This document shows positions 1-64,000 of a stretch of DNA of 64,000 nucleotides, in pieces; position 1 is the first letter of the stretch, and the number at the start of each line of letters is the position of its first letter. The DNA comes from an uncultured Oscillospiraceae bacterium (lineage in GTDB: Bacteria > Bacillota > Clostridia > Oscillospirales > Ruminococcaceae): assembly GCA_934462925.1 (NCBI GenBank), contig CAKSIT010000004.1, positions 133,448-197,447 on the forward strand, written 5' to 3'. A program made the translations under genes and the position numbers. Below the pieces are notes generated by a model. That model did no database searches, had not been told where the DNA came from, and saw only the letters and a program-made list of their open reading frames with translations.

Positions 1-1
1 C

Positions 2-304
2 TTCTGCGTGGTTACTAACGCCCTGCGGCTCAACCTTACAAAGATTTTCAGCCCCGCACGGGACAGGAAGATAAAACACCATCACAAGGAGGAAAAGAAC
101 ATGGAAGTTACAATGAAAATCGAGGGCATGATGTGCGGCCATTGCGAGGCTGCGGTAAAAAAGGCGCTCGAGGCTATCCCCACGGTAGAATCCGCAGAGG
201 TAAGCCACACGGCGGGTACGGCGGTAGTAAAGCTAAGCGCCCCCACGGACTTTGCCGTGCTTAAAAAGGCGGTAGAGGACAAGGACTACAAGGTGCTTGA
301 CTGA
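2..304 (+). CDS. P-type ATPase C-terminus fused to HMA domain (partial)
   Basis: The window opens inside a gene. The first codons read FCVVTNALRLN, the C-terminal signature of CopA-type copper-exporting P1B ATPases. The frame continues without a stop through a basic linker (about residues 14-33, with a HHH stretch) into a complete heavy-metal-associated domain with the metal motif MMCGHC. HMA domains bind Cu(I) through these two cysteines and deliver it to the pump. Known CopA proteins usually carry HMA domains at the N-terminus; a C-terminal one is less usual. AAGGAGG at about 90-96 followed by ATG at 101 could also start a free 67-residue CopZ-like chaperone from the same frame. The upstream part of the ATPase lies outside the window, so copper specificity is inferred. 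Confidence 0.8.
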   Translation, partial: FCVVTNALRLNLTKIFSPARDRKIKHHHKEEKNMEVTMKIEGMMCGHCEAAVKKALEAIPTVESAEVSHTAGTAVVKLSAPTDFAVLKKAVEDKDYKVLD

Positions 305-489
305 TGGGCGTTACAAAGAAATGCCCTAACTGCGGCAAGCTCGTACCGTTTACCTCCGTACAGGCGCAGACGGGCGCGCCCTGCCCATACTGCGGCGAGT
401 TTATCAAAAGCAGGCACGTTGTCCTTTCGGACGAGGACTGTGCGAGGCTCGCCGCGGCAATACATGAAATGATGAGAGATAAGAAGTAG
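304..489 (+). CDS. Small zinc-ribbon protein
   Basis: A 61-residue protein whose ATG overlaps the stop of the preceding HMA-domain gene (TGATG), so the two are translationally coupled. It carries two CxxC pairs, CPNC near residue 8 and CPYC near residue 27, spaced as in a rubredoxin-like zinc ribbon, followed by a short charged helix. The family is not recognised. Coupling to a metal pump makes a metal-related role plausible, but that is inference. Confidence 0.7.
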   Translation: MGVTKKCPNCGKLVPFTSVQAQTGAPCPYCGEFIKSRHVVLSDEDCARLAAAIHEMMRDKK

Positions 490-495
490 ACAGAC

Positions 496-540
496 GCCGC
501 CCCCATGAAAGCTATGGGAGCGGCATTGTTTATGTTTAAT
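496..540 (+). terminator. Intrinsic terminator after zinc-ribbon gene
   Basis: Stem GCCGC..CCCAT pairs with ATGGG..GCGGC around a GAAAGCT loop, followed by a T-rich tail. It ends the copper transcript and lies between convergent genes. Confidence 0.7.
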
Positions 541-545
541 TTAGT

Positions 546-1475
546 TTAAGAGTTCGGGCGCTGCTTCTCAGGCGCTTTGTACGTTCCTGCGCGCAGCTGC
601 TCGGCAATGGCGCTTAGCTTTTTAAGGCGGTGATTAAGCCCGCTGCGGCTCAGCGGCTCGCCGGAAATGCCGCACAGCTCGCTTAGCGATGCGTCGCGGT
701 TGGCAAGGCGCAGCATGGCTGTCCACCTAAGTTCGGGGCGCAGGCTGTCCGCGCCAAGCTCGGAAAAGATAAGCTCGATATCGTCGCAAACCCTGTCCGC
801 CGCGTCAACCGTCTTAAAGAGGTTCGCCGTTTCGCAGTTTACGGTGCGGTTTACGCGGTTGCGCACGCTCTTTTCAACCTTTATCTGCATTATTTCAAGC
901 GAGTGCAGCCCCGCGCCTATATACGTCAGAAAGTCCTCGATTATCTCGCTTTCCTTTATATAGACTACGTGGCTGTGCCGCCTGCTTCTCACGGCGGTTT
1001 TTACCGTTATCCCATGCTCGCAGATAAAGCGGCAAAGCTCCTCGGCGCGCTCGCGCTGCGGCAGCACAAGCTCAAGGTGGTACTCCTTGCGCGGGTCGGT
1101 AACGCTCCCGCAGGAAACGAACACCCCGCGCAGAAACGCGCCGCTGTCAAGGTCGCTGCCCGATACGACGGCGGTGTTTATCTGCGAAAAGTCGCCGAAG
1201 GCGGCAGGCACGCGCTCCTCGTCGCGAATAAGAAAGGTGTAGAGCGAACCCGTGCTTCTCACAAGGCGCTTGGTTTCGCTGCGCGCCCCCGCGAACACCG
1301 CCTCGGAAAGCTCGCGCGCGGCGGCTGCGAGGTCGGGGTTTTCGGTCTGTATAACGCGCCGCCCGTCCTCGGTCCTGCCCGCCCAGAACATACCGTAGAG
1401 CATGGCGCGCATTTCGCTTTGCCCCATGTCGCGCGTCTGGCAGAGCGCCTTTTTTATGTCTGATGAAAACGACAC
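546..1475 (-). CDS. whiA: DNA-binding protein WhiA
   Basis: A 309-residue WhiA homologue. The middle part (about residues 110-145) has the degenerate LAGLIDADG-like segment FLRGVFVSCGSVTDP followed by YHLEL. The C-terminal part (about 245-295) is the WhiA helix-turn-helix, with LRPELRWTAMLRLANRDASL and the conserved SRSGLNHRLKKL. WhiA is a sporulation regulator in actinobacteria; in Firmicutes it affects chromosome segregation, cell division and metabolism. It is the last gene of a minus-strand cluster, 21 bases after rapZ. The usual neighbour yvcK, normally between rapZ and whiA, is absent here. Confidence 0.95.
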   Translation of the reverse strand: MSFSSDIKKALCQTRDMGQSEMRAMLYGMFWAGRTEDGRRVIQTENPDLAAAARELSEAVFAGARSETKRLVRSTGSLYTFLIRDEERVPAAFGDFSQINTAVVSGSDLDSGAFLRGVFVSCGSVTDPRKEYHLELVLPQRERAEELCRFICEHGITVKTAVRSRRHSHVVYIKESEIIEDFLTYIGAGLHSLEIMQIKVEKSVRNRVNRTVNCETANLFKTVDAADRVCDDIELIFSELGADSLRPELRWTAMLRLANRDASLSELCGISGEPLSRSGLNHRLKKLSAIAEQLRAGTYKAPEKQRPNS

Positions 1476-1496
1476 GGCGCGCCCTCCTCCTGTAGG

Positions 1497-2354
1497 TCAG
1501 TTTTTGTCTATATCGCGGTGAAGCGTCATTATCTTGCAGCCCTTGTCGCGCAGAAACGCCGCTGTAAGCTCTGCAAAGGTAACGCTGCGGTGCTTGCCGC
1601 CCGTGCAGCCGTAGGCTATAACAAGCCTGCTCTTGCCCTCGCTCACATAGTGCGGGATAAGGAACTCGATAAGGTCGAACAGCTTGTCGCGCAGCTGCGC
1701 GCTCTGCTCAAAGCGCATAACGTAGTCGCGCACCTCGCTGTCAAGCCCCGTTTTGTGCTTAAGCTCGGGTATGTAGAATGGATTTGGCAGGCAGCGCACG
1801 TCGAACACGAGGTCCGCCTCGCCCGGCACGCCGTACTTGAACCCGAAGCTCATGCAGGACACTATCATGCGGTCCGTGGGCTTGTCCAGAAAAAGCTCCG
1901 CTATCTGCTCCTTAAGCTGCGTGCTGCTTAAAAAGGAACTGTCCACTATGTAGTCCGCGTGTTCGCGTATCTCGCCCAGAAGCTCGGTTTCCGCGTCTAT
2001 AGCCTTTGAAAGGTCGCCGCCCGACACCTCGTCGAGCGGGTGTTTTCTGCGCGTTTCCTTGTAGCGCTTCATCAGCACCTCTTTTGAGGCTTCAAGGAAC
2101 AGCACCTTAACGTCGATGCCGCGAATGTGCAGCTTTGCAATTACCTCGCCCAGCTTAAAGAACATCGCGCCGCCGCGTATGTCGGTGACTATCGCTACCT
2201 TTGATATTTCGGCGTTTTCGCTGCACATCGCAGCAAAGCTCGGTATAAGCTGCGGCGGCATATTGTCTATGCAGAAAAAGCCGATATCCTCCAGCACCTT
2301 TACGGCTGAGGACTTGCCCGAGCCGCTCATTCCCGTTACGATAACAAGGTCCAT
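1497..2354 (-). CDS. rapZ: RNase adapter / nucleotide-binding protein RapZ
   Basis: A 285-residue protein of the RapZ/YvcJ family. The N-terminal P-loop GMSGSGKS lies at residues 8-15, the Walker-B-like DIRGG near residue 60, and the C-terminal signature GCTGGKHRSV near residues 249-258. In E. coli RapZ guides RNase E to the GlmZ sRNA and so controls glucosamine-6-phosphate synthase; in B. subtilis YvcJ binds and hydrolyses nucleotides. Only 3 bases separate it from murB, so it is co-transcribed with a gene using UDP-GlcNAc-derived precursors. Confidence 0.95.
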   Translation of the reverse strand: MDLVIVTGMSGSGKSSAVKVLEDIGFFCIDNMPPQLIPSFAAMCSENAEISKVAIVTDIRGGAMFFKLGEVIAKLHIRGIDVKVLFLEASKEVLMKRYKETRRKHPLDEVSGGDLSKAIDAETELLGEIREHADYIVDSSFLSSTQLKEQIAELFLDKPTDRMIVSCMSFGFKYGVPGEADLVFDVRCLPNPFYIPELKHKTGLDSEVRDYVMRFEQSAQLRDKLFDLIEFLIPHYVSEGKSRLVIAYGCTGGKHRSVTFAELTAAFLRDKGCKIMTLHRDIDKN

Positions 2355-2357
2355 ACG

Positions 2358-3269
2358 TCACCTCCGCTCTCCGTCCACAATAAGCATTTCGCATTCAAGC
2401 TCCACGCCCTTTTCCTCGCGGACGGTATTTTTGATATGCTCCACAAGCGCCATGATGTCGCGGGCGGTCGCGCCCCCGCGGTTCACTACAAAGCCGCTGT
2501 GCTTTTCGCTTACCTGCGCGCCGCCTATCGCATAGCCCTTAAGCCCGCATTCTTCGATAAGCGCTGCGGCAAAGTACCCCTCGGGGCGCTTGAACGTGCT
2601 GCCGCACGACGGCAGGTCGAGCGGCTGTTTATCGCGCCGCCTGCCCATAAGCTCGCTCATGCGCGCCTTTATCTGCGCGGGGTCGCCTTTAGTAAGGGCG
2701 AAGCGCGCGGACAGAATGCACCCGCCCTTTTCGGTGAACACGCTGTGCCTGTAGGACAAGCGCAGCTCGTCGCGCGTAAGCTCGTGGATAACGCCGTTTT
2801 CGTCCGCGCAGCGGCAGGACAGTACAACGTCCTTTATCTCGCCGCCGTAAGCGCCCGCGTTCATCACAAGCGCCCCGCCCACAGAGCCGGGTATGCCGTA
2901 GGCGAACTCCAGCCCGCTCAGCGAATGCTCGAGCGCCGCCCTGCACACGCCCGAAAGCGCCGCGCCCGCGCCCGCCGTTATAATGCAGCCGTCCGCGCGC
3001 ACCCCGCACAGCGCCTCCACCGAAATAATGCACCCGCGGTAGCCCTCGTCGGGGAAAAGCACGTTGCTCCCCCTGCCAAGGATAAAGAACGGGATACGCT
3101 CCTTAACGCAAAGCGAATAGAGCGCCGCGAGCGCCTCCTCGCTGCGGGGGGACGCCATAAGGTCGCACCTGCCGCCAACGCGCATTGTGCAAAGCGGCGA
3201 GAGCGGCACGTCCCGCGTCAGGGGTATCCTGTTTTCGGTGCAGAATTTCCGCAGGGCAGAGTAATCCAC
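2358..3269 (-). CDS. murB: UDP-N-acetylenolpyruvoylglucosamine reductase MurB
   Basis: A 303-residue FAD enzyme that reduces UDP-GlcNAc-enolpyruvate to UDP-MurNAc with NADPH in cytoplasmic peptidoglycan synthesis. Visible motifs are the FAD-binding GRGSNVLF (about 65-72), GIPGSVGGALVMNAGAYGGE (125-144), YRHSVF (173-178) and the catalytic-serine segment SCGSTFKRP (221-229). The length and C-terminus fit the MurB type common in Firmicutes. It lies 23 bases after the glucokinase gene and 3 bases before rapZ. Confidence 0.95.
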   Translation of the reverse strand: MDYSALRKFCTENRIPLTRDVPLSPLCTMRVGGRCDLMASPRSEEALAALYSLCVKERIPFFILGRGSNVLFPDEGYRGCIISVEALCGVRADGCIITAGAGAALSGVCRAALEHSLSGLEFAYGIPGSVGGALVMNAGAYGGEIKDVVLSCRCADENGVIHELTRDELRLSYRHSVFTEKGGCILSARFALTKGDPAQIKARMSELMGRRRDKQPLDLPSCGSTFKRPEGYFAAALIEECGLKGYAIGGAQVSEKHSGFVVNRGGATARDIMALVEHIKNTVREEKGVELECEMLIVDGERR

Positions 3270-3292
3270 GGCTTTCCCTCCTAAATTAGGCT

Positions 3293-4246
3293 TTATTCGG
3301 CTATCGTGTAGAGATACGCAGCGCCGATAATGCCCGCGTCGTTGCCGAGCTTTGCAATATCGAGCTTTGTGGAGCGGTTGGGGTCTATGCAGTAGCTCTC
3401 GCGCTTTATGAACTCCTCGAGCGGCTTTGTGAGGTTCTCGCCCTCCTTGCAGATACCGCCGCCTATGAGCAGCACCTCGGGCTGGAACGTGTTTACGATA
3501 TTTGTAAGCCCGCAGCCGAGGTATTCGATGTAGGCGTCCACAACCTGCTTTGCAGCGGGGTCGTCCGCTCTCATGCCGTCAAACGCGGTCTTGCCGTCAA
3601 CGTTTTCAAGCGAGCCTGCTATCTGCCACATCTTGCTGTCGGGGTGAGCTTCCATAGCTTCCTTCGTCATGTTTATGAGCGCCGTAGCAGAGGAATACGC
3701 CTCGAAGCAGCCGCGCCTGCCGCACCCGCACTGCCTGCCGCCGTACTGTATTACGGTGTGGCCAAGCTCCGCGCCGCAGAAGTTGAAGCCCGTGTAAATC
3801 TTGCCGTCGATGATAATGCCGCCGCCTACGCCCGTGCCGAGCGTTACAACAACTACGTCGCGGCAGCCCTTGCCCGCGCCGTTAAGCACCTCGCCGAACG
3901 CCGCCGCGTTCGCGTCGTTCTCAACGTAAACCTCCTTGCCGAGCTTCGCCTTGATAAGCGTGCGCAGGTCCGTGTTGTTAAAGCCGAGGTTGCAGGAGTA
4001 AAGCACAACGCCGCTGTTTCTGTTGGCGACGCCGGGCGTGCCTATGCCTATGGAATTGACCTCGCCGATAGTGACCTTTGCTGTGTTGAGCGCTTCCCAT
4101 ACGGTGTCCACAATGCTCTCGCATATCTCCTCCGCAGGGCGCGGCAGGTTCGTTTTTGCGGTCGCCTTTGCAACTATGTTGTAGTTCTCGTCCACAAGAC
4201 CTACTTTAATGTTTGTTCCGCCTAAGTCTATGCCTATGTTGTACAT
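3293..4246 (-). CDS. glcK: ROK-family glucokinase
   Basis: A 317-residue ROK kinase that phosphorylates glucose with ATP. It has the N-terminal phosphate-binding GIDLGGTNIKVG (residues 5-16), the catalytic segment ENDANAAAFGE, the second ATP motif TLGTGVGGGII, and the zinc-binding ROK signature GHxxx..CGCGRRGCFE. Although other ROK kinases use GlcNAc or mannose, the sequence best fits glucokinases of the GlcK type. It sits between hprK and murB, 30 bases after hprK. A sugar kinase here is not part of the usual cluster and links it to glycolytic flux; this link is inferred. Confidence 0.88.
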   Translation of the reverse strand: MYNIGIDLGGTNIKVGLVDENYNIVAKATAKTNLPRPAEEICESIVDTVWEALNTAKVTIGEVNSIGIGTPGVANRNSGVVLYSCNLGFNNTDLRTLIKAKLGKEVYVENDANAAAFGEVLNGAGKGCRDVVVVTLGTGVGGGIIIDGKIYTGFNFCGAELGHTVIQYGGRQCGCGRRGCFEAYSSATALINMTKEAMEAHPDSKMWQIAGSLENVDGKTAFDGMRADDPAAKQVVDAYIEYLGCGLTNIVNTFQPEVLLIGGGICKEGENLTKPLEEFIKRESYCIDPNRSTKLDIAKLGNDAGIIGAAYLYTIAE

Positions 4247-4276
4247 TTTATTACAAACTTCCTTTCGATTTGTGCG

Positions 4277-5248
4277 TTATATGTTGAGGTCGGACATGAT
4301 GTCCTCGCTGTCCGAGTCTATGCCGAGCTGGTGGAGCAGGTCCTTTGCGGCGTTGTAGCCCATTTTCTTCTGGCGGTTGTTCATCGCCGCGACTTCAAGT
4401 ATTACCGCAAGGTTTCTGCCGGGCTTTACGGGGATATTAAGCAGCGGCACTTTTACGCCGAGAATGGTCATGTAGTGGGTATCCACGCCCATGCGGTCGT
4501 AGGTCTTTTCGGGATTCCAAAGCTCCATTTCCACAACCATGTCTATCTTCTCGCTCATTTTAACCGCGCCTATACCGAACAGCTGGCGCGCGTTTATTAT
4601 GCCGATACCGCGCAGTTCCAGAAAGTGGCGGATATTGTCGGGGCTGCTGCCGACGAGCGTAATGTTGCTGGCTTTCTTTATCTCAACGGCGTCGTCGGCT
4701 ATAAGGCGGTGGCCGCGCTTAACAAGCTCTATCGCCGTTTCGCTCTTACCAACGCCGCTTTCGCCGAGGATAAGCACGCCCTCGCCGTATATTTCAATGA
4801 GAACGCCGTGGCGCGTGATACGCGGCGCAAGCTGAAGATTAAGGAACGCCACAAGCTTTGAGATGAACACCGAGGTGCTTTCCTCGCTGCGCAGGATAGG
4901 CACGCCGTAGTTCGGCGCAAGCTCAAGCATTTCGGGGAACACGTCGAGGCTGCGCGTGATTATGAGCGCGGGGAAACGGTAGGACAGCAGGTCCTCAATG
5001 CGCTTTCTGCGCGTTTCGGAGTCAAGCCCTGAAAGGTACGCGACCTCCATCTTTCCCATTACCTGAATGCGCTTGTTGTCAAAGTATTCGTAAAATCCCG
5101 CGAACTGAAGCCCGGGGCGGTTTGTGTCGTTGTTGGATATAAGGGTGTTTCCGCCGTTTTCGGGCATATAGATAACGTCAAGCTTGAACTCGTCAAGTAT
5201 CTTCTGCAGCGGAAACGAAAATTCTCTGCTTATTTCTTCAAGGGGCAT
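4277..5248 (-). CDS. hprK: HPr kinase/phosphorylase
   Basis: A 323-residue bifunctional enzyme that phosphorylates and dephosphorylates HPr on Ser46 in response to glycolytic intermediates and phosphate, the sensor step of carbon catabolite repression in Firmicutes. The P-loop GESGVGKS lies near residue 160, followed by ADDAVEI and the family signature ELRGIGIIN. The ATG at 5248 is chosen because AAAGGA precedes it by a normal distance and the protein then has the family length. The frame stays open upstream to 5386, but a good promoter (5312-5340) lies in that stretch, so the extension is not translated from it. Confidence 0.95.
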   Translation of the reverse strand: MPLEEISREFSFPLQKILDEFKLDVIYMPENGGNTLISNNDTNRPGLQFAGFYEYFDNKRIQVMGKMEVAYLSGLDSETRRKRIEDLLSYRFPALIITRSLDVFPEMLELAPNYGVPILRSEESTSVFISKLVAFLNLQLAPRITRHGVLIEIYGEGVLILGESGVGKSETAIELVKRGHRLIADDAVEIKKASNITLVGSSPDNIRHFLELRGIGIINARQLFGIGAVKMSEKIDMVVEMELWNPEKTYDRMGVDTHYMTILGVKVPLLNIPVKPGRNLAVILEVAAMNNRQKKMGYNAAKDLLHQLGIDSDSEDIMSDLNI

Positions 5249-5311
5249 ATTATGTCCTTTCCCGAACGCTCTGCGCTCGACCTTTTTATACGTGCATACG
5301 CGCACATTATT

Positions 5312-5340
5312 ATTATACATCATTGCGTGGATTATTGCAA
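5312..5340 (-). promoter_or_regulatory. Promoter of the hprK-glcK-murB-rapZ-whiA cluster
   Basis: On the minus strand TTGCAA (5340-5335), a 17-base spacer and TATAAT (5317-5312). The start point would fall near 5305, leaving a leader of about 55 bases before the hprK ATG. Confidence 0.7.
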
Positions 5341-5379
5341 GCAGTTTTTTCATGCGCGCAGCTTTTTCGTTTTGCGTAC

Positions 5380-5408
5380 TTGACAATTTGCGCGAAAAGG
5401 AGTAATAT
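5380..5408 (+). promoter_or_regulatory. Promoter of the HD-GYP gene
   Basis: A perfect TTGACA at 5380-5385, then 17 bases and a weak TAATAT at 5403-5408 within a TATA-rich run. It diverges from the hprK promoter about 40 bases away. Confidence 0.5.
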
Positions 5409-5474
5409 ATAAGTAACGTTAGCTAAGTCTAACGCCGCGGGACAGAAATCCCGCCAAAGGAAAGGAAGATAAAG

Positions 5475-6074
5475 ATGAGCTGTGAGTGTGAATCGGGCTA
5501 CGAATACCACGACCTTGTGGACTGCATAAGCTCCGCGCTTGACGCGAGAGACCCCTACACGGGCGACCACTCGCGCAGGGTGAGCGATATGGCGTGCGCG
5601 CTGTGCGGTGTTCTCGGGCTTAGCGCGCAGCAAACGCAGGAAATACATATAGCGGGACACCTGCACGATATCGGCAAGATAGGCATACCTGACAGCGTGC
5701 TTTTGAAAGAGGGAAAGCTTAACGACGAGGAGTGGAAGCTGATGAAGCGCCACCCGCAGATAGGCGCGGATATTCTCAGCAAATCCCCGCATTTTACGCG
5801 GATAGCGGCGGTGATACTGCACCACCACGAGCGCTTCGACGGGCTGGGCTACCCGTTCGGCGCAAAGGGCGAGGAGATACCGCTTGGCGCGCGCATAATA
5901 GCCGTGTGCGACTCGATAGACGCAATGGCGTCAAAGCGCGCCTACCGCGACGCGCTCCCGCTGGAAAAGGTGCGCGCGGAGATAGAGCGCTGCTCGGGGA
6001 CAATGTACGACCCCGCCGCTGCAAAGGCAATGCTGGACAACTGGAGTATAGTTGAGGAAACATACAAGGAATAA
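5475..6074 (+). CDS. HD-GYP domain phosphohydrolase
   Basis: A 199-residue protein consisting of almost nothing but an HD-GYP domain: H near 27 (TGDHSRRV), HDIGK near 63-67, the paired HH and HE of LHHHERFDGLGYP, and a later CDSIDAM. These residues bind the di- or tri-metal centre that hydrolyses cyclic di-GMP or related nucleotides. No receiver or PAS domain is attached, so the input signal is not encoded in the same protein. It is a single-gene unit with its own promoter and terminator. The substrate is inferred from the family only. Confidence 0.88.
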   Translation: MSCECESGYEYHDLVDCISSALDARDPYTGDHSRRVSDMACALCGVLGLSAQQTQEIHIAGHLHDIGKIGIPDSVLLKEGKLNDEEWKLMKRHPQIGADILSKSPHFTRIAAVILHHHERFDGLGYPFGAKGEEIPLGARIIAVCDSIDAMASKRAYRDALPLEKVRAEIERCSGTMYDPAAAKAMLDNWSIVEETYKE

Positions 6075-6079
6075 ATGGA

Positions 6080-6120
6080 CAGCGCCGCGTTCTATGTAGA
6101 GAGCGCGGCGCTGTTATTTT
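6080..6120 (+). terminator. Terminator between HD-GYP and comM
   Basis: A perfect ten-base stem CAGCGCCGCG / CGCGGCGCTG followed by TTATTTT. It lies between convergent genes and may serve both. Confidence 0.8.
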
Positions 6121-6125
6121 GCCGT

Positions 6126-7652
6126 TTATCTGTTCCAGTACTTGCGGTCAAGGCTGCGGAAGCCTATTGCCTGCGCGATATGCGGCTTTTCTATAATGTC
6201 GCTGCCGCCGAGGTCCGCGCAGGTGCGCGCTACCTTTAGTATCCTGTCGTATGCGCGCGCGGAAAGCCCGAGCTTCTCGAACGCGGCGCGCAGCATTTCC
6301 TCTGCGTCGGGCGAAAGCGGGCAAACCTCGGCGATTATGTCGGGAGTGATGCCGCTGTTGTTTTTTATGCGCGTTCCCGCAAAGCGCTTTGCCTGTATGT
6401 CGCGGGCGCGCTGAACGCGCTCGGCTATTGCCGCGCTGCTTTCCTGCGGTGTTCGCTTTGAGAGGTCGCCGTATTCCACGGGGCGCACCTCTATTTGTAT
6501 GTCTATCCTGTCAAGCACGGGCTGCGAGATTTTGTTGAGGTACTGCGACACCTTGAGCGGCGGGCAGGTGCATTTTTTCAGCGGATTGCCGAAGTTGCCG
6601 CACGGGCAGGGGTTCATTGCGGCGACGAGCATAACGTCGCACGGGTAGGTGACAGAGCCGTTCGCGCGGGATATCGTTATCTCGCCGTTCTCGAGCGGCT
6701 GGCGGAGCGTTTCAAGCACGCGCCTGTCGAACTCGGGCAGCTCGTCCAGAAACAGCACGCCGTTATGCGCGAGCGAAATCTCGCCGGGGCGCGGAATACT
6801 GCCGCCGCCCACAAGTCCCACGCCGCTTGCGGTATGGCTTACCGCGCGGAACGGGCGCTCGGTCACCAATGGCTGCGCGGGGTCTATCATTCCCGCAACG
6901 GAATGTATCTGCGTTGTTTCTATGCTTTCTTCAAACGATATTTTCGGCAGTATCGAGGGAATGCACTTTGCGAGCATGGACTTTCCCGACCCGGGAGGAC
7001 CGAGCATAAGTATATTGTGAGAGCCGGCCGCCGCGGTTTCTATAGCCGCCTTTGCGGAGGACTGCCCCATAACGTCCGCGAAATCCGCGAGGTGCTTAAC
7101 GCTGCTTTCGGGCGGAATGTAGCGCGGCTCGGGCGGTATCTGCGCGCCGCCCTTAAGGTGGTCAATAAGCGCGCCGAGGTGTTCCGTGCCGTATACCTCT
7201 ATGCCGCCTGCGGCGCTAGCCTCGCGGGCGTTGGCTTTCGGCACGAAAACGCGCTTAATGCCGTTCGCCGCCGCGGTGAGCGTCATAGACAGCACGCCGT
7301 TTACGGGGCTTACCGTGCCGTTGAGCGAAAGCTCGCCGATAAACGCCGCGTCCGACAGGTCCGCGTTTATAACGCCGCACGCCTTAAGCAGCGCGGCAAT
7401 TATCGGCAGGTCGAACATAGAGCCTATTTTCTTTACGCTGGCGGGCGCAAGGTTTACGGTAACGCGCCCTGTCAGCAGTTTAAGGCGCATACCCTCGAGC
7501 GCCGCCCTTATGCGGGTTTTGCTTTCCTGCACGGCAACATCGGGCATTCCCACTATGTCAAAGAACGGCTGTCCCGTTGTTATGCTCGCCTGCACCGTTA
7601 CGGGAAAGGCGTTCAGCCCGAAAAGACCGACTCCGTTAATTTCGCTGTACAT
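6126..7652 (-). CDS. comM: YifB/ComM-type AAA+ ATPase (Mg-chelatase-like)
   Basis: A 508-residue YifB/ComM protein. The N-terminal ChlI-like domain (about 1-170) starts with the typical MYSEINGVGLFGLNAFPV and GMPDVAVQESKTRIRAAL. The AAA+ core has the P-loop GPPGSGKSMLAK near 215 and a Walker B FLDELPEF. A cysteine cluster (NPCPCGNFGNPLKKCTCPP) and a C-terminal Mg-chelatase helical domain follow. ComM is a hexameric branch-migration helicase in natural transformation of Gram-negatives; the role in Clostridia is not settled. It follows a small gene by 24 bases, both read from the promoter at 8009-8038. Confidence 0.93.
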   Translation of the reverse strand: MYSEINGVGLFGLNAFPVTVQASITTGQPFFDIVGMPDVAVQESKTRIRAALEGMRLKLLTGRVTVNLAPASVKKIGSMFDLPIIAALLKACGVINADLSDAAFIGELSLNGTVSPVNGVLSMTLTAAANGIKRVFVPKANAREASAAGGIEVYGTEHLGALIDHLKGGAQIPPEPRYIPPESSVKHLADFADVMGQSSAKAAIETAAAGSHNILMLGPPGSGKSMLAKCIPSILPKISFEESIETTQIHSVAGMIDPAQPLVTERPFRAVSHTASGVGLVGGGSIPRPGEISLAHNGVLFLDELPEFDRRVLETLRQPLENGEITISRANGSVTYPCDVMLVAAMNPCPCGNFGNPLKKCTCPPLKVSQYLNKISQPVLDRIDIQIEVRPVEYGDLSKRTPQESSAAIAERVQRARDIQAKRFAGTRIKNNSGITPDIIAEVCPLSPDAEEMLRAAFEKLGLSARAYDRILKVARTCADLGGSDIIEKPHIAQAIGFRSLDRKYWNR

Positions 7653-7676
7653 AGCGTTCCTCCGTTTACGTGAAAA

Positions 7677-7916
7677 TCACAGCATACCCTTGCTGCCGAA
7701 AAACTCCGCCTCGGCGTCCATAAGCCGCTGCGCCAGCCGCTCGCTCATGCCCGAAGCCTCGCAGATGAACTGCACGAGCTTCTCGTCGGACGCGCCGCCC
7801 TCGGGGTTTTCGTCGAAAAAGCGGTCGCCCGCTATTATGTAGTTCCACGCCTCGTCGGCGGTGCAGCCTGTTTTTGCGCGGAGAAACGCCGCTTCCTCCT
7901 CGGGGTTTATTTCCAT
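7677..7916 (-). CDS. Small acidic protein upstream of comM
   Basis: A 79-residue acidic protein with no recognised family. The ATG at 7916 is preceded by GAGGTGA at 7 bases. The sequence is helical and rich in Glu and Ala, with a single Cys in the N-terminal part (TGCTADEAW). It is co-transcribed with comM. A YifB-associated role is only a suggestion from position. Confidence 0.7.
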   Translation of the reverse strand: MEINPEEEAAFLRAKTGCTADEAWNYIIAGDRFFDENPEGGASDEKLVQFICEASGMSERLAQRLMDAEAEFFGSKGML

Positions 7917-7940
7917 TATGGGTCACCTCGCATTTCTTTA

Positions 7941-8003
7941 TGGCAATACCGCATAATTATTTTCGCACGAAAGGCGTTTGACGTTAATTGTGCGGTGCTG
8001 CCT
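7941..8003. mobile_element. Short IS630-type MITE copy (63 bp)
   Basis: The ends TGGCAATACCGCATAATTA and TAATTGTGCGGTGCTGCCT are inverted repeats of each other and match the ends of the longer elements at 46857, 49868 and 51665. TA dinucleotides flank both sides (7939-7940 and 8004-8005). The interior is almost absent. It lies in the 5' leader of the small gene/comM transcript. Confidence 0.7.
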
Positions 8004-8008
8004 TATCT

Positions 8009-8038
8009 ATAATAACACATAAGCCGCGCCTTTGTCAA
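8009..8038 (-). promoter_or_regulatory. Promoter of small gene-comM
   Basis: On the minus strand TTGACA (8038-8033), an 18-base spacer and TATTAT (8014-8009). The start lies at the edge of the MITE copy, so the leader runs through it. Confidence 0.65.
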
Positions 8039-8057
8039 CAGCGGCAGAATATGGGGG

Positions 8058-8086
8058 TTGATTTTTGAACGCGGAACATATATAAT
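8058..8086 (+). promoter_or_regulatory. Promoter of the flavoprotein gene
   Basis: TTGATT at 8058-8063, a 17-base spacer, and a perfect TATAAT at 8081-8086. Confidence 0.75.
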
Positions 8087-8135
8087 ATAAGTATCCGCTC
8101 TTTACGGGACAGATACGGAACATGGAGGTACATAT

Positions 8136-8756
8136 ATGAAAGTTATACTTGTAAACGGAAGCCCGCACGAAAAGGGCTGCACATACACCGCGCTTTGCGA
8201 AGCTGCGGGCGCGCTTGAAAAGAGCGGCGTTCAGACCGAGATATTCTGGGTGGGCGCGAAGCCGCTTGCGGGCTGCATGGGCTGCGGCGCGTGCAGGAGC
8301 AAGGGGGAGTGCGTTTTCGGCGACCGCGTGAACGAGTTTGTTGAACTCGCCAAGGGCGCGGACGGCTTTATATTCGGCTCGCCCGTGCATTACGCCTCGA
8401 TAAGCGGCGCTATGTGTTCGTTTATGGACAGGGCGTTCTATTCGGGCGGAGCGGCGCTGCGCGGCAAGCCCGCCGCGGGCATAGTAAGCTGCCGCAGGGG
8501 CGGCGCGAGCGCAGCGTTCGACGCGCTGAACAAGTATTTCACGATAAGCTGTATGCCCATAGTATCCTCGCAGTACTGGAATCAGGTACACGGCAACACG
8601 CCCGACGAGGTACGGCGCGACGAGGAGGGCTTGCAGACCATGCGCACGCTCGGCAGGAATATGGCGTGGCTGCTTAAGTGCATTGAAGCGGGCAGAGCGG
8701 CGGGCGTTGAGTTCCCCGAACGCGAAGCGCCGATACATACGAACTTCATACGTTAA
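8136..8756 (+). CDS. NAD(P)H-dependent FMN reductase / iron-sulfur flavoprotein
   Basis: A 206-residue flavodoxin-fold protein. The N-terminal VNGSPHEKGCTYTAL is the FMN-phosphate loop of the NADPH-dependent FMN reductase family. CMGCGACRSKGEC near residues 46-58 is the cysteine cluster of iron-sulfur flavoproteins, and GSPVHYASISGAMCSFMDR is the second flavin-binding segment. Such proteins pass electrons between NAD(P)H or ferredoxin and small acceptors. ATG follows GGAGG at a normal distance. It is a single gene; a structured repeat element is inserted one base after its stop codon. The physiological acceptor is unknown. Confidence 0.88.
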   Translation: MKVILVNGSPHEKGCTYTALCEAAGALEKSGVQTEIFWVGAKPLAGCMGCGACRSKGECVFGDRVNEFVELAKGADGFIFGSPVHYASISGAMCSFMDRAFYSGGAALRGKPAAGIVSCRRGGASAAFDALNKYFTISCMPIVSSQYWNQVHGNTPDEVRRDEEGLQTMRTLGRNMAWLLKCIEAGRAAGVEFPEREAPIHTNFIR

Positions 8757-8767
8757 AATAAGTAAGA

Positions 8768-8956
8768 CAGACCGTCGGGAAACCCCCATACGGGGGTTTC
8801 CCGACGGGGCATCTCAGCTGCGCGCACTCATTGTCGGCACGCCGACAATTCGCACACTTGCTGAGATAAAAGAGTTTTTTGCCTCGGGAAGCCCGAGGCA
8901 AAAAAGTTATTTCAAAGCCCGCATACGCGGGCAAGATTGACTTTTTCAACAGGCTG
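8768..8956 (+). mobile_element. Structured repeat element, copy 1 (189 bp)
   Basis: Begins CAGACCGTCGGGAAA and ends TTTTTCAACAGGCTG, imperfect terminal inverted repeats. The 11-bp direct repeat AATAAGTAAGA flanks it (8757-8767 and 8957-8967). Inside are strong hairpins: GGGAAACCCCC/GGGGGTTTCCC, ATCTCAGC/GCTGAGAT enclosing a smaller one, TTGCCTCGGG/CCCGAGGCAA and GCCCGC/GCGGGC. Other copies are at 25811, 35598 and 38556. Confidence 0.85.
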
Positions 8957-8966
8957 AATAAGTAAG

Positions 8967-9010
8967 ATTCACCCTCGCGTTTTTAGTGAGGGTGAATTTC
9001 TCTCTTTTGC
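8967..9010 (+). terminator. Terminator upstream of rpoB
   Basis: Stem ATTCACCCTC / GAGGGTGAAT followed by a T-rich tail. It probably belonged to the flavoprotein gene before the repeat element was inserted between them. Confidence 0.7.
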
Positions 9011-9111
9011 ACAAAAAGTGGGGTGAAAATTCTACACATCAAAACGTAGAAAAAAATTCGGAACGGCGCTTAAAATTTTATGTATACTTAGAAAAAAGTC
9101 TGATTATTCTC

Positions 9112-9140
9112 TTGACAAATTGACAATATTATGATATAAT
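9112..9140 (+). promoter_or_regulatory. rpoBC promoter
   Basis: Consensus TTGACA (9112-9117), a 17-base spacer and TATAAT (9135-9140). It leaves a leader of about 115 bases before rpoB and separates rpoBC from any ribosomal-protein genes upstream. Confidence 0.85.
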
Positions 9141-9260
9141 ACTATACTGTATCATAATGGATTTGTGTGCGAAAAGCGCGGTTCTGACCGATTTTTTTCG
9201 CAATTTTCGGCGTTTTGCACACATTTCCCGACCCAATTTTTATAAGGAGTGATAAAGCCG

Positions 9261-13112
<3,852 letters not shown>

Positions 13113-13158
13113 TACTCACCGACACCTTAAGGAATTTCCGAGAAAAAGAGGTATATAA

Positions 13159-16713
<3,555 letters not shown>

Positions 16714-16750
16714 AATAGACAAAAATTCTTAGCAAAAATATAATATTAAG

Positions 16751-16800
16751 GGTGCTTGTCACAAAGATGCCTCGCGGCGTCTTGACAAGCACCTTTGTAT
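16751..16800 (+). terminator. Terminator after rpoC
   Basis: Eleven-base stem GGTGCTTGTCA (16751-16761) / TGACAAGCACC (16783-16793) followed by TTTGTATTT. Its right arm contains the -35 box of the rpsL promoter. Confidence 0.8.
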
Positions 16801-16810
16801 TTGATATAAT
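16782..16810 (+). promoter_or_regulatory. rpsL-rpsG-fusA promoter
   Basis: Consensus TTGACA (16782-16787), 17 bases, TATAAT (16805-16810), overlapping the 3' arm of the rpoC terminator. Confidence 0.85.
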
Positions 16811-16878
16811 ATTCTAGTGTGAATATTTTGCCTTAGGGTGGCAAAAATAAGCACGAAAATTTTTTTGGAGGTGAAACA

Positions 16879-17304
16879 ATGCCTACTTTTAATCAGCTGG
16901 TTCGTAAGGGACGCGAGGTTTCCGAAAAGAAATCCAAAGCTCCTGCACTTCAGAAGGGTATGAACACTCTGCGCAAGCAGCAGATTGACCAGCATTCCCC
17001 CCAGAAGCGCGGCGTATGCACGGCGGTCAGAACCCAGACTCCTAAGAAGCCTAACTCCGCAATGAGAAAGGTTGCCAGAGTAAGGATTTCCAACGGCTAT
17101 GAAGTTACAGCCTACATTCCCGGTATCGGACACAAACTGCAGGAACACTCCGTTGTTCTTATCCGCGGCGGTCGTGTAAAGGACCTCCCTGGTGTGCGTT
17201 ACCACATCATTCGCGGTACTCTTGACGCGCAGGGCGTGGACAAGAGAATGCAGGGACGCTCCAAGTACGGTGCAAAGCGTCCGAAGGCTGGAAAGAAAGC
17301 GTAA
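16879..17304 (+). CDS. rpsL: 30S ribosomal protein S12
   Basis: A 141-residue S12, which contacts the decoding centre of the 30S subunit. It has the invariant TPKKPNSA and [12 protein letters not shown] loops with wild-type lysines at the streptomycin-resistance positions, and ends with [12 protein letters not shown] strong GGAGGTGA site precedes the ATG. It heads the classical str operon rpsL-rpsG-fusA, with its own promoter. Confidence 0.98.
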
Positions 17305-17428
17305 TTTCTGAGAGAGCTTTCAGGCAGGGCATTGTTTTGTGATAAAGATTGCCTTTTGCTTGGATAGCGGAAGAATTTTGCTTTCGAGTACCTATGATTT
17401 TCATTTCGTATGAAGGAGGGAAGTTAAA

Positions 17429-17899
17429 GTGCCAAGAAGAGGTAATGTCCCCAAGCGTGAGGTTCTGCCGGACCCTATGTACGGTTCTGAGCTGGTATCC
17501 AGACTCATCAACAACATCATGCTTGACGGAAAGAAGGGCGTAGCCCAGAAAATCGTATACGGCGCATTCGAGATAGTTGCCGAGAAATCGGGCAAGGACG
17601 CTCTCGAGGCTTTCGAGGAGGCAATGGAGAACATCATGCCCCAGCTCGAGGTTAAGGCTCGCCGCGTCGGCGGTGCAACCTACCAGGTTCCTATGGAGGT
17701 TCGCCCCGAAAGACGCCGCACGCTCGGTCTCAGGTGGATAACCACCTACAGCCGCGCACGCAGCGAAAAGACAATGAAGGAAAGACTTGCAAACGAGATA
17801 CTTGACGCGCTTAAGGGTCAGGGCGGCGCTTGCAAGAAGCGTGACGATACTCACAAGATGGCCGAGGCCAACAGAGCATTCGCTCACTACAAGTGGTAA
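17429..17899 (+). CDS. rpsG: 30S ribosomal protein S7
   Basis: A 156-residue S7, the primary binder of the 3' domain of 16S rRNA. It starts with GTG ([13 protein letters not shown] follows), preceded by [24 protein letters not shown] and the C-terminal AFAHYKW are diagnostic. The 124-base gap after rpsL has no recognised element, although S7 is often a translational repressor of this operon. Confidence 0.98.
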
Positions 17900-17965
17900 T
17901 AAGAGCCGCAGGAAGCTTTGCGGCGTAACTGCCGCTTAGTATTCTGCAACAATATGGAGGATTTT

Positions 17966-20068
17966 ATGAAAAGAGACGTTTCTCTCGAAATGACCCGTAA
18001 TATTGGTATAATGGCTCATATCGATGCCGGTAAGACCACTACCACCGAGCGTATACTGTTCTACACAGGTATTAACCACAAGATTGGTGAAACCCATGAT
18101 GGTACGGCTACGATGGACTGGATGGTTCAGGAGCAGGAGAGAGGTATAACCATTACTTCTGCTGCGACCACCGCGTTCTGGAATGACCGCAAGAATAACA
18201 AGATTCGTATCAATATTATCGATACCCCCGGCCACGTTGACTTTACTGTTGAAGTTCAGCGTTCGCTGCGCGTCCTCGATGGCTCTGTAACTGTATTCTG
18301 CGCTAAGGGCGGCGTTGAGCCGCAGTCTGAAACAGTTTGGCGCCAGGCGGACAACTACCACGTACCCAGAATGGCTTATGTAAATAAGATGGATATTATG
18401 GGTGCAGACTTCTACAACGTAGTACACATGATGCACGACAGACTGAAGTGCAACGCCGTTCCTATCCAGCTGCCTATCGGCGCTGAGGCGTCCTTCAGAG
18501 GCATCATTGACCTCGTTGAGATGAACGCAGATGTATACTATGACGACCTCGGCAAGGATATGCGCGTGGAAGAAATTCCCGAGGATATGAAGGAAAAGGC
18601 TGAGGAATACAGAGCTAACCTTCTCGAGAAGGTAGCCGAGCTCGACGACGACCTCATGGAGAGATACCTCGAGAACGAGGGTGCAGATTTCACCGCTGAG
18701 GAAATCAGAGCTGCCATCAGAAAGGGCACGATTGAAAACAAGTTCGTTCCCGTAATCTGCGGTACTTCCTACAGAAACAAGGGCGTACAGAAGCTTCTTG
18801 ACGCTGTTGTTGACTATATGCCTTCTCCTCTCGATATCCCCGCTATCAAGGGTACTAACCCAGAAACAGGCGAGGAGGAGGAAAGACACGCAGGCGACGA
18901 CCAGCCTTTCTCCGCTCTTGCATTCAAAATCGCAACTGACCCGTTCGTTGGTAAGCTCTGCTTCTTCCGCGTATACTCGGGTTATGTTGAGGCAGGTACG
19001 AGCGTTCTCAACTCCGTAAAGGACAAGAACGAGCGTATGGGTCGTATTCTCCAGATGCACTCCAACCACAGACAGGATATCGAGGCTTGCCCCTGCGGCG
19101 ATATCGCGGCGGTAGTCGGCACGAAGTACACCACAACAGGTGATACCCTGTGCGACGAGAACCACCCGATAATCCTCGAGTCCATGGAGTTCCCCGAGCC
19201 TGTTATCGACCTTGCTATTGAGCCTAAGACCAAGGCAGGTCAGGAAAAGATGGCGCTTGCACTTGCAAAGCTCGCCGAGGAAGACCCCACCTTCAAGACA
19301 TGGACCAACCAGGAAACCGGTCAGACCATTATCGCAGGTATGGGTGAGCTTCACCTTGAGATTATCGTAGACAGACTGCTCCGCGAGTTCAAGGTTGAGG
19401 CTAACGTAGGCGCTCCGCAGGTTGCTTATAAGGAGACCATCACGGGCGACGCTGACGTTGATATGAAGTATAAGCGTCAGTCGGGCGGTTCGGGTCAGTA
19501 CGGTCACGTTAAAATCAGAGTTACCCCGAACGAGTCGGGCAAGGGTTACGAGTTCAGCAACGACGTTGTCGGCGGCTCTATCCCGAAGGAGTTCATTCCT
19601 GCTGTTGACGCAGGTATTCAGGGCGCGCTCAATGCGGGCGTTCTCGCAGGATTCCCTGTTGTTGATATCAAGGTTTCGCTCTACGACGGTTCTTATCACG
19701 AGGTTGACTCGTCTGAAATGGCGTTTAAGATTGCAGGTTCTATGGCTATCAAGGAAGCCCTCAGACAGGCGCATTCCGTTATCCTCGAGCCTATCATGAG
19801 AGTCGATGTTGTCGTTCCCGATGATTATATCGGTAACGTAATCGGCGACCTCAACTCACGCCGCGGTCAGATTCAGAATCAGGAAACGAGAAGCGGTACT
19901 GTTCAGGTAACGGCGTTTGTTCCGCTGTCTGAGATGTTCGGCTACTCCAACGACCTTCGCTCCAAGACGCAGGGCCGCGGCCAGTATGTAATGCAGCCCA
20001 GCCACTACATCGAAGTTCCGAAGTCCATTTCTGAGCAGATTATGAGCAAGCGTAAGCAGAACGACTGA
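17966..20068 (+). CDS. fusA: Elongation factor G
   Basis: EF-G of 700 residues, the translocase GTPase. GTPase motifs are [25 protein letters not shown] and NKMD, followed by domains II-V ending with [15 protein letters not shown]. The ATG at 17966 is chosen because ATGGAGG precedes it and the product begins with the canonical [20 protein letters not shown]; an in-frame start 48 bases upstream would add an unlikely 16-residue extension. Confidence 0.98.
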
Positions 20069-20078
20069 TTTTTTCGGT

Positions 20079-20106
20079 AATCAAGCAAAAACTACTTGAT
20101 TTTTCT
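20079..20106 (+). terminator. Terminator after fusA
   Basis: Stem AATCAAG (20079-20085) / CTTGATT (20095-20101) followed by TTTT. The right arm again overlaps the -35 of the next promoter. Confidence 0.6.
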
Positions 20107-20124
20107 GCGAAAAGCTGTTAAAAT
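20096..20124 (+). promoter_or_regulatory. tuf promoter
   Basis: TTGATT (20096-20101), 17 bases, TAAAAT (20119-20124). A CCCCGC/GCGGGG hairpin follows in the leader at about 20152-20170. Confidence 0.6.
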
Positions 20125-20201
20125 GTTATTATCAGCAAAAAGAAGGCTATCCCCGCTTGTGGGCGGGGTGCGCCCAATTTACCTATAAGGAGGAAATACC
20201 A

Positions 20202-21440
20202 ATGGCAAAGGAAAAGTATAATTCCACAAAGCCCCACGTAAACATCGGTACTATCGGTCACGTAGACCACGGTAAGACCACTACTACTGCGGCTATCACA
20301 AAGTGGCTGTCCCTTCAGGGCAAGGCTAAGTTCGAAGCATACGACATGATCGATAAGGCTCCCGAGGAGAGAGAGCGTGGTATCACAATCAACACCGCTC
20401 ACGTTGAGTACGAGACCGAAAAGCGTCACTACGCTCACGTTGACTGCCCCGGTCATGCTGACTACATCAAGAACATGATTACAGGTGCAGCTCAGATGGA
20501 CGGCGCTATCCTTATCGTTGCAGGTACTGACGGCCCTATGGCTCAGACCAGAGAGCACATCCTGCTTGCACGTCAGGTAGGCGTTCCCTCGATCGTTGTA
20601 TTCGTAAACAAGTGCGACGACGTTGACGACTGCACATATGATGAGACTACCGGCGAGTACAAGGATTCCGAGATGCTCGAGCTGGTTGAGATGGATATCC
20701 GCGACGAGCTGACCAAGAACGGCTTTGACGGCGACAACACTCCCGTTATCTTCGGTTCTGCTTACAAGGCGCTGAACTCCACCTCCACCGATCCTAACGC
20801 TCCCGAGTATCACTGCATCAAGGAGCTTATGGACGCTGTTGACGACTATATCCCCACTCCTGACCGTAAGGAAGACCTTCCTTTCCTTATGCCTGTTGAG
20901 GACACTATGACCATTACCGGTCGTGGTACTGTTGCTACAGGCCGTGTAGAGCGTGGCATAGTTAAGGTAAACGACACCGTTGAGATTACCGGTCTTACCG
21001 ACGAGCCCAAGTCCACTGTTGTTACCGGTCTTGAGATGTTCAGAAAGACCCTTGACGAGGCAGTTGCCGGTTACAACATCGGCGCTCTGCTCCGTGGTAT
21101 CACCCGTCAGGATATCGAGCGCGGTCAGGTTCTCTGCAAGCCCGGCTCTATCCACCCCCACACCAAGTTCACCGGTCAGGTTTACGTTCTTAAGAAGGAA
21201 GAGGGCGGTCGTCATACTCCGTTCGTTTCCAACTACCGTCCGCAGTTCTTCTTCAGAACTACCGACGTTACCGGCGTAATTACCCTGCCTGCTGACAAGG
21301 AAATGTGCATGCCCGGCGATAACGTTGTAATGGACGTTGAGCTTATCACTCCTATCGCAATTGAGGAAGGTCTCCGCTTCGCTATCCGCGAGGGCGGCAG
21401 AACCGTAGGCTCTGGCGTTGTTACCAAGATTAATAGCTAA
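20202..21440 (+). CDS. tuf: Elongation factor Tu
   Basis: EF-Tu, the GTPase that delivers aminoacyl-tRNA to the ribosome. The ATG at 20202 follows TAAGGAGG and gives 412 residues. Motifs are [23 protein letters not shown] and NKCD. The protein is 15 to 20 residues longer than usual because of extra residues in the G domain after the NKCD motif ([13 protein letters not shown]) and near [15 protein letters not shown]. Both lie on surface loops in known structures, so the protein should be functional. Confidence 0.98.
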
Positions 21441-21450
21441 TTAGCTGCTT

Positions 21451-21529
21451 GCGTAAGCGAAGCGTCGCGTTGCGTAAGCGAAGCGTCGCGTTGCGTAAGC
21501 GAAGCGTCGCGTTGCGTAAGCGTCGCGTT
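21451..21529. repeat. Tandem array of 21-bp units after tuf
   Basis: Three perfect copies of a 21-bp unit (GCGTAAGCGAAGCGTCGC plus GTT) and one shortened 16-bp copy, starting ten bases after the tuf stop. The unit can pair GCG..GC-GAA-GC..CGC. It resembles the 23-bp array at 57626-58016. Confidence 0.9.
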
Positions 21530-21543
21530 ATGCCAATTAAAAC

Positions 21544-21576
21544 AAACCGCTCTCTGAAAAGGGAGCGGTTTTTGTG
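21544..21576 (+). terminator. tuf terminator
   Basis: Stem AAACCGCTC / GGAGCGGTTT followed by TTTGTGTTGT. Confidence 0.8.
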
Positions 21577-21742
21577 TTGTGGTTCTTGTTCTGTGATTTT
21601 TGTTCTGCGGGTCGTGCGCGAGGATTCTGTGCGTTGAGCGGTGCAGGGAGTCTCGCCTGTGAGAGCTTGCGGAAATGCGAAAGCCTGCGGCAGTACCAAG
21701 CGTGCTTATGCGGCACTGCGCGTACACCCGTAAATATTGCAC

Positions 21743-21779
21743 AAAAAATCCCCCGCCGTACGTGGCAGGGGATTTTTTG
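21743..21779. terminator. Bidirectional terminator between tuf and leuA
   Basis: AAAAAATCCCC / GGGGATTTTTT with a short GC-rich top, with U-runs on both strands. It serves leuA on the minus strand. The stretch 21580-21740 before it holds nothing I recognise. Confidence 0.75.
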
Positions 21780-21832
21780 TAATGTCGCACCGGAGGCTGC
21801 GTTACGGTGCGTTAATCCGTGCCTTGCTGCGC

Positions 21833-23494
21833 TCAGATAAGCCCCGAATTGTTGATAGCGGAAACAAGCGCGTAGAGCGAAGCGGTGATGATATCCGTGT
21901 CGATACCCGCGCCCCAGCTGATGCCGTTAGCGGCAGTAATGCCGATATAGGAAGCAGCCTTTGATTTGGACGTTGTTTCGATAGCGTTCTCGGTAAAGGT
22001 TTCTAAATGGTAGTCAATGCCAAGACCGTTCTTTATTGCGTTGGAAACCGCGTCAAGGCGGCCGTTGCCCTTACCCGCATATGTGCGCTTCTCGCCGTTT
22101 ATCTTAACGGTAATGTCGGCTTCGATAGAAGGCCCTTGCTGAGTGTAGTGCGCCTCGACAAGCTCAAGCTTTGTTTTGAGGTTTACGTAGCTCTCCTCGA
22201 AAATCTTGTATATCTCCGCGGGGTGCAGCTCCTTGTGCGCGTGGTCGGAAACGCTCTTTACCTTGTAGCCGAAATTCTCGCGCATTTTCGGGGGCATGAC
22301 TATGCCGTAGGACTGCTCCATAAGGTAGCCTATGCCGCCCTTGCCCGACTGCGAGTTGATACGGATAACGTCGCCCTCGTACTCTCTGCCGATGTCGTGC
22401 GGGTCGATGGGGATATAGGGGACGTTCCAATGCTCGGGGTCTTTTTCCTCGCGCCACTTCATGCCCTTTGCGATAGCGTCCTGATGCGAGCCGCTGAACG
22501 CCGCGAACACGAGCTGTCCGCTGTACGGCATACGCTCGTAAATGTGCATACGCGTAAGCCGCTCGTAAACCGAGGCAAGCTCGGGCAGGTCGGAGAAATC
22601 AAGACCAGGCTCAACGCCGTGCGAGTACATATTGAGCGCCACCGTTACGATATCGACGTTGCCCGTGCGCTCGCCGTTGCCGAAAAGCGTTCCCTCAACG
22701 CGGTCAGCGCCCGCAAGAAGCCCGAGTTCGGTGTCGGCAACGCCGCAGCCGCGGTCGTTGTGCGGGTGGAGGGATATCTCAAGGCTCTCACGGCCGTGAA
22801 GCACCTTGCACATATATTCAATTTGCTGCGCGTAAACGTGCGGCATGGACTCCTCAACGGTAACGGGCAGGTTGATGATGACCTTGTTGTCGGGCGTGGG
22901 CTTCCAGATGTCGATAACGGCGTTGCATATCTCGGCGGCAAACTCGGGTTCAGTACCCGTAAAGCTTTCGGGGGAGTACTCGAAGCGGAAGCTGCCGGGG
23001 GTCTTTTCCTTGTACTCGTTGAGAAGCTTTGCGCCCGTTACGGCGATATCGATTATTTCCTGCTTGTTCTTGCGGAACACCTGCTCGCGCTGCGCCACGG
23101 ACGTTGAGTTGTAGAGGTGTACGATAGCGTGCTTGCAGCCCTCGAGCGCCTCGAACGTCTTTTTAATGATATGCTCGCGCGACTGCGTGAGAACCTGCAC
23201 GGTAACGTCGTCGGGGATAAGGTCGCGCTCGATAAGCGCGCGGCAGAACTCGTACTCCGTTTCGCTTGCGGCGGGGAAGCCTATCTCTATCTCCTTGAAG
23301 CCCACCTTTACAAGGCGCGTGAAGAACTCGAGCTTCTCCTCAAGGCTCATAGGGATTATGAGCGCCTGATTGCCGTCGCGCAGGTCGACGCTGCACCACT
23401 TGGGGGCTTTGTCGATGTACTCCTTGTTCACCCAGTCAAGGCAGGGGAACGGGGGCATGAAATAGCGTCTTGTGTACTTGCTTGATTTAGTCAT
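21833..23494 (-). CDS. leuA: 2-isopropylmalate synthase (LeuA type 2)
   Basis: A 553-residue enzyme that condenses acetyl-CoA with 2-ketoisovalerate, the committed step to leucine. CSVDLRDGNQALIIPM is the start of the TIM barrel and its metal site; HNDRGCGVADTELG is the second HxH-type region. The C-terminal allosteric domain (about 430-550) is present. Length and sequence fit the long, yeast-like class rather than the 510-residue class. The ATG at 23494 follows AGGAAAGGA; the frame upstream runs into the T-box and is not translated. It is a single gene under T-box control. Confidence 0.95.
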   Translation of the reverse strand: MTKSSKYTRRYFMPPFPCLDWVNKEYIDKAPKWCSVDLRDGNQALIIPMSLEEKLEFFTRLVKVGFKEIEIGFPAASETEYEFCRALIERDLIPDDVTVQVLTQSREHIIKKTFEALEGCKHAIVHLYNSTSVAQREQVFRKNKQEIIDIAVTGAKLLNEYKEKTPGSFRFEYSPESFTGTEPEFAAEICNAVIDIWKPTPDNKVIINLPVTVEESMPHVYAQQIEYMCKVLHGRESLEISLHPHNDRGCGVADTELGLLAGADRVEGTLFGNGERTGNVDIVTVALNMYSHGVEPGLDFSDLPELASVYERLTRMHIYERMPYSGQLVFAAFSGSHQDAIAKGMKWREEKDPEHWNVPYIPIDPHDIGREYEGDVIRINSQSGKGGIGYLMEQSYGIVMPPKMRENFGYKVKSVSDHAHKELHPAEIYKIFEESYVNLKTKLELVEAHYTQQGPSIEADITVKINGEKRTYAGKGNGRLDAVSNAIKNGLGIDYHLETFTENAIETTSKSKAASYIGITAANGISWGAGIDTDIITASLYALVSAINNSGLI

Positions 23495-23533
23495 GATGTA
23501 TTCCTTTCCTGTGACGAAGCGCCTCGCGGGGCA

Positions 23534-23795
23534 ATAAAAAAACTCCATCTCCTTAATAAGAGATGAAGTCGTAAACTCCACGGTACCACTCTTGTTGGCT
23601 GAAAACCCGCTCTGCCACATCTGACAATGTGTTTCTCGATAACGGGAGATACCGTAGCGGCTTAATTGCCTAAGCGTTCTGCCGCTCTGCTCGGGGAGGA
23701 GTTATATCCGCGCACGACTGCCGCGCTCGCACCAAACGGCGGCTCTCTGAAAGCTCACGCATCGGACTTTGTTCCCTTCAACGCATTTGAACTAT
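23534..23795 (-). promoter_or_regulatory. T-box leader of leuA
   Basis: On the minus strand the leader carries the T-box sequence AAGAGTGGTACCGTGGA (about 23595-23579), whose core pairs with the uncharged tRNA acceptor end. It is followed by the terminator ACTTCATCTC / GAGATGGAGT and a run of T (23570-23534). Stem I occupies roughly 23790-23660. The amino acid is expected to be leucine from the gene; I could not fix the specifier codon with certainty, though a CUC lies in a suitable region near 23703. Confidence 0.9.
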
Positions 23796-23804
23796 TACAC
23801 ACTC

Positions 23805-23833
23805 ATTATAACACGCTTCTGCGCGTTTGTCAA
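23805..23833 (-). promoter_or_regulatory. leuA promoter
   Basis: TTGACA (23833-23828), 17 bases, TATAAT (23810-23805) on the minus strand, just upstream of the T-box. Confidence 0.85.
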
Positions 23834-23877
23834 GTGCTTTCTCGCAGAAATCTCAGCACGCTTCCCGCCAAACGAAA

Positions 23878-24240
23878 AAAGTCCCGCAGATGTGCGTTCT
23901 GCGGGACTTGACCGACAGGACGAAAAAAGGAAGGAAAACGCCCTGAAGGTCGGGGGAGGTATTATTGTGTAACAGGCAGGGAGCGCTGTGCGGGTGCGTT
24001 CCGCTGCTGTGACTATATAATACCGCACTTCTTTGAACGATTTATTACGGTTTTGTGAAATCAAGATGAAAATGATTCCCGCATGGGGTTTATCTGCAAA
24101 AAGCGAGCTTTTACATCAGCCCGCAGCGCTGCGCGTTGTTTTTAAGCAGAAGCGTGGCGCGGCGCGCCTGCCGCAAAAACAGCTCCCTGTTTACGGCTGT
24201 GGAGGAGAAGTACTGCCCGTAATAGTCGCACAAGTCTGCT
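23878..24240 (-). ncRNA. Candidate non-coding transcript between leuA and metK
   Basis: A consensus minus-strand promoter (24272-24244) is followed about 360 bases later by a strong terminator: AAGTCCCGCAGA / TCTGCGGGACTT with a run of T (23910-23878). No frame in between has an ATG with a ribosome binding site. The first part could be read as about 40 residues ending RCGLM, but only from a TTG with no room for a leader. The sequence does not show the signatures of 6S, SRP, tmRNA or RNase P RNA. Either a small RNA or a decayed gene. Confidence 0.4.
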
Positions 24241-24243
24241 AAT

Positions 24244-24272
24244 ATTATACCAAACCTTGAAGATACTGTCAA
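24244..24272 (-). promoter_or_regulatory. Promoter of the candidate ncRNA
   Basis: TTGACA (24272-24267), 17 bases, TATAAT (24249-24244) on the minus strand, divergent from the metK promoter 36 bases away. Confidence 0.7.
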
Positions 24273-24307
24273 GCGCGCGGAAAATTTGAGAAATACCGCA
24301 ATATGTA

Positions 24308-24336
24308 TTGACAGCGCGGGAAATATGTGCTATACT
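24308..24336 (+). promoter_or_regulatory. metK promoter
   Basis: TTGACA (24308-24313), 17 bases, TATACT (24331-24336), just ahead of the SAM riboswitch. Confidence 0.8.
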
Positions 24337-24351
24337 ATATTCGACAAAAAC

Positions 24352-24534
24352 CTTATCAAGAGAGGCTTCTTGCTCGCAAGAGCGGGGGACTGGTCCCTGT
24401 GAAGCCCGGCAACCTATTCGCACGGCGCGCGCTTTGCGGAAAAGGTGCTACTTCCTGCGGCGGCTGTATGCTGCCGAGAGATGAGGAGTGAAGACGAAGT
24501 ACGCTCACTCCTTATGGAGTGAGTTTTTGTTTTG
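24352..24534 (+). promoter_or_regulatory. SAM-I (S-box) riboswitch of metK
   Basis: The leader contains the S-box core in order: CTTATCAAGAG, GGGGGACTGGTCCC, TGAAGCCCGGCAACC, GGTGCTACTTCC and GAGAGATGAG, which closes the first helix. It ends in the terminator CTCACTCC / GGAGTGAG and TTTTTGTTTT (24504-24534). High SAM should fold the aptamer, release the terminator and shut off SAM synthetase. Confidence 0.95.
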
Positions 24535-24602
24535 CAGGTAAACGGGTAAAGGCGAGCTGAAAGCGCCCGACGGCGCGTATCGCCGCATAAGAAAGGAAAA
24601 AC

Positions 24603-25781
24603 ATGAAGGACAAGAAGCTGTTCACCTCTGAAAGCGTAACCGAGGGTCACCCCGACAAGGTGTGCGACATCATCTCGGACTCTATTCTTGACGCAATACT
24701 GGCGCAAGACCCCAAGGGGCGCGTTGCGTGCGAAACCACCGCCACCACGGGCATGGTTATGGTAATGGGCGAAATCACCACCACCGCGTCGGTAGACATT
24801 CCCGCGATAGTAAGAAACGCGGTGCGCGAGATAGGCTACACGGGCGACGTGGCGGGCTTTGACGCGGACGCGTGCGCGGTCATCACCTCTATAGACAAGC
24901 AGTCGCCCGACATTGCAATGGGCGTTGACAACGCGCTCGAGGGCAGGGCGGAGAACGCCTACGACACGGGCGCGGGCGACCAGGGCATGATGTTCGGCTA
25001 TGCGTGCAATGAAACGCCCGAGCTTATGCCGCTGCCGATAAGCCTGTCGCACAAGCTTGCAAAGCGGCTTGCCGAGGTTCGTAAGAGCGGCGAGCTTACA
25101 TACCTCTGCCCCGACGGCAAAACGCAGGTTACGGTGGAGTATGACGACGGCAAGCCCGTTCGCGTAGACACGGTTGTAGTATCCACCCAGCACAGCGCTT
25201 CCGCGCAGCTTGAGCAGATACGCGCGGACATTATCGAAAAGGTAATAAAGCCGATTATCCCCGCGCAGCTTCTCGACGCGGACACCAAGTACTACGTAAA
25301 CCCCACGGGCCGCTTTGTTGTGGGCGGACCTGCGGGCGACAGCGGCCTTACGGGCAGAAAGATAATCGTAGACACCTACGGCGGCTACTCGCGCCACGGC
25401 GGCGGCGCGTTCTCGGGCAAAGACCCGACAAAGGTTGACCGCTCGGGCGCATACATGGCGCGCTACGTTGCAAAGAACATTGTTGCGGCGGGGCTTGCGG
25501 ACAAGTGCGAGGTTCAGCTTGCGTACGCCATAGGCGTTGCGCACCCCGTATCGGTAATGGTAGACACGTTCGGCACGGGAAAGGCTGAGGACGGCGCTAT
25601 CGCCGAGGCGGTGCGCAAGGTGTTCGACCTGCGCACGGCGGCTATGATAGACGCGCTCGACCTGCGTCGGGCGCAGTACAGGCAGCTTGCCGCGTACGGC
25701 CACATGGGCAGGGAGGAGCTTGGCGTTGCGTGGGAGCGCACCGACCGCACAGAGCAGCTGCTTAAGGCAATTAACGGGTAA
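24603..25781 (+). CDS. metK: S-adenosylmethionine synthetase
   Basis: A 392-residue enzyme making SAM from methionine and ATP. It has [16 protein letters not shown] at the N-terminus (methionine/ATP site), [12 protein letters not shown], the phosphate-binding loop [21 protein letters not shown], and [17 protein letters not shown]. The length is standard. GAAAGGAAAAAC precedes the ATG. Product and riboswitch form a feedback loop. A terminator and a structured repeat element follow. Confidence 0.98.
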
Positions 25782-25786
25782 TAAAG

Positions 25787-25810
25787 AGGGGGCTGTTCGC
25801 GCAGCCCCTT
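25787..25810 (+). terminator. metK terminator, upstream duplicate
   Basis: Hairpin AGGGGGCTG / CAGCCCCTT with a TTCGCG loop. The same 24 bp recur at 26000-26023, on the other side of the inserted repeat element. Confidence 0.75.
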
Positions 25811-25999
25811 CAGCTTGTTGAAAAAGTCCATTTTGCCCGCGTATGCGGGCTTTGAAATAACTTTTTTGCCTCGGGTTTCCCGAGGCAAAAAACACTTCTA
25901 TCCGCACAAGTGTGCGGTTTGGCGGCAAGCCGTCAAACCGTGCGCGTAGTGCGGATGTCCCGTCGGAAAACCCCCGTATGGGGGTATTTCGACGGTCTC
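25811..25999 (-). mobile_element. Structured repeat element, copy 2 (189 bp)
   Basis: Begins CAGCTTGTTGAAAAAGTCC and ends TTTCGACGGTCTC, in the opposite orientation to copy 1 but with the same length. It is flanked by a 24-bp direct repeat that is a complete terminator hairpin. Inner hairpins match the family: GCCCGC/GCGGGC, TTGCCTCGGG/CCCGAGGCAA, ATCCGCAC/GTGCGGAT and CCCCCGTATGGGGG. Confidence 0.85.
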
Positions 26000-26030
26000 A
26001 GGGGGCTGTTCGCGCAGCCCCTTATTTTTG
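26000..26030 (+). terminator. metK terminator, downstream duplicate
   Basis: The second copy of the 24-bp hairpin, here followed by ATTTTTG, so this one keeps the original U-run. Confidence 0.8.
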
Positions 26031-26039
26031 TGGATAGAC

Positions 26040-26068
26040 TTGATTTAATGCAGATAATGTGTTATACT
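26040..26068 (+). promoter_or_regulatory. Promoter of the antitoxin-Fic operon
   Basis: TTGATT (26040-26045), 17 bases, TATACT (26063-26068). Confidence 0.7.
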
Positions 26069-26095
26069 TAATAAAAATGAACAACGGAGGCAATT

Positions 26096-26266
26096 ATGGC
26101 TGAACAGGTTATGACGCTTGAAAGCGCTATGAGTAATGCAATAGCTTCTACGGAAATGGAGGGCTTTGACGTTACAAAGGAACAGCGCGAGCTTATGGCG
26201 AGGGTGCTTAGAAAAGAAATGACCCTTAAGGAAGCCATTGCCGAGCTTAACAGGAAGTATAAATAA
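26096..26266 (+). CDS. VbhA-like antitoxin of Fic
   Basis: A 56-residue protein with ACGGAGG upstream of its ATG. Residues 18-23 read STEMEG, an exact match to the (S/T)xxxE(G/N) inhibitory motif of class I Fic antitoxins such as VbhA. In that family the glutamate enters the Fic active site and blocks productive ATP binding. The rest is helical and charged (LRKEMTLKEAIAELNRKYK). The stop lies 5 bases before the Fic gene, the classical antitoxin-toxin order. Confidence 0.85.
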   Translation: MAEQVMTLESAMSNAIASTEMEGFDVTKEQRELMARVLRKEMTLKEAIAELNRKYK

Positions 26267-26271
26267 GCAGT

Positions 26272-26862
26272 ATGGGGTATTTGTTTGAACCGACAGACAG
26301 CGACTGTTATCATGGCACTACTGTGCTGATAAACAAGCTTGGAATAACCGATGAAAAAATATTGAAAGAAAACGAGAGCTTTATTACAAGTACTGTGGCA
26401 GCAATGCTTATCAGCAAACCGCTTAAGCAGGGCTTTGATTTTGGCGATTACAAAGCGATTCACTATGCGCTTTTCAGTGAGCTTTACAGTTGGGCGGGAG
26501 AGATAAGGACTATAAGCCTTTCTAAAACAACTACAAAGTTTATTGCTCCTGAGCAAATAGAAGTGCTTGGCATGAATATATTTAACCGCTTAAAAAAGCT
26601 GAATTATTTTCTTGATTTATCCAAAGATGAATTTGTCATAGAAATAGCGGATTTGTATAATTCGCTTAATCTTCTTCACCCGTTTAGGGAAGGCAATGGG
26701 CGTACACAGCGTGTGTTTTTTACACAACTTATCAGAAATGCGGGATATAGCATTGATTATTCTGAGTTTAACTCTGAATTTCTCATGGTTGGCAGCATAC
26801 AAGCGGCTTCGGGCGTAATGGATAATCTCATCGGCTTTTTTGAAAACAACATAAAGCATTAA
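26272..26862 (+). CDS. Fic-domain AMPylase (toxin)
   Basis: A 196-residue Fic protein. The core motif HPFREGNGRTQR (His at about 136) is a full catalytic Fic motif with the basic residues that position ATP. The earlier KTTTKFIAPEQI segment is the flap that docks the target. Fic proteins usually transfer AMP to Tyr/Thr/Ser of a target; class I toxins such as VbhT modify topoisomerases. Here the target is unknown. No conjugation genes are nearby, so this is a stand-alone module. Slightly AT-richer than its neighbours. Confidence 0.92.
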   Translation: MGYLFEPTDSDCYHGTTVLINKLGITDEKILKENESFITSTVAAMLISKPLKQGFDFGDYKAIHYALFSELYSWAGEIRTISLSKTTTKFIAPEQIEVLGMNIFNRLKKLNYFLDLSKDEFVIEIADLYNSLNLLHPFREGNGRTQRVFFTQLIRNAGYSIDYSEFNSEFLMVGSIQAASGVMDNLIGFFENNIKH

Positions 26863-26870
26863 ATTTTTAG

Positions 26871-26902
26871 GGCATAGCAGCCGCCGCTGTTATGCCCTAT
26901 TT
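26871..26902. terminator. Bidirectional terminator, fic / XRE gene
   Basis: GGGCATA(G/A)CAG pairs with CTGTTATGCCC, flanked by TTTT and ATTTG. It overlaps the last codons of the convergent XRE gene. Confidence 0.65.
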
Positions 26903-27112
26903 GTTCATCTGCGGGTTATCCGTCCTGCCGAGAATATAGTCCACGGACACGTTGTAGAAATCCGCAAGGCGTATCAGGGTCTGGGTGGGGATATCGTGTT
27001 CCTCGGTTTCGTAGTAGCTGTATGTCCGCTGGGTGACGAATATAGCTCTTGCAACCTCGCTTTGCGACAGCAGTTCGCTTTCGCGCAGATACTTTAACCT
27101 GTACATAGACAC
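26897..27112 (-). CDS. XRE-family transcriptional regulator
   Basis: A 71-residue Cro/C1-type helix-turn-helix protein. SQSEVARAIFVTQRTYSYYETEEHDIPTQTLIRLADFYNVSVDYILG is the full HTH domain with no extra sensor. The start may be the ATG three codons in (MYRLKYLRE). It diverges from the DUF4352 gene, whose promoter carries a perfect palindrome, so it is a candidate repressor of that gene and of itself. Confidence 0.88.
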   Translation of the reverse strand: MSMYRLKYLRESELLSQSEVARAIFVTQRTYSYYETEEHDIPTQTLIRLADFYNVSVDYILGRTDNPQMNK

Positions 27113-27165
27113 GCTCCGTTCATTATTTGCATAGATTTATTATAACCATAGAATGAAATATTCTC

Positions 27166-27194
27166 TTGACAAATAGAACGAGTTGTGCTATAAT
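27166..27194 (+). promoter_or_regulatory. Promoter of the DUF4352 gene
   Basis: TTGACA (27166-27171), 17 bases, TATAAT (27189-27194). A palindrome starts 3 bases further on. Confidence 0.8.
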
Positions 27195-27196
27195 GC

Positions 27197-27219
27197 TTCT
27201 AGAACAAAACGTTCTAGAA
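27197..27219. promoter_or_regulatory. Palindromic operator candidate
   Basis: Perfect nine-base inverted repeat TTCTAGAAC and GTTCTAGAA with a 5-base spacer AAAAC, covering the expected transcription start. It is placed to act as a repressor site, probably for the divergent XRE protein. Confidence 0.6.
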
Positions 27220-27236
27220 AACAGGGAGGTATCACA

Positions 27237-27854
27237 ATGAAAGATGTTATTAAAAAATGGTGGTTCTGGCTTATCGTGGGGTTAGTTGCGATATACGCAA
27301 TAGGTGCAGCATCGGGACAACTGTCCGACAGCAGCAAATCGTCGTCGCGTCCTGCATCACTTACGGCTTCGCAGAGTACATCTCGAACGGAAAAAACATC
27401 ACACACTTCTGTTAGTTCCACTCCTAAGGAATCAGAAAGCAAGCCCGCAGCATACGGCGTTGGTGATACCGCGCAGAAGAAGTCCTATGAACTGACGGTC
27501 GATTCGTTCAGAGAGGTAAAGAGCGACAATCAGTTTGCACAGCCCGACGAGGGTAAAATGTTTGTGGAGGTTGTAATGACAGTGGAAAATACCACTGTCG
27601 ACAGCGAGCTGCATATAAGCTTACTCGATTTCAACGCATATGAGGATGGGTATGCACTAAGCGATGATTTCAGCGCGCTTACAGCGTCCGATACAGAAAC
27701 CATAGGCGGAACTGTTGCGGGCGGAAAGAAGCTTCAGGGCGGTCTTTGCTATCAGGTGTCCGAGGATTTTGAGGAGCTTGAAATAGACGTGAAAATAGGC
27801 TATGGCAGCGGCAACGAAACAAAGCTGCTGCTGAACAGGGCTTCTCTTGCATAA
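27237..27854 (+). CDS. Membrane-anchored DUF4352 protein
   Basis: A 205-residue protein from the ATG at 27237 (RBS GGGAGG). One N-terminal membrane segment (WWFWLIVGLVAIYAIG, about 8-23) is followed by a Ser/Lys-rich linker to about residue 75. The C-terminal domain (KKSYELTVDSFREV.. to LEIDVKIG) fits the DUF4352/telokin-like beta-sandwich found on many Firmicutes surface proteins. It lies outside the membrane. The function is unknown; an envelope or immunity-like role is only a guess from family company. Confidence 0.8.
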   Translation: MKDVIKKWWFWLIVGLVAIYAIGAASGQLSDSSKSSSRPASLTASQSTSRTEKTSHTSVSSTPKESESKPAAYGVGDTAQKKSYELTVDSFREVKSDNQFAQPDEGKMFVEVVMTVENTTVDSELHISLLDFNAYEDGYALSDDFSALTASDTETIGGTVAGGKKLQGGLCYQVSEDFEELEIDVKIGYGSGNETKLLLNRASLA

Positions 27855-27919
27855 CGTCCGCACACTTTTTTCCTTGTATTCTCCCCGAAATTATGCTACA
27901 ATAAAACGGGGTGAGGAAA

Positions 27920-29245
27920 ATGGAGATACCGAGATATGCAGCCGCGGTGCTTAATGCGCTCCATGCGGCGGGGTTTGAGGCCTACATTGTGGGCGGGTGC
28001 GTGCGCGACAGCATTATGGGCATGACGCCGCACGATTACGACGTTACAACGTCCGCGCTGCCGCAGGAGACCGAGCGCGTTTTTGCCGCGTACCGTGTTA
28101 TAGAAACGGGCATAAAGCACGGCACGGTCACCGTGCTGTCCGAGGGGCAGCCCGTTGAAATAACCACCTACCGCATAGACGGCGAGTACCGCGACGGCAG
28201 ACACCCCGACGGCGTGAGCTTCACACGCAGCCTGCGCGACGACCTCTCCCGCCGCGACTTTACCATGAACGGCATAGCCTACTCTCCAAACGAGGGGTAC
28301 GTTGACCTGTTCGGCGGGCGCGCGGACATAGAGCGCGGCGTTGTGCGCTGTATAGGCGAGCCGCATAAGCGCTTCGGCGAGGACGCGCTGCGGATACTGC
28401 GCGCGCTGAGATTCGCGGCGACGCTTTGCTTTACAATTGAGGATGGAACGGCGCGCGCGGCTGCCGAGTGCGCGGAGCTTTTGGATAAGGTGTCGCGCGA
28501 GAGGATATTTGCGGAGCTTAAAAAGCTGCTTTGCGGCAAAAACGCCGTGCAGGTGCTTAAGGACTTCCCCGAGATATTTGTAAGGATAATACCGCAGCTG
28601 AAGCCGCTTGTAGGGTACGAGCAGAACAGCCGCTTTCACGACAGCACGCTGTGGGAGCATACCGCGCGCGCGGTGGGCGGCGCTCCGTGCGACGAGGGGC
28701 TGCGCCTTGCCATGCTTCTGCACGACGTTGGCAAGCCCTTTTGCCGCAGCGAGGACGAGCAGGGCGAGAGCCACTACTACGGCCATGCGGAGAAAAGCGC
28801 GCTGCTTGCCGAGGAGATACTGCGCGGGCTTAAGTGCGACAACGCCACGCGCGAGCGCGTTGCAGAAATTGTGCGCTATCACGATATGCCGATAAACGAT
28901 ACGGCGCGTTATCTGCGGCGCGCGCTTTCACGCCACGGGTACGATAGGCTGTGCGACATAATACGCGCGCATATTGCGGACGACATGGCAAAAAAGCCCG
29001 AGTGCCGCGAGCGTATTCCGTCGTACGAGACGGCGCTTGTTCACGCGCGGGAGCTTATGGAGCGCGCCCCCTGCCTTACCATGCGCGACCTTGCCGTAAC
29101 GGGCGGCGACCTTAAGGGCATTGTAGAGCCGTCCCCGAAAATGGGGCGGGTGCTTGCGGCGCTTTTAGCGGAGGTTGTGGACGGCACGCTCCCAAACACC
29201 AAACAGGCGCTGCTGGAGCGCGCGCGGCAGCTGGTACAGGAATAA
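27920..29245 (+). CDS. cca: CCA tRNA nucleotidyltransferase with HD domain
   Basis: A 441-residue class II nucleotidyltransferase that adds or repairs the 3' CCA of tRNA. GGCVRDSIMG (25-34) and the metal-binding DYD near 39-41 form the active site; TYRIDGEYRDGRHPDGVSFTRSLRDDLSRRDFTMNG is the next conserved block. An HD domain follows, with LLHDVGKPF near 275 and a later YHD. ATG at 27920 is preceded by GGGGTGAGG. A single-gene unit. Confidence 0.95.
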   Translation: MEIPRYAAAVLNALHAAGFEAYIVGGCVRDSIMGMTPHDYDVTTSALPQETERVFAAYRVIETGIKHGTVTVLSEGQPVEITTYRIDGEYRDGRHPDGVSFTRSLRDDLSRRDFTMNGIAYSPNEGYVDLFGGRADIERGVVRCIGEPHKRFGEDALRILRALRFAATLCFTIEDGTARAAAECAELLDKVSRERIFAELKKLLCGKNAVQVLKDFPEIFVRIIPQLKPLVGYEQNSRFHDSTLWEHTARAVGGAPCDEGLRLAMLLHDVGKPFCRSEDEQGESHYYGHAEKSALLAEEILRGLKCDNATRERVAEIVRYHDMPINDTARYLRRALSRHGYDRLCDIIRAHIADDMAKKPECRERIPSYETALVHARELMERAPCLTMRDLAVTGGDLKGIVEPSPKMGRVLAALLAEVVDGTLPNTKQALLERARQLVQE

Positions 29246-29250
29246 AATTC

Positions 29251-29283
29251 ACCGCCCTTTCGGACCGAGAGGGCGGTGTTATT
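29251..29283. terminator. Terminator between cca and the ABC permease
   Basis: ACCGCCCT / AGGGCGGT hairpin followed by GTTATTAT, between convergent genes. Confidence 0.75.
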
Positions 29284-29329
29284 ATATGCCGCTTAGCGCG
29301 GGGGAAAGCGCCGCGGCGGGAGGCGTCCG

Positions 29330-31609
29330 TTACGCCGCCTGACGTGCTTCAAGGCTGTCGAATATCTCTGCCGCCCTGTCAAGCCCGGAGGGTACGGTAA
29401 GGTATACGAAGTCCTTTATCGGCGTGTTATCGTCGCGGATAATGTAAAGAACGTAGGTATACTCGCACTCGTCGCCGTAAATTACGGGCGTGCCTGTGCA
29501 AAGTCCCATAAGCTCGGCGTACTCTGCGCTGTTTGCGTCAACGACTACATAGCTTTCAGCGCTCTCGTACTTCGTATCGGAATAAGTTGCGTTATCCGCG
29601 GGAATATCTCCCGAGATGAAGTCTGCTGCCGGGTAGTTTGCGAAAGAAAGATTTGTCGCCCAGCTGCTGTCGGGGTCGCAAACGGGCTGCGCGCTCACCT
29701 TTGCAAGCACTACCGCGTCCGAGTCCGATACCGCGTCTGCCGCAGGCCAAAAGCCGTTATCCACAAGATAAGCGTAGCTGTTTTTAAGGTAGGGCGTTAT
29801 GAGCAGAGAGTAGGTGCAGCTGTCGTTTGCAATCGTTATCGACGCGTAAACTGACGAGCCAAGCTCCTTACTGTTGTAAACGCTGTCGTAGTCGAGCGCT
29901 TCAACATCGCTTATCAGCGCCTGCCTGAACGCTTCGGGGTCTATCGTTTCGTCCGAGCAGGGGCTGTCTATCGTCACAAGCAAAAACGGCTCGTTGATAA
30001 AGCTGTATTTTTGCTTGTAGTCGGCGCTGCCCGTGTAGGCGCGCAGGAGGTCCTCCGCCTGTTTCGCGGTGATATTGAGCTGACGGCTCATGGTGTTGCT
30101 GCTTTTCATCAGGTACTCAACGTATACATAGATATCGGTTTCGGTGTTAAGAACGTTGGACTGAGTGTGCATTTCGGTCATTTTTTCGATAATAGCGGGG
30201 TCTGTAAGCAGGATATTGTAAAGGTCGTAGGAATTGAGCCATGTTTCGCTGTCGCGGCAGAGCATAGTACCCGAAACTGCCTTAACGCTTGTCGGCGCGG
30301 GAACGCGCTGCTCCGCGCCAAAGCCGTTGGTGAGCGGCATAAGCAGGCACAGCAGCAGGCTTCCGCCCACGGTCGCGGCGTACCCCAAAAGCGTTTTAGG
30401 GAACTTTTTGAACCCCTTGCCGCTTATAAGCTCCAGAATAACGTAAAGCACAAATGTGAGGATAAACATTGCTATAAAGTAGGGAAGCTTGTCGGCAGGA
30501 CTTGCGTTAGGGTCGCACAGAGAACCGACGGAGAACAGGGACACAGCCGCAAGGGTAACGGCGGCGTTTATGATGTGCCGCATGGGCTTTATCACATACG
30601 GCTCGCCCACGCGTTCGTTGCGGCGCTTAAGGGCGATAGCCATAGCGGCGGCGGCGTATACGAGGGTCATTATTATCGCGCCGCAAAGCTCGGCTGTGGT
30701 GAGTACGGCAGCGCCTGCGCTCTCGCTGTAAAATGCGGCGCTTATATAGCTGTTTTCACCGGCAACGGCGGTTATCAGCAGCCCCAGAGGGCTTGTAACG
30801 GCGAACGGCAGCGAAAAAACGCGGTCGCCCGAAGCGTAAGAGCAGTTGATGAGCGACAGATTAAGCAGAGCGTACGTGATAACGGGCAGCGCGGCATTTA
30901 TCACCATGGGCGCTATTCCCGCCTCGGTCGTGCGCCCGCAGCACACCACAGCCAGCAGCGACAGGCAGTAGAACATAACACAGGAAAGCAGGCCTATAAA
31001 CATAAACTCTGCAATGGGCGCGTCAAGCATATGGATGTCCGCGAGATATTCAAACCTGCGCGCAATGCCGTTGGCGTATAAACCAAGCCCTATGCCGAGC
31101 GCCGCTATATGCGGGATAAGGTACGCCGCAAGCCCCGAGAGAAAGTCGCCGAGAAAGCGTGTCTGCTCGGATATCGGCAGGGAGTAGTCCATATCAACGA
31201 AGCGCTTCTGATAGATGTATCTGAAGTTGCGCATGATGATGAAGTAGCCCATAAGGAACATAGCCCCGAGCGCAATTATCATCACCACAAGCATAACGTC
31301 CTGAATGCCGCTCCACATATCATACTGCGCCTTTGCGGCAAGCCATTCGGGCGACCCCATAAGGTTTGCAAAAACGGGGTTGAGTTCACTGTCGTAGCTT
31401 GTGAAGTAGCTGCCGTCGATACCCGCCGTCTGTAAGAATGCGTTCAGCTTTTCGTAGCTTATCGCGGTCATTGTTATGCAGAAGAAGCCCGCAGGGTAGC
31501 TCAGGAACGCGAAAATGGACGTAAGCACGATAAGCGGTGAAAGCCCGCGCAGCTTATAGCGAAAGTATTTGCCGAACTTAGAGAAATTAACCGAGCTTTG
31601 AGCTGTCAT
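29330..31609 (-). CDS. ABC transporter permease, YtrC/D type
   Basis: A 759-residue integral membrane protein starting at the ATG at 31609 (RBS GGAGGTG). The first membrane segment is near residues 20-45 (SPLIVLTSIFAFLSYPAGFFC), a large outside loop follows, then five or more helices between about 120 and 440. The C-terminal third is a second soluble domain with no recognised motif. It overlaps the ATPase gene by 23 bases. Order GntR-ATPase-permease resembles the B. subtilis ytr operon, which responds to cell-wall antibiotics. The substrate is unknown. Confidence 0.82.
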   Translation of the reverse strand: MTAQSSVNFSKFGKYFRYKLRGLSPLIVLTSIFAFLSYPAGFFCITMTAISYEKLNAFLQTAGIDGSYFTSYDSELNPVFANLMGSPEWLAAKAQYDMWSGIQDVMLVVMIIALGAMFLMGYFIIMRNFRYIYQKRFVDMDYSLPISEQTRFLGDFLSGLAAYLIPHIAALGIGLGLYANGIARRFEYLADIHMLDAPIAEFMFIGLLSCVMFYCLSLLAVVCCGRTTEAGIAPMVINAALPVITYALLNLSLINCSYASGDRVFSLPFAVTSPLGLLITAVAGENSYISAAFYSESAGAAVLTTAELCGAIIMTLVYAAAAMAIALKRRNERVGEPYVIKPMRHIINAAVTLAAVSLFSVGSLCDPNASPADKLPYFIAMFILTFVLYVILELISGKGFKKFPKTLLGYAATVGGSLLLCLLMPLTNGFGAEQRVPAPTSVKAVSGTMLCRDSETWLNSYDLYNILLTDPAIIEKMTEMHTQSNVLNTETDIYVYVEYLMKSSNTMSRQLNITAKQAEDLLRAYTGSADYKQKYSFINEPFLLVTIDSPCSDETIDPEAFRQALISDVEALDYDSVYNSKELGSSVYASITIANDSCTYSLLITPYLKNSYAYLVDNGFWPAADAVSDSDAVVLAKVSAQPVCDPDSSWATNLSFANYPAADFISGDIPADNATYSDTKYESAESYVVVDANSAEYAELMGLCTGTPVIYGDECEYTYVLYIIRDDNTPIKDFVYLTVPSGLDRAAEIFDSLEARQAA

Positions 31610-32483
31610 AGCCAAGCACCTCCATTTCGTAGATGAATATTTCTTCAAGCCCCAGCGGCAGCTCGTCGTAAATTTTGGGCGAGAGCGCCTTTACGGCGGT
31701 TCTTATAGCCTCGCGTTCGCCGCGCACAATAAGGTTCGTTACAGAGCCTACGCGTTCGATATGCAGCACCTCGCAGCCGCTTATCTCGTCCGCGGTGATA
31801 TCGTGGTCGAACGCCGCCTGTATCTTTATGATGTTGCCCTTTACCGTGTCAAGCTCCCTGTCGAATACTACGCGCCCGTCGTGCAGCAGCCCCACGCGGT
31901 CGCAGAACTCCTCTATCTCGCCGAGATTGTGCGAGGAGAAGATAACGGTAAGCCCGTTGTCGAGCATGGCGTCTATAAGCATTTGCTTTACCACAATGCG
32001 CATTGTGGGGTCAAGCCCGTCGAACGCCTCGTCAAGGAACAGGTAAGGCGTTTTGCAGGAAATGCCGCAGATAACCACCGCCTGCCGCTTCATGCCCTTT
32101 GAAAAGGTGCTGAGCTTCTTGCCGCGCGGCAGGTTCAGCACGCCGCACAGCCGCTCAAAGGTTTCGTCCGAAAAGCTGCTGTAAAAGCTTTTGAAATACG
32201 CGCGCATTTCGTTAAGCGTCATGCCGTCGTACTGCGCGGTTTCGTCGTTAATAAAGAACACGCGCTCCTTTACGGGGACGTTGTTGTACACGCCCTGCCC
32301 GTCTATCAGTATCTCTCCCTGCTGCGGGCGGTAAATCCCCGCGAGAAGCCGCAGCAGCGTGGATTTGCCCGCGCCGTTAGAGCCTAAAAGCCCGTAGGCG
32401 CACCCCTCGGGTATTTCAAGCGAAACGCCCGAGAGCGCGTACTTGTCGTCGAAGCGCATAACCGCGTTTTTAATGCTAATCAT
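31587..32483 (-). CDS. ABC transporter ATP-binding protein
   Basis: A 298-residue ATPase. Walker A GSNGAGKST at 34-42, a Q-loop region, the signature LSTFSKGMKRQ and Walker B YLFLDEAFDGLDP are all present, followed by an H-loop SSHNLGEIEE. The long C-terminal extension after the nucleotide domain is typical of drug or peptide exporters of the YtrB/CcmA group. Start overlaps the end of the GntR gene by 8 bases, so the operon is coupled. Confidence 0.93.
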   Translation of the reverse strand: MISIKNAVMRFDDKYALSGVSLEIPEGCAYGLLGSNGAGKSTLLRLLAGIYRPQQGEILIDGQGVYNNVPVKERVFFINDETAQYDGMTLNEMRAYFKSFYSSFSDETFERLCGVLNLPRGKKLSTFSKGMKRQAVVICGISCKTPYLFLDEAFDGLDPTMRIVVKQMLIDAMLDNGLTVIFSSHNLGEIEEFCDRVGLLHDGRVVFDRELDTVKGNIIKIQAAFDHDITADEISGCEVLHIERVGSVTNLIVRGEREAIRTAVKALSPKIYDELPLGLEEIFIYEMEVLGYDSSKLG

Positions 32484-32850
32484 TGTTGTCCTCCCCCCAT
32501 ATCTTTAGTATAAGCTCCTGCGCGTTTTCCCTTTTAACGCCGCTCCTGCGCGCCTCCTCCATTGCCTGTGAGAGCGCGCCGAGCGCCTCCTGCCGCAAGC
32601 CGTCCGCACCGCTTGGCGACAGCGAAGCGTAGCTGCCCTTGGCGGGCATAGAGTTGATAAGCCCCGCCTGCTCAAGCATGGCGTAGGACTTCTGCACCGT
32701 GTTCGGGTTTATCCCGAGCTGCTTTGATATCTCGCGCACGGCGGGCAGCTTTTCGCCCGGGGCTATCTCCCCGCTTGCAATTTGCAGCGATATCTGCGTG
32801 AAAAGCTGCTCGTATATCGGCTTTTTGCCCTGCAGCTTCAGGTCAAGCAT
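32476..32850 (-). CDS. GntR-family regulator (YtrA type)
   Basis: A 124-residue repressor with the winged helix at the N-terminus (KPIYEQLFTQISLQIASGEIAPGEKLPAVREISKQLGINPNTVQKSYAMLEQAGLI) and only a short helical C-terminal part, the YtrA subgroup. The ATG at 32850 follows AAGGAGG. It is the first gene of the ABC operon and should repress its own promoter at 32930-32958, near which TGTATTA/TAGTACA forms an imperfect inverted repeat (about 32903-32924). Confidence 0.92.
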   Translation of the reverse strand: MLDLKLQGKKPIYEQLFTQISLQIASGEIAPGEKLPAVREISKQLGINPNTVQKSYAMLEQAGLINSMPAKGSYASLSPSGADGLRQEALGALSQAMEEARRSGVKRENAQELILKIWGEDNND

Positions 32851-32929
32851 AGTATCCCTCCTTATCCGCTGGTATGCCTGCACCGCTTTTATCCAAAAGC
32901 TAGTGTATTATTCGTATTAGTACAGTTGT

Positions 32930-32958
32930 ATTATAGCATACACGGTTTTATATGTCAA
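32930..32958 (-). promoter_or_regulatory. Promoter of the GntR-ABC operon
   Basis: TTGACA (32958-32953), 17 bases, TATAAT (32935-32930) on the minus strand. Confidence 0.85.
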
Positions 32959-32978
32959 GGGGTTTGAAGAAATTTTTG

Positions 32979-33007
32979 TTGATTTTTTTATTCCTGTATG
33001 ATATAAT
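32979..33007 (+). promoter_or_regulatory. Promoter of the DUF1016 gene
   Basis: TTGATT (32979-32984), 17 bases, TATAAT (33002-33007), back to back with the GntR operon promoter. Confidence 0.75.
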
Positions 33008-33039
33008 AAACGCAAAAAGCAATCAAAGGAGAACAGCCT

Positions 33040-34047
33040 ATGCTTGTAAACAATAACGAGTATCTCGATATTGTCGAAACAATTAAGCTTGAAATAAAAA
33101 GCGCGCAATACAAAGCCGCCGTAAGCGTAAACAGAGAGCTTATTATGCTCTATTACAATATCGGTAAGATTATTAACGAGCATAAGACTTGGGGAAATAA
33201 GTTTATCGAAAACCTTGCCGCCGATATCCGCATATCGTTCCCCGATACAAAGGGCTACTCTATACGAAATCTGAAATATATGGCTAAATTTGCGGCGGAA
33301 TATCCCGACGAGCAATTTGTGCAGACAGTGTCTGCACAAATTCCGTGGTCTCACAACTGCGCTATTTTAGATAAGGTTAAAGAGTTTTCAAAGCGGGAAT
33401 GGTATATCAGAAAAGCCTGTGAGAATGGGTGGTCGCACAGCGTACTTATTCATCAGATAGAAAGCGGCTTGTATGAGCGGCAGGCAACGGCGGATAAGAT
33501 TTCAAATTTTGAAAGCCGCCTTGCCGCTCCGCAGAGCGAGCTTGCCGTTCAGACTATGAAAGACCCGTATGTGTTTGATTTTATTCCGTTCCGTGAGGAT
33601 ATGGTTGAAAGAGATATTGAGGAGGCTCTCGTCAAGGACGTCACAAAGCTGCTGCTTGAGCTTGGAACAGGCTTTGCCTTTCTCGGAAATCAGTACCGCC
33701 TGAATGTGGGCGGAGATGATTTTTATATCGACCTGCTGTTCTATAATCTTAATCTGCGCTGTTATGTGGTAATAGAGCTAAAAACAGGCGAGTTCAAACC
33801 CGAATTTGCAGGTCAGCTTAATTTTTATCTTTCGGCTGTTGACGGAATATTGAAGCGTGATGAGGATAACCCCTCTGTCGGCTTACTTCTTTGCAAGAGT
33901 AAAAACAATCTTGTTGCGGAGTATGCGCTTAAGGATATGTCAAAGCCTATGGGCGTCAGCGAATACACGATAACAAAGAGCCTGCCCGAAGAGCTGGAAA
34001 AGCAGCTGCCGTCTGTTGAGGATATTGAAAGCAGGATTAAGAAATAA
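33040..34047 (+). CDS. DUF1016/YhcG-family PD-(D/E)XK nuclease
   Basis: A 335-residue protein of the YhcG family. The N-terminal DUF1016 domain (about 1-150) has LYYNIGKIINEH and FPDTKGYSIRNLKYM. The C-terminal domain has the nuclease signature: FYIDLLFYNLNLRCYVVIELKTGEF gives D...E-x-K. Members often occur in defence islands or next to restriction systems, but no restriction genes are visible here. Preceded by AAAGGAGA. Base composition is AT-richer than the surroundings, as in the next gene, suggesting acquired DNA. Confidence 0.9.
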   Translation: MLVNNNEYLDIVETIKLEIKSAQYKAAVSVNRELIMLYYNIGKIINEHKTWGNKFIENLAADIRISFPDTKGYSIRNLKYMAKFAAEYPDEQFVQTVSAQIPWSHNCAILDKVKEFSKREWYIRKACENGWSHSVLIHQIESGLYERQATADKISNFESRLAAPQSELAVQTMKDPYVFDFIPFREDMVERDIEEALVKDVTKLLLELGTGFAFLGNQYRLNVGGDDFYIDLLFYNLNLRCYVVIELKTGEFKPEFAGQLNFYLSAVDGILKRDEDNPSVGLLLCKSKNNLVAEYALKDMSKPMGVSEYTITKSLPEELEKQLPSVEDIESRIKK

Positions 34048-34119
34048 GATTTACAGCCGCAGACGGATTTGCCGAATGCGTCGTATGATGCACAAAATTT
34101 GCTATGAAAGGATTTAAAA

Positions 34120-34683
34120 ATGTATTTATACCACTATTATGAAAGTACAGGCTTGCCGTTTGCAAATTTATCTGATTTATCGGTAAATGAAGCGAATGAT
34201 GTACTGAATAAAATAAAAAAAGATAAGCCCAATTCTCAGCACGCACAAAGACACGAAAAATATGTTGAATACAGAAGAAACTGCGAAAGCATACTTCGCA
34301 GCAGATTTATTGAAAAAGGCGGTGTTATCAAAAGAAATGTTCCTTATTATATGACTATTGAACATAGTCCTTGGTTAAGCACTTGGTTTGAGAATTCCGC
34401 ATTCATCAAAATTCCTATTGAAGAATTTGATATAAAGACATTATCATTTACATACGGTGATTCAATGCCTACATTCAGTCAGGCGATAGTGAACAAAAAA
34501 GAATATCATAATCAGCTCTACACTTATGATGAAATACTTAAAATAATTGATAAGTACGGTTTGCCGCAGAATTGGAATGATGACGGTAAATATGGATATG
34601 AGCGGTATATTGAGGTACATATCTGGAATGATTTCCCGATAAATAAATATATCAGTCTGTCGAAAAAGTCCAGCGAAAGCTAG
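34120..34683 (+). CDS. Hypothetical protein with remodelled 3' end
   Basis: A 187-residue soluble protein of unknown function, AT-rich, with GAAAGGAT upstream of the ATG. It starts with MYLYHYYESTGLPFANLSDLS and has a conserved-looking core NCESILRSRFIEKGG and YYMTIEHSPWLSTWFE. Its last dozen codons (ISLSKKSSES) are encoded by 34653-34671, which matches the terminal repeat of the structured element family (CAGTCTGTCGAAAAAGTCC). The original C-terminus has therefore probably been replaced. Confidence 0.7.
   Translation: MYLYHYYESTGLPFANLSDLSVNEANDVLNKIKKDKPNSQHAQRHEKYVEYRRNCESILRSRFIEKGGVIKRNVPYYMTIEHSPWLSTWFENSAFIKIPIEEFDIKTLSFTYGDSMPTFSQAIVNKKEYHNQLYTYDEILKIIDKYGLPQNWNDDGKYGYERYIEVHIWNDFPINKYISLSKKSSES
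34653..34671 (-). mobile_element. Remnant end of the structured repeat element
   Basis: CAGTCTGTCGAAAAAGTCC matches the start of copy 2 (25811) at 16 of 19 positions. The rest of the element is missing. It codes for the end of the upstream gene. Confidence 0.55.
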
Positions 34684-34726
34684 TCTTTTTTGCATAAATA
34701 TGATATAATAAAATGGGGTGATAAAA

Positions 34727-34822
34727 ATGCTAAGCAGAGAACAAAAAGAAAGAAACCAGAGTGAAATAATCTTTGTTGATTCAACTTTTTTACGAAATCC
34801 GAGTCTGACAAAAACACGGTAG
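34727..34822 (+). pseudogene. Truncated gene start next to the IS remnant
   Basis: A TATAAT box (34704-34709), a GGGGTGAT ribosome binding site and an ATG lead into 31 codons (MLSREQKERNQSEIIFVDST...) that run into the transposase remnant. It looks like the 5' end of a gene cut off by the insertion or a later deletion. The family is not recognised. Confidence 0.4.
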
Positions 34823-35154
34823 AGAGAACCGGGGTGTCGCGAATAAGCTTTATCCTCGCGCAGCTTGCCGTACAGTTCGCATATTGAAATGTTCGGATTC
34901 CTGCGGTGATAGTCCTTTATCCACTTTATTTCCTGCTCCGTATGCGCATTCGGGTGCGCTGTGTGCGGTCTGTGGGATTTTGGCATGAGAGATTCGCGAG
35001 TGCCGTCATACAGCCTGTTCCAACGCATAAGCGACGCCTTGGATATGTGATATTTCCGACAGACATAGCCTATGTCGCCGCTCTTGCGGTATGTTTCAAC
35101 CGCGTGAACCTTCGTGCTGACTTCGTGCGGCAAATGTATCCGTGTGAAGCGCAA
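34776..35154 (-). pseudogene. Transposase N-terminal remnant
   Basis: About 126 codons on the minus strand encode a helix-turn-helix region (GDIGYVCRKYHISKASLMRWNRLYDG) and a linker (HTEQEIKWIKDYHRRNPNISICELYGKL) like the N-terminus of DDE transposases of the IS481/IS3 type. The catalytic domain is missing; after RLGFRKKVES the frame enters unrelated DNA. The start would be TTG without a ribosome binding site. No terminal repeats were found. Confidence 0.75.
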
Positions 35155-35245
35155 TAATTGCTGGATTTTTTAAGGCGTTTGTGATATACTAAACTTGTGG
35201 GTATTGCCCGAAAGGGCATTGCAAAGGAAAGCGAGGTACAGAAAA

Positions 35246-35548
35246 ATGAGCGTTCTTACACTTACAAAGGATAATTTTAAGGAACACACCGCGCAGGGCG
35301 ATGTTCTTGTGGACTTCTGGGCGAGCTGGTGTGCGCCGTGCATGATGCAGTCGCCGATAGTTGACGCGGTAGCGGACGAGCGCGCGGACATCACCGTTGG
35401 CAAGGTGAACGTTGACGAGCAGCCCGAGCTTGCCGCGGCGTTCAGGGTGGAGAGCATTCCCACGCTGCTTATAATACGCGGCGGCATTGTTAAAGAGGTG
35501 CTTGTGGGACTGCACACAAAGGAGCAGATACTCGCGCAGTACGACTAA
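35246..35548 (+). CDS. trxA: Thioredoxin
   Basis: A 100-residue thioredoxin from the ATG at 35246. The active site reads WCAPC (28-32), where a typical thioredoxin has WCGPC; Gly to Ala is a known variant. The cis-proline segment SIPTLLI is present. It reduces protein disulfides in the cytoplasm. No thioredoxin reductase is adjacent. A TATACT box lies at 35184-35189 without a clear -35. Confidence 0.92.
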   Translation: MSVLTLTKDNFKEHTAQGDVLVDFWASWCAPCMMQSPIVDAVADERADITVGKVNVDEQPELAAAFRVESIPTLLIIRGGIVKEVLVGLHTKEQILAQYD

Positions 35549-35564
35549 TAACGGCTGACAAAAA

Positions 35565-35597
35565 GAGAAGCCCGAGGGACAAATTCCTCGGGCTTCT
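35565..35597 (+). terminator. Terminator after thioredoxin, upstream duplicate
   Basis: Hairpin GAAGCCCGAGG / CCTCGGGCTTC with loop GACAAATT. The same 33 bp recur at 35806-35838. Confidence 0.75.
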
Positions 35598-35805
35598 CAG
35601 CTTGTCGAAAAAATCAATTTTGCCCGCGTATGCGGGCTTTGAAATCAATTTTTTTGCCTCGGGCTTCCCGAGGCAAAAAACACTTCTATCCGCGCAAGTG
35701 TGCAAGCGACGGCTTCGCCTTACGCAAGACGGCAAGCCGTCAAACCGTGCGCGCAGCGCGGATGTCCCGTCGGGAAACCCCCGTATGGGGGTTTTTCGAC
35801 GGTCT
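35598..35805 (-). mobile_element. Structured repeat element, copy 3 (208 bp)
   Basis: Begins CAGCTTGTCGAAAAA and ends TTTTTCGACGGTCT, which are inverted repeats with few mismatches. It is flanked by a 33-bp direct repeat that is an entire terminator hairpin. The middle arm is longer than in copy 2, with two sub-hairpins (CGACGGCTTCGCC region and ACGGCAAGCCGT). Confidence 0.85.
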
Positions 35806-35838
35806 GAGAAGCCCGAGGGACAAATTCCTCGGGCTTCT
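35806..35838. terminator. Terminator, downstream duplicate
   Basis: Second copy of the 33-bp hairpin. It lies 17 bases beyond the stop of the convergent UPF0210 gene and may serve that gene. Confidence 0.7.
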
Positions 35839-35855
35839 GCCGTATTACGTTGCGT

Positions 35856-37211
35856 TTAATTTTTAAGGCTCTGAAGCGGCGCGGGTATTCTGCCGCCGCG
35901 GCTAATAAGCTTGGAAGCGGAGAACGGGCTTACCTTCATAACAGGGCCGCTGCCGAACAGTCCGCCGAACTCGAGCGTGTCGCCCTCTTTCATGCCTATT
36001 GCGGGGATAAGGCGCACGGCTGTAGTCTTGCTGTTTACCATGCCTATTGCCGCCTCGTCCGCGATTATTGCGGAAATGGTGTCCGCAGGCGTGTCGCCGG
36101 GGACTACTATCATATCAAGGCCTACGGAGCATACGGCGGTCATGGCTTCAAGCTTTTCAAGCGAGAGCGCGCCGCATACCGCGGCGTCTATCATGCCTGC
36201 GTCCTCGGACACGGGTATGAACGCGCCCGAAAGTCCGCCGACGTGCGAGGACGCCATAACGCCGCCCTTCTTCACCGCGTCGTTGAGCATTGCAAGGCAG
36301 GCGGTAGTGCCGTGCGCGCCGCAGCGCTCAAGACCTATTTCTTCGAGAATGTGCGCCACGCTGTCGCCTACCGCGGGCGTGGGCGCTAAGGACAGGTCCA
36401 CAATGCCGAACGGCACGTTGAGCCTGCGCGAGGCCTCCGTAGCCACAAGCTGTCCCATGCGCGTTATCTTGAACGCGGTCTTTTTAATAACGTCCGCTAT
36501 CTCGCTCATGTTGGCGTCGGGGTGCTTTGCAAGAGCCGCGCGCACAACGCCGGGGCCTGATACGCCTACGTTTATCTCGGTGTCGTACTCGCCCACGCCG
36601 TGGAACGCGCCCGCCATAAAGGGGTTATCCTCCACCGCGTTGCAGAACACGACTATCTTGGCAGCGCCGAAGCAGTGGTTGTCCTTTGTCGCTTCCGAAG
36701 CCTTTACGATGGTCTGTCCCATCATGGCTACCGCGTCCATGTTGATGCCCGCCCTTGTAGAGCCGATGTTTACCGACGAGCATACGTTCGTGGTTTCGGC
36801 CAGCGCCTGCGGAATGGACTCGATAAGCTCCCTGTCGCCTGCGGAAAAGCCCTTGTGTACAAGCGCGGAGTAGCCGCCGATGTAGTTTACGCCCGTGCCG
36901 TCCGCCGCCTTTTGCAGGGCGTGCGCGAACTTTACGGGGCTTTTGCCCGTAGCCGCAGCCACCATTGCAATGGGCGTTACGGAAATGCGCTTGTTTATTA
37001 TCGGGATACCGTATTGCTTTTCAATGTCCTCGCCCGTCTGCACGAGCTTTTCCGCCTTGCGCATTATCTTGTCGTAAACCTTGTCGCAGGCTCTGTCGGT
37101 GTCGCTGTCGATGCAGTCAAGCAGGGAAATACCCATCGTTATCGTGCGGATATCGAGGTTTTCCTCCTGAATCATCTTTATGGTTTCCAGTATATCGCCT
37201 GTGTTGAGCAT
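35856..37211 (-). CDS. UPF0210 / PFL-family protein (DUF711)
   Basis: A 451-residue protein of the UPF0210 family, related in fold to pyruvate formate-lyase-like barrels. The family shares [45 protein letters not shown] and [14 protein letters not shown], all visible. The biochemical role is not known. It is encoded 20 bases after an ACT-domain gene, a pairing conserved across Firmicutes and some archaea, which suggests an amino-acid-regulated complex. Confidence 0.93.
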
Positions 37212-37231
37212 AAGTCAGTTCTCCTTAGAAA

Positions 37232-37501
37232 TCAGATTTTGTGCATGGAATTAAAGATATCCTCGTGCATAACGTGTACCTGAAGCCCCATCTCAGCGCC
37301 TGCCGCCTTGAGCTTCTCCGCAAAGTCGATGTAATCGATGGACAATTTTGATATTTCTATCATCATCGTCATGGCGAAAAGGTCCTGCATGATGGTCTGC
37401 GTAACGTCCATGACGTTTGCGCCGTACTGCGCGCATATACCGCTTACCTTTGCAAGTATGCCTACGGTGTCCTTACCGATTACTGCAACAACTGCTCTCA
37501 T
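37232..37501 (-). CDS. ACT-domain protein (UPF0237)
   Basis: An 89-residue protein that is a single ACT domain: MRAVVAVIGKDTVGILAKVSGICAQYGANVMDVTQTIMQDLFAMTM. ACT domains bind small ligands, usually amino acids. First gene of the operon with UPF0210; CAGGAGG precedes the ATG. Confidence 0.92.
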   Translation of the reverse strand: MRAVVAVIGKDTVGILAKVSGICAQYGANVMDVTQTIMQDLFAMTMMIEISKLSIDYIDFAEKLKAAGAEMGLQVHVMHEDIFNSMHKI

Positions 37502-37577
37502 TTTTTTCCTCCTGTCCTGCGGTCAATTTGTCTAAAAAACTGAGCCGCAACCCTTGTTTTTTTATGTTTTCTATTCT

Positions 37578-37606
37578 ATTATACTAAAAAATTTAGAAAA
37601 AGTAAA
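37578..37606 (-). promoter_or_regulatory. Promoter of the ACT-UPF0210 operon
   Basis: TTTACT (37606-37601), 17 bases, TATAAT (37583-37578) on the minus strand. Confidence 0.7.
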
Positions 37607-37614
37607 TCTATTCA

Positions 37615-37643
37615 TAGACAAATCGTAAAATTTGTGATAAAAT
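37615..37643 (+). promoter_or_regulatory. Promoter of the PHP gene
   Basis: TAGACA (37615-37620), 17 bases, TAAAAT (37638-37643), divergent from the ACT promoter. Confidence 0.6.
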
Positions 37644-37726
37644 AATAAAAAAAGCGCCCCGAGGGATTTTTTTATGTGTATTTTTTTGCACGGGGTTATT
37701 CCACACGCGAAAGAGGACGAGATATT

Positions 37727-38620
37727 TTGCATAAGGATATGATTCCCGCAGACTGTCACACCCACTCGCTGCTGTCGCCCGACGGGCATGACGAACCCAT
37801 GATAATGGCGGCGCGAGCCTGCGGGCTGGGGATAAGACATTTTGCGATAACCGACCACATAGAAATTGATAAGCTTGACGAATGGGACTACGCGGGCGCG
37901 CTTGAAAAGTCGTTCGCGGCGTTTGCCGAAATAAAAGAGCGCTTTGCGGGCAAAATGAACGTATACTACGGCGCGGAGCTTGGCCAGCCGCTCTACGGCC
38001 TGCCGCGCGCGGAGGAGATACTTGCGCGCTATGACTTTGATTTCGTGCTGGGTTCGCAGCACCGCACAAAAAGCTACCCCTATCTCGACAAAGTGCCGAA
38101 TACGCCCGAGGACAGGCGGCGCTGCCTTGACGAGTATTTCGAGGAGGAGCTTGCGCTTGCGGAGTACGGGCGCTTCTGCTCGCTGTCGCACCTTACGTTC
38201 CCGCTGCGGTTTCTGGCGCTTCACGAGGGCGCTCAGGGCGCGCCGCTTTTCACGCGGGACATGGAGCGCTACCGCACGATAATCGACAAGATATTTGAAA
38301 CTATCATTTCAAAGGGCATAGCGCTCGAGGTAAATTCCGCGGGGATAAGAAAGGGGCTTGGCGTACCCATGCCAGCGGCGGAGTATATAGCGCGTTACCG
38401 CGCGCTCGGCGGCAGGCTTGTCACCATAGGCAGCGACGCGCACTACGAGCGCGACGTTGGCGCGGATATCCCGCAGTGCCTTGAAATGATACGCGGCGCG
38501 GGCTTTTCACAGATATGCGTGTTCTCAAAGAAAGAGCCGATATTTATTGATATCTCAGACCGTCGAAAACCCCCATACGGGGTTTTCGACGGGGGCATCC
38601 GCACTGCGCGCACGGTTTGA
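37727..38620 (+). CDS. PHP-domain histidinol-phosphatase-like protein
   Basis: A 297-residue PHP phosphoesterase. Metal ligands are visible as DCHTHSLLSPDG near the N-terminus, ITDHIEID, YYGAELG, GSQHRT, SLSHLTFP and TIGSDAHY. The family includes HisJ-type histidinol phosphatase; no other his genes are nearby, so the substrate is uncertain. A TTG at 37727 is preferred because GAGGA precedes it by nine bases; the ATG at 37739 is the alternative. The last 22 or so residues (from DISDRRKPPYG) are encoded by the inserted structured repeat element, so the native C-terminus has been replaced. Confidence 0.85.
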   Translation: MHKDMIPADCHTHSLLSPDGHDEPMIMAARACGLGIRHFAITDHIEIDKLDEWDYAGALEKSFAAFAEIKERFAGKMNVYYGAELGQPLYGLPRAEEILARYDFDFVLGSQHRTKSYPYLDKVPNTPEDRRRCLDEYFEEELALAEYGRFCSLSHLTFPLRFLALHEGAQGAPLFTRDMERYRTIIDKIFETIISKGIALEVNSAGIRKGLGVPMPAAEYIARYRALGGRLVTIGSDAHYERDVGADIPQCLEMIRGAGFSQICVFSKKEPIFIDISDRRKPPYGVFDGGIRTARTV

Positions 38621-38769
38621 CGGCACACCGTCATGCGTAAGCCATGCATAGCATGGTGTCGCTTGCACACTTGCGCGGATAGAAGATTTTTTTGCCTCGG
38701 GAAGCCCGAGGCAAAAAAGGGATTTCAAAACCTGAATACACAGGCAAATATGATTTTTTCTACAGACTG
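38556..38769 (+). mobile_element. Structured repeat element, copy 4 (about 214 bp)
   Basis: Begins CAGACCGTCGAAAAC and ends TTTTTTCTACAGACTG, flanked by the 15-bp direct repeat CGATATTTATTGATA (38538-38552 and 38770-38784). Arms are ATCCGC/GCGGAT with a long variable middle and TTGCCTCGGG/CCCGAGGCAA. The left direct repeat lies inside the PHP coding frame. Confidence 0.85.
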
Positions 38770-38808
38770 CGATATTTATTGATAATCTGAAATACGGAGG
38801 AAATTGAT

Positions 38809-39297
38809 ATGATGAATAAAAACAAGCTGCTTGACCTGTTAAGACAAAACGCGCGGCTTACAAACGCGGAGCTTGCCGCCATGCTGGACTGCACCGAGGC
38901 GGAGGCCGCCGCGGGGATTGCCGAGCTTGAAAGCGACGGCATTATAATGGGCTATTCCGCGATAATAAACGAGGAAAAGGCGGACGAAACGGGCGTTACG
39001 GCGATAATCGAGATAAAGGTAACGCCGATGAAGGACCACGGCTTCGACGACCTTGCGCACACGATAATGAAGTACGAGGAGGTTGACACCGTATTCCTGC
39101 TTAGCGGCGCTTACGACCTGTCCGTGACGATAACCGGTACTAGCCTGCGCAAGGTGGCGCTTTTCGTAAGCGAGCGGCTTTCCGCGCTTGACGGCGTGCT
39201 TTCCACCACAACGCACTTTGTGCTGCGCCGTTATAAGGAGAAGAACCACTATTTCAGCGAAGAAGTCTCCGATGAAAGGAGTATGGTTTCCCCGTGA
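38809..39297 (+). CDS. Lrp/AsnC-family transcriptional regulator
   Basis: A 162-residue Lrp/AsnC protein. The N-terminal winged HTH (LLDLLRQNARLTNAELAAMLDCTEAEAAAGIAELESDGIIMGYSAIIN) is followed by the RAM effector domain (IEIKVTPMKDHGFDDLAHTIMKYEEVDTVFLLSGAYDLSVTI). Such proteins sense amino acids. The stop overlaps the GTG of the aminotransferase gene (GTGA), so the regulator and enzyme are coupled. TACGGAGGAAAT precedes the start. Confidence 0.93.
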   Translation: MMNKNKLLDLLRQNARLTNAELAAMLDCTEAEAAAGIAELESDGIIMGYSAIINEEKADETGVTAIIEIKVTPMKDHGFDDLAHTIMKYEEVDTVFLLSGAYDLSVTITGTSLRKVALFVSERLSALDGVLSTTTHFVLRRYKEKNHYFSEEVSDERSMVSP

Positions 39298-40478
39298 TAG
39301 ATTACGACAAGATACTCCCCGAAAAGATAAAGAGCATACAGCCCTCGGGGATAAGAAAATTCTTTGATATCGCCCAGCAGGTAGAGGGCGTTATCTCCCT
39401 GTCCGTGGGCGAGCCGGACTTTAAAACGCCGTGGGCTGCCCGCAAGGAAGCCATAGGCGTGCTTGAAAAGGGCAGAACGGCGTATACCGCGAACAGCGGC
39501 CTTATTGAGCTGCGCCGCGTTATAGCGCAGTACACAAGGGACAGGATACACACCGAGTACGACCCCGACGGCGAGATAATCGTGACGGTAGGCGGCTCGG
39601 AGGCTATAGACATGGCTATACGCACGCTTGTGCAGGACGGCGACGAGGTGTTAGTACCCGAGCCGAGCTTTGTGTGCTACTCGCCGATAGTGTCTGTATG
39701 CGGCGGCGTTCCCGTACCTATAGTTACAAGGCAGGAGGACAAATTCCGCCTTACGGCGCAGGCGCTGCGCGATAAGATAACGCCGCGCACCAAGGCGCTT
39801 ATCCTGCCGTTCCCCAACAACCCGACGGGCGCTGTAATGCGCCGTCCCGACCTTGAGGCTATCGCGGAGGTCCTGCGCGGCACGGACATCATCATCATCT
39901 CCGACGAGATATACAGCGAGATGACCTATAACGGCGAAAGGCACGTTTCCATAGTAGAAATAGACGGCATGAAGGAGCGCACAATCGTTATAAACGGCTT
40001 TTCAAAGGCGTTTGCAATGACGGGCTGGCGCTTAGGCTACGCAATAGGGCCGCGCCCGATACTCAAGCAAATGCTTAAGCTGCACCAGTACTGCATAATG
40101 AGCAGCCCCACCGTCAGCCAGTACGCCGCCATTGCCGCCATGACAAAATGCCGCGGCGACGTGGAGCATATGATAGACGAGTACGATATGCGCCGCAGGC
40201 TTGTGGTAAAGGGCTTTAACGATATGGGACTCGAGTGCTTCGAGCCTGAGGGCGCGTTTTACGTTTTCCCGTGCATAAAGTCCACGGGCATGACAAGCTC
40301 GGAGTTCTGCGAAAAGCTGATTTACGCCAAAAAGGTAGCGGTAGTGCCGGGCAACGCGTTCGGGCAGAGCGGCGAGGGCTTCGTGCGCGTTTCCTACGCG
40401 TACTCGCTGCAGCACCTTACAACGGCGCTTGCGCGTATAAGGGAGTTCCTTGACGAGCTTAACGCGGGCAAGGCGTGA
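39294..40478 (+). CDS. PLP-dependent aminotransferase, class I/II
   Basis: A 394-residue fold-type I aminotransferase beginning with GTG (AAAGGAG upstream). Motifs: SVGEPDFKTPWAARKEA, NNPTGAVM, DEIYSEMTYNGERHVS, and the PLP lysine in GFSKAFAMTGWRLGYA (about residue 235). It resembles aspartate/aromatic aminotransferases of Firmicutes; the substrate cannot be decided from sequence. The upstream AsnC-type regulator suggests amino-acid-responsive control. The stop overlaps the region of the ispE start. Confidence 0.92.
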   Translation: MIDYDKILPEKIKSIQPSGIRKFFDIAQQVEGVISLSVGEPDFKTPWAARKEAIGVLEKGRTAYTANSGLIELRRVIAQYTRDRIHTEYDPDGEIIVTVGGSEAIDMAIRTLVQDGDEVLVPEPSFVCYSPIVSVCGGVPVPIVTRQEDKFRLTAQALRDKITPRTKALILPFPNNPTGAVMRRPDLEAIAEVLRGTDIIIISDEIYSEMTYNGERHVSIVEIDGMKERTIVINGFSKAFAMTGWRLGYAIGPRPILKQMLKLHQYCIMSSPTVSQYAAIAAMTKCRGDVEHMIDEYDMRRRLVVKGFNDMGLECFEPEGAFYVFPCIKSTGMTSSEFCEKLIYAKKVAVVPGNAFGQSGEGFVRVSYAYSLQHLTTALARIREFLDELNAGKA

Positions 40479-40480
40479 GC

Positions 40481-41329
40481 ATGGAGAAAGTAACGCTTCT
40501 GGCGAACGCCAAGCTCAACCTTTACCTTGACATAACGGGTCGGCGCGCGGACGGCTACCACCTGCTTGAAACGGTAATGCAAAGCGTTGACCTGTGCGAC
40601 GCCGTAACGGTAACGCGCGGCGGCGAGGGTATTTCCGTTTCCTGCACCGACCCGAATATCCCCTCGGGAGAGGGGAACGTATGCCACAGGGCGGCGCTTG
40701 CCTTTTTTGAGAGGGCGGGCGCACGCTTCGGGGCGAGCATACGCATTGACAAGCGCATACCGAGCGGCGCGGGCATGGGCGGCGGCAGCGCGGACGCCGC
40801 TGCGGCGCTGCGCGGGCTGAACGCGCTTGCGGGCGGCGCTCTTTCGGAGGAGGAGCTTTTGCGCGCGGCGCTTTCTGCGGGCGCGGACGTGCCTTTCTGC
40901 CTTTGCGGCGGCACGCGCGTGTGCAGGGGCATAGGCGAACTTATGGAGAGCGCCCCGCCCATCGCCGAGGGGTGCTATCTCGTGGTAAAGCCGCAGTATT
41001 CCTGCCCGACGGGGGCGGCGTACGCAAGCTACGACAGCGCCCCGCGCGAGCCGAAAAACGCGCTTTCGCAGTTTATAGCGTCGGGCGCGGATTACGCAGA
41101 GCGGCTTTACAACGTGTTTGAGGAGCTTTACGCGGACGAGCGCACCGAGCGCATAAAGCGGCGGCTGCTTTCGGCGGGGGCGCGCGGCGCTTCGCTTACG
41201 GGCAGCGGCTCGGCGGTGTTCGGCGTGTTTGCGCGGGAGAGCGAGGCGGCAGGCGCGGCGGCGCTTTTCCCGCAGTGCTTTACCGCGGTGTGCAGGCCCT
41301 GCGCGGCGGGCGTAGTGCAGCTCCCCTGA
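40481..41329 (+). CDS. ispE: 4-diphosphocytidyl-2-C-methyl-D-erythritol kinase
   Basis: A 282-residue GHMP kinase of the non-mevalonate isoprenoid pathway; it phosphorylates the 2-hydroxyl of CDP-methylerythritol. ANAKLNLYLDITGRRADGYHLLETVMQSVDL and the ATP loop PSGAGMGGGSADAAAALRGLN (about 88-108) are diagnostic, as is the late LTGSGSAVFGVF. ATG at 40481 is chosen over a GTG six bases earlier that overlaps the previous stop; both are possible. Confidence 0.95.
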   Translation: MEKVTLLANAKLNLYLDITGRRADGYHLLETVMQSVDLCDAVTVTRGGEGISVSCTDPNIPSGEGNVCHRAALAFFERAGARFGASIRIDKRIPSGAGMGGGSADAAAALRGLNALAGGALSEEELLRAALSAGADVPFCLCGGTRVCRGIGELMESAPPIAEGCYLVVKPQYSCPTGAAYASYDSAPREPKNALSQFIASGADYAERLYNVFEELYADERTERIKRRLLSAGARGASLTGSGSAVFGVFARESEAAGAAALFPQCFTAVCRPCAAGVVQLP

Positions 41330-41388
41330 ATAGGGCGGCCATTATATAAACTGAGGCGGTGAGCCGCCGTAAAGAAGGAGGCTTCAAT

Positions 41389-41745
41389 ATGATAACGGTA
41401 CAGAACCATGTCGGCAAGATAAACATTTCGCAGGATTATTTTATGGCGCTTATCGGCAACACCGTAACAAAGTGCTTCGGTGTGGTGTCGATGAATGTTA
41501 TGAGCGCAAAGCAGACTATCCTCGCCGCGCTCCCGTTCTCAAAAAAGCATGAGAACAGCAGGGGCGTGACGGTGCGCGTGGGCAGGGATAAGCTGGTGAT
41601 AGACCTGCACATCTCGCTGCTTTACGGCGTTAATATGAAGGCTGTGGTGCGTTCCATTATCCACAAGGTGTCGTACACCGTGGAGGAGAACACGGGCATT
41701 TCCGTGGAGAAAGTCAACGTTTTTGTGGACGATATCCGCGTTTAA
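41389..41745 (+). CDS. Asp23/Gls24-family envelope stress protein
   Basis: A 118-residue protein with the Asp23/Gls24 fold: GKINISQDYFMALIGNTVTKCFGVVSMN, VRVGRDKLVIDLHISLLYGVNMKAVVRSI and the C-terminal VNVFVDDIRV. It corresponds to B. subtilis YloU, whose gene likewise precedes the YloV kinase gene. AAGGAGG precedes the ATG at 41389. Confidence 0.92.
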   Translation: MITVQNHVGKINISQDYFMALIGNTVTKCFGVVSMNVMSAKQTILAALPFSKKHENSRGVTVRVGRDKLVIDLHISLLYGVNMKAVVRSIIHKVSYTVEENTGISVEKVNVFVDDIRV

Positions 41746-41819
41746 GGGCTGAACCGAACGAACCGAACAACGGATTTGAGCGGCAGGCTCAGCATAATAC
41801 AGGAAGGACAGAGAAAAAA

Positions 41820-43463
41820 ATGATACTGACAGGAAAGCTTCTGCGGGACGCGGTAATTTCGGGGGCGAACAACATATCCAACCGGCGCCGGCAGGTGGAC
41901 GAGCTGAATGTGTTCCCTGTACCCGACGGCGACACGGGAACGAATATGTCCATGACGATAAAGAACGCGCTTGCAGAGCTTAAGAACAGCCCCGACAGCA
42001 TAACCGCGGGCGAGGCTGCGAAAAAGACCGCCTCCGCAATGCTGCGGGGAGCTAGGGGCAACTCGGGCGTTATACTATCGCTTATATTCAGAGGGCTTTC
42101 AAAGGGACTTGCGGGCAAGGAAACGGTAGACGCGGCGGACTTTTCCGCAGCGTTCAAGCTTGGCGTAGACGCGGCGTACAAGAGCGTTATGAAGCCTACG
42201 GAGGGCACTATACTTACCGTTGCGCGCGAGGCGTACGAAAACACAGCGCCGCTTGCAAAGGCGGGCGGGGACGCTGCGGAGTTCCTGCACGCGTACATCG
42301 CGGCGGCGGAAAAGTCGCTCGAGCATACGCCCGAGCTTCTCCCCGCGCTTAAAAAGGCGGGCGTTGTCGACGCGGGCGGCAAGGGGCTTATCGTTATCCT
42401 TGAGGGAATGTACGCCGTTATAAGCGGCGGCGAACCCGTGCGCGACGAGGCTGAGATAAAGCCCGCAGCGCCCGCGGCAGTCGCGGCTTCGGCGGTGGAC
42501 GAGGAGAAGATGAAGCTTCACTACTGCACGGAGTACATCATAAACAGAAGCAGCGCCGCAAAGGACGCGACGGCGCTCAGGGCTTACCTTGAAACGATAG
42601 GCGAGAACGTTGTGGTTGCGGAGGACGACGGCATAATAAAGGTGCATATCCACTCCGACCACCCGGGCAAGGCGGTAGAGGCGGGCATAAAGTTCGGCGA
42701 GCTTACGCGCGTTAAGATAGAGAATATGCACGAGCAGCACCACAACCTTATCGAAGCGGACAAGTGCGCGCAGACCAACAGAAAGCAGCCCGTGCCGCCC
42801 GAAAAGGACATAGGCTTTGTGGCTGTGGCTGCGGGCGCGGGCGTTGAGGCGCTCTTTAAGGACCTTGGCGCGGATCAGGTGGTGCGCGGCGGCCAGACGA
42901 TGAACCCCTCGACTGAGGATATACTCGAAGCCGTAGGACAGACCCCCGCCAACAACGTATTCGTGCTGCCCAACAACAAGAACATAATCATGGCGGCAGA
43001 GCAGGCTGTAGCCCTTGCGGACAGGAACGTGTGCGTGCTTCAGTCGCGCACTATCCCGCAGGGCATAACCGCGCTTATGAACTTCGACCCGAGCGCGGGC
43101 TTTGCGGAGAACCGCAGCGCCATGACAGACGCGCTCGACCGCGTTGCAAGCGGGCAGATAACCTTTGCCGTGCGCGACAGCGAGTACGACGGGCATAAGA
43201 TAAAGCAGGGCGAGATACTCGCTATGGACAACGGCAAGATTGTTTTCACCGAAAAGGAAGTGACAAAGGCGCTCGTAAAGCTTACAAAGCGCCTTGTAAC
43301 GGGCGGCAGCAGCTACATCACGGTGATTTACGGCTCTGACGTTACCGACGAGGACGCGAACGCCGCTTACGAAACGCTGCGCGCAAAGATAAGCGACGAT
43401 ATCGACATAGTGCTTGTAAACGGCGGTCAGCCCGTATACTACTACATCATTTCGGTAGAATAA
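41820..43463 (+). CDS. fakA: DAK2/DegV-type kinase (FakA/YloV family)
   Basis: A 547-residue protein of the FakA family, which phosphorylates fatty acids held by a FakB protein. The N-terminal DhaL domain (1-200) has the Mg-ADP motif DGDTGTNMSM and GARGNSGVILS. A middle domain and a C-terminal DegV-like domain follow. No fakB lies in the window. The gene order Asp23-FakA-recG matches the B. subtilis yloU-yloV-recG neighbourhood, apart from sdaA, which is missing here. Confidence 0.9.
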   Translation: MILTGKLLRDAVISGANNISNRRRQVDELNVFPVPDGDTGTNMSMTIKNALAELKNSPDSITAGEAAKKTASAMLRGARGNSGVILSLIFRGLSKGLAGKETVDAADFSAAFKLGVDAAYKSVMKPTEGTILTVAREAYENTAPLAKAGGDAAEFLHAYIAAAEKSLEHTPELLPALKKAGVVDAGGKGLIVILEGMYAVISGGEPVRDEAEIKPAAPAAVAASAVDEEKMKLHYCTEYIINRSSAAKDATALRAYLETIGENVVVAEDDGIIKVHIHSDHPGKAVEAGIKFGELTRVKIENMHEQHHNLIEADKCAQTNRKQPVPPEKDIGFVAVAAGAGVEALFKDLGADQVVRGGQTMNPSTEDILEAVGQTPANNVFVLPNNKNIIMAAEQAVALADRNVCVLQSRTIPQGITALMNFDPSAGFAENRSAMTDALDRVASGQITFAVRDSEYDGHKIKQGEILAMDNGKIVFTEKEVTKALVKLTKRLVTGGSSYITVIYGSDVTDEDANAAYETLRAKISDDIDIVLVNGGQPVYYYIISVE

Positions 43464-43482
43464 AGGCGTGCGGGGGTGAACA

Positions 43483-45507
43483 ATGGACATCACCTACCTT
43501 AAGGGCGTAGGGCCTAAAAGGGCGCAGCTGTACAAAAAGCTGGGCGTGGAAACGGTAGAGCAGCTCACGCAGCTTTACCCGCGCGACTACGTTGACTACA
43601 CAGCGCTTAAAACGATAGGAGAGGTGCAGCCCGCGGAGAGCTGCGCCTTTCGCGCAGTTGTGGCGGAAAAGACCGCGCCGTTCAGCAGCTACGCGCGCAC
43701 GGCGGTGTACAAGGCGCTGCTCGCGGACGGCACGGGGTGCATTACGGCGGTGTTCTTTAACGCAAAGTACACGTTTGAGCGGCTCGAGCGCGGCAGGGAG
43801 TACATCTTTTACGGCAAGATTTCGGGCGACCTTTTGCATTTGCAGGTGTCCTCGCCGCTTTTTGTGCCGCCCGAGCAAAAGGGGCTTTTCCCGAAATACC
43901 CGCTTACGGCGGGGCTTACCAACAACATGGTAAGCGCGAACGTCCGCACGGCGCTTTCCATGGCGAAGCCAGAGGAGCGCCTGCCCGCGGACGTGCGCGG
44001 ACGCTATGAGCTTATGGGCGCGGCGGAGGCTCTGCAAAAGATACACTTCCCGAAAACGCGCGCCGAGTACGTTGAGGCGCGCAGGCGGCTTGTGTTTGAG
44101 GAGCTGCTGACGCTGAAGCTCGGGCTTGCGGGCCTGCGCGGCAGGGACAGGCGGCTGTGCGGCGCGCCTATGCAGAGCGTTGACATGAGCGAGTTCTTTG
44201 CGGCGCTGCCGTTTACGCCCACGGGGGCGCAGCTGCGCGCCGCGCAGGACTGCTTTGCGGACATGGCGGGGCAGCGCCCCATGAACAGGCTGGTGCAGGG
44301 CGACGTAGGCTCGGGCAAAACGCTTGTTGCGGCGGCTGCGGCGTACTTTGCGCACAAAAACGGCAGGCAGACGCTTGTCATGACGCCCACAGAGGTGCTT
44401 GCAAAGCAGCATTTCGGCACGTTTACGGCGCTGCTTGCCCCGCTTGGGGTGAGGGTGGGGCTGCTTTCGGGCAGCCTTACCGCAGCGCAGAAGAAAGCCG
44501 CCCGCGCCCTTGCGGAGAGCGGCGGTCTGGACGTGCTTATAGGTACGCAGGCGCTCATACAAAAGGGCGTGAAGCTTGCGCGCATTGGGCTTGTGGTGGT
44601 GGACGAGCAGCACCGCTTTGGCGTGGGGCAGCGCTCCGCGCTTGCGGAAAAGGGCGAAGACCCGCATATTCTCGCTATGAGCGCAACGCCGATACCGCGT
44701 ACCCTTGCGCTTATAATGTACGGCGACCTTGACGTGTCGGTAATCAACGAAATGCCAAAGGGCAGGCTGCCCGTTAAGACATACGCGGTGGACAGCTCCT
44801 ACCGCGAAAGGGTGTACCGCTTTATCCGCAAACACATTGCAGAGGGGCGGCAGGCGTATATCGTCTGCCCGCTTGTGGAAGCCGCCGAAGAGGGCGGCAG
44901 CGACAAGGCGAGCGCCATAGAATACTATCAGAAGCTGTGCGGGGGCGAGTTCAGCGGGATACCCGTGGGGCTGCTTTACGGAAAAATGAAGCAGGCGGAC
45001 AAGGACGCGGTAATGACGGCGTTCAGGGACGGCGAAATAAGCCTGCTTGTGTCCACCACCGTAATAGAGGTGGGCATAGACGTGCCGAACGCGGTGGTAA
45101 TGCTAATAGAAAACGCCGAGCAGTTCGGGCTGTCGCAGCTGCACCAGCTGCGCGGGCGCGTGGGGCGCGGGCAGCAGCAGAGCTTCTGCATACTTATGAC
45201 GGACAGCAAAAGCGAATACACCCGCGCGCGCACAAAGGCAATGACCGACACCACGGACGGCTATAAAATAGCGGACATGGACTTACAGCTGCGCGGTCCG
45301 GGCAACTTTTTCGGGCGGGAGCAGCACGGTCTGCCGCCCATGCGCGTGGCGGACCTTGCGGACGACGCCGCGGTGCTGGGCGAGGTGGAGCGGCTTTCGC
45401 AGGAGATACTGGCGCAGGACGCGGCGCTTGCGCTCCCTGAGCATTCGGGGCTGCGGCGCGGGGTAGAGGAGCTGTTCAGCGGCGCGGGCGAGTATGGCTT
45501 CAACTGA
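43483..45507 (+). CDS. recG: ATP-dependent DNA helicase RecG
   Basis: A 674-residue branch-migration helicase that reverses stalled forks and resolves recombination intermediates. The N-terminal wedge/OB domain starts with LKGVGPKRAQLYKKLGVETVEQL. Helicase motifs: GDVGSGKT near 273, DEQHRFGVGQR near 374, MSATPIPRTLAL and TTVIEVGIDVPNA. The C-terminal QLHQLRGRVGRG is the RecG arginine-finger region. GGGGGTGA precedes the ATG, 19 bases after fakA. Confidence 0.97.
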   Translation: MDITYLKGVGPKRAQLYKKLGVETVEQLTQLYPRDYVDYTALKTIGEVQPAESCAFRAVVAEKTAPFSSYARTAVYKALLADGTGCITAVFFNAKYTFERLERGREYIFYGKISGDLLHLQVSSPLFVPPEQKGLFPKYPLTAGLTNNMVSANVRTALSMAKPEERLPADVRGRYELMGAAEALQKIHFPKTRAEYVEARRRLVFEELLTLKLGLAGLRGRDRRLCGAPMQSVDMSEFFAALPFTPTGAQLRAAQDCFADMAGQRPMNRLVQGDVGSGKTLVAAAAAYFAHKNGRQTLVMTPTEVLAKQHFGTFTALLAPLGVRVGLLSGSLTAAQKKAARALAESGGLDVLIGTQALIQKGVKLARIGLVVVDEQHRFGVGQRSALAEKGEDPHILAMSATPIPRTLALIMYGDLDVSVINEMPKGRLPVKTYAVDSSYRERVYRFIRKHIAEGRQAYIVCPLVEAAEEGGSDKASAIEYYQKLCGGEFSGIPVGLLYGKMKQADKDAVMTAFRDGEISLLVSTTVIEVGIDVPNAVVMLIENAEQFGLSQLHQLRGRVGRGQQQSFCILMTDSKSEYTRARTKAMTDTTDGYKIADMDLQLRGPGNFFGREQHGLPPMRVADLADDAAVLGEVERLSQEILAQDAALALPEHSGLRRGVEELFSGAGEYGFN

Positions 45508-45518
45508 CGGAGGGGAAC

Positions 45519-46274
45519 ATGGCACAAACGGAAAAAATCGAGCGGTGGCGCTATCCGCGCTTTTTCACCGAAAACATAAACGACGAGCGCGGCGTTATCG
45601 GCGCGGAGGACGCAAAGCACGCCGCGCAGGTGCTGCGCATGAGGGCGGGCGACTGCGCGGTGCTGTGCGACGGGCGCGGCACGGACTATCTCGCGGAACT
45701 TGAAAGCGCGGACAGGGACGAGTGCGTGTTCAGGGTGCTTGAAAAAGCCCCGAACGAGGCAGAGCCGACGGTGTATCTGCGGCTTTTTCAGGCGCTGCCC
45801 AAGGGCGACAAAATGGAGTTTATCGTGCAAAAGGCCGTGGAGTGCGGCGCGAGCGAAATCGTGCCGTTTTTCTCAAAGCGCTGCGTTTCCCGCCCCGACC
45901 CGAAGCAAATGGCAAAAAAGGTGGAGCGATACAACCGCATAGCGCTTGAGGCGGCGAAGCAGTGCGGGCGCGGCATTGTCCCGCGCGTTGGCGCGGCGGT
46001 GGAATTTTCCGCGCTCAAAACGCTCATCACTCCCGAAAATACGGGCATACTGTTCTATGAATGCGCGCAGACCCCGCTTTCGCAGGCGGTAGGCGAGTTC
46101 TCGCGGCGCATTGACATCGTTATCGGCAGCGAGGGCGGCTTCGAGCCGTCGGAGGCGCAGGCGCTCGCACAGGCGGGGCTTGCGCAGGCGTCGCTCGGCA
46201 AGCGCATTCTCCGCTGCGAAACCGCGCCCATTGCGGCTATCTCGGTGCTTATGCAGCTTACAGGAAATATGTGA
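45519..46274 (+). CDS. rsmE: 16S rRNA m3U1498 methyltransferase
   Basis: A 251-residue SPOUT-family enzyme that methylates N3 of U1498 in 16S rRNA. The N-terminal PUA-like part (HAAQVLRMRAGD) binds RNA. The trefoil knot shows IVIGSEGGFEPSEAQ and LGKRILRCETAPIAAISVL; the usual GPEGG is GSEGG here, a tolerated change. GGAGGGGAAC precedes the ATG, 11 bases after recG. Confidence 0.95.
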   Translation: MAQTEKIERWRYPRFFTENINDERGVIGAEDAKHAAQVLRMRAGDCAVLCDGRGTDYLAELESADRDECVFRVLEKAPNEAEPTVYLRLFQALPKGDKMEFIVQKAVECGASEIVPFFSKRCVSRPDPKQMAKKVERYNRIALEAAKQCGRGIVPRVGAAVEFSALKTLITPENTGILFYECAQTPLSQAVGEFSRRIDIVIGSEGGFEPSEAQALAQAGLAQASLGKRILRCETAPIAAISVLMQLTGNM

Positions 46275-46336
46275 CAATTTTTTCGACAAATAGCGGCATG
46301 GGTTTTTGTTCTATTTCAACAAAAAACCGCAGGGCG

Positions 46337-46365
46337 CTTGCAAAATTCATCAAATGGGTATATAC
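46337..46365 (+). promoter_or_regulatory. Promoter of the small acidic membrane protein
   Basis: TTGCAA (46337-46342), 17 bases, TATACT (46360-46365). Confidence 0.75.
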
Positions 46366-46468
46366 TGTATAGTACAGGACAGGCAGACCGCGTTTTTTCG
46401 CGGCGGACCGTATGGAATTATTCGCGGCGGGTTATGCCGAGCGTGTAAAAGATTCAGGAGGAAATGAT

Positions 46469-46753
46469 ATGAAGGCTCTTGGCATTGCAATGGTAGGACT
46501 TCTTGCTATAGCTGGCGGTATCGCAGCTGCAACCTATATCACAAAAAAGAAGCTTGAAAAGGAGAACGACGGCGAGTTCTTCGACGATTGGGACAGCGAG
46601 TTCGACGACGACGACCTCGACTTCGATTTCGACGACGACGCTGTTATAGACGGCGCACCCGCAGAGGAAAAGAAGCCCGAAGCGCCCGTAAGCAGGCAGA
46701 ACGACGACCTTATCGAGGACGACGCAAAGGCCGAGGACGAGGGCGAGCTTTAA
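46469..46753 (+). CDS. Small membrane protein with acidic tail
   Basis: A 94-residue protein from the ATG at 46469 (CAGGAGG upstream). One N-terminal membrane segment (GIAMVGLLAIAGGIAAATYI) with a basic KKKLEK edge, followed by a strongly acidic tail (DDWDSEFDDDDLDFDFDDD) facing the cytoplasm by the positive-inside rule. No family recognised. Confidence 0.75.
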   Translation: MKALGIAMVGLLAIAGGIAAATYITKKKLEKENDGEFFDDWDSEFDDDDLDFDFDDDAVIDGAPAEEKKPEAPVSRQNDDLIEDDAKAEDEGEL

Positions 46754-46856
46754 TCGCAGCAGACGCATATGCAGCTGCGCCGCGCACGAAAAGGGTGTGC
46801 GGCGCGGTTTTCCATGCGCGGGGTGTGATAGCGCGGGGCTTGTCTGCATAGAATAA

Positions 46857-47031
46857 AGGCAACACCGCACAATTAGCGGCTAACGCCTTTTCCGCACGCT
46901 TGCTTGCATCTTTTCCGTCATATTGCACAATTCGTCCTAGCAAGGCATACAGCCTTGCGTCGTCCTCATTGTACAATCTGACGAAAAATCTGACTGCGCA
47001 ATCGCGCGAAAATAATTATGCGGTATTGCCT
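46857..47031. mobile_element. IS630-type MITE copy, 175 bp
   Basis: Terminal inverted repeats AAGGCAACACCGCACAATTA and TAATTATGCGGTATTGCCT. The interior carries the hairpin CAAGGC/GCCTTG within TTGCACAAT/ATTGTACAA. It is nearly identical to 51665-51839. Flanks here are AA rather than TA. It ends 64 bases before the lipoprotein start. Confidence 0.85.
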
Positions 47032-47095
47032 AAACAGGGCAGGGCGCGCCGCGTTACCGCCCGAAAACGCAAAGAGAACGAATACGGAGAACAAC

Positions 47096-48112
47096 ATGAA
47101 AAGAAAGATAACAGCGCTGCTTCTGGCGGCGGGGGCGGTAATGCTCGCGGGCTGCTCGGGGCAGAAGGACAACGGCGGCACGGGGCTTGAAAGCGAGTCC
47201 TCGCAGACCACGCAGCAGACCACGACCGCGCAGCCCACGCAGGAAGCGCCGCCCGAAAGCACTGCTCCCGCGCAGACCGAGAGCGCGCAGGAGCAGACCG
47301 CGCAGTCGCAGGCGCAGGTGCAAACTCAGGAATCCGCGGAGGAAACCGTGAGCGTTGACGTTAACGTCGTATCGCTCATAACCGCTTACGACAACACGTT
47401 TTTGGGGCTGCCGTCGCCCGAAAAGGTGTACATATTCAAGGATATGCTGACGACCGAGGATATCGACGGCAGGACGTTCCATCAGGTGGACGCCTACAAC
47501 GAGGAGGACGGCACGCTTTACTATATGTGCACCTACTTCATTTCCGAGGACGGCGGCACGGTATACCGCCGCAAGGCGGGCGTAGGCAACGTGCTTCTGC
47601 CCGAGAGCGCAGGCTTCCCCGCGCTTGACCCGCAGACAATGACTGCCGACGAGGTTTTTGCGGACGCGTACTACCTGTGTTCGGTATGTCTTGGCAGAAG
47701 CGACGTTGAGAGCTTTACGGACGTATCGCAGACTATAGAGGTTGAGGGCGTTCCGGGCGAGTGGGCGAGAATTACCGACACGCGCATAGAAACAAAGGAG
47801 AAGCTGCTGAGCGCCCTTTCGCGGTGGTTCACGGACGACGTGATAAACGTGCTTATGGACGCCTACAGGTTCACCGACCGCGACGGGGTGCTGTACTACT
47901 ACCTTGACGGCACGAACGCGCGCAGCAGCACCTACACCTCGTCTGTGTGGGAGCTGACGGAGCTTTCGGGCGAGAGGGCGGTTTACACGGAGTACGCGCT
48001 GTTCACCTATGAAGCGGGCGAAACCGAGGAGCGCGAGTACACCTACACCGCCGAGAATTACGACGGCGTGTGGACGTTTACGCAGTTTCATATGCCGTGG
48101 ACGGAGCAGTAA
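47096..48112 (+). CDS. Lipoprotein with Gln/Thr-rich linker
   Basis: A 338-residue protein with a type II signal peptide: KRKITALLLAAGAVMLAGC with cysteine at about 20. A low-complexity linker rich in Gln, Thr, Ala and Glu runs to about residue 90 and would span the cell wall. The rest is a soluble domain of unknown family, with alternating aromatic strands (GVLYYYLDGTNARSSTYTS). Weak ribosome binding site. Its promoter may lie in the MITE just upstream; no clear boxes were seen. Confidence 0.8.
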   Translation: MKRKITALLLAAGAVMLAGCSGQKDNGGTGLESESSQTTQQTTTAQPTQEAPPESTAPAQTESAQEQTAQSQAQVQTQESAEETVSVDVNVVSLITAYDNTFLGLPSPEKVYIFKDMLTTEDIDGRTFHQVDAYNEEDGTLYYMCTYFISEDGGTVYRRKAGVGNVLLPESAGFPALDPQTMTADEVFADAYYLCSVCLGRSDVESFTDVSQTIEVEGVPGEWARITDTRIETKEKLLSALSRWFTDDVINVLMDAYRFTDRDGVLYYYLDGTNARSSTYTSSVWELTELSGERAVYTEYALFTYEAGETEEREYTYTAENYDGVWTFTQFHMPWTEQ

Positions 48113-48130
48113 AAAAGTTGCGAAAACCCC

Positions 48131-48159
48131 TTGAAAAAAAGCGCAAGGTATGGTATACT
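48131..48159 (+). promoter_or_regulatory. Promoter of the SCIFF locus
   Basis: TTGAAA (48131-48136), 17 bases, TATACT (48154-48159). Confidence 0.75.
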
Positions 48160-48215
48160 ATTAGAAAGGCGGCTTTTGTCCGCAAACATTTTGAAAAAAG
48201 AAAGAGGTGTTCCTT

Positions 48216-48359
48216 TTGAAGCACATCACGACTGTAAATAAGGCTGACCTTAAGGCTAGCGCTGTAAAGGGCGGCTGCGGCAAGTGCACAAGCTCCTGCC
48301 AGTCTGCCTGCAAGACCTCCTGCACCGTTGCAAACCAGAAGTGCGAGAGCGTTAAGTAA
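48216..48359 (+). CDS. scfA: SCIFF peptide (six-cysteine ranthipeptide precursor)
   Basis: A 47-residue precursor that starts at TTG with AGAGGTG six bases upstream. It has the SCIFF pattern: KGGCGKCTSSCQSACKTSC then CE, with cysteines at 21, 24, 28, 32, 36 and 43. SCIFF (six cysteines in forty-five residues) is the most widespread RiPP precursor of Clostridia; the maturase links cysteines to Thr-type residues by thioethers. It lies 105 bases before its maturase, as usual. No exporter is adjacent. Confidence 0.95.
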   Translation: MKHITTVNKADLKASAVKGGCGKCTSSCQSACKTSCTVANQKCESVK

Positions 48360-48464
48360 GGCTTGCACAATAGGACTTACACAAGTAATGCGGATTTGGG
48401 CGGGAGCATTCTCGCCCAAAAGCTGTGTATAGGGCAAACAAGGAACATAGAAAGGGTAATACCG

Positions 48465-49862
48465 ATGATACATAAATTCAAGCAGCTGGGCTACAACATC
48501 GTTCTCGATGTAAACTCGAACGGCGTTCACCTTGTGGACGACTGCGCGTTCGATATGCTCGACCATTTAGCGCCGCCCATGGAGAGCGAATGTCCCGCGG
48601 CGCTTATCGGGGAGCTTTCGCAGTACCCCGAGGGCGACGTGTGCGAAACCTACGCGGAGCTTTACGAGCTTTATAAGGAGGGCGCGCTTTTCGCGCAGGA
48701 CGAGTACGAAAAGTACTCCACCACCATGGTTAAAAGCCCGATAAAGTCCATGTGCCTTAACGTGTCGCACGACTGCAACCTGCGGTGCGAGTACTGCTTT
48801 GCGCAGACGGGCGACTTCGGCGGCAGCCGCTGCATAATGTCCCCCGAAACGGGCAGAAAGGCTATAGACTTCCTTATCGAGAACAGCGCCAACCGCGAGA
48901 ATATCGAGCTGGACTTCTTCGGCGGCGAGCCGCTTATGGCGTGGGACACCGTTACGGCGACGGTAGACTACGCGCGCTCGATAGAAAAGCAGCACGGCAA
49001 GAACTTCCGCTTTACGATAACCACGAACGGCGTGCTTCTTGACGACGAGAAGATAGACTACATAAACCGCGAAATGGTGAACGTAGTGCTGTCGCTCGAC
49101 GGCAGGAAAGAGGTTACGGACCGCATAAGAAAGACCCTTAACGGCAAAAGCACCTACGACGTTATCGTGCCCAAGTTCCAACGCCTTGTAGAGCGCAGGG
49201 GCGGCAAGGATTACTACGTGCGCGCAACCTTTACGAAATACAACCTTGATTTTGCGGAAGACGTTACGCATATGCGCGACCTCGGCTTCGAGCAGCTCTC
49301 CGCAGAGCCTGTCGTTACCGACCCCGCAATGCCCTACGCTATCTCGCCCGACGACCTGCCGCGCGTATTCTCAGAGTACGACAGGCTGTGCGGCATCATG
49401 GCGAACCGTAAGGAGAACAAGTTCAACTTCTTCCACTTTATGGTTGACCTTAACGCAGGGCCATGCGCTATAAAGCGCCTGCGCGGGTGCGGGTGCGGCA
49501 ACGACTATGTTGCGGTAGACCCCCACGGGGATATTTACCCCTGCCACCAGTTTGTGGGTATTGAGCAGTGGAAAATGGGCAACCTATATGACGGAACGTT
49601 CAACAACGAGATAAAGAGCTACTTTGCGGGAACGCACGTTTACAGCAAGGAGGGCTGCCGCGACTGCTGGGCTAAGTTCTTCTGCTCGGGCGGGTGCAAC
49701 GCCAACAGCTTTATCTACGAGGGCGACGTTAAAAAGCCGTTCAGGCTTGCCTGCGAAATGCAGAAAAAGCGCCTTGAATGCGCAATAGCGCTCGCCGCGG
49801 ACCGCGCCGTAAAGGGCGAAGAACCCGTTATCACCGCGGACGCCCCCGCGAGCATGGGATAA
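48465..49862 (+). CDS. scfB: SCIFF radical SAM maturase
   Basis: A 465-residue radical SAM-SPASM enzyme from the ATG at 48465, giving the family start IHKFKQLGYNIVLDVNSNGVHLVDD. CNLRCEYC (104-111) binds the SAM cluster. FFGGEPLM follows, and the C-terminal SPASM region CGCGNDYVAVDPHGDIYPCHQF and GCRDCWAKFFCSGGCNAN binds two auxiliary clusters. The N-terminal 90 residues form the RiPP recognition element. It forms thioether crosslinks in the SCIFF peptide. An upstream in-frame start at 48363 would give an atypical extension. Confidence 0.95.
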   Translation: MIHKFKQLGYNIVLDVNSNGVHLVDDCAFDMLDHLAPPMESECPAALIGELSQYPEGDVCETYAELYELYKEGALFAQDEYEKYSTTMVKSPIKSMCLNVSHDCNLRCEYCFAQTGDFGGSRCIMSPETGRKAIDFLIENSANRENIELDFFGGEPLMAWDTVTATVDYARSIEKQHGKNFRFTITTNGVLLDDEKIDYINREMVNVVLSLDGRKEVTDRIRKTLNGKSTYDVIVPKFQRLVERRGGKDYYVRATFTKYNLDFAEDVTHMRDLGFEQLSAEPVVTDPAMPYAISPDDLPRVFSEYDRLCGIMANRKENKFNFFHFMVDLNAGPCAIKRLRGCGCGNDYVAVDPHGDIYPCHQFVGIEQWKMGNLYDGTFNNEIKSYFAGTHVYSKEGCRDCWAKFFCSGGCNANSFIYEGDVKKPFRLACEMQKKRLECAIALAADRAVKGEEPVITADAPASMG

Positions 49863-49867
49863 GCTTA

Positions 49868-50100
49868 AGGCAACACCGCACAAAGACCATTTATTGGATT
49901 TTGTACGTGTCTTGCTTGCATCTTTCTAGTTTGGCGCAAAAAATCACATGATTGCTCAACGGATATGTTCTGTGTTGCGCCAAACTTGCATCTTGCACAA
50001 TTCGTCCTAGCAAGGCGTCAGCCTTGCGTCGTCCTCATTGTACAATCTGACGAAAAATCTGACTGCGCAATACACGCACAATCTTTGTGCGGTATTGCCT
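49868..50100. mobile_element. IS630-type MITE copy, 233 bp
   Basis: Ends AAGGCAACACCGCACAAAGA and TCTTTGTGCGGTATTGCCT, flanked by TA on both sides. The outer bases differ from other copies in a paired way (AAAGA/TCTTT against AATTA/TAATT). An extra 60-bp palindrome, AGTTTGGCGCAA..TTGCGCCAAACT, is inserted in the left half. Confidence 0.85.
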
Positions 50101-50244
50101 TAAGTATTCTTACAATTCATTCAGCGGAATTTAATTATTTTGTCAAATCGGTTTCACATTTTTTACACAATGGGTTTATATAATTAAGTCAAAGCAAAGG
50201 AAAAGCCCGAAAAAAGGGCGTACATACAGGAAGGACTTGATTTT

Positions 50245-51567
50245 ATGGATAACATGAATTTTGATACACAGTTTACTCCCGCCGAGCCGCCCAAAGCTCC
50301 GCGCAAAAAGCATTCGGTAATGAAGGTTATAGCGCTTATTGCAGCCGTTGCAATAGTAGGCGGCGGCGCAGGCTTCGGCGGCGCTTACATCGGCAGCCTT
50401 ACAAATCCTGCGGCTATAGTTTCCCCGAGCGACGGCGCGCAGACGAGCGGCGACAGCGATGGCGCACAGGACGGCGTTTCAGCAGACAACGCGGGCGGCG
50501 CTTCCGCAGACAACGCGGACGGCGCAGCGGAAAGCACCACGCTTTCCGAGCTTCAGCAGGGCGCGGCGCTGCAGAACAAGCTTAACCGCGAGATAGAGTA
50601 CAACACGGACGGCACGTTTATGTACACGCGCGACCTTGTAGCGACGGTTCGCGACAGTATCGTGTATATCGAGGTGTATGTGAACTACCGCGGCACGGAA
50701 ACGCTCTACGGCTCGGGCAGCGGCATAATCATCTCCGACGACGGCTATATCCTTACAAACGCGCACGTTGTCGATGAAATGTCGAGCTACACCGTGCAGG
50801 TCACCACAACAGACCCCACAGAGGGTACGGGCGTTACCGAAAAGTATGACGCAAAGCTTGTCGGCAGCGACACCGACACCGACCTTGCGGTGCTTAAGAT
50901 AGACGCGACGGGGCTTCAGGCAGCCGTCCTCGGCGACAGCGACGAGCTTCACCTCGGCGACGACATTGTTGTAATAGGCAACCCCTTAGGGCTTGAAACG
51001 TCCGTTTCAAAGGGTATCATCTCGGGTCTTAACCGCCAGATATCCTCCAACGAGCGCTCGCTTTCCTCCATTCAGACGGACGCCGCGATAAACTCGGGCA
51101 ACTCGGGCGGCGCTATGTTTGATATGTACGGCAAGGTAGTGGGCGTTGTAAACGAAAAGCTTATCAACAACTACGCTGAGAACGTCGGCTTTGCGATAAC
51201 GATAAACGAAGCCAAGGGCGTTATAGACGACCTTGTATCCAAGGGCTACGTTACGGGCAGACCTATCCTCGGCATTACCTGCCTGCAGGTTTCCGAGTAT
51301 GTAGCGGCGGTTCAGGGCATGACCCCCGGGCTTTATGTAACGGATATCGACCAGTCCCTTGCGATTGCAAAGAGCGGCCTTAAGGTAGGCGATACGATAA
51401 CCGAGATAAACGGCGAGTCCGTAACGTCCACAAGCGAGGTGTCCTCGCTGCTTAACGGCATGAAGCCGGGCGACACAGTAACCGCAACCGTAGTAAGGGC
51501 GGATTCCCTCGGCAGAAACCAGCAGCTTAAGATAGACATTATTCTGTCGGAGTACAGCGGTTCATAA
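50245..51567 (+). CDS. HtrA/DegP-family serine protease
   Basis: A 440-residue membrane-anchored protease. A cytoplasmic start and one membrane segment (VMKVIALIAAVAIVGGGAGFGGAYIG, about 26-51) are followed by a Gly/Ala/Ser/Asp-rich linker to about 95. The catalytic triad is His174 (TNAHVVDE), Asp213 (TDLAVLK) and Ser287 (SGNSGGAMF). A C-terminal PDZ domain (about 345-440) contains GLYVTDIDQSLAIAKSGLKVGD. It degrades or refolds damaged proteins outside the membrane. A TATAAT box near 50178 has no good -35. Single gene with a strong terminator. Confidence 0.95.
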   Translation: MDNMNFDTQFTPAEPPKAPRKKHSVMKVIALIAAVAIVGGGAGFGGAYIGSLTNPAAIVSPSDGAQTSGDSDGAQDGVSADNAGGASADNADGAAESTTLSELQQGAALQNKLNREIEYNTDGTFMYTRDLVATVRDSIVYIEVYVNYRGTETLYGSGSGIIISDDGYILTNAHVVDEMSSYTVQVTTTDPTEGTGVTEKYDAKLVGSDTDTDLAVLKIDATGLQAAVLGDSDELHLGDDIVVIGNPLGLETSVSKGIISGLNRQISSNERSLSSIQTDAAINSGNSGGAMFDMYGKVVGVVNEKLINNYAENVGFAITINEAKGVIDDLVSKGYVTGRPILGITCLQVSEYVAAVQGMTPGLYVTDIDQSLAIAKSGLKVGDTITEINGESVTSTSEVSSLLNGMKPGDTVTATVVRADSLGRNQQLKIDIILSEYSGS

Positions 51568-51597
51568 AGCATATAATCCTCCATTCATTATAACTTG

Positions 51598-51627
51598 CCT
51601 CCCGCCAGAAAGGCGGGAGGTTTTTTT
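51598..51627 (+). terminator. htrA terminator
   Basis: CCTCCCGCC / GGCGGGAGG with loop AGAAA and TTTTTTT. Confidence 0.9.
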
Positions 51628-51664
51628 GTTAAGAAAATGTTCGCGAAAGATACATTTTACGTTA

Positions 51665-51839
51665 AGGCAGCACCGCACAATTAGCGGCTAACGCCTTTTC
51701 CGCACGCTTGCTTGCATCTTTTCCGTCATATTGCACAATTCGTCCTAGCAAGGCATACAGCCTTGCGTCGTCCTCATTGTACAATCTGACGAAAAATCTG
51801 ACTGCGCAATCGCGCGAAAATAATTATGCGGTATTGCCT
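51665..51839. mobile_element. IS630-type MITE copy, 175 bp
   Basis: Almost identical to 46857-47031. Ends AAGGCAGCACCGCACAATTA and TAATTATGCGGTATTGCCT, flanked by TA on both sides (51663-51664, 51840-51841). Confidence 0.88.
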
Positions 51840-51867
51840 TAATTTTTGACTTATACGGTAAAAATAA

Positions 51868-51896
51868 TTGACAAGCGGTAAGAAATATGATAAAAT
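51868..51896 (+). promoter_or_regulatory. Promoter of the HPt-flotillin operon
   Basis: TTGACA (51868-51873), 17 bases, TAAAAT (51891-51896). Confidence 0.8.
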
Positions 51897-51944
51897 AATA
51901 TCAAGCCCTCATGTGCGAGGGAAAACACGAAGGGAGACGGTCAG

Positions 51945-52307
51945 ATGATAGACGAACGGGCAAGGCAGGCGCTTGCGGAGGTAGGGCTTGACGTTGACGA
52001 GGCTGTTGCAAGGTTTATGGACAGCGAGGATATGTTCAGGCGCTTTTACGCAAAGTTTTTTGAGAGCGCAGAGGCTGCGGTGCAGCAGCTTAAAGAGGAC
52101 GCTCAGTCCGACAATTTCGCGCAGGCGGAGCGCAGCGCGCACGCGCTCAAGGGTCTTGCGGGAAACATGGGGATTAACGCCGTGTTCGAGCCTGCACAGA
52201 AAATCGTCAGCGATATCCGCGCAGGAAAGACCTGCGACGTCCGCGCAGACGCGCAGCGCGCAATAGCGGCGTACGAGCAGGCAAAGCTCGCGCGCGAGCT
52301 GCTCTGA
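51945..52307 (+). CDS. Orphan HPt (histidine phosphotransfer) protein
   Basis: A 120-residue four-helix HPt domain. The phosphorylatable His66 lies in SAHALKGLAGNMG, with the conserved Lys and Gly. It would relay a phosphoryl group between a hybrid kinase and a response regulator, but neither is encoded in the window. It precedes a flotillin gene by 49 bases under one promoter. AAGGGAGA precedes the ATG. Confidence 0.9.
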   Translation: MIDERARQALAEVGLDVDEAVARFMDSEDMFRRFYAKFFESAEAAVQQLKEDAQSDNFAQAERSAHALKGLAGNMGINAVFEPAQKIVSDIRAGKTCDVRADAQRAIAAYEQAKLARELL

Positions 52308-52356
52308 GCGCTTCCCTTAAAACGCATAGTGGCAAAGCCACGGAAAGGACACCATC

Positions 52357-53925
52357 ATGCCGCACGAGGTAATTGTTCCCGCGATAATCATTGCAATAGT
52401 AGTGATATTTATTTTCTGCGCAGGCTACCGCAAAGCCCCGCCCGACAAGGCCTACATCATAAGCGGTATCAGGCGCAGGGCAAAGGTAGTTATAGGCAAG
52501 GCGAGCGTTAAGATTCCGTTCCTTGAGCGCTGCGACATACTGGAGCTTGCGCTTATGTCCGTTGACGTAAAGACCGCGCAGGCAGTTCCCACAGCGGATT
52601 ACATCAACATTTCCGTTGACGCGAACGTAAACGTAAAGATATCCCCCGACCCCGACATTATAGCACGCGCGCAGCAGAACTTCCTTAACAAGAACGTTGA
52701 GTACATAACCAAGGTAGCGCGCGAGGTTCTCGAGGGCAATATGCGTGAGATAGTAGGGCAGATGCGCCTTGAGGAGATGGTAAGCAACCGTCAGGCGTTT
52801 GCGGACAAGGTAAAGCAGAACGCCGACCCCGACCTGCGCGCAATGGGCCTTGAGATAGTGTCGTTCAACGTGCAGAACTTTGTTGACGACAACGGCATTA
52901 TCAACGACATGGGTATCGACAACACCATGCAGATAAAGAAAAAGGCTGCAATCTCCAAGGCCGAGGCGGAGCGCGACATCAAGATAGCGCAGGCTGAAGC
53001 CAACCGCAAGGCGAACGACGCCAAGGTGGACAGCGAAACCGCAATCGCGGAGCGTCAGAACGAGCTTGCAATAAAGCAGGCGGAGCTCAAGCGCGCCGCC
53101 GACATAAAGCAGGCTGAAGCGGACGCCGCGTACACCATTCAGCAGGAGGAGCAGCGCAAGACTATAGAAATCACCACCGCTAACGCAAACCTTGCGAAGC
53201 AGGAGAAGGAAGTAGAGATAAAGGCTAAAGAAGCCGAGATTAAGGAGCGCGCGCTCGAAGCGGAGGTAAAAAAGACCGCAGAAGCTAAGAAGTACGCCGC
53301 GCAGCAGCAGGCGGACGCAGAGCTTTACGCAACGCAGAGAAGCGCGGAGGCTAAGAAGTACGAGGATATCCAGAACGCCGAGGCAGAGCTTGAAATAAAG
53401 AAGAACGAGGCTGCCGCGATACTTGTTACCGCCGAAAACGAAGCCGCAGCGCAGAAGGCCCGCGCAGAGGCTGCCCGCTACGCCGCAGAGCAGGAGGCGG
53501 AGGGTATCCGCGCAAAGGGCGTTGCCGAGGCGGAAGCGGTGCGCGCAAAGGCGCTTGCAGAGGCGGAGGGTCTTGACAAGAAGGCGGAGGCTATGCAGAA
53601 GATGCAGGAAGCCGCCGTGCTTCAGATGTACTTCGAGCAGATGCCCGCAGTTGCGGAGGCTATCGCAAAGCCGCTTGGCAACATCGACAAGATAACCATG
53701 TACGGCGAGGGCAACACCTCAAAGCTCGTAAAGGACATCACAGAAGCGACCACGCAGGCGTCCTCGGGGCTGCTTGACGGGCTTGGCATAGACCTTAAGA
53801 GCATGGTGAACTCGTTCGTAACGGGCAAGGCGCTGGCTTCGGGCATAAACAGCGGCGCTGCCGACAATGCGCAGGCAGAGCAGCCCGCGCAGCCTGTGCA
53901 GCCTAAAGAGCCGCTCGGGCAGTAA
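52357..53925 (+). CDS. Flotillin-like SPFH-domain protein
   Basis: A 522-residue membrane scaffold. A single N-terminal membrane segment (VIVPAIIIAIVVIFIFCAGY, 5-24) leads to an SPFH domain (about 35-200, YINISVDANVNVKI and GLEIVSFNVQNF). A very long Ala/Glu/Lys coiled coil (about 205-420) contains many AEA repeats, and a conserved flotillin C-terminus follows (MQEAAVLQMYFEQMPAVAEAIAKPLGNIDKITMYG). Flotillins organise membrane microdomains in Firmicutes. No NfeD partner is adjacent, which is unusual. Confidence 0.93.
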   Translation: MPHEVIVPAIIIAIVVIFIFCAGYRKAPPDKAYIISGIRRRAKVVIGKASVKIPFLERCDILELALMSVDVKTAQAVPTADYINISVDANVNVKISPDPDIIARAQQNFLNKNVEYITKVAREVLEGNMREIVGQMRLEEMVSNRQAFADKVKQNADPDLRAMGLEIVSFNVQNFVDDNGIINDMGIDNTMQIKKKAAISKAEAERDIKIAQAEANRKANDAKVDSETAIAERQNELAIKQAELKRAADIKQAEADAAYTIQQEEQRKTIEITTANANLAKQEKEVEIKAKEAEIKERALEAEVKKTAEAKKYAAQQQADAELYATQRSAEAKKYEDIQNAEAELEIKKNEAAAILVTAENEAAAQKARAEAARYAAEQEAEGIRAKGVAEAEAVRAKALAEAEGLDKKAEAMQKMQEAAVLQMYFEQMPAVAEAIAKPLGNIDKITMYGEGNTSKLVKDITEATTQASSGLLDGLGIDLKSMVNSFVTGKALASGINSGAADNAQAEQPAQPVQPKEPLGQ

Positions 53926-53948
53926 ATAAGCAACTCTATAAAAGAAAT

Positions 53949-53985
53949 GCACCGGCTGACAAACAGTCGGTGCTTTTGCTTTTCA
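53949..53985 (+). terminator. Terminator after the flotillin gene
   Basis: GCACCGGCTG / CAGTCGGTGC with TTTTGCTTTT, between convergent genes. Confidence 0.85.
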
Positions 53986-54003
53986 GTGGGCGAACGCGGC
54001 AAA

Positions 54004-54480
54004 TCAGCCGTTCATAACCTTTTCAGCCCACTTCTTCATGTCCGCGTCGGAAGCCCTGTTGAGCATCATTCCGTCAGCCCACTTTGCGCCCTTTGCGCAG
54101 GGTGCGAGGTCGTCAGCCGTTTTGCCCAGACCGCTGCCGCCCGAGGTCGCGAAAAGCGCTATAGTCTTGCCCGAAAAGTCGTAGCTTTCAAGGAACGTCT
54201 TGATTATAGTGGGCGCGGTGTACCACCACACGGGGAAGCCGATGAACACAACGTCGTACTTGTCCATGTCGGGCAGTTTGCGCGCTATTTCGGGGCGGGA
54301 AGACGGGTCTTTCATCTCTGCCGTGCTGCGGCTGTTCTTGTCCTGCCAGTCAAGGTCGGCGCGTGTGTAGGGCTGCGCGGGCGCTATCTCAAAGAGGTCC
54401 GTTCCCGCCGCCCTTGCAAGGCGCTCCGCAGCGCCCTTTGTTACGCCGCTAGCCGAAAAATACGCTGTTAATGCTTTCAT
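54004..54480 (-). CDS. Flavodoxin-family protein
   Basis: A 158-residue flavodoxin-fold protein. The N-terminal YFSASGVTKGAAERLA is the FMN phosphate loop in its variant form (ASGVT rather than TGNT). GFPVWWYTAPTIIKTFLES and FATSGGSGLGKT bind the isoalloxazine ring. An FMN-dependent electron carrier or quinone reductase. AAGGAGG precedes the ATG. Confidence 0.92.
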   Translation of the reverse strand: MKALTAYFSASGVTKGAAERLARAAGTDLFEIAPAQPYTRADLDWQDKNSRSTAEMKDPSSRPEIARKLPDMDKYDVVFIGFPVWWYTAPTIIKTFLESYDFSGKTIALFATSGGSGLGKTADDLAPCAKGAKWADGMMLNRASDADMKKWAEKVMNG

Positions 54481-54519
54481 AATAAGTCCTCCTTAATAAT
54501 ATGGGGTATTCCCCCAAAA

Positions 54520-54549
54520 ATTACAGTTTCGCTGCCCCCGCTCTGTCAA
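54520..54549 (-). promoter_or_regulatory. Flavodoxin promoter
   Basis: TTGACA (54549-54544), 18 bases, TGTAAT (54525-54520). The remaining stretch up to 54733 is G+C-rich with a short direct repeat (CCGAGTGCGGCG twice) and nothing else recognised. Confidence 0.6.
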
Positions 54550-54733
54550 GCCACGCAGAGATATTCCGCGCCGAAGCGCTTTGCGCCCGCTAAAAACAGC
54601 AAGGCGGCATTAGCGCCCCCGCCGCCAAAGCGCCAAAACAGCACGCCGCGCCCCGCGGGCGCATTTCCCCGCCGAGTGCGGCGTAAAATTCCCCGCGCCG
54701 AGTGCGGCGCAAAGCCCCCGCAAGGGCTGCTCC

Positions 54734-55996
54734 TTATTTAAAGGAGTATTCGGAGAAGTCGAAGGTTGCGAAGTAGTCCTGCGGCGTTTCCGCGCGGCGG
54801 ATAAGCTTCACGCTGCCGTCCTCGCGCAGGAGAAGCTCCGCGCTGCGCAGCTTGCCGTTGTAGTTGTAGCCCATTGAGAAGCCGTGCGCGCCCGTGTCGT
54901 GGATATAGATAAGGTCGCCGATGTCGATTTTGGGCAGGCTTCTGTCCTTTGCGAACTTGTCGCAGTTCTCGCACAGACCGCCTACTACGTCGTAAACGTG
55001 GTCGCAGGGCGCGTTCTCCTTTCCAAGAACGGTGATGTGGTGGTACGCGCCGTATATAGCGGGACGCATGAGGTTCGCTGCGCACGCGTCAACGCCGATG
55101 TATTCCTTGTAGATGTGCTTTTCGCGGATAGCCCTTGTAACGAGCGCGCCGTAGGGCGCGAGCATGAATCGCCCAAGCTCCGTAAAGAGCGCCACGTTCC
55201 CCATGCCCGCGGGAACGAGTATCTCCTCGTACGCCTCGCGGACCTTTTCGCCGATAACTGCAATGTCGTTCTGGCGGTCTGCGGGGGTGTAGTCAACGCC
55301 CACGCCGCCGCTCAGGTTTATGAAGCTAAGCTCCACGCCCGCCTTTTCCTTAATCTCCACAGCCGCCCTGAACAGAATGCGCGCAAGGGTGGGGTAGTAG
55401 TCGTTGGTGAGCGTGTTCGAGGCGAGGAACGAGTGCATTCCGAACACCTTTGCGCCCTTTTGCTTGAGTATTCTGTAGCCCTCGATTATCTGGTCGTGCG
55501 TGAAGCCGTACTTTGCGTCGCGCGGCGTGTCCATAACGTTGGCGCTGCCGTCCGTCTTGAACTCCCCGCCGGGGTTGTAGCGGCAGCATATTGTTTCGGG
55601 GATTCCCGTGAGCTTGTCGAGAACGTCTATGTGCGTGAAGTCGTCAAGGTTGATTATAGCGCCCAGCTTGTACGCTTCCTTAAAGTCAAGGTCGGGCGTT
55701 TCGTTTGAGGAAAACATGATGTCATGCTGCTTTGCGCCTACCTTGTCGGACAGTAAAAGCTCGGTGTAGCTCGAGCAGTCAAAGCCGCAGCCCTCCTCGC
55801 GCAAAACCTGCATTATAAACGGGTTCGGCGTAGCCTTTACCGCAAAGTACTCGCGGAAGCCCTTGTTCCACGCGAACGCCGCCTTAAGTCTGCGCGCGTT
55901 TTCGCGTATGCCCTTTTCGTCGTAAATGTGGAACGGCGTGGGGTAGGCGAGCGCTGTCTGCTCCGCCTGCTCCTTTGTGATAAACGGTTTTTTCAT
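54734..55996 (-). CDS. lysA: Diaminopimelate decarboxylase-type enzyme
   Basis: A 420-residue fold-type III PLP enzyme that makes lysine from meso-diaminopimelate. The PLP lysine is Lys54 in EYFAVKATPNP. GMHSFLASN, SGGVGVDY, FTELGRFMLAP and the partner-subunit active-site GGLCENCDKF are present, as is a late HDTGAHGFSMGYNYN. It is last in the operon after the esterase and two membrane-protein copies. The first 11 codons (MKKPFITKEQA) also occur at the start of the duplicated membrane-protein gene. No other lysine genes are in the window. Confidence 0.93.
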   Translation of the reverse strand: MKKPFITKEQAEQTALAYPTPFHIYDEKGIRENARRLKAAFAWNKGFREYFAVKATPNPFIMQVLREEGCGFDCSSYTELLLSDKVGAKQHDIMFSSNETPDLDFKEAYKLGAIINLDDFTHIDVLDKLTGIPETICCRYNPGGEFKTDGSANVMDTPRDAKYGFTHDQIIEGYRILKQKGAKVFGMHSFLASNTLTNDYYPTLARILFRAAVEIKEKAGVELSFINLSGGVGVDYTPADRQNDIAVIGEKVREAYEEILVPAGMGNVALFTELGRFMLAPYGALVTRAIREKHIYKEYIGVDACAANLMRPAIYGAYHHITVLGKENAPCDHVYDVVGGLCENCDKFAKDRSLPKIDIGDLIYIHDTGAHGFSMGYNYNGKLRSAELLLREDGSVKLIRRAETPQDYFATFDFSEYSFK

Positions 55997-56029
55997 GGTT
56001 ATCGTCCTTTCTGTTGTCTTATATATCTC

Positions 56030-56389
56030 TTAGATTATCGGCAGCGACAGCGCGAACAGCGCCGCCGTAAAAACAGCCTTTGCAATAATAAACGCGCGCC
56101 TTGTCGTGCGGAATACCTTTTCGGAGATACGCTCGGGCTTGCTGAATATGTTGGTGTGCTGCGGGTAAACCGAACACAGCGAGAACACGCCGTTGATTAT
56201 AAGCAGCACCACAAGCAGTATGATGTTGCCGCCGTCCGTAATCTGAAGCGCCGTCATAACTATCATAGCCGCCGCAATGCACGCGGCGAACGCTGCGCAA
56301 AGTATCTCGGCGAGTCTTTCGCCCTTAGTGTAGCTCAGCTTGTCGGGGACGGTCATGGCCTGCTCCTTTGTGATAAACGGTTTTTTCAT
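56030..56389 (-). CDS. Duplicated small membrane protein with lysA leader
   Basis: A 119-residue product whose first 11 residues, MKKPFITKEQA, are the start of lysA and whose remaining 108 are the small membrane protein of the upstream copy, with one change (GERLAE for GEKLAE). It has a copy of the lysA ribosome binding site (AGAAAGGACG). Translation may start at the lysA ATG or at the internal ATG of MTVPDKL. Three membrane helices. It sits 33 bases before lysA. A recent duplication product. Confidence 0.75.
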   Translation of the reverse strand: MKKPFITKEQAMTVPDKLSYTKGERLAEILCAAFAACIAAAMIVMTALQITDGGNIILLVVLLIINGVFSLCSVYPQHTNIFSKPERISEKVFRTTRRAFIIAKAVFTAALFALSLPII

Positions 56390-56422
56390 GGTTATCGTCC
56401 TTTCTGTTGTCTTATATATCTC

Positions 56423-56749
56423 TTAGATTATCGGCAGCGACAGCGCGAACAGCGCCGCCGTAAAAACAGCCTTTGCAATAATAAACGCGCGCCTTGTCGT
56501 GCGGAATACCTTTTCGGAGATACGCTCGGGCTTGCTGAATATGTTGGTGTGCTGCGGGTAAACCGAACACAGCGAGAACACGCCGTTGATTATAAGCAGC
56601 ACCACAAGCAGTATGATGTTGCCGCCGTCCGTAATCTGAAGCGCCGTCATAACTATCATAGCCGCCGCAATGCACGCGGCGAACGCTGCGCAAAGTATCT
56701 CGGCGAGCTTTTCGCCCTTAGTGTAGCTCAGCTTGTCGGGGACGGTCAT
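56423..56749 (-). CDS. Small three-helix membrane protein
   Basis: A 108-residue membrane protein. Hydrophobic segments are LCAAFAACIAAAMIVMTAL, NIILLVVLLIINGVFSLC and AFIIAKAVFTAALFALSL; basic residues (FRTTRRAF) lie between the second and third. RBS AGAAAGGAG precedes the ATG. This is the parental copy of the duplication. Family not recognised. It lies 21 bases after the esterase gene. Confidence 0.75.
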   Translation of the reverse strand: MTVPDKLSYTKGEKLAEILCAAFAACIAAAMIVMTALQITDGGNIILLVVLLIINGVFSLCSVYPQHTNIFSKPERISEKVFRTTRRAFIIAKAVFTAALFALSLPII

Positions 56750-56770
56750 GGCGTACTCCTTTCTGCAAGT

Positions 56771-57580
56771 TTACACGTTCATGTATTTCGCAAGGAACTC
56801 AACGGAAAGCTCTATCCAGCGCCTTACGCCGGGGCGCAGGTAGTCCTCGTTCCAGCCCGTGGACTTGTCGCACGTGGAGATTCCGTGCGGTCCTTCGTCG
56901 AACAGGTGCAGCTCCACGGGTACTTTGTTTGAGATACACGCCTTTGCCATAACGAGCGAGTTGTGCGCGGACACGCAGCCGTCGTTCGCGGTGTGCCATA
57001 TAAATATGGGGGGAGTTTTCGGGGTAACGCGGTTTTCAAGCGACAGGCGCGACAGGTCGCTGCGGCTTGCCTCGTCGCCCAGCAGCACATGGAAGCTGCC
57101 CTCGTGCGGGGCGGTAACGCCGCTTATAACGGGGTAGCAGAGAACCGCGGCGTTGGGGCGCAGCTCGTCCGCCTCGCAGCCTATGGCCTTTACAATGGAG
57201 ATGTCGCTCCACATGGTCGCAAGGCAGCCCGCGAGGTGTCCGCCGGCGGAGCAGCCGAGAACCGCTATCTTCTGCGGGTCAACGCCGAACTCGTCGGCGC
57301 GCGCGCGTATCTTGTAGAACGTGTACGCCGCGTCCATAAGCGAAGCGGGGAACTTTGCGTTGCAGGTGTAGGTGACGACGAACGCCGCATAGCCCGCAGC
57401 GAGGTATTGCAGCGCTATCGGCTCGCCCTCGCGGTCGGAGCAGTATTCGTAGCCGCCGCCCGGGAAGATGATGATAGCGGGGCGTTTTTCGCAGTATTCA
57501 AGCCCTGCGGTCTTGTCGGGGAGATATGCCTTTACGCTGGCGGACTTGTCAGCGTTGATGAATAGGGTCTTTATAGTCAT
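56771..57580 (-). CDS. Alpha/beta hydrolase, acetylesterase type
   Basis: A 269-residue intracellular esterase. The oxyanion loop IIFPGGGYEYCSDREGE (about 37-53) and the nucleophile Ser111 in GCSAGGHLAG place it with BD-FAE/acetyl-xylan esterase-like hydrolases. The acid residue is probably in HTANDGCVS and the histidine in GPHGIS. No signal peptide, so the substrate enters the cell, for example acetylated oligosaccharides. First gene of the operon; its promoter is about 450 bases upstream, beyond the tandem array. Confidence 0.88.
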   Translation of the reverse strand: MTIKTLFINADKSASVKAYLPDKTAGLEYCEKRPAIIIFPGGGYEYCSDREGEPIALQYLAAGYAAFVVTYTCNAKFPASLMDAAYTFYKIRARADEFGVDPQKIAVLGCSAGGHLAGCLATMWSDISIVKAIGCEADELRPNAAVLCYPVISGVTAPHEGSFHVLLGDEASRSDLSRLSLENRVTPKTPPIFIWHTANDGCVSAHNSLVMAKACISNKVPVELHLFDEGPHGISTCDKSTGWNEDYLRPGVRRWIELSVEFLAKYMNV

Positions 57581-57625
57581 GTGATGTCCTCCTCACCTGT
57601 ATTGCGTTAAGCGGAGCGCCGCGCT

Positions 57626-58016
57626 GCGCAAACCGAAGGTGTCGCGTTGCGTAAGCCGAAGGTGTCGCGTTGCGTAAGCCGAAGGCGTCGCGCTGCGTAA
57701 GCCGAAGGCGTCGCGTTGCGTAAGCCGAAGGCGTCGCGTTGCGTAAGCCGAAGGTGTCGCGCTGCGTAAACCGAAGGCGTCGCGTTGCGTAAGCCGAAGG
57801 TGTCGCGTTGCGTAAGCCGAAGGCGTCGCGTTGCGTAAGCCGAAGGCGTCGCGTTGCGTAAGCCGAAGGTGTCGCGTTGCGTAAGCCGAAGGCGTCGCGC
57901 TGCGTAAGCCGAAGGTGTCGCGTTGCGTAAGCCGAAGGCGTCGCGCTGCGTAAGCCGAAGGCGTCGCGTTGCGTAAACCGAAGGTGTCGCGTTGCGTAAG
58001 CCGAAGGCGTCGCGTG
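57626..58016. repeat. Tandem array of 23-bp units (17 copies)
   Basis: Seventeen head-to-tail 23-bp units with no spacers. The unit contains GCGTAAGCCGAAGGCG and then TCGCGTT. It varies at three positions only: G/A in TAAGCC, C/T in AGGCGT and T/C in CGCGTT. Each unit can pair GCG-GCC-GAA-GGC-CGC. A degenerate unit precedes it (57604-57625). The array lies between a minus-strand promoter and the esterase gene. Confidence 0.93.
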
Positions 58017-58027
58017 TGCTCACTATT

Positions 58028-58056
58028 ATTTTAGCATTTTCCCGCGCATAAATCAA
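58028..58056 (-). promoter_or_regulatory. Promoter of the esterase-lysA operon
   Basis: TTGATT (58056-58051), 17 bases, TAAAAT (58033-58028) on the minus strand. Transcription would start right at the edge of the tandem array. Confidence 0.65.
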
Positions 58057-58333
58057 GGGGAAAAGGACAATTTTTCATATGTTTCGCGTACGCGCCAGCT
58101 TTTTAAGCGCGTAACGCCCGCGGACTTGCATAGTCTTATGTTAAAGAAGACGTCCGCGCGTTGCGCGCGGGCTTGCAAATATCTCCAAAAAAAGGCATTG
58201 AAATGAAAGTTTTCTGTTTTGACTATTTATGCTCCCGCACACTTTTCTGTGTGCTTTTCACAAAAAGTACTATGCAAATCTGTGAATAGAATACAAAATT
58301 AGGGGGTGCAGATGAAAATAATATAAAAAAAAC

Positions 58334-58362
58334 TTGCAAAATCGAGGGGGATAGTGTATAAT
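58334..58362 (+). promoter_or_regulatory. gdhA promoter
   Basis: TTGCAA (58334-58339), 17 bases, TATAAT (58357-58362). Between 58060 and 58330 there are two small hairpins (CCGCGCG/CGCGCGG near 58153 and CACAC/GTGTG near 58240) and nothing else recognised. Confidence 0.75.
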
Positions 58363-58407
58363 AAAATCAAGGTGTTTTGGGCATCGGCACAAAGCGCAAT
58401 AAAATGA

Positions 58408-59781
<1,374 letters not shown>

Positions 59782-59800
59782 TATCAAGGGGGGTATCCCT

Positions 59801-59980
59801 ATGAAGAAAAGCGTTGCGGACGAGGAGTTCGCGCGCCGCGATGACGGCGAGGTGAACCTCACCTCCGAGCTGCACCCCTCCGACCGAAAGGCGGGCAAGG
59901 GCGCGAAGGAGAGCAGGGAGTTTCACGACAACTGCTCGTTTATCGTGAGCGAGAACAGAACCGATAAAAAGGGCAAATAG
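59801..59980 (+). CDS. Small hydrophilic protein after gdhA
   Basis: A 59-residue charged protein (begins MKKSVADEEFARRDDGEVN) with AAGGGGGG before the ATG, 19 bases after gdhA and before its terminator, so co-transcribed. It has no membrane segment and no recognised family. Confidence 0.6.
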   Translation: MKKSVADEEFARRDDGEVNLTSELHPSDRKAGKGAKESREFHDNCSFIVSENRTDKKGK

Positions 59981-60008
59981 CGCCTTGCTATAGCCTAAAG
60001 AAAAGCTT

Positions 60009-60049
60009 ATCCCGAGATAGTCGTTTAGCGATTATCTCGGGATTTTTTT
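60009..60049 (+). terminator. Terminator after gdhA
   Basis: ATCCCGAGATA / TATCTCGGGAT type stem (one side reads ATTATCTCGGGAT) followed by TTTTTTT. Confidence 0.85.
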
Positions 60050-60893
60050 ATGTAAGCCGCCGCAGCCGCGGGGTGATTATCTGGTCGCGCGGGATAAGCG
60101 AGTAATCGTACATAACCTTTGAGTGGTTGTCGAGAATAAGCTCGCGGCGCATTATTCTTCGCGCCTTATCGAGCGTTATCCTGTAAACGCGGCTTACGCG
60201 GTAGAACATGCCGTCCTCCTCCACATAGCCGTAATTCTCCTCGGTCACGCGGTATATGTACGGGAAGGCCTCCTGCGCGCGCAGCTCGCCGCACAGCCGC
60301 GTTCCGTCCGTCCACGCGAGAAGCTGCACGGGGCGGTCGGTGGTGTTGCAAAAGCGGTAGTCCACGTTTTTGTAGAAAACGCTCGTCCCCGTGCCGAACG
60401 GCACGCGCCTGCCCGAGTCGGGAAAGAGCGCGTCGGAATGGTGGGTAAGCTCCGTTACGGTAAGCGGGCTGTTCAGCACCAGCCAGTGAATGAGGTTTGC
60501 GAGCTGGCACAGCCCTCCGCCAACGCCCTGTCCCAGCTTCCCGTTGCTTATGACGAGTCCCTGCCTGTAGCCGCGCTTTTCGCTCGGCTCGCCCACAAGC
60601 CGCCAGAACGAAAAGGTTTCTCCGGGGCGGACGATTATGCCGTTTATTTTAGCCGCCGCGAGCCGCAGGTTCTCCGCCTTGCTGCGCTGCAGCGCCTCGT
60701 CAACGCCGTGAAGCCGCCGCAGCATATCCGAAGAATGGCTCTTTACCACGACGGGCAGCGGTACTGTGTTTATTTCGCCTGCAAAGGTTTCGCCGCTTAA
60801 CAGGTCGTGTATGTCGCGCAGCATATACTCCTTGCGCAGCGACAGCTTGTAGCAGGTCGGCGACAGCTCGCAGAACAGCCTGCGCTTTTTCAT
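60048..60893 (-). CDS. VanW-family protein
   Basis: A 281-residue VanW-like protein from the ATG at 60893 (GGGGTGA upstream). The signature block is GQGVGGGLCQLANLIHWLVLNSPLTVTELTHHSDALFPDSGRRVPFGTGTS, followed by NVDYRFCNTTDRPVQLLAW. VanW occurs in vanB-type clusters but homologues are common in Clostridia outside resistance loci, with unknown function. There is no vanA/B ligase here, so no resistance is implied. The last bases meet the gdhA terminator. Confidence 0.9.
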   Translation of the reverse strand: MKKRRLFCELSPTCYKLSLRKEYMLRDIHDLLSGETFAGEINTVPLPVVVKSHSSDMLRRLHGVDEALQRSKAENLRLAAAKINGIIVRPGETFSFWRLVGEPSEKRGYRQGLVISNGKLGQGVGGGLCQLANLIHWLVLNSPLTVTELTHHSDALFPDSGRRVPFGTGTSVFYKNVDYRFCNTTDRPVQLLAWTDGTRLCGELRAQEAFPYIYRVTEENYGYVEEDGMFYRVSRVYRITLDKARRIMRRELILDNHSKVMYDYSLIPRDQIITPRLRRLT

Positions 60894-61069
60894 GGCACTC
60901 ACCCCTATCCTTTTCTACAATTATAACACGCAGTGAATTTATTTGCAACTACAAAACGGTTACAAATCAATTACAGTTTGATTACAAAAAAGGGGGAAAG
61001 GCGGCGCGGGGTACGCAGCGCGTTAATGGCAAAAAGGGCTGACCCGTTCGCGGCGGTTCAGCCCTTTGG

Positions 61070-61381
61070 TTATTTGATATACGGCAGGAGCGCCTGAAAT
61101 GCGTTTTCGGCTTTGGCGCGCTGCTTGCCGTCTAGCTCGCCGAGCTTGTCGGACAGGGTGGGCGCTTCGGACGGCTGATTGCCGAACAGGATAAAGTCTG
61201 TCGATATATTAAGCGCCCGCGATATGCTCATAAGGGTTTCAAGCGACATGGATTTCATACCGCGCTCTATCTCATAGATATAGTGTGGCGACACGAACGT
61301 CATTTCCGCAAGCTTCTCCTGCGAGATTCCCGCGCTTTTGCGCTGCGCCTTGATTCTGCCGCCAATTTCTACTAAGTCCAT
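61070..61381 (-). CDS. XRE-family regulator
   Basis: A 103-residue protein from the ATG at 61381. HTH region: IGGRIKAQRKSAGISQEKLAEMTFVSPHYIYEIERGMKSMSLETLMSISRALNISTDFILFG. The short C-terminal helix may dimerise. It is divergent from a lipoprotein gene; the intergenic region has three related TTAGCTATA-type sites. An upstream ATG at 61420 would extend it by 13 residues. Confidence 0.88.
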   Translation of the reverse strand: MDLVEIGGRIKAQRKSAGISQEKLAEMTFVSPHYIYEIERGMKSMSLETLMSISRALNISTDFILFGNQPSEAPTLSDKLGELDGKQRAKAENAFQALLPYIK

Positions 61382-61419
61382 TATTATACCCGTCCTGTGC
61401 AAGTATTCATTATTATACA

Positions 61420-61490
61420 TAGTATATAGCTCTTAGCTATAAAAATACACTATCTTTTAGCTATATTTACTATAGCAATTAGATATAGAG
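61420..61490. promoter_or_regulatory. Repeated regulator sites between XRE and lipoprotein genes
   Basis: CTCTTAGCTATA (about 61429-61440), CTTTTAGCTATA (61454-61465) and the related CAATTAGATATAG (61475-61487) lie in one 60-base stretch ahead of a TATAAT box at 61495-61500 that lacks a good -35. This fits operators of the adjacent XRE regulator. Confidence 0.45.
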
Positions 61491-61580
61491 AGTGGTATAA
61501 TAATATAGTATGAAAAATCCGCTGCGGCGAATTTTGACAACAAGCCGAACGGTTCAAATAAAAAACAAGGAGAGCAAGAA

Positions 61581-62948
61581 ATGAAGAAACAAATTCTGAG
61601 CGCAATTCTCATGGCGGCGGTGATACTCACAACGACCGCCTGCAGCGGCAAGACTGACGTGTCCGAGCCGAGCTCGCCAAGCGAGAGCGAAGTCACCGCC
61701 GAGGCAGCGCCCGAAAGCACGCCCGCGGCGACTGCCGAAAAGCAGGAGCAGGCGGAGGACAGCGCAGTTACATTTGAGGACGCAACGTCTGCCGCAGCGA
61801 CCGCTCCCGAGGAAGCGGCAGAGCCTGCGGAGCTGCTCCATATTGCGGGTAATTGCGAATTTGTCGGCAACTCGCTGTATTTTGAGGCGGACAACGGCGA
61901 ACGGTATTTCTATGATATTCCCGAAAATACTCTCACTAAGTGCGACAAAAGCTGGCCGTTAGGCGGCGCGCTTTTCAAAGTGGGAGATTTGGTAGGTCGT
62001 GCTTATTTTGACGGTGATTATTCATTTGCCATTGACACGAAAACTAATGAATATCTGCTGAACGAGGAAAACGACGGCTATAGGGTCTGCGCCGCTAACG
62101 ATACACAGGGACGGATAATTGTAACAAAGCTTGAAAAGAGCTTTTCAGGCAATAAAATTTTAATAGGCATGATGAACGGCAAGGGCGAATGGATATATCC
62201 CATGACGGAGCTTCCCGACGATAAAATAACAGCCGAGGTACTTAGTAAATACTACGACAACTATTATATTATCATGGGCGATTACGCAATGATAATGAAT
62301 GGTTCGGGCTATATTTACTCCTTTAAGGATAATACGCTCAGCAAAGCTGAGAATCCCGATTCATTATCCATCTACAACTGTTATTGGAACAAGGACAAAG
62401 ACAAGGTTGTTTCAACAAGGGGGTATAATGGCGTATGGCTGTTTGACAGCACAGGAAAAGGCACGATGATTCTTGATAAAGCAGACAGAGTTATTTCAGC
62501 GGGCGATGGCATAATTACACAAGTTGGCGAAAAGTGGACCGTTCTGAGCTGGGACGATTATAAGGACATGGGCTTTGATTTGTCGGGATATGACGTTACG
62601 GAATTACTTGGCGTCACGAAAGATGTGATTGCATTTTCCGCAAATAATCCCGACGGCGATATATACATAATTCTCATGAACAAGGACGGAAGCCTTGTTA
62701 CCGAGCCTTTCCGCGGCACTAGCGGAAGTATTCTGGGCTTCTGCGGAGATTATTTTGTGTTGAACGTCAAAGCGGGCAACACCGTTATAAACTGCAAAAA
62801 CGGCGAGAAAAAGACCCCTGAAAATACGATAACAGCCATTGACGGCAAATTGGGCGTTATGGTCGTGCGCGCTGACGGCTGCAGGTATCTTGCTTACCCC
62901 AACGACCCCGACACACTCTTAAACCCCTTTGAACTCGCAGCACAGTAA
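61581..62948 (+). CDS. Lipoprotein of unknown function
   Basis: A 455-residue lipoprotein with the signal KKQILSAILMAAVILTTTAC (cysteine at about 21). A Ser/Glu/Ala/Pro-rich linker runs to about 85. The remainder has repeated short strand motifs (for example GNSLYFEADNGERYFYDIP, GYRVCAANDTQGRIIV, GVWLFDSTGKGTMI), which suggests a beta-propeller-like fold. No family recognised. ACAAGGAGAG precedes the ATG. Probably controlled by the divergent XRE regulator. Confidence 0.82.
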   Translation: MKKQILSAILMAAVILTTTACSGKTDVSEPSSPSESEVTAEAAPESTPAATAEKQEQAEDSAVTFEDATSAAATAPEEAAEPAELLHIAGNCEFVGNSLYFEADNGERYFYDIPENTLTKCDKSWPLGGALFKVGDLVGRAYFDGDYSFAIDTKTNEYLLNEENDGYRVCAANDTQGRIIVTKLEKSFSGNKILIGMMNGKGEWIYPMTELPDDKITAEVLSKYYDNYYIIMGDYAMIMNGSGYIYSFKDNTLSKAENPDSLSIYNCYWNKDKDKVVSTRGYNGVWLFDSTGKGTMILDKADRVISAGDGIITQVGEKWTVLSWDDYKDMGFDLSGYDVTELLGVTKDVIAFSANNPDGDIYIILMNKDGSLVTEPFRGTSGSILGFCGDYFVLNVKAGNTVINCKNGEKKTPENTITAIDGKLGVMVVRADGCRYLAYPNDPDTLLNPFELAAQ

Positions 62949-62963
62949 GCGCAGCATAAAGCA

Positions 62964-62995
62964 AAAGCGTGGGCAGAAATGCTCACGCTTTTTTG
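62964..62995 (+). terminator. Terminator after the lipoprotein
   Basis: AAAGCGTGGGC / GCTCACGCTTT with one G-T pair and a T-run. Confidence 0.8.
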
Positions 62996-63119
62996 CGGGG
63001 AACGCGGGGGCGCAGGCGTAAGGACGCTCGGACAGGCAGAACGCTCCAAGCAAATAAAACGCCTTGTATTTCAACAGAATAAGTGCTATAATTTATACAA
63101 TCGAAACGGAGGGATTGCA

Positions 63120-63533
63120 ATGATTGAGGCGGCGCTTGCTGCGCTTGAAAACGACGAACAAAGGAACGAGCTTGCCGCGTTCTACGAACAATACAAAAAT
63201 CGCTTTTTCAGCATAGCATACTCAAAGTTGCACAATTCCGAGGAAGCCGAGGACGTCCTGCAGGAAGCGTTCCTGCGGGTAGTGGATAATCCGCGCAGAT
63301 TCTTTGAAATGTCAGAACAGGAACGCGCGCGCTTTGTTGACGGCATTGTAAGGCATATTTCGGTAGATAAATTCAGAAAAAGCCAAAAAAGCAGCGCCGT
63401 TTCGGTCGAGGATATCGGCGGCGATATAACGGACGGCGCGATTTCTCCCGAAGAAAAATATATTACCGACGTTTCCGCGGACGAGCTTGTACGGTTTGCG
63501 CTTACTCTCCCCGAAACCTTTTCACGCCTATGA
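63120..63533 (+). pseudogene. Truncated sigma-70 family (ECF-like) factor
   Basis: A 137-residue product. Region 2 is intact (FYEQYKNRFFSIAYSKLHNSEEAEDVLQEAFLRVV, then DKFRKSQ). The frame ends at LPETFSRL, where region 4, the -35-binding helix-turn-helix, should begin. The next bases do not restore it in any frame. AGGGATTG precedes the ATG. A sigma factor without region 4 should not recognise normal promoters, so the gene is probably broken, though a regulatory fragment cannot be excluded. Confidence 0.75.
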
Positions 63534-63712
63534 AAATAAAGTACACCTTTAAAACCGCCAGAATACAGGAAATCAATTACAAATCCAACATTTTTACCGA
63601 TGGTTTTTTGTAAATGTTCCGTAACATCGGCTACGGTTAGCGTATGTAGCGGACATTCATTTTTAAACCTCGGCTGTTCTGACGCATAAGACAAAAAGTC
63701 CTGTCTTGTCAC
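63534..63712 (-). pseudogene. Truncated unknown gene, convergent to the sigma remnant
   Basis: On the minus strand GAGGTGATTTT leads into GTG and about 60 codons with protein-like composition (for example TVADVTEHLQKTIGKNVGFVIDFLYSGGF). After residue 60 the frame enters the antisense of the sigma gene and loses this character. It looks like the 5' part of a gene joined to the sigma remnant. Family not recognised. Confidence 0.35.
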
Positions 63713-63926
63713 AAAATCACCTCATTATGTAATTCCAAAAACATTCCGGCAATTTTCGCGCGGAAAATTTACCATACCTTTTCTTCCAGTATTAAAGAAT
63801 GCCTCAAAAACACAGTCCTTAAATTTGTACCCACGATTGAGCTATACCAAAGTCGTTAGGAGAAATTACAGATAACGTGGGTGTATTATATCATCAACTT
63901 GAATCAAATCCATTCGTGAACACCTA

Positions 63927-64000
63927 AGGCAACACCGCATAATCGCCCCCAAAAACGGGGCACAGTTTCAAACATTCGGTAAACGCCAGTGTATCTCTTA
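63927..64000. mobile_element. IS630-type MITE end, cut by the window
   Basis: AAGGCAACACCGCATAATC preceded by TA matches the left end of the family; the sequence beyond is different from the other copies. Between 63713 and 63926 I see only a TATAAT box on the minus strand (about 63885-63890) and an open minus-strand tail without a start. Confidence 0.55.

Follow-up and report, generated by a model that had tools for sequence, protein, structure and literature searches.

The four copies of a small repeated element in the window, the whole 64,000-nucleotide stretch of DNA analysed here, are very probably MITEs mobilised in trans by a DDE transposase of the IS1182 family that comes from a single clade and would duplicate the hairpins that serve as its targets. 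The elements form a new MITE family within the IS1182 family. The length of their target duplications is variable because most of these repeats are whole hairpins, mainly terminators, that were duplicated complete.

Element copies in the window

The copies c1 to c4 (Table 1) carry imperfect terminal inverted repeats and have one order of hairpins in common, as the preliminary description of this DNA had stated, and the direct repeats that it gave for c1, c2, c3 and c4 (11, 24, 33 and 15 bp) were reproduced. It had also found no ORF inside the element. This agrees with the length of the copies, which is 189–214 bp (about 190–215 bp) and leaves room for at most 71 codons, too few for a transposase. 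The copies score 143–188 bits (E 4e-37 to 3e-49) with a covariance model trained on a set to which c1–c4 themselves belong. When up to two mismatches are allowed, the end motif has 10 matches in the window (shuffled sequence: mean 1.07, maximum 4), which comprise seven ends of c1–c4, the end of an IS1182-type fossil at 34652, and two unrelated matches. The remaining end, on the right of c1, has diverged beyond the motif. A decayed transposase start comes after the left end of the fossil.

The element proper is CAG...CTG. The T and A just outside these ends differ according to the flanking repeat, and the T in TCAG is target sequence, as it changes together with that repeat in the loci L166 and L167. 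The repeat of c3 is 33 bp as written and 32 bp with these ends, one matching base then being part of the element, and the repeat of c4 is 15 bp if taken as exact and 18/19 bp if one inserted base is allowed. The repeats of c2, c3 and c4 are themselves inverted repeats, that of c4 being a weak one. The repeat of c1 is not an inverted repeat; it abuts a terminator-like one. At c4, the reading frame of the PHP-domain gene (37676–38620) continues into the element to 38620, and in the relative L008 this frame ends after IFIKI.

Table 1. Coordinates of the element copies, their target duplications and further features of the window
Feature	Position	Strand	Remarks
Element copy c1	8768..8956	-	Covariance model 181.9 bits
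Element copy c2	25811..25999	+	29 bp downstream of metK; covariance model 188.3 bits
Element copy c3	35598..35806	+	Covariance model 167.2 bits
Element copy c4	38556..38769	-	3' end of PHP-domain gene; covariance model 143.3 bits
c1 target duplication, copy 1	8757..8767		11 bp, no hairpin
c1 target duplication, copy 2	8957..8967		Followed by inverted repeat with arms 8967-8976 and 8988-8997
c2 target duplication, copy 1	25787..25810		24 bp, complete hairpin
c2 target duplication, copy 2	26000..26023		Same hairpin as copy 1, followed by T-rich run
c3 target duplication, copy 1	35566..35597		32 bp, complete hairpin, preceded by A-run
c3 target duplication, copy 2	35807..35838
c4 target duplication, copy 1	38538..38555		18 bp, GATAT-TTATTG-ATATC inverted repeat
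c4 target duplication, copy 2	38770..38788		19 bp, one extra A
IS1182-type fossil left end	34652..34729	+	78 bp with intact end repeat; 87% to the IS in L234
T-box leader	23556-23790	-	Rfam, above cut-off
SAM riboswitch	24350-24487	+	Precedes metK; Rfam, above cut-off

Other repeats occur in the window. Another family of small repeats, whose ends resemble TTAAGGCAATACCGCA, is found at 7938–8005, 46856–47034, 49989–50108 and 51664–51842, and letters resembling it follow metK in the relative L264. An array of 23-bp tandem repeats occupies 57524–58107, and 55965–56264 and 56358–56657 are an identical 300-bp direct duplication (393 bp from start to start).

Hairpins as target duplications

Relatives were located via the neighbouring DUF711 gene, and the nearest (L001–L010) share 87–91% of the DUF711 protein. 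Within the genus of the genome G008, the element is present in 10 of 43 genomes (E <= 1e-6); copy numbers are lower bounds, because a limited number of candidates was scored in each genome. The end pattern TCAGNYTGTCGAAAAA matched nine of 10 chosen carrier genomes; its reversed control matched none of the 10. From the window and related genomes, a set of 103 sites was compiled (87 MITE and 16 IS sites), from which chance end pairs in L001–L080, eight false pairs and duplicates had been removed and to which 20 sites had been added by hand.

A direct repeat flanks the element at 82 of the 103 sites, and in 76 of these 82 it is a hairpin by a stem test with fixed criteria (64 of 69 MITE and 12 of 13 IS repeats). 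Shuffled repeats passed the same test 1.36 times on average (maximum 5), and windows displaced by 60–140 bp in 3 of 246 cases. Repeat length ranges from 8 to 39 bp. Six repeat pairs failed the stem test (c1, c4, L120, L125, L200 and L244), c4 through a 1-nt indel that cuts the repeat short; the repeat at L244, an IS, has 8 bp and no hairpin. Among the 21 sites that lack a direct repeat, hairpins abut the element on both sides at 9, on one side at 10 and on neither at 2, compared with 20 of 368 random positions that abut a hairpin. At most sites, the target duplications are whole hairpins of about 17–39 bp, usually with the T-run of a terminator, for MITEs and IS elements alike.

One alternative is that terminators are chosen for another cause, for example supercoiling or a paused polymerase, and that the hairpin is merely correlated with the cut sites. 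The terminator-like T-run on one side of 73 of the 76 target hairpins is in line with this idea. A cut that is blind to the hairpin would, however, be expected to give a fixed length, whereas 75 of 82 repeats are 21–35 bp long, and of the 76 hairpin repeats 58 begin and end no more than 3 nt from the stem feet and 66 no more than 5 nt. Moreover, c4 copies a weak inverted repeat situated where a coding region ends. This alternative is therefore unlikely, and duplication of the hairpin as such is the preferred reading. At the 5' foot, the best stem reaches outside the duplication in 47 of the 76 cases and ends inside it in 13. The cut would thus lie near the foot and not exactly at it.

It is very unlikely that the target hairpin was replaced and that the second hairpin came by conversion from another site. 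IS1272 and TnSha1 do delete or replace their target hairpins (PMC5678879, PMC4923244), and the two sides carry different hairpins at L189, L237, L239 and L242. Most copies, however, have an identical, site-specific hairpin on both sides, and two different hairpins are what recombination between two copies would leave. IS1272-type replacement was also rejected for the set as a whole, given its 82 sites with direct repeats and the 76 hairpins among them.

A full-length IS1182 partner

A search for partner transposases by PF13751 led to the locus L131 in genome G005. This 1.53-kb element has the ends TCAGCCTGTCGAAAAA and TCAGTCTGTCGAAAAA and is flanked by a 21-bp hairpin repeat. Its 432-aa ORF, in which the transposase start is in a different frame from the rest, scores 325.4 bits against the NCBIfam IS1182 model NF033551 (cut-off 270). 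The ends of the MITEs match those of L131 and of another IS element, L234. Thus, a full-length element with the same ends and a transposase, which the preliminary description had proposed to look for, exists and belongs to the IS1182 family.

This result overturns the link to IS1634 drawn in that description, which had suggested an IS1634-type MITE with loosely staggered target duplications of variable length. IS1634 elements make long variable duplications, and the long variable flanks noted earlier are indeed present, but the cause differs, because their length is mostly that of the target hairpin. In addition, the transposase between the matching ends is IS1182 by a curated cut-off and reaches 18.5 bits with the IS1634 model (cut-off 100). 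Membership in the IS1634 family was rejected on this score, and an IS1634-type origin is highly improbable.

Strong relatives of the IS1182 transposase were found in 14 of 347 genomes of the family, at 19 loci. Hairpin repeats flank 10 of these (L234, L235, L236, L238, L241, L245, L248, L250, L251 and L252), a different hairpin lies on each side of three (L237, L239 and L242), one has the 8-bp repeat mentioned above (L244), and five are without an assigned outcome (L240, L243, L246, L247 and L249). The IS1182 element L227, which was found in the genus, has a hairpin repeat too. No match to the IS1182 transposase was obtained in the copy-rich genomes G021, G025, G026 and G028, and G024 contains a fragment of it only. 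MAG assemblies often lose repeats. The shared IS1182 ends, the shortness of the copies, the lack of a transposase gene, the target duplications and the empty site at c4 (see below) together place the family, as far as sequence comparison can, among the MITEs of IS1182.

Empty sites in relatives

The copy c4 has a PHP-domain gene on one side and an Lrp/AsnC gene on the other. In all seven loci of L001–L010 that have both genes adjacent (L001, L003, L004, L005, L006, L008 and L010, with L002, L007 and L009 outside the comparison), this junction is without the element, and the gap between the genes is 15–149 bp. The empty junction and the site-specific direct repeats support what the preliminary description had concluded, namely separate insertions of a non-autonomous mobile family. 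A blastn search with c1–c4 against L001–L080 gave no match at E <= 1e-3.

At the site of c2, inspection by eye of the loci listed revealed one terminator after metK, not two, in L254, L256, L257, L260, L262 and L268 (L263 is masked at that position). In G021, an independent element has inserted into the metK terminator and has its own hairpin repeat (L158/L258). At the same terminator in G002, L255 shows what appears to be another element with CAG-type ends, a third occupant across the genus. The region before rpoB in relatives did not align at the site of c1, and the left neighbour of c3 is not syntenic in relatives.

Hairpin duplication among IS1182 transposases of Bacillota

An IS1182 transposase (E <= 1e-60) was found in 74 of 348 Bacillota genomes, and the repeats were surveyed at 30 loci among the matches listed. 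Clear hairpin repeats of 19–35 bp occur at eight of these (L331, L332, L334, L335, L336, L343, L357 and L359), and L347 has a 13-bp hairpin repeat with a 5-bp stem. Repeats of 9 bp flank L351, L356 and L358, and the remaining loci have short repeats or none. A hairpin repeat seen at the single locus L355 in G997 was not confirmed by alignment of several copies; the IS1182 copies L377–L379 of this genome lie between ACGT and ACGT, inside a longer shared repeat.

The ends were set by alignment in a comparison of 40 copies from 14 genomes, with two or three copies each. All 14 copies from five genomes (G805, G1099, G967, G906 and G790) have hairpin repeats of 17–35 bp, and no repeat longer than 6 bp was found at the 26 copies from nine genomes (G916, G1102, G1038, G970, G997, G946, G856, G921 and G861). 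The elements of G997 and G946 begin with CAGNCTGT (CAG) and yet have no hairpin repeat. Thus, the clade of the transposase predicts the outcome and the end letters do not; the end letters alone were ruled out as a predictor by these two genomes, which are both on the no-repeat side of the tree.

A first tree contained 30 hand-chosen rows, namely 18 of the 30 Bacillota loci, eight of the 19 family loci, L227 and three fetched copies; the long branches of L380 and L383 were flagged. The rows with hairpin repeats and two rows with two different hairpins form one group (support 100/99). With strict labels, the hairpin rows need three changes, because the two different-hairpin rows sit among them. 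A second tree of 39 hand-chosen rows included 11 added rows of unassigned or recombined status and left out L252 and L383. Here, 14 hairpin rows and two two-hairpin rows, the latter counted with the hairpin group, are on one side of a branch (100/98), nine no-repeat rows including G997 are on another branch (100/98), and the 9-bp rows cluster together (100/100). Of the 11 added rows, six are placed among the hairpin rows and the other five among the no-repeat rows. This tree was rooted by midpoint, and the root does not set the order of the repeat states; L341, L353, L355 and G861 are in neither tree. Among the rows treed, the transposases that appear to duplicate hairpins are thus confined to one side of a branch.

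Plasmids were surveyed at six loci chosen from 25 among the matches listed (1998 records matched). Exact hairpin repeats occur at two of the six (NZ_CP082921.1 and NZ_CP133765.1), two have different hairpins on the two sides as judged by eye (NZ_CP040675.1 and NZ_CP133764.1), and the other two are without resolved ends.

Structure inside the element

A consensus structure of 43 base pairs was derived from 66 aligned copies, and 97.5% of its cells pair. Two-sided compensatory change occurs at 25 of the 43 base pairs. The number of cells with two-sided change is 238, compared with 56 in shuffles, a comparison that is not a probability because the copies are related, and with 20–48 in slid controls, over which the structure is favoured by its derivation from the same alignment. 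In the orientation of c3, 283 GU cells contrast with 16 AC cells, and 61 with 16 if the four columns in which GU is commonest are left out. Of the two strands, the one in this orientation gives the more stable predicted RNA in 66 of 66 copies. The GU excess and the stability bias point to a structure that is used on one strand, as RNA or single-stranded DNA.

A role of the internal structure as RNA is possible in view of the compensatory changes and the one-strand wobble bias. Alternatively, the compensatory change could be mutational and stem from hairpin-templated repair; within each of the repeat pairs L109 and L199, one hairpin copy departs from the other by a compensatory change of a base pair. 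The covarying internal stems and the wobble bias would also suit DNA that is not mobile, namely an RNA gene or a cis element recurring between terminators, but the site-specific direct repeats, the empty c4 site and the IS elements with matching ends make this explanation scarcely tenable. An RNA role can hold in addition to mobility.

The core of the structure is not invariant: a compensated swap from G-C to C-G occurs in 17 of 73 copies (counted among 87 matching elements). G151, a genome of the same family but outside the 43 genomes of the genus, contains the core CTAT-stem-AAGTGTG-hairpin-TGCGCGCAG-stem' at three places in a similar setting and with different stem letters. The G151 loci L315, L318, L320 and L325 share architecture and core, with the core of L320 off by one letter, and L315 has a hairpin target repeat by eye. 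The pattern CTAT...AAGTGTG...GCGCGC, which misses the copies of G008 itself, matched two of 347 genomes (G151 at three places, G188 at one) and one of 391 (G707); its reversed control matched four genomes in each of the two sets. The matches in G188 and G707 look like chance and were discarded, as the element architecture is seen at the three G151 places only. Distant model matches in G305 have, as judged by eye, similar ends and repeated hairpins, without the core pattern.

The internal hairpin H2 was considered and rejected as a bidirectional terminator, since the T-run precedes the stem and the A-run follows it. Readout of the RNA from the upstream gene was not supported: relative to the terminator, the element has the same orientation in 14 cases, the opposite one in 17, and an ambiguous one in 33. 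An internal 29-base hairpin pattern had no exact match in the genome collection, and phage and plasmid records gave no match to c3. Rfam assigned no family to c1–c4 at the gathering cut-off (best sub-threshold E 0.033, on c3), and the two gathering-level matches in the window, the T-box leader and the SAM riboswitch, are outside the copies.

Proposed mechanism and significance

A DDE transposase joins the two 3' ends of its element to opposite target strands, and the spacing of the joins is the length of the duplication. In the mechanism envisaged here, a transposase of the partner clade, whose elements carry ends like CAGNYTGTNGANAAA, would recognise a folded hairpin, either as an extruded cruciform or as a hairpin on single-stranded DNA. 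Each of the two strands would then receive a 3' end of the element close to a 5' foot of the stem. These feet would lie side by side in space, although the length of a hairpin separates them in sequence, and gap repair would therefore copy the whole hairpin on both sides. An insertion that meets no hairpin may produce a conventional short duplication of some 8–11 bp, as at c1 and L244. The upstream gene would retain an adjacent terminator, and insertion is thus likely to cost the host little.

A broader proposal is made tentatively and is itself rather doubtful: an IS1182 clade of the Bacillota may read hairpin shape, copy the whole hairpin and colonise terminators without breaking them, and the one-strand structure of the MITE (CUAU-stem-AAGUGUG-hairpin-UGCGCGCAG-stem'), kept with other stem letters outside the genus, might act as RNA, perhaps in expression or transposition.

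For the IS1182 catalogue entry, with its direct repeats of 2–60 bp, these data would provide a rule, namely that the repeat made by one clade is its target hairpin. They offer many natural examples of a strand-transfer geometry that has been proposed for relatives of IS1272. As sister groups of one transposase family duplicate the hairpin or do not, this geometry becomes accessible to domain swaps and structural work. The pattern also suggests a low-harm route for transposons, in which the terminator that is entered ends up on both flanks of the insertion. In annotation, a pair of identical terminator hairpins spaced by about 190–220 bp or 1.5 kb would be a search signal for such elements.

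Comparison with known systems

IS1272 and TnSha1 have, like the partner described here, an IS1182-family transposase and hairpin targets. In the parts of the two reports considered here, these targets lack a sequence consensus and several are terminators (PMC4923244, PMC5678879), most targets of IS1272 were replaced, and three of its copies are listed with non-hairpin targets (PMC5678879). Both elements partially delete the hairpin without duplicating it (PMC4923244), whereas the family in the window duplicates the whole hairpin. Duplication of a whole hairpin is drawn as a possibility, pathway b, in a published model of transposition (PMC5678879); the geometry is the same, but what is possible there is the usual outcome in one clade here. 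A literature search of limited reach found no paper that documents such duplication.

Direct repeats of the IS1182 family are quoted as 2–60 bp (PMC7335449), and some members are quoted as targeting palindromes (PMC4923244, PMC5678879). In the passages that cite it, the ISfinder catalogue of the family ties repeat length neither to hairpin length nor to a clade. The IS1182-related MITEs of Methanosarcina acetivorans (ISMac2; PMC3852290) are likewise short and non-autonomous, and the last entries of the two table rows for them, 4 and 0, are taken here as direct-repeat sizes. BOX, RUP and SPRITE of pneumococci and QMITE of Coxiella are likewise small structured repeats, and some Coxiella sRNAs derive from QMITEs (PMC10969869). 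These repeats differ in their hosts, however, and IS1182 is absent from the main text of that paper. The kind of element found in the window is thus known, and the new part is the rule by which the target is copied, together with the clade that follows it.
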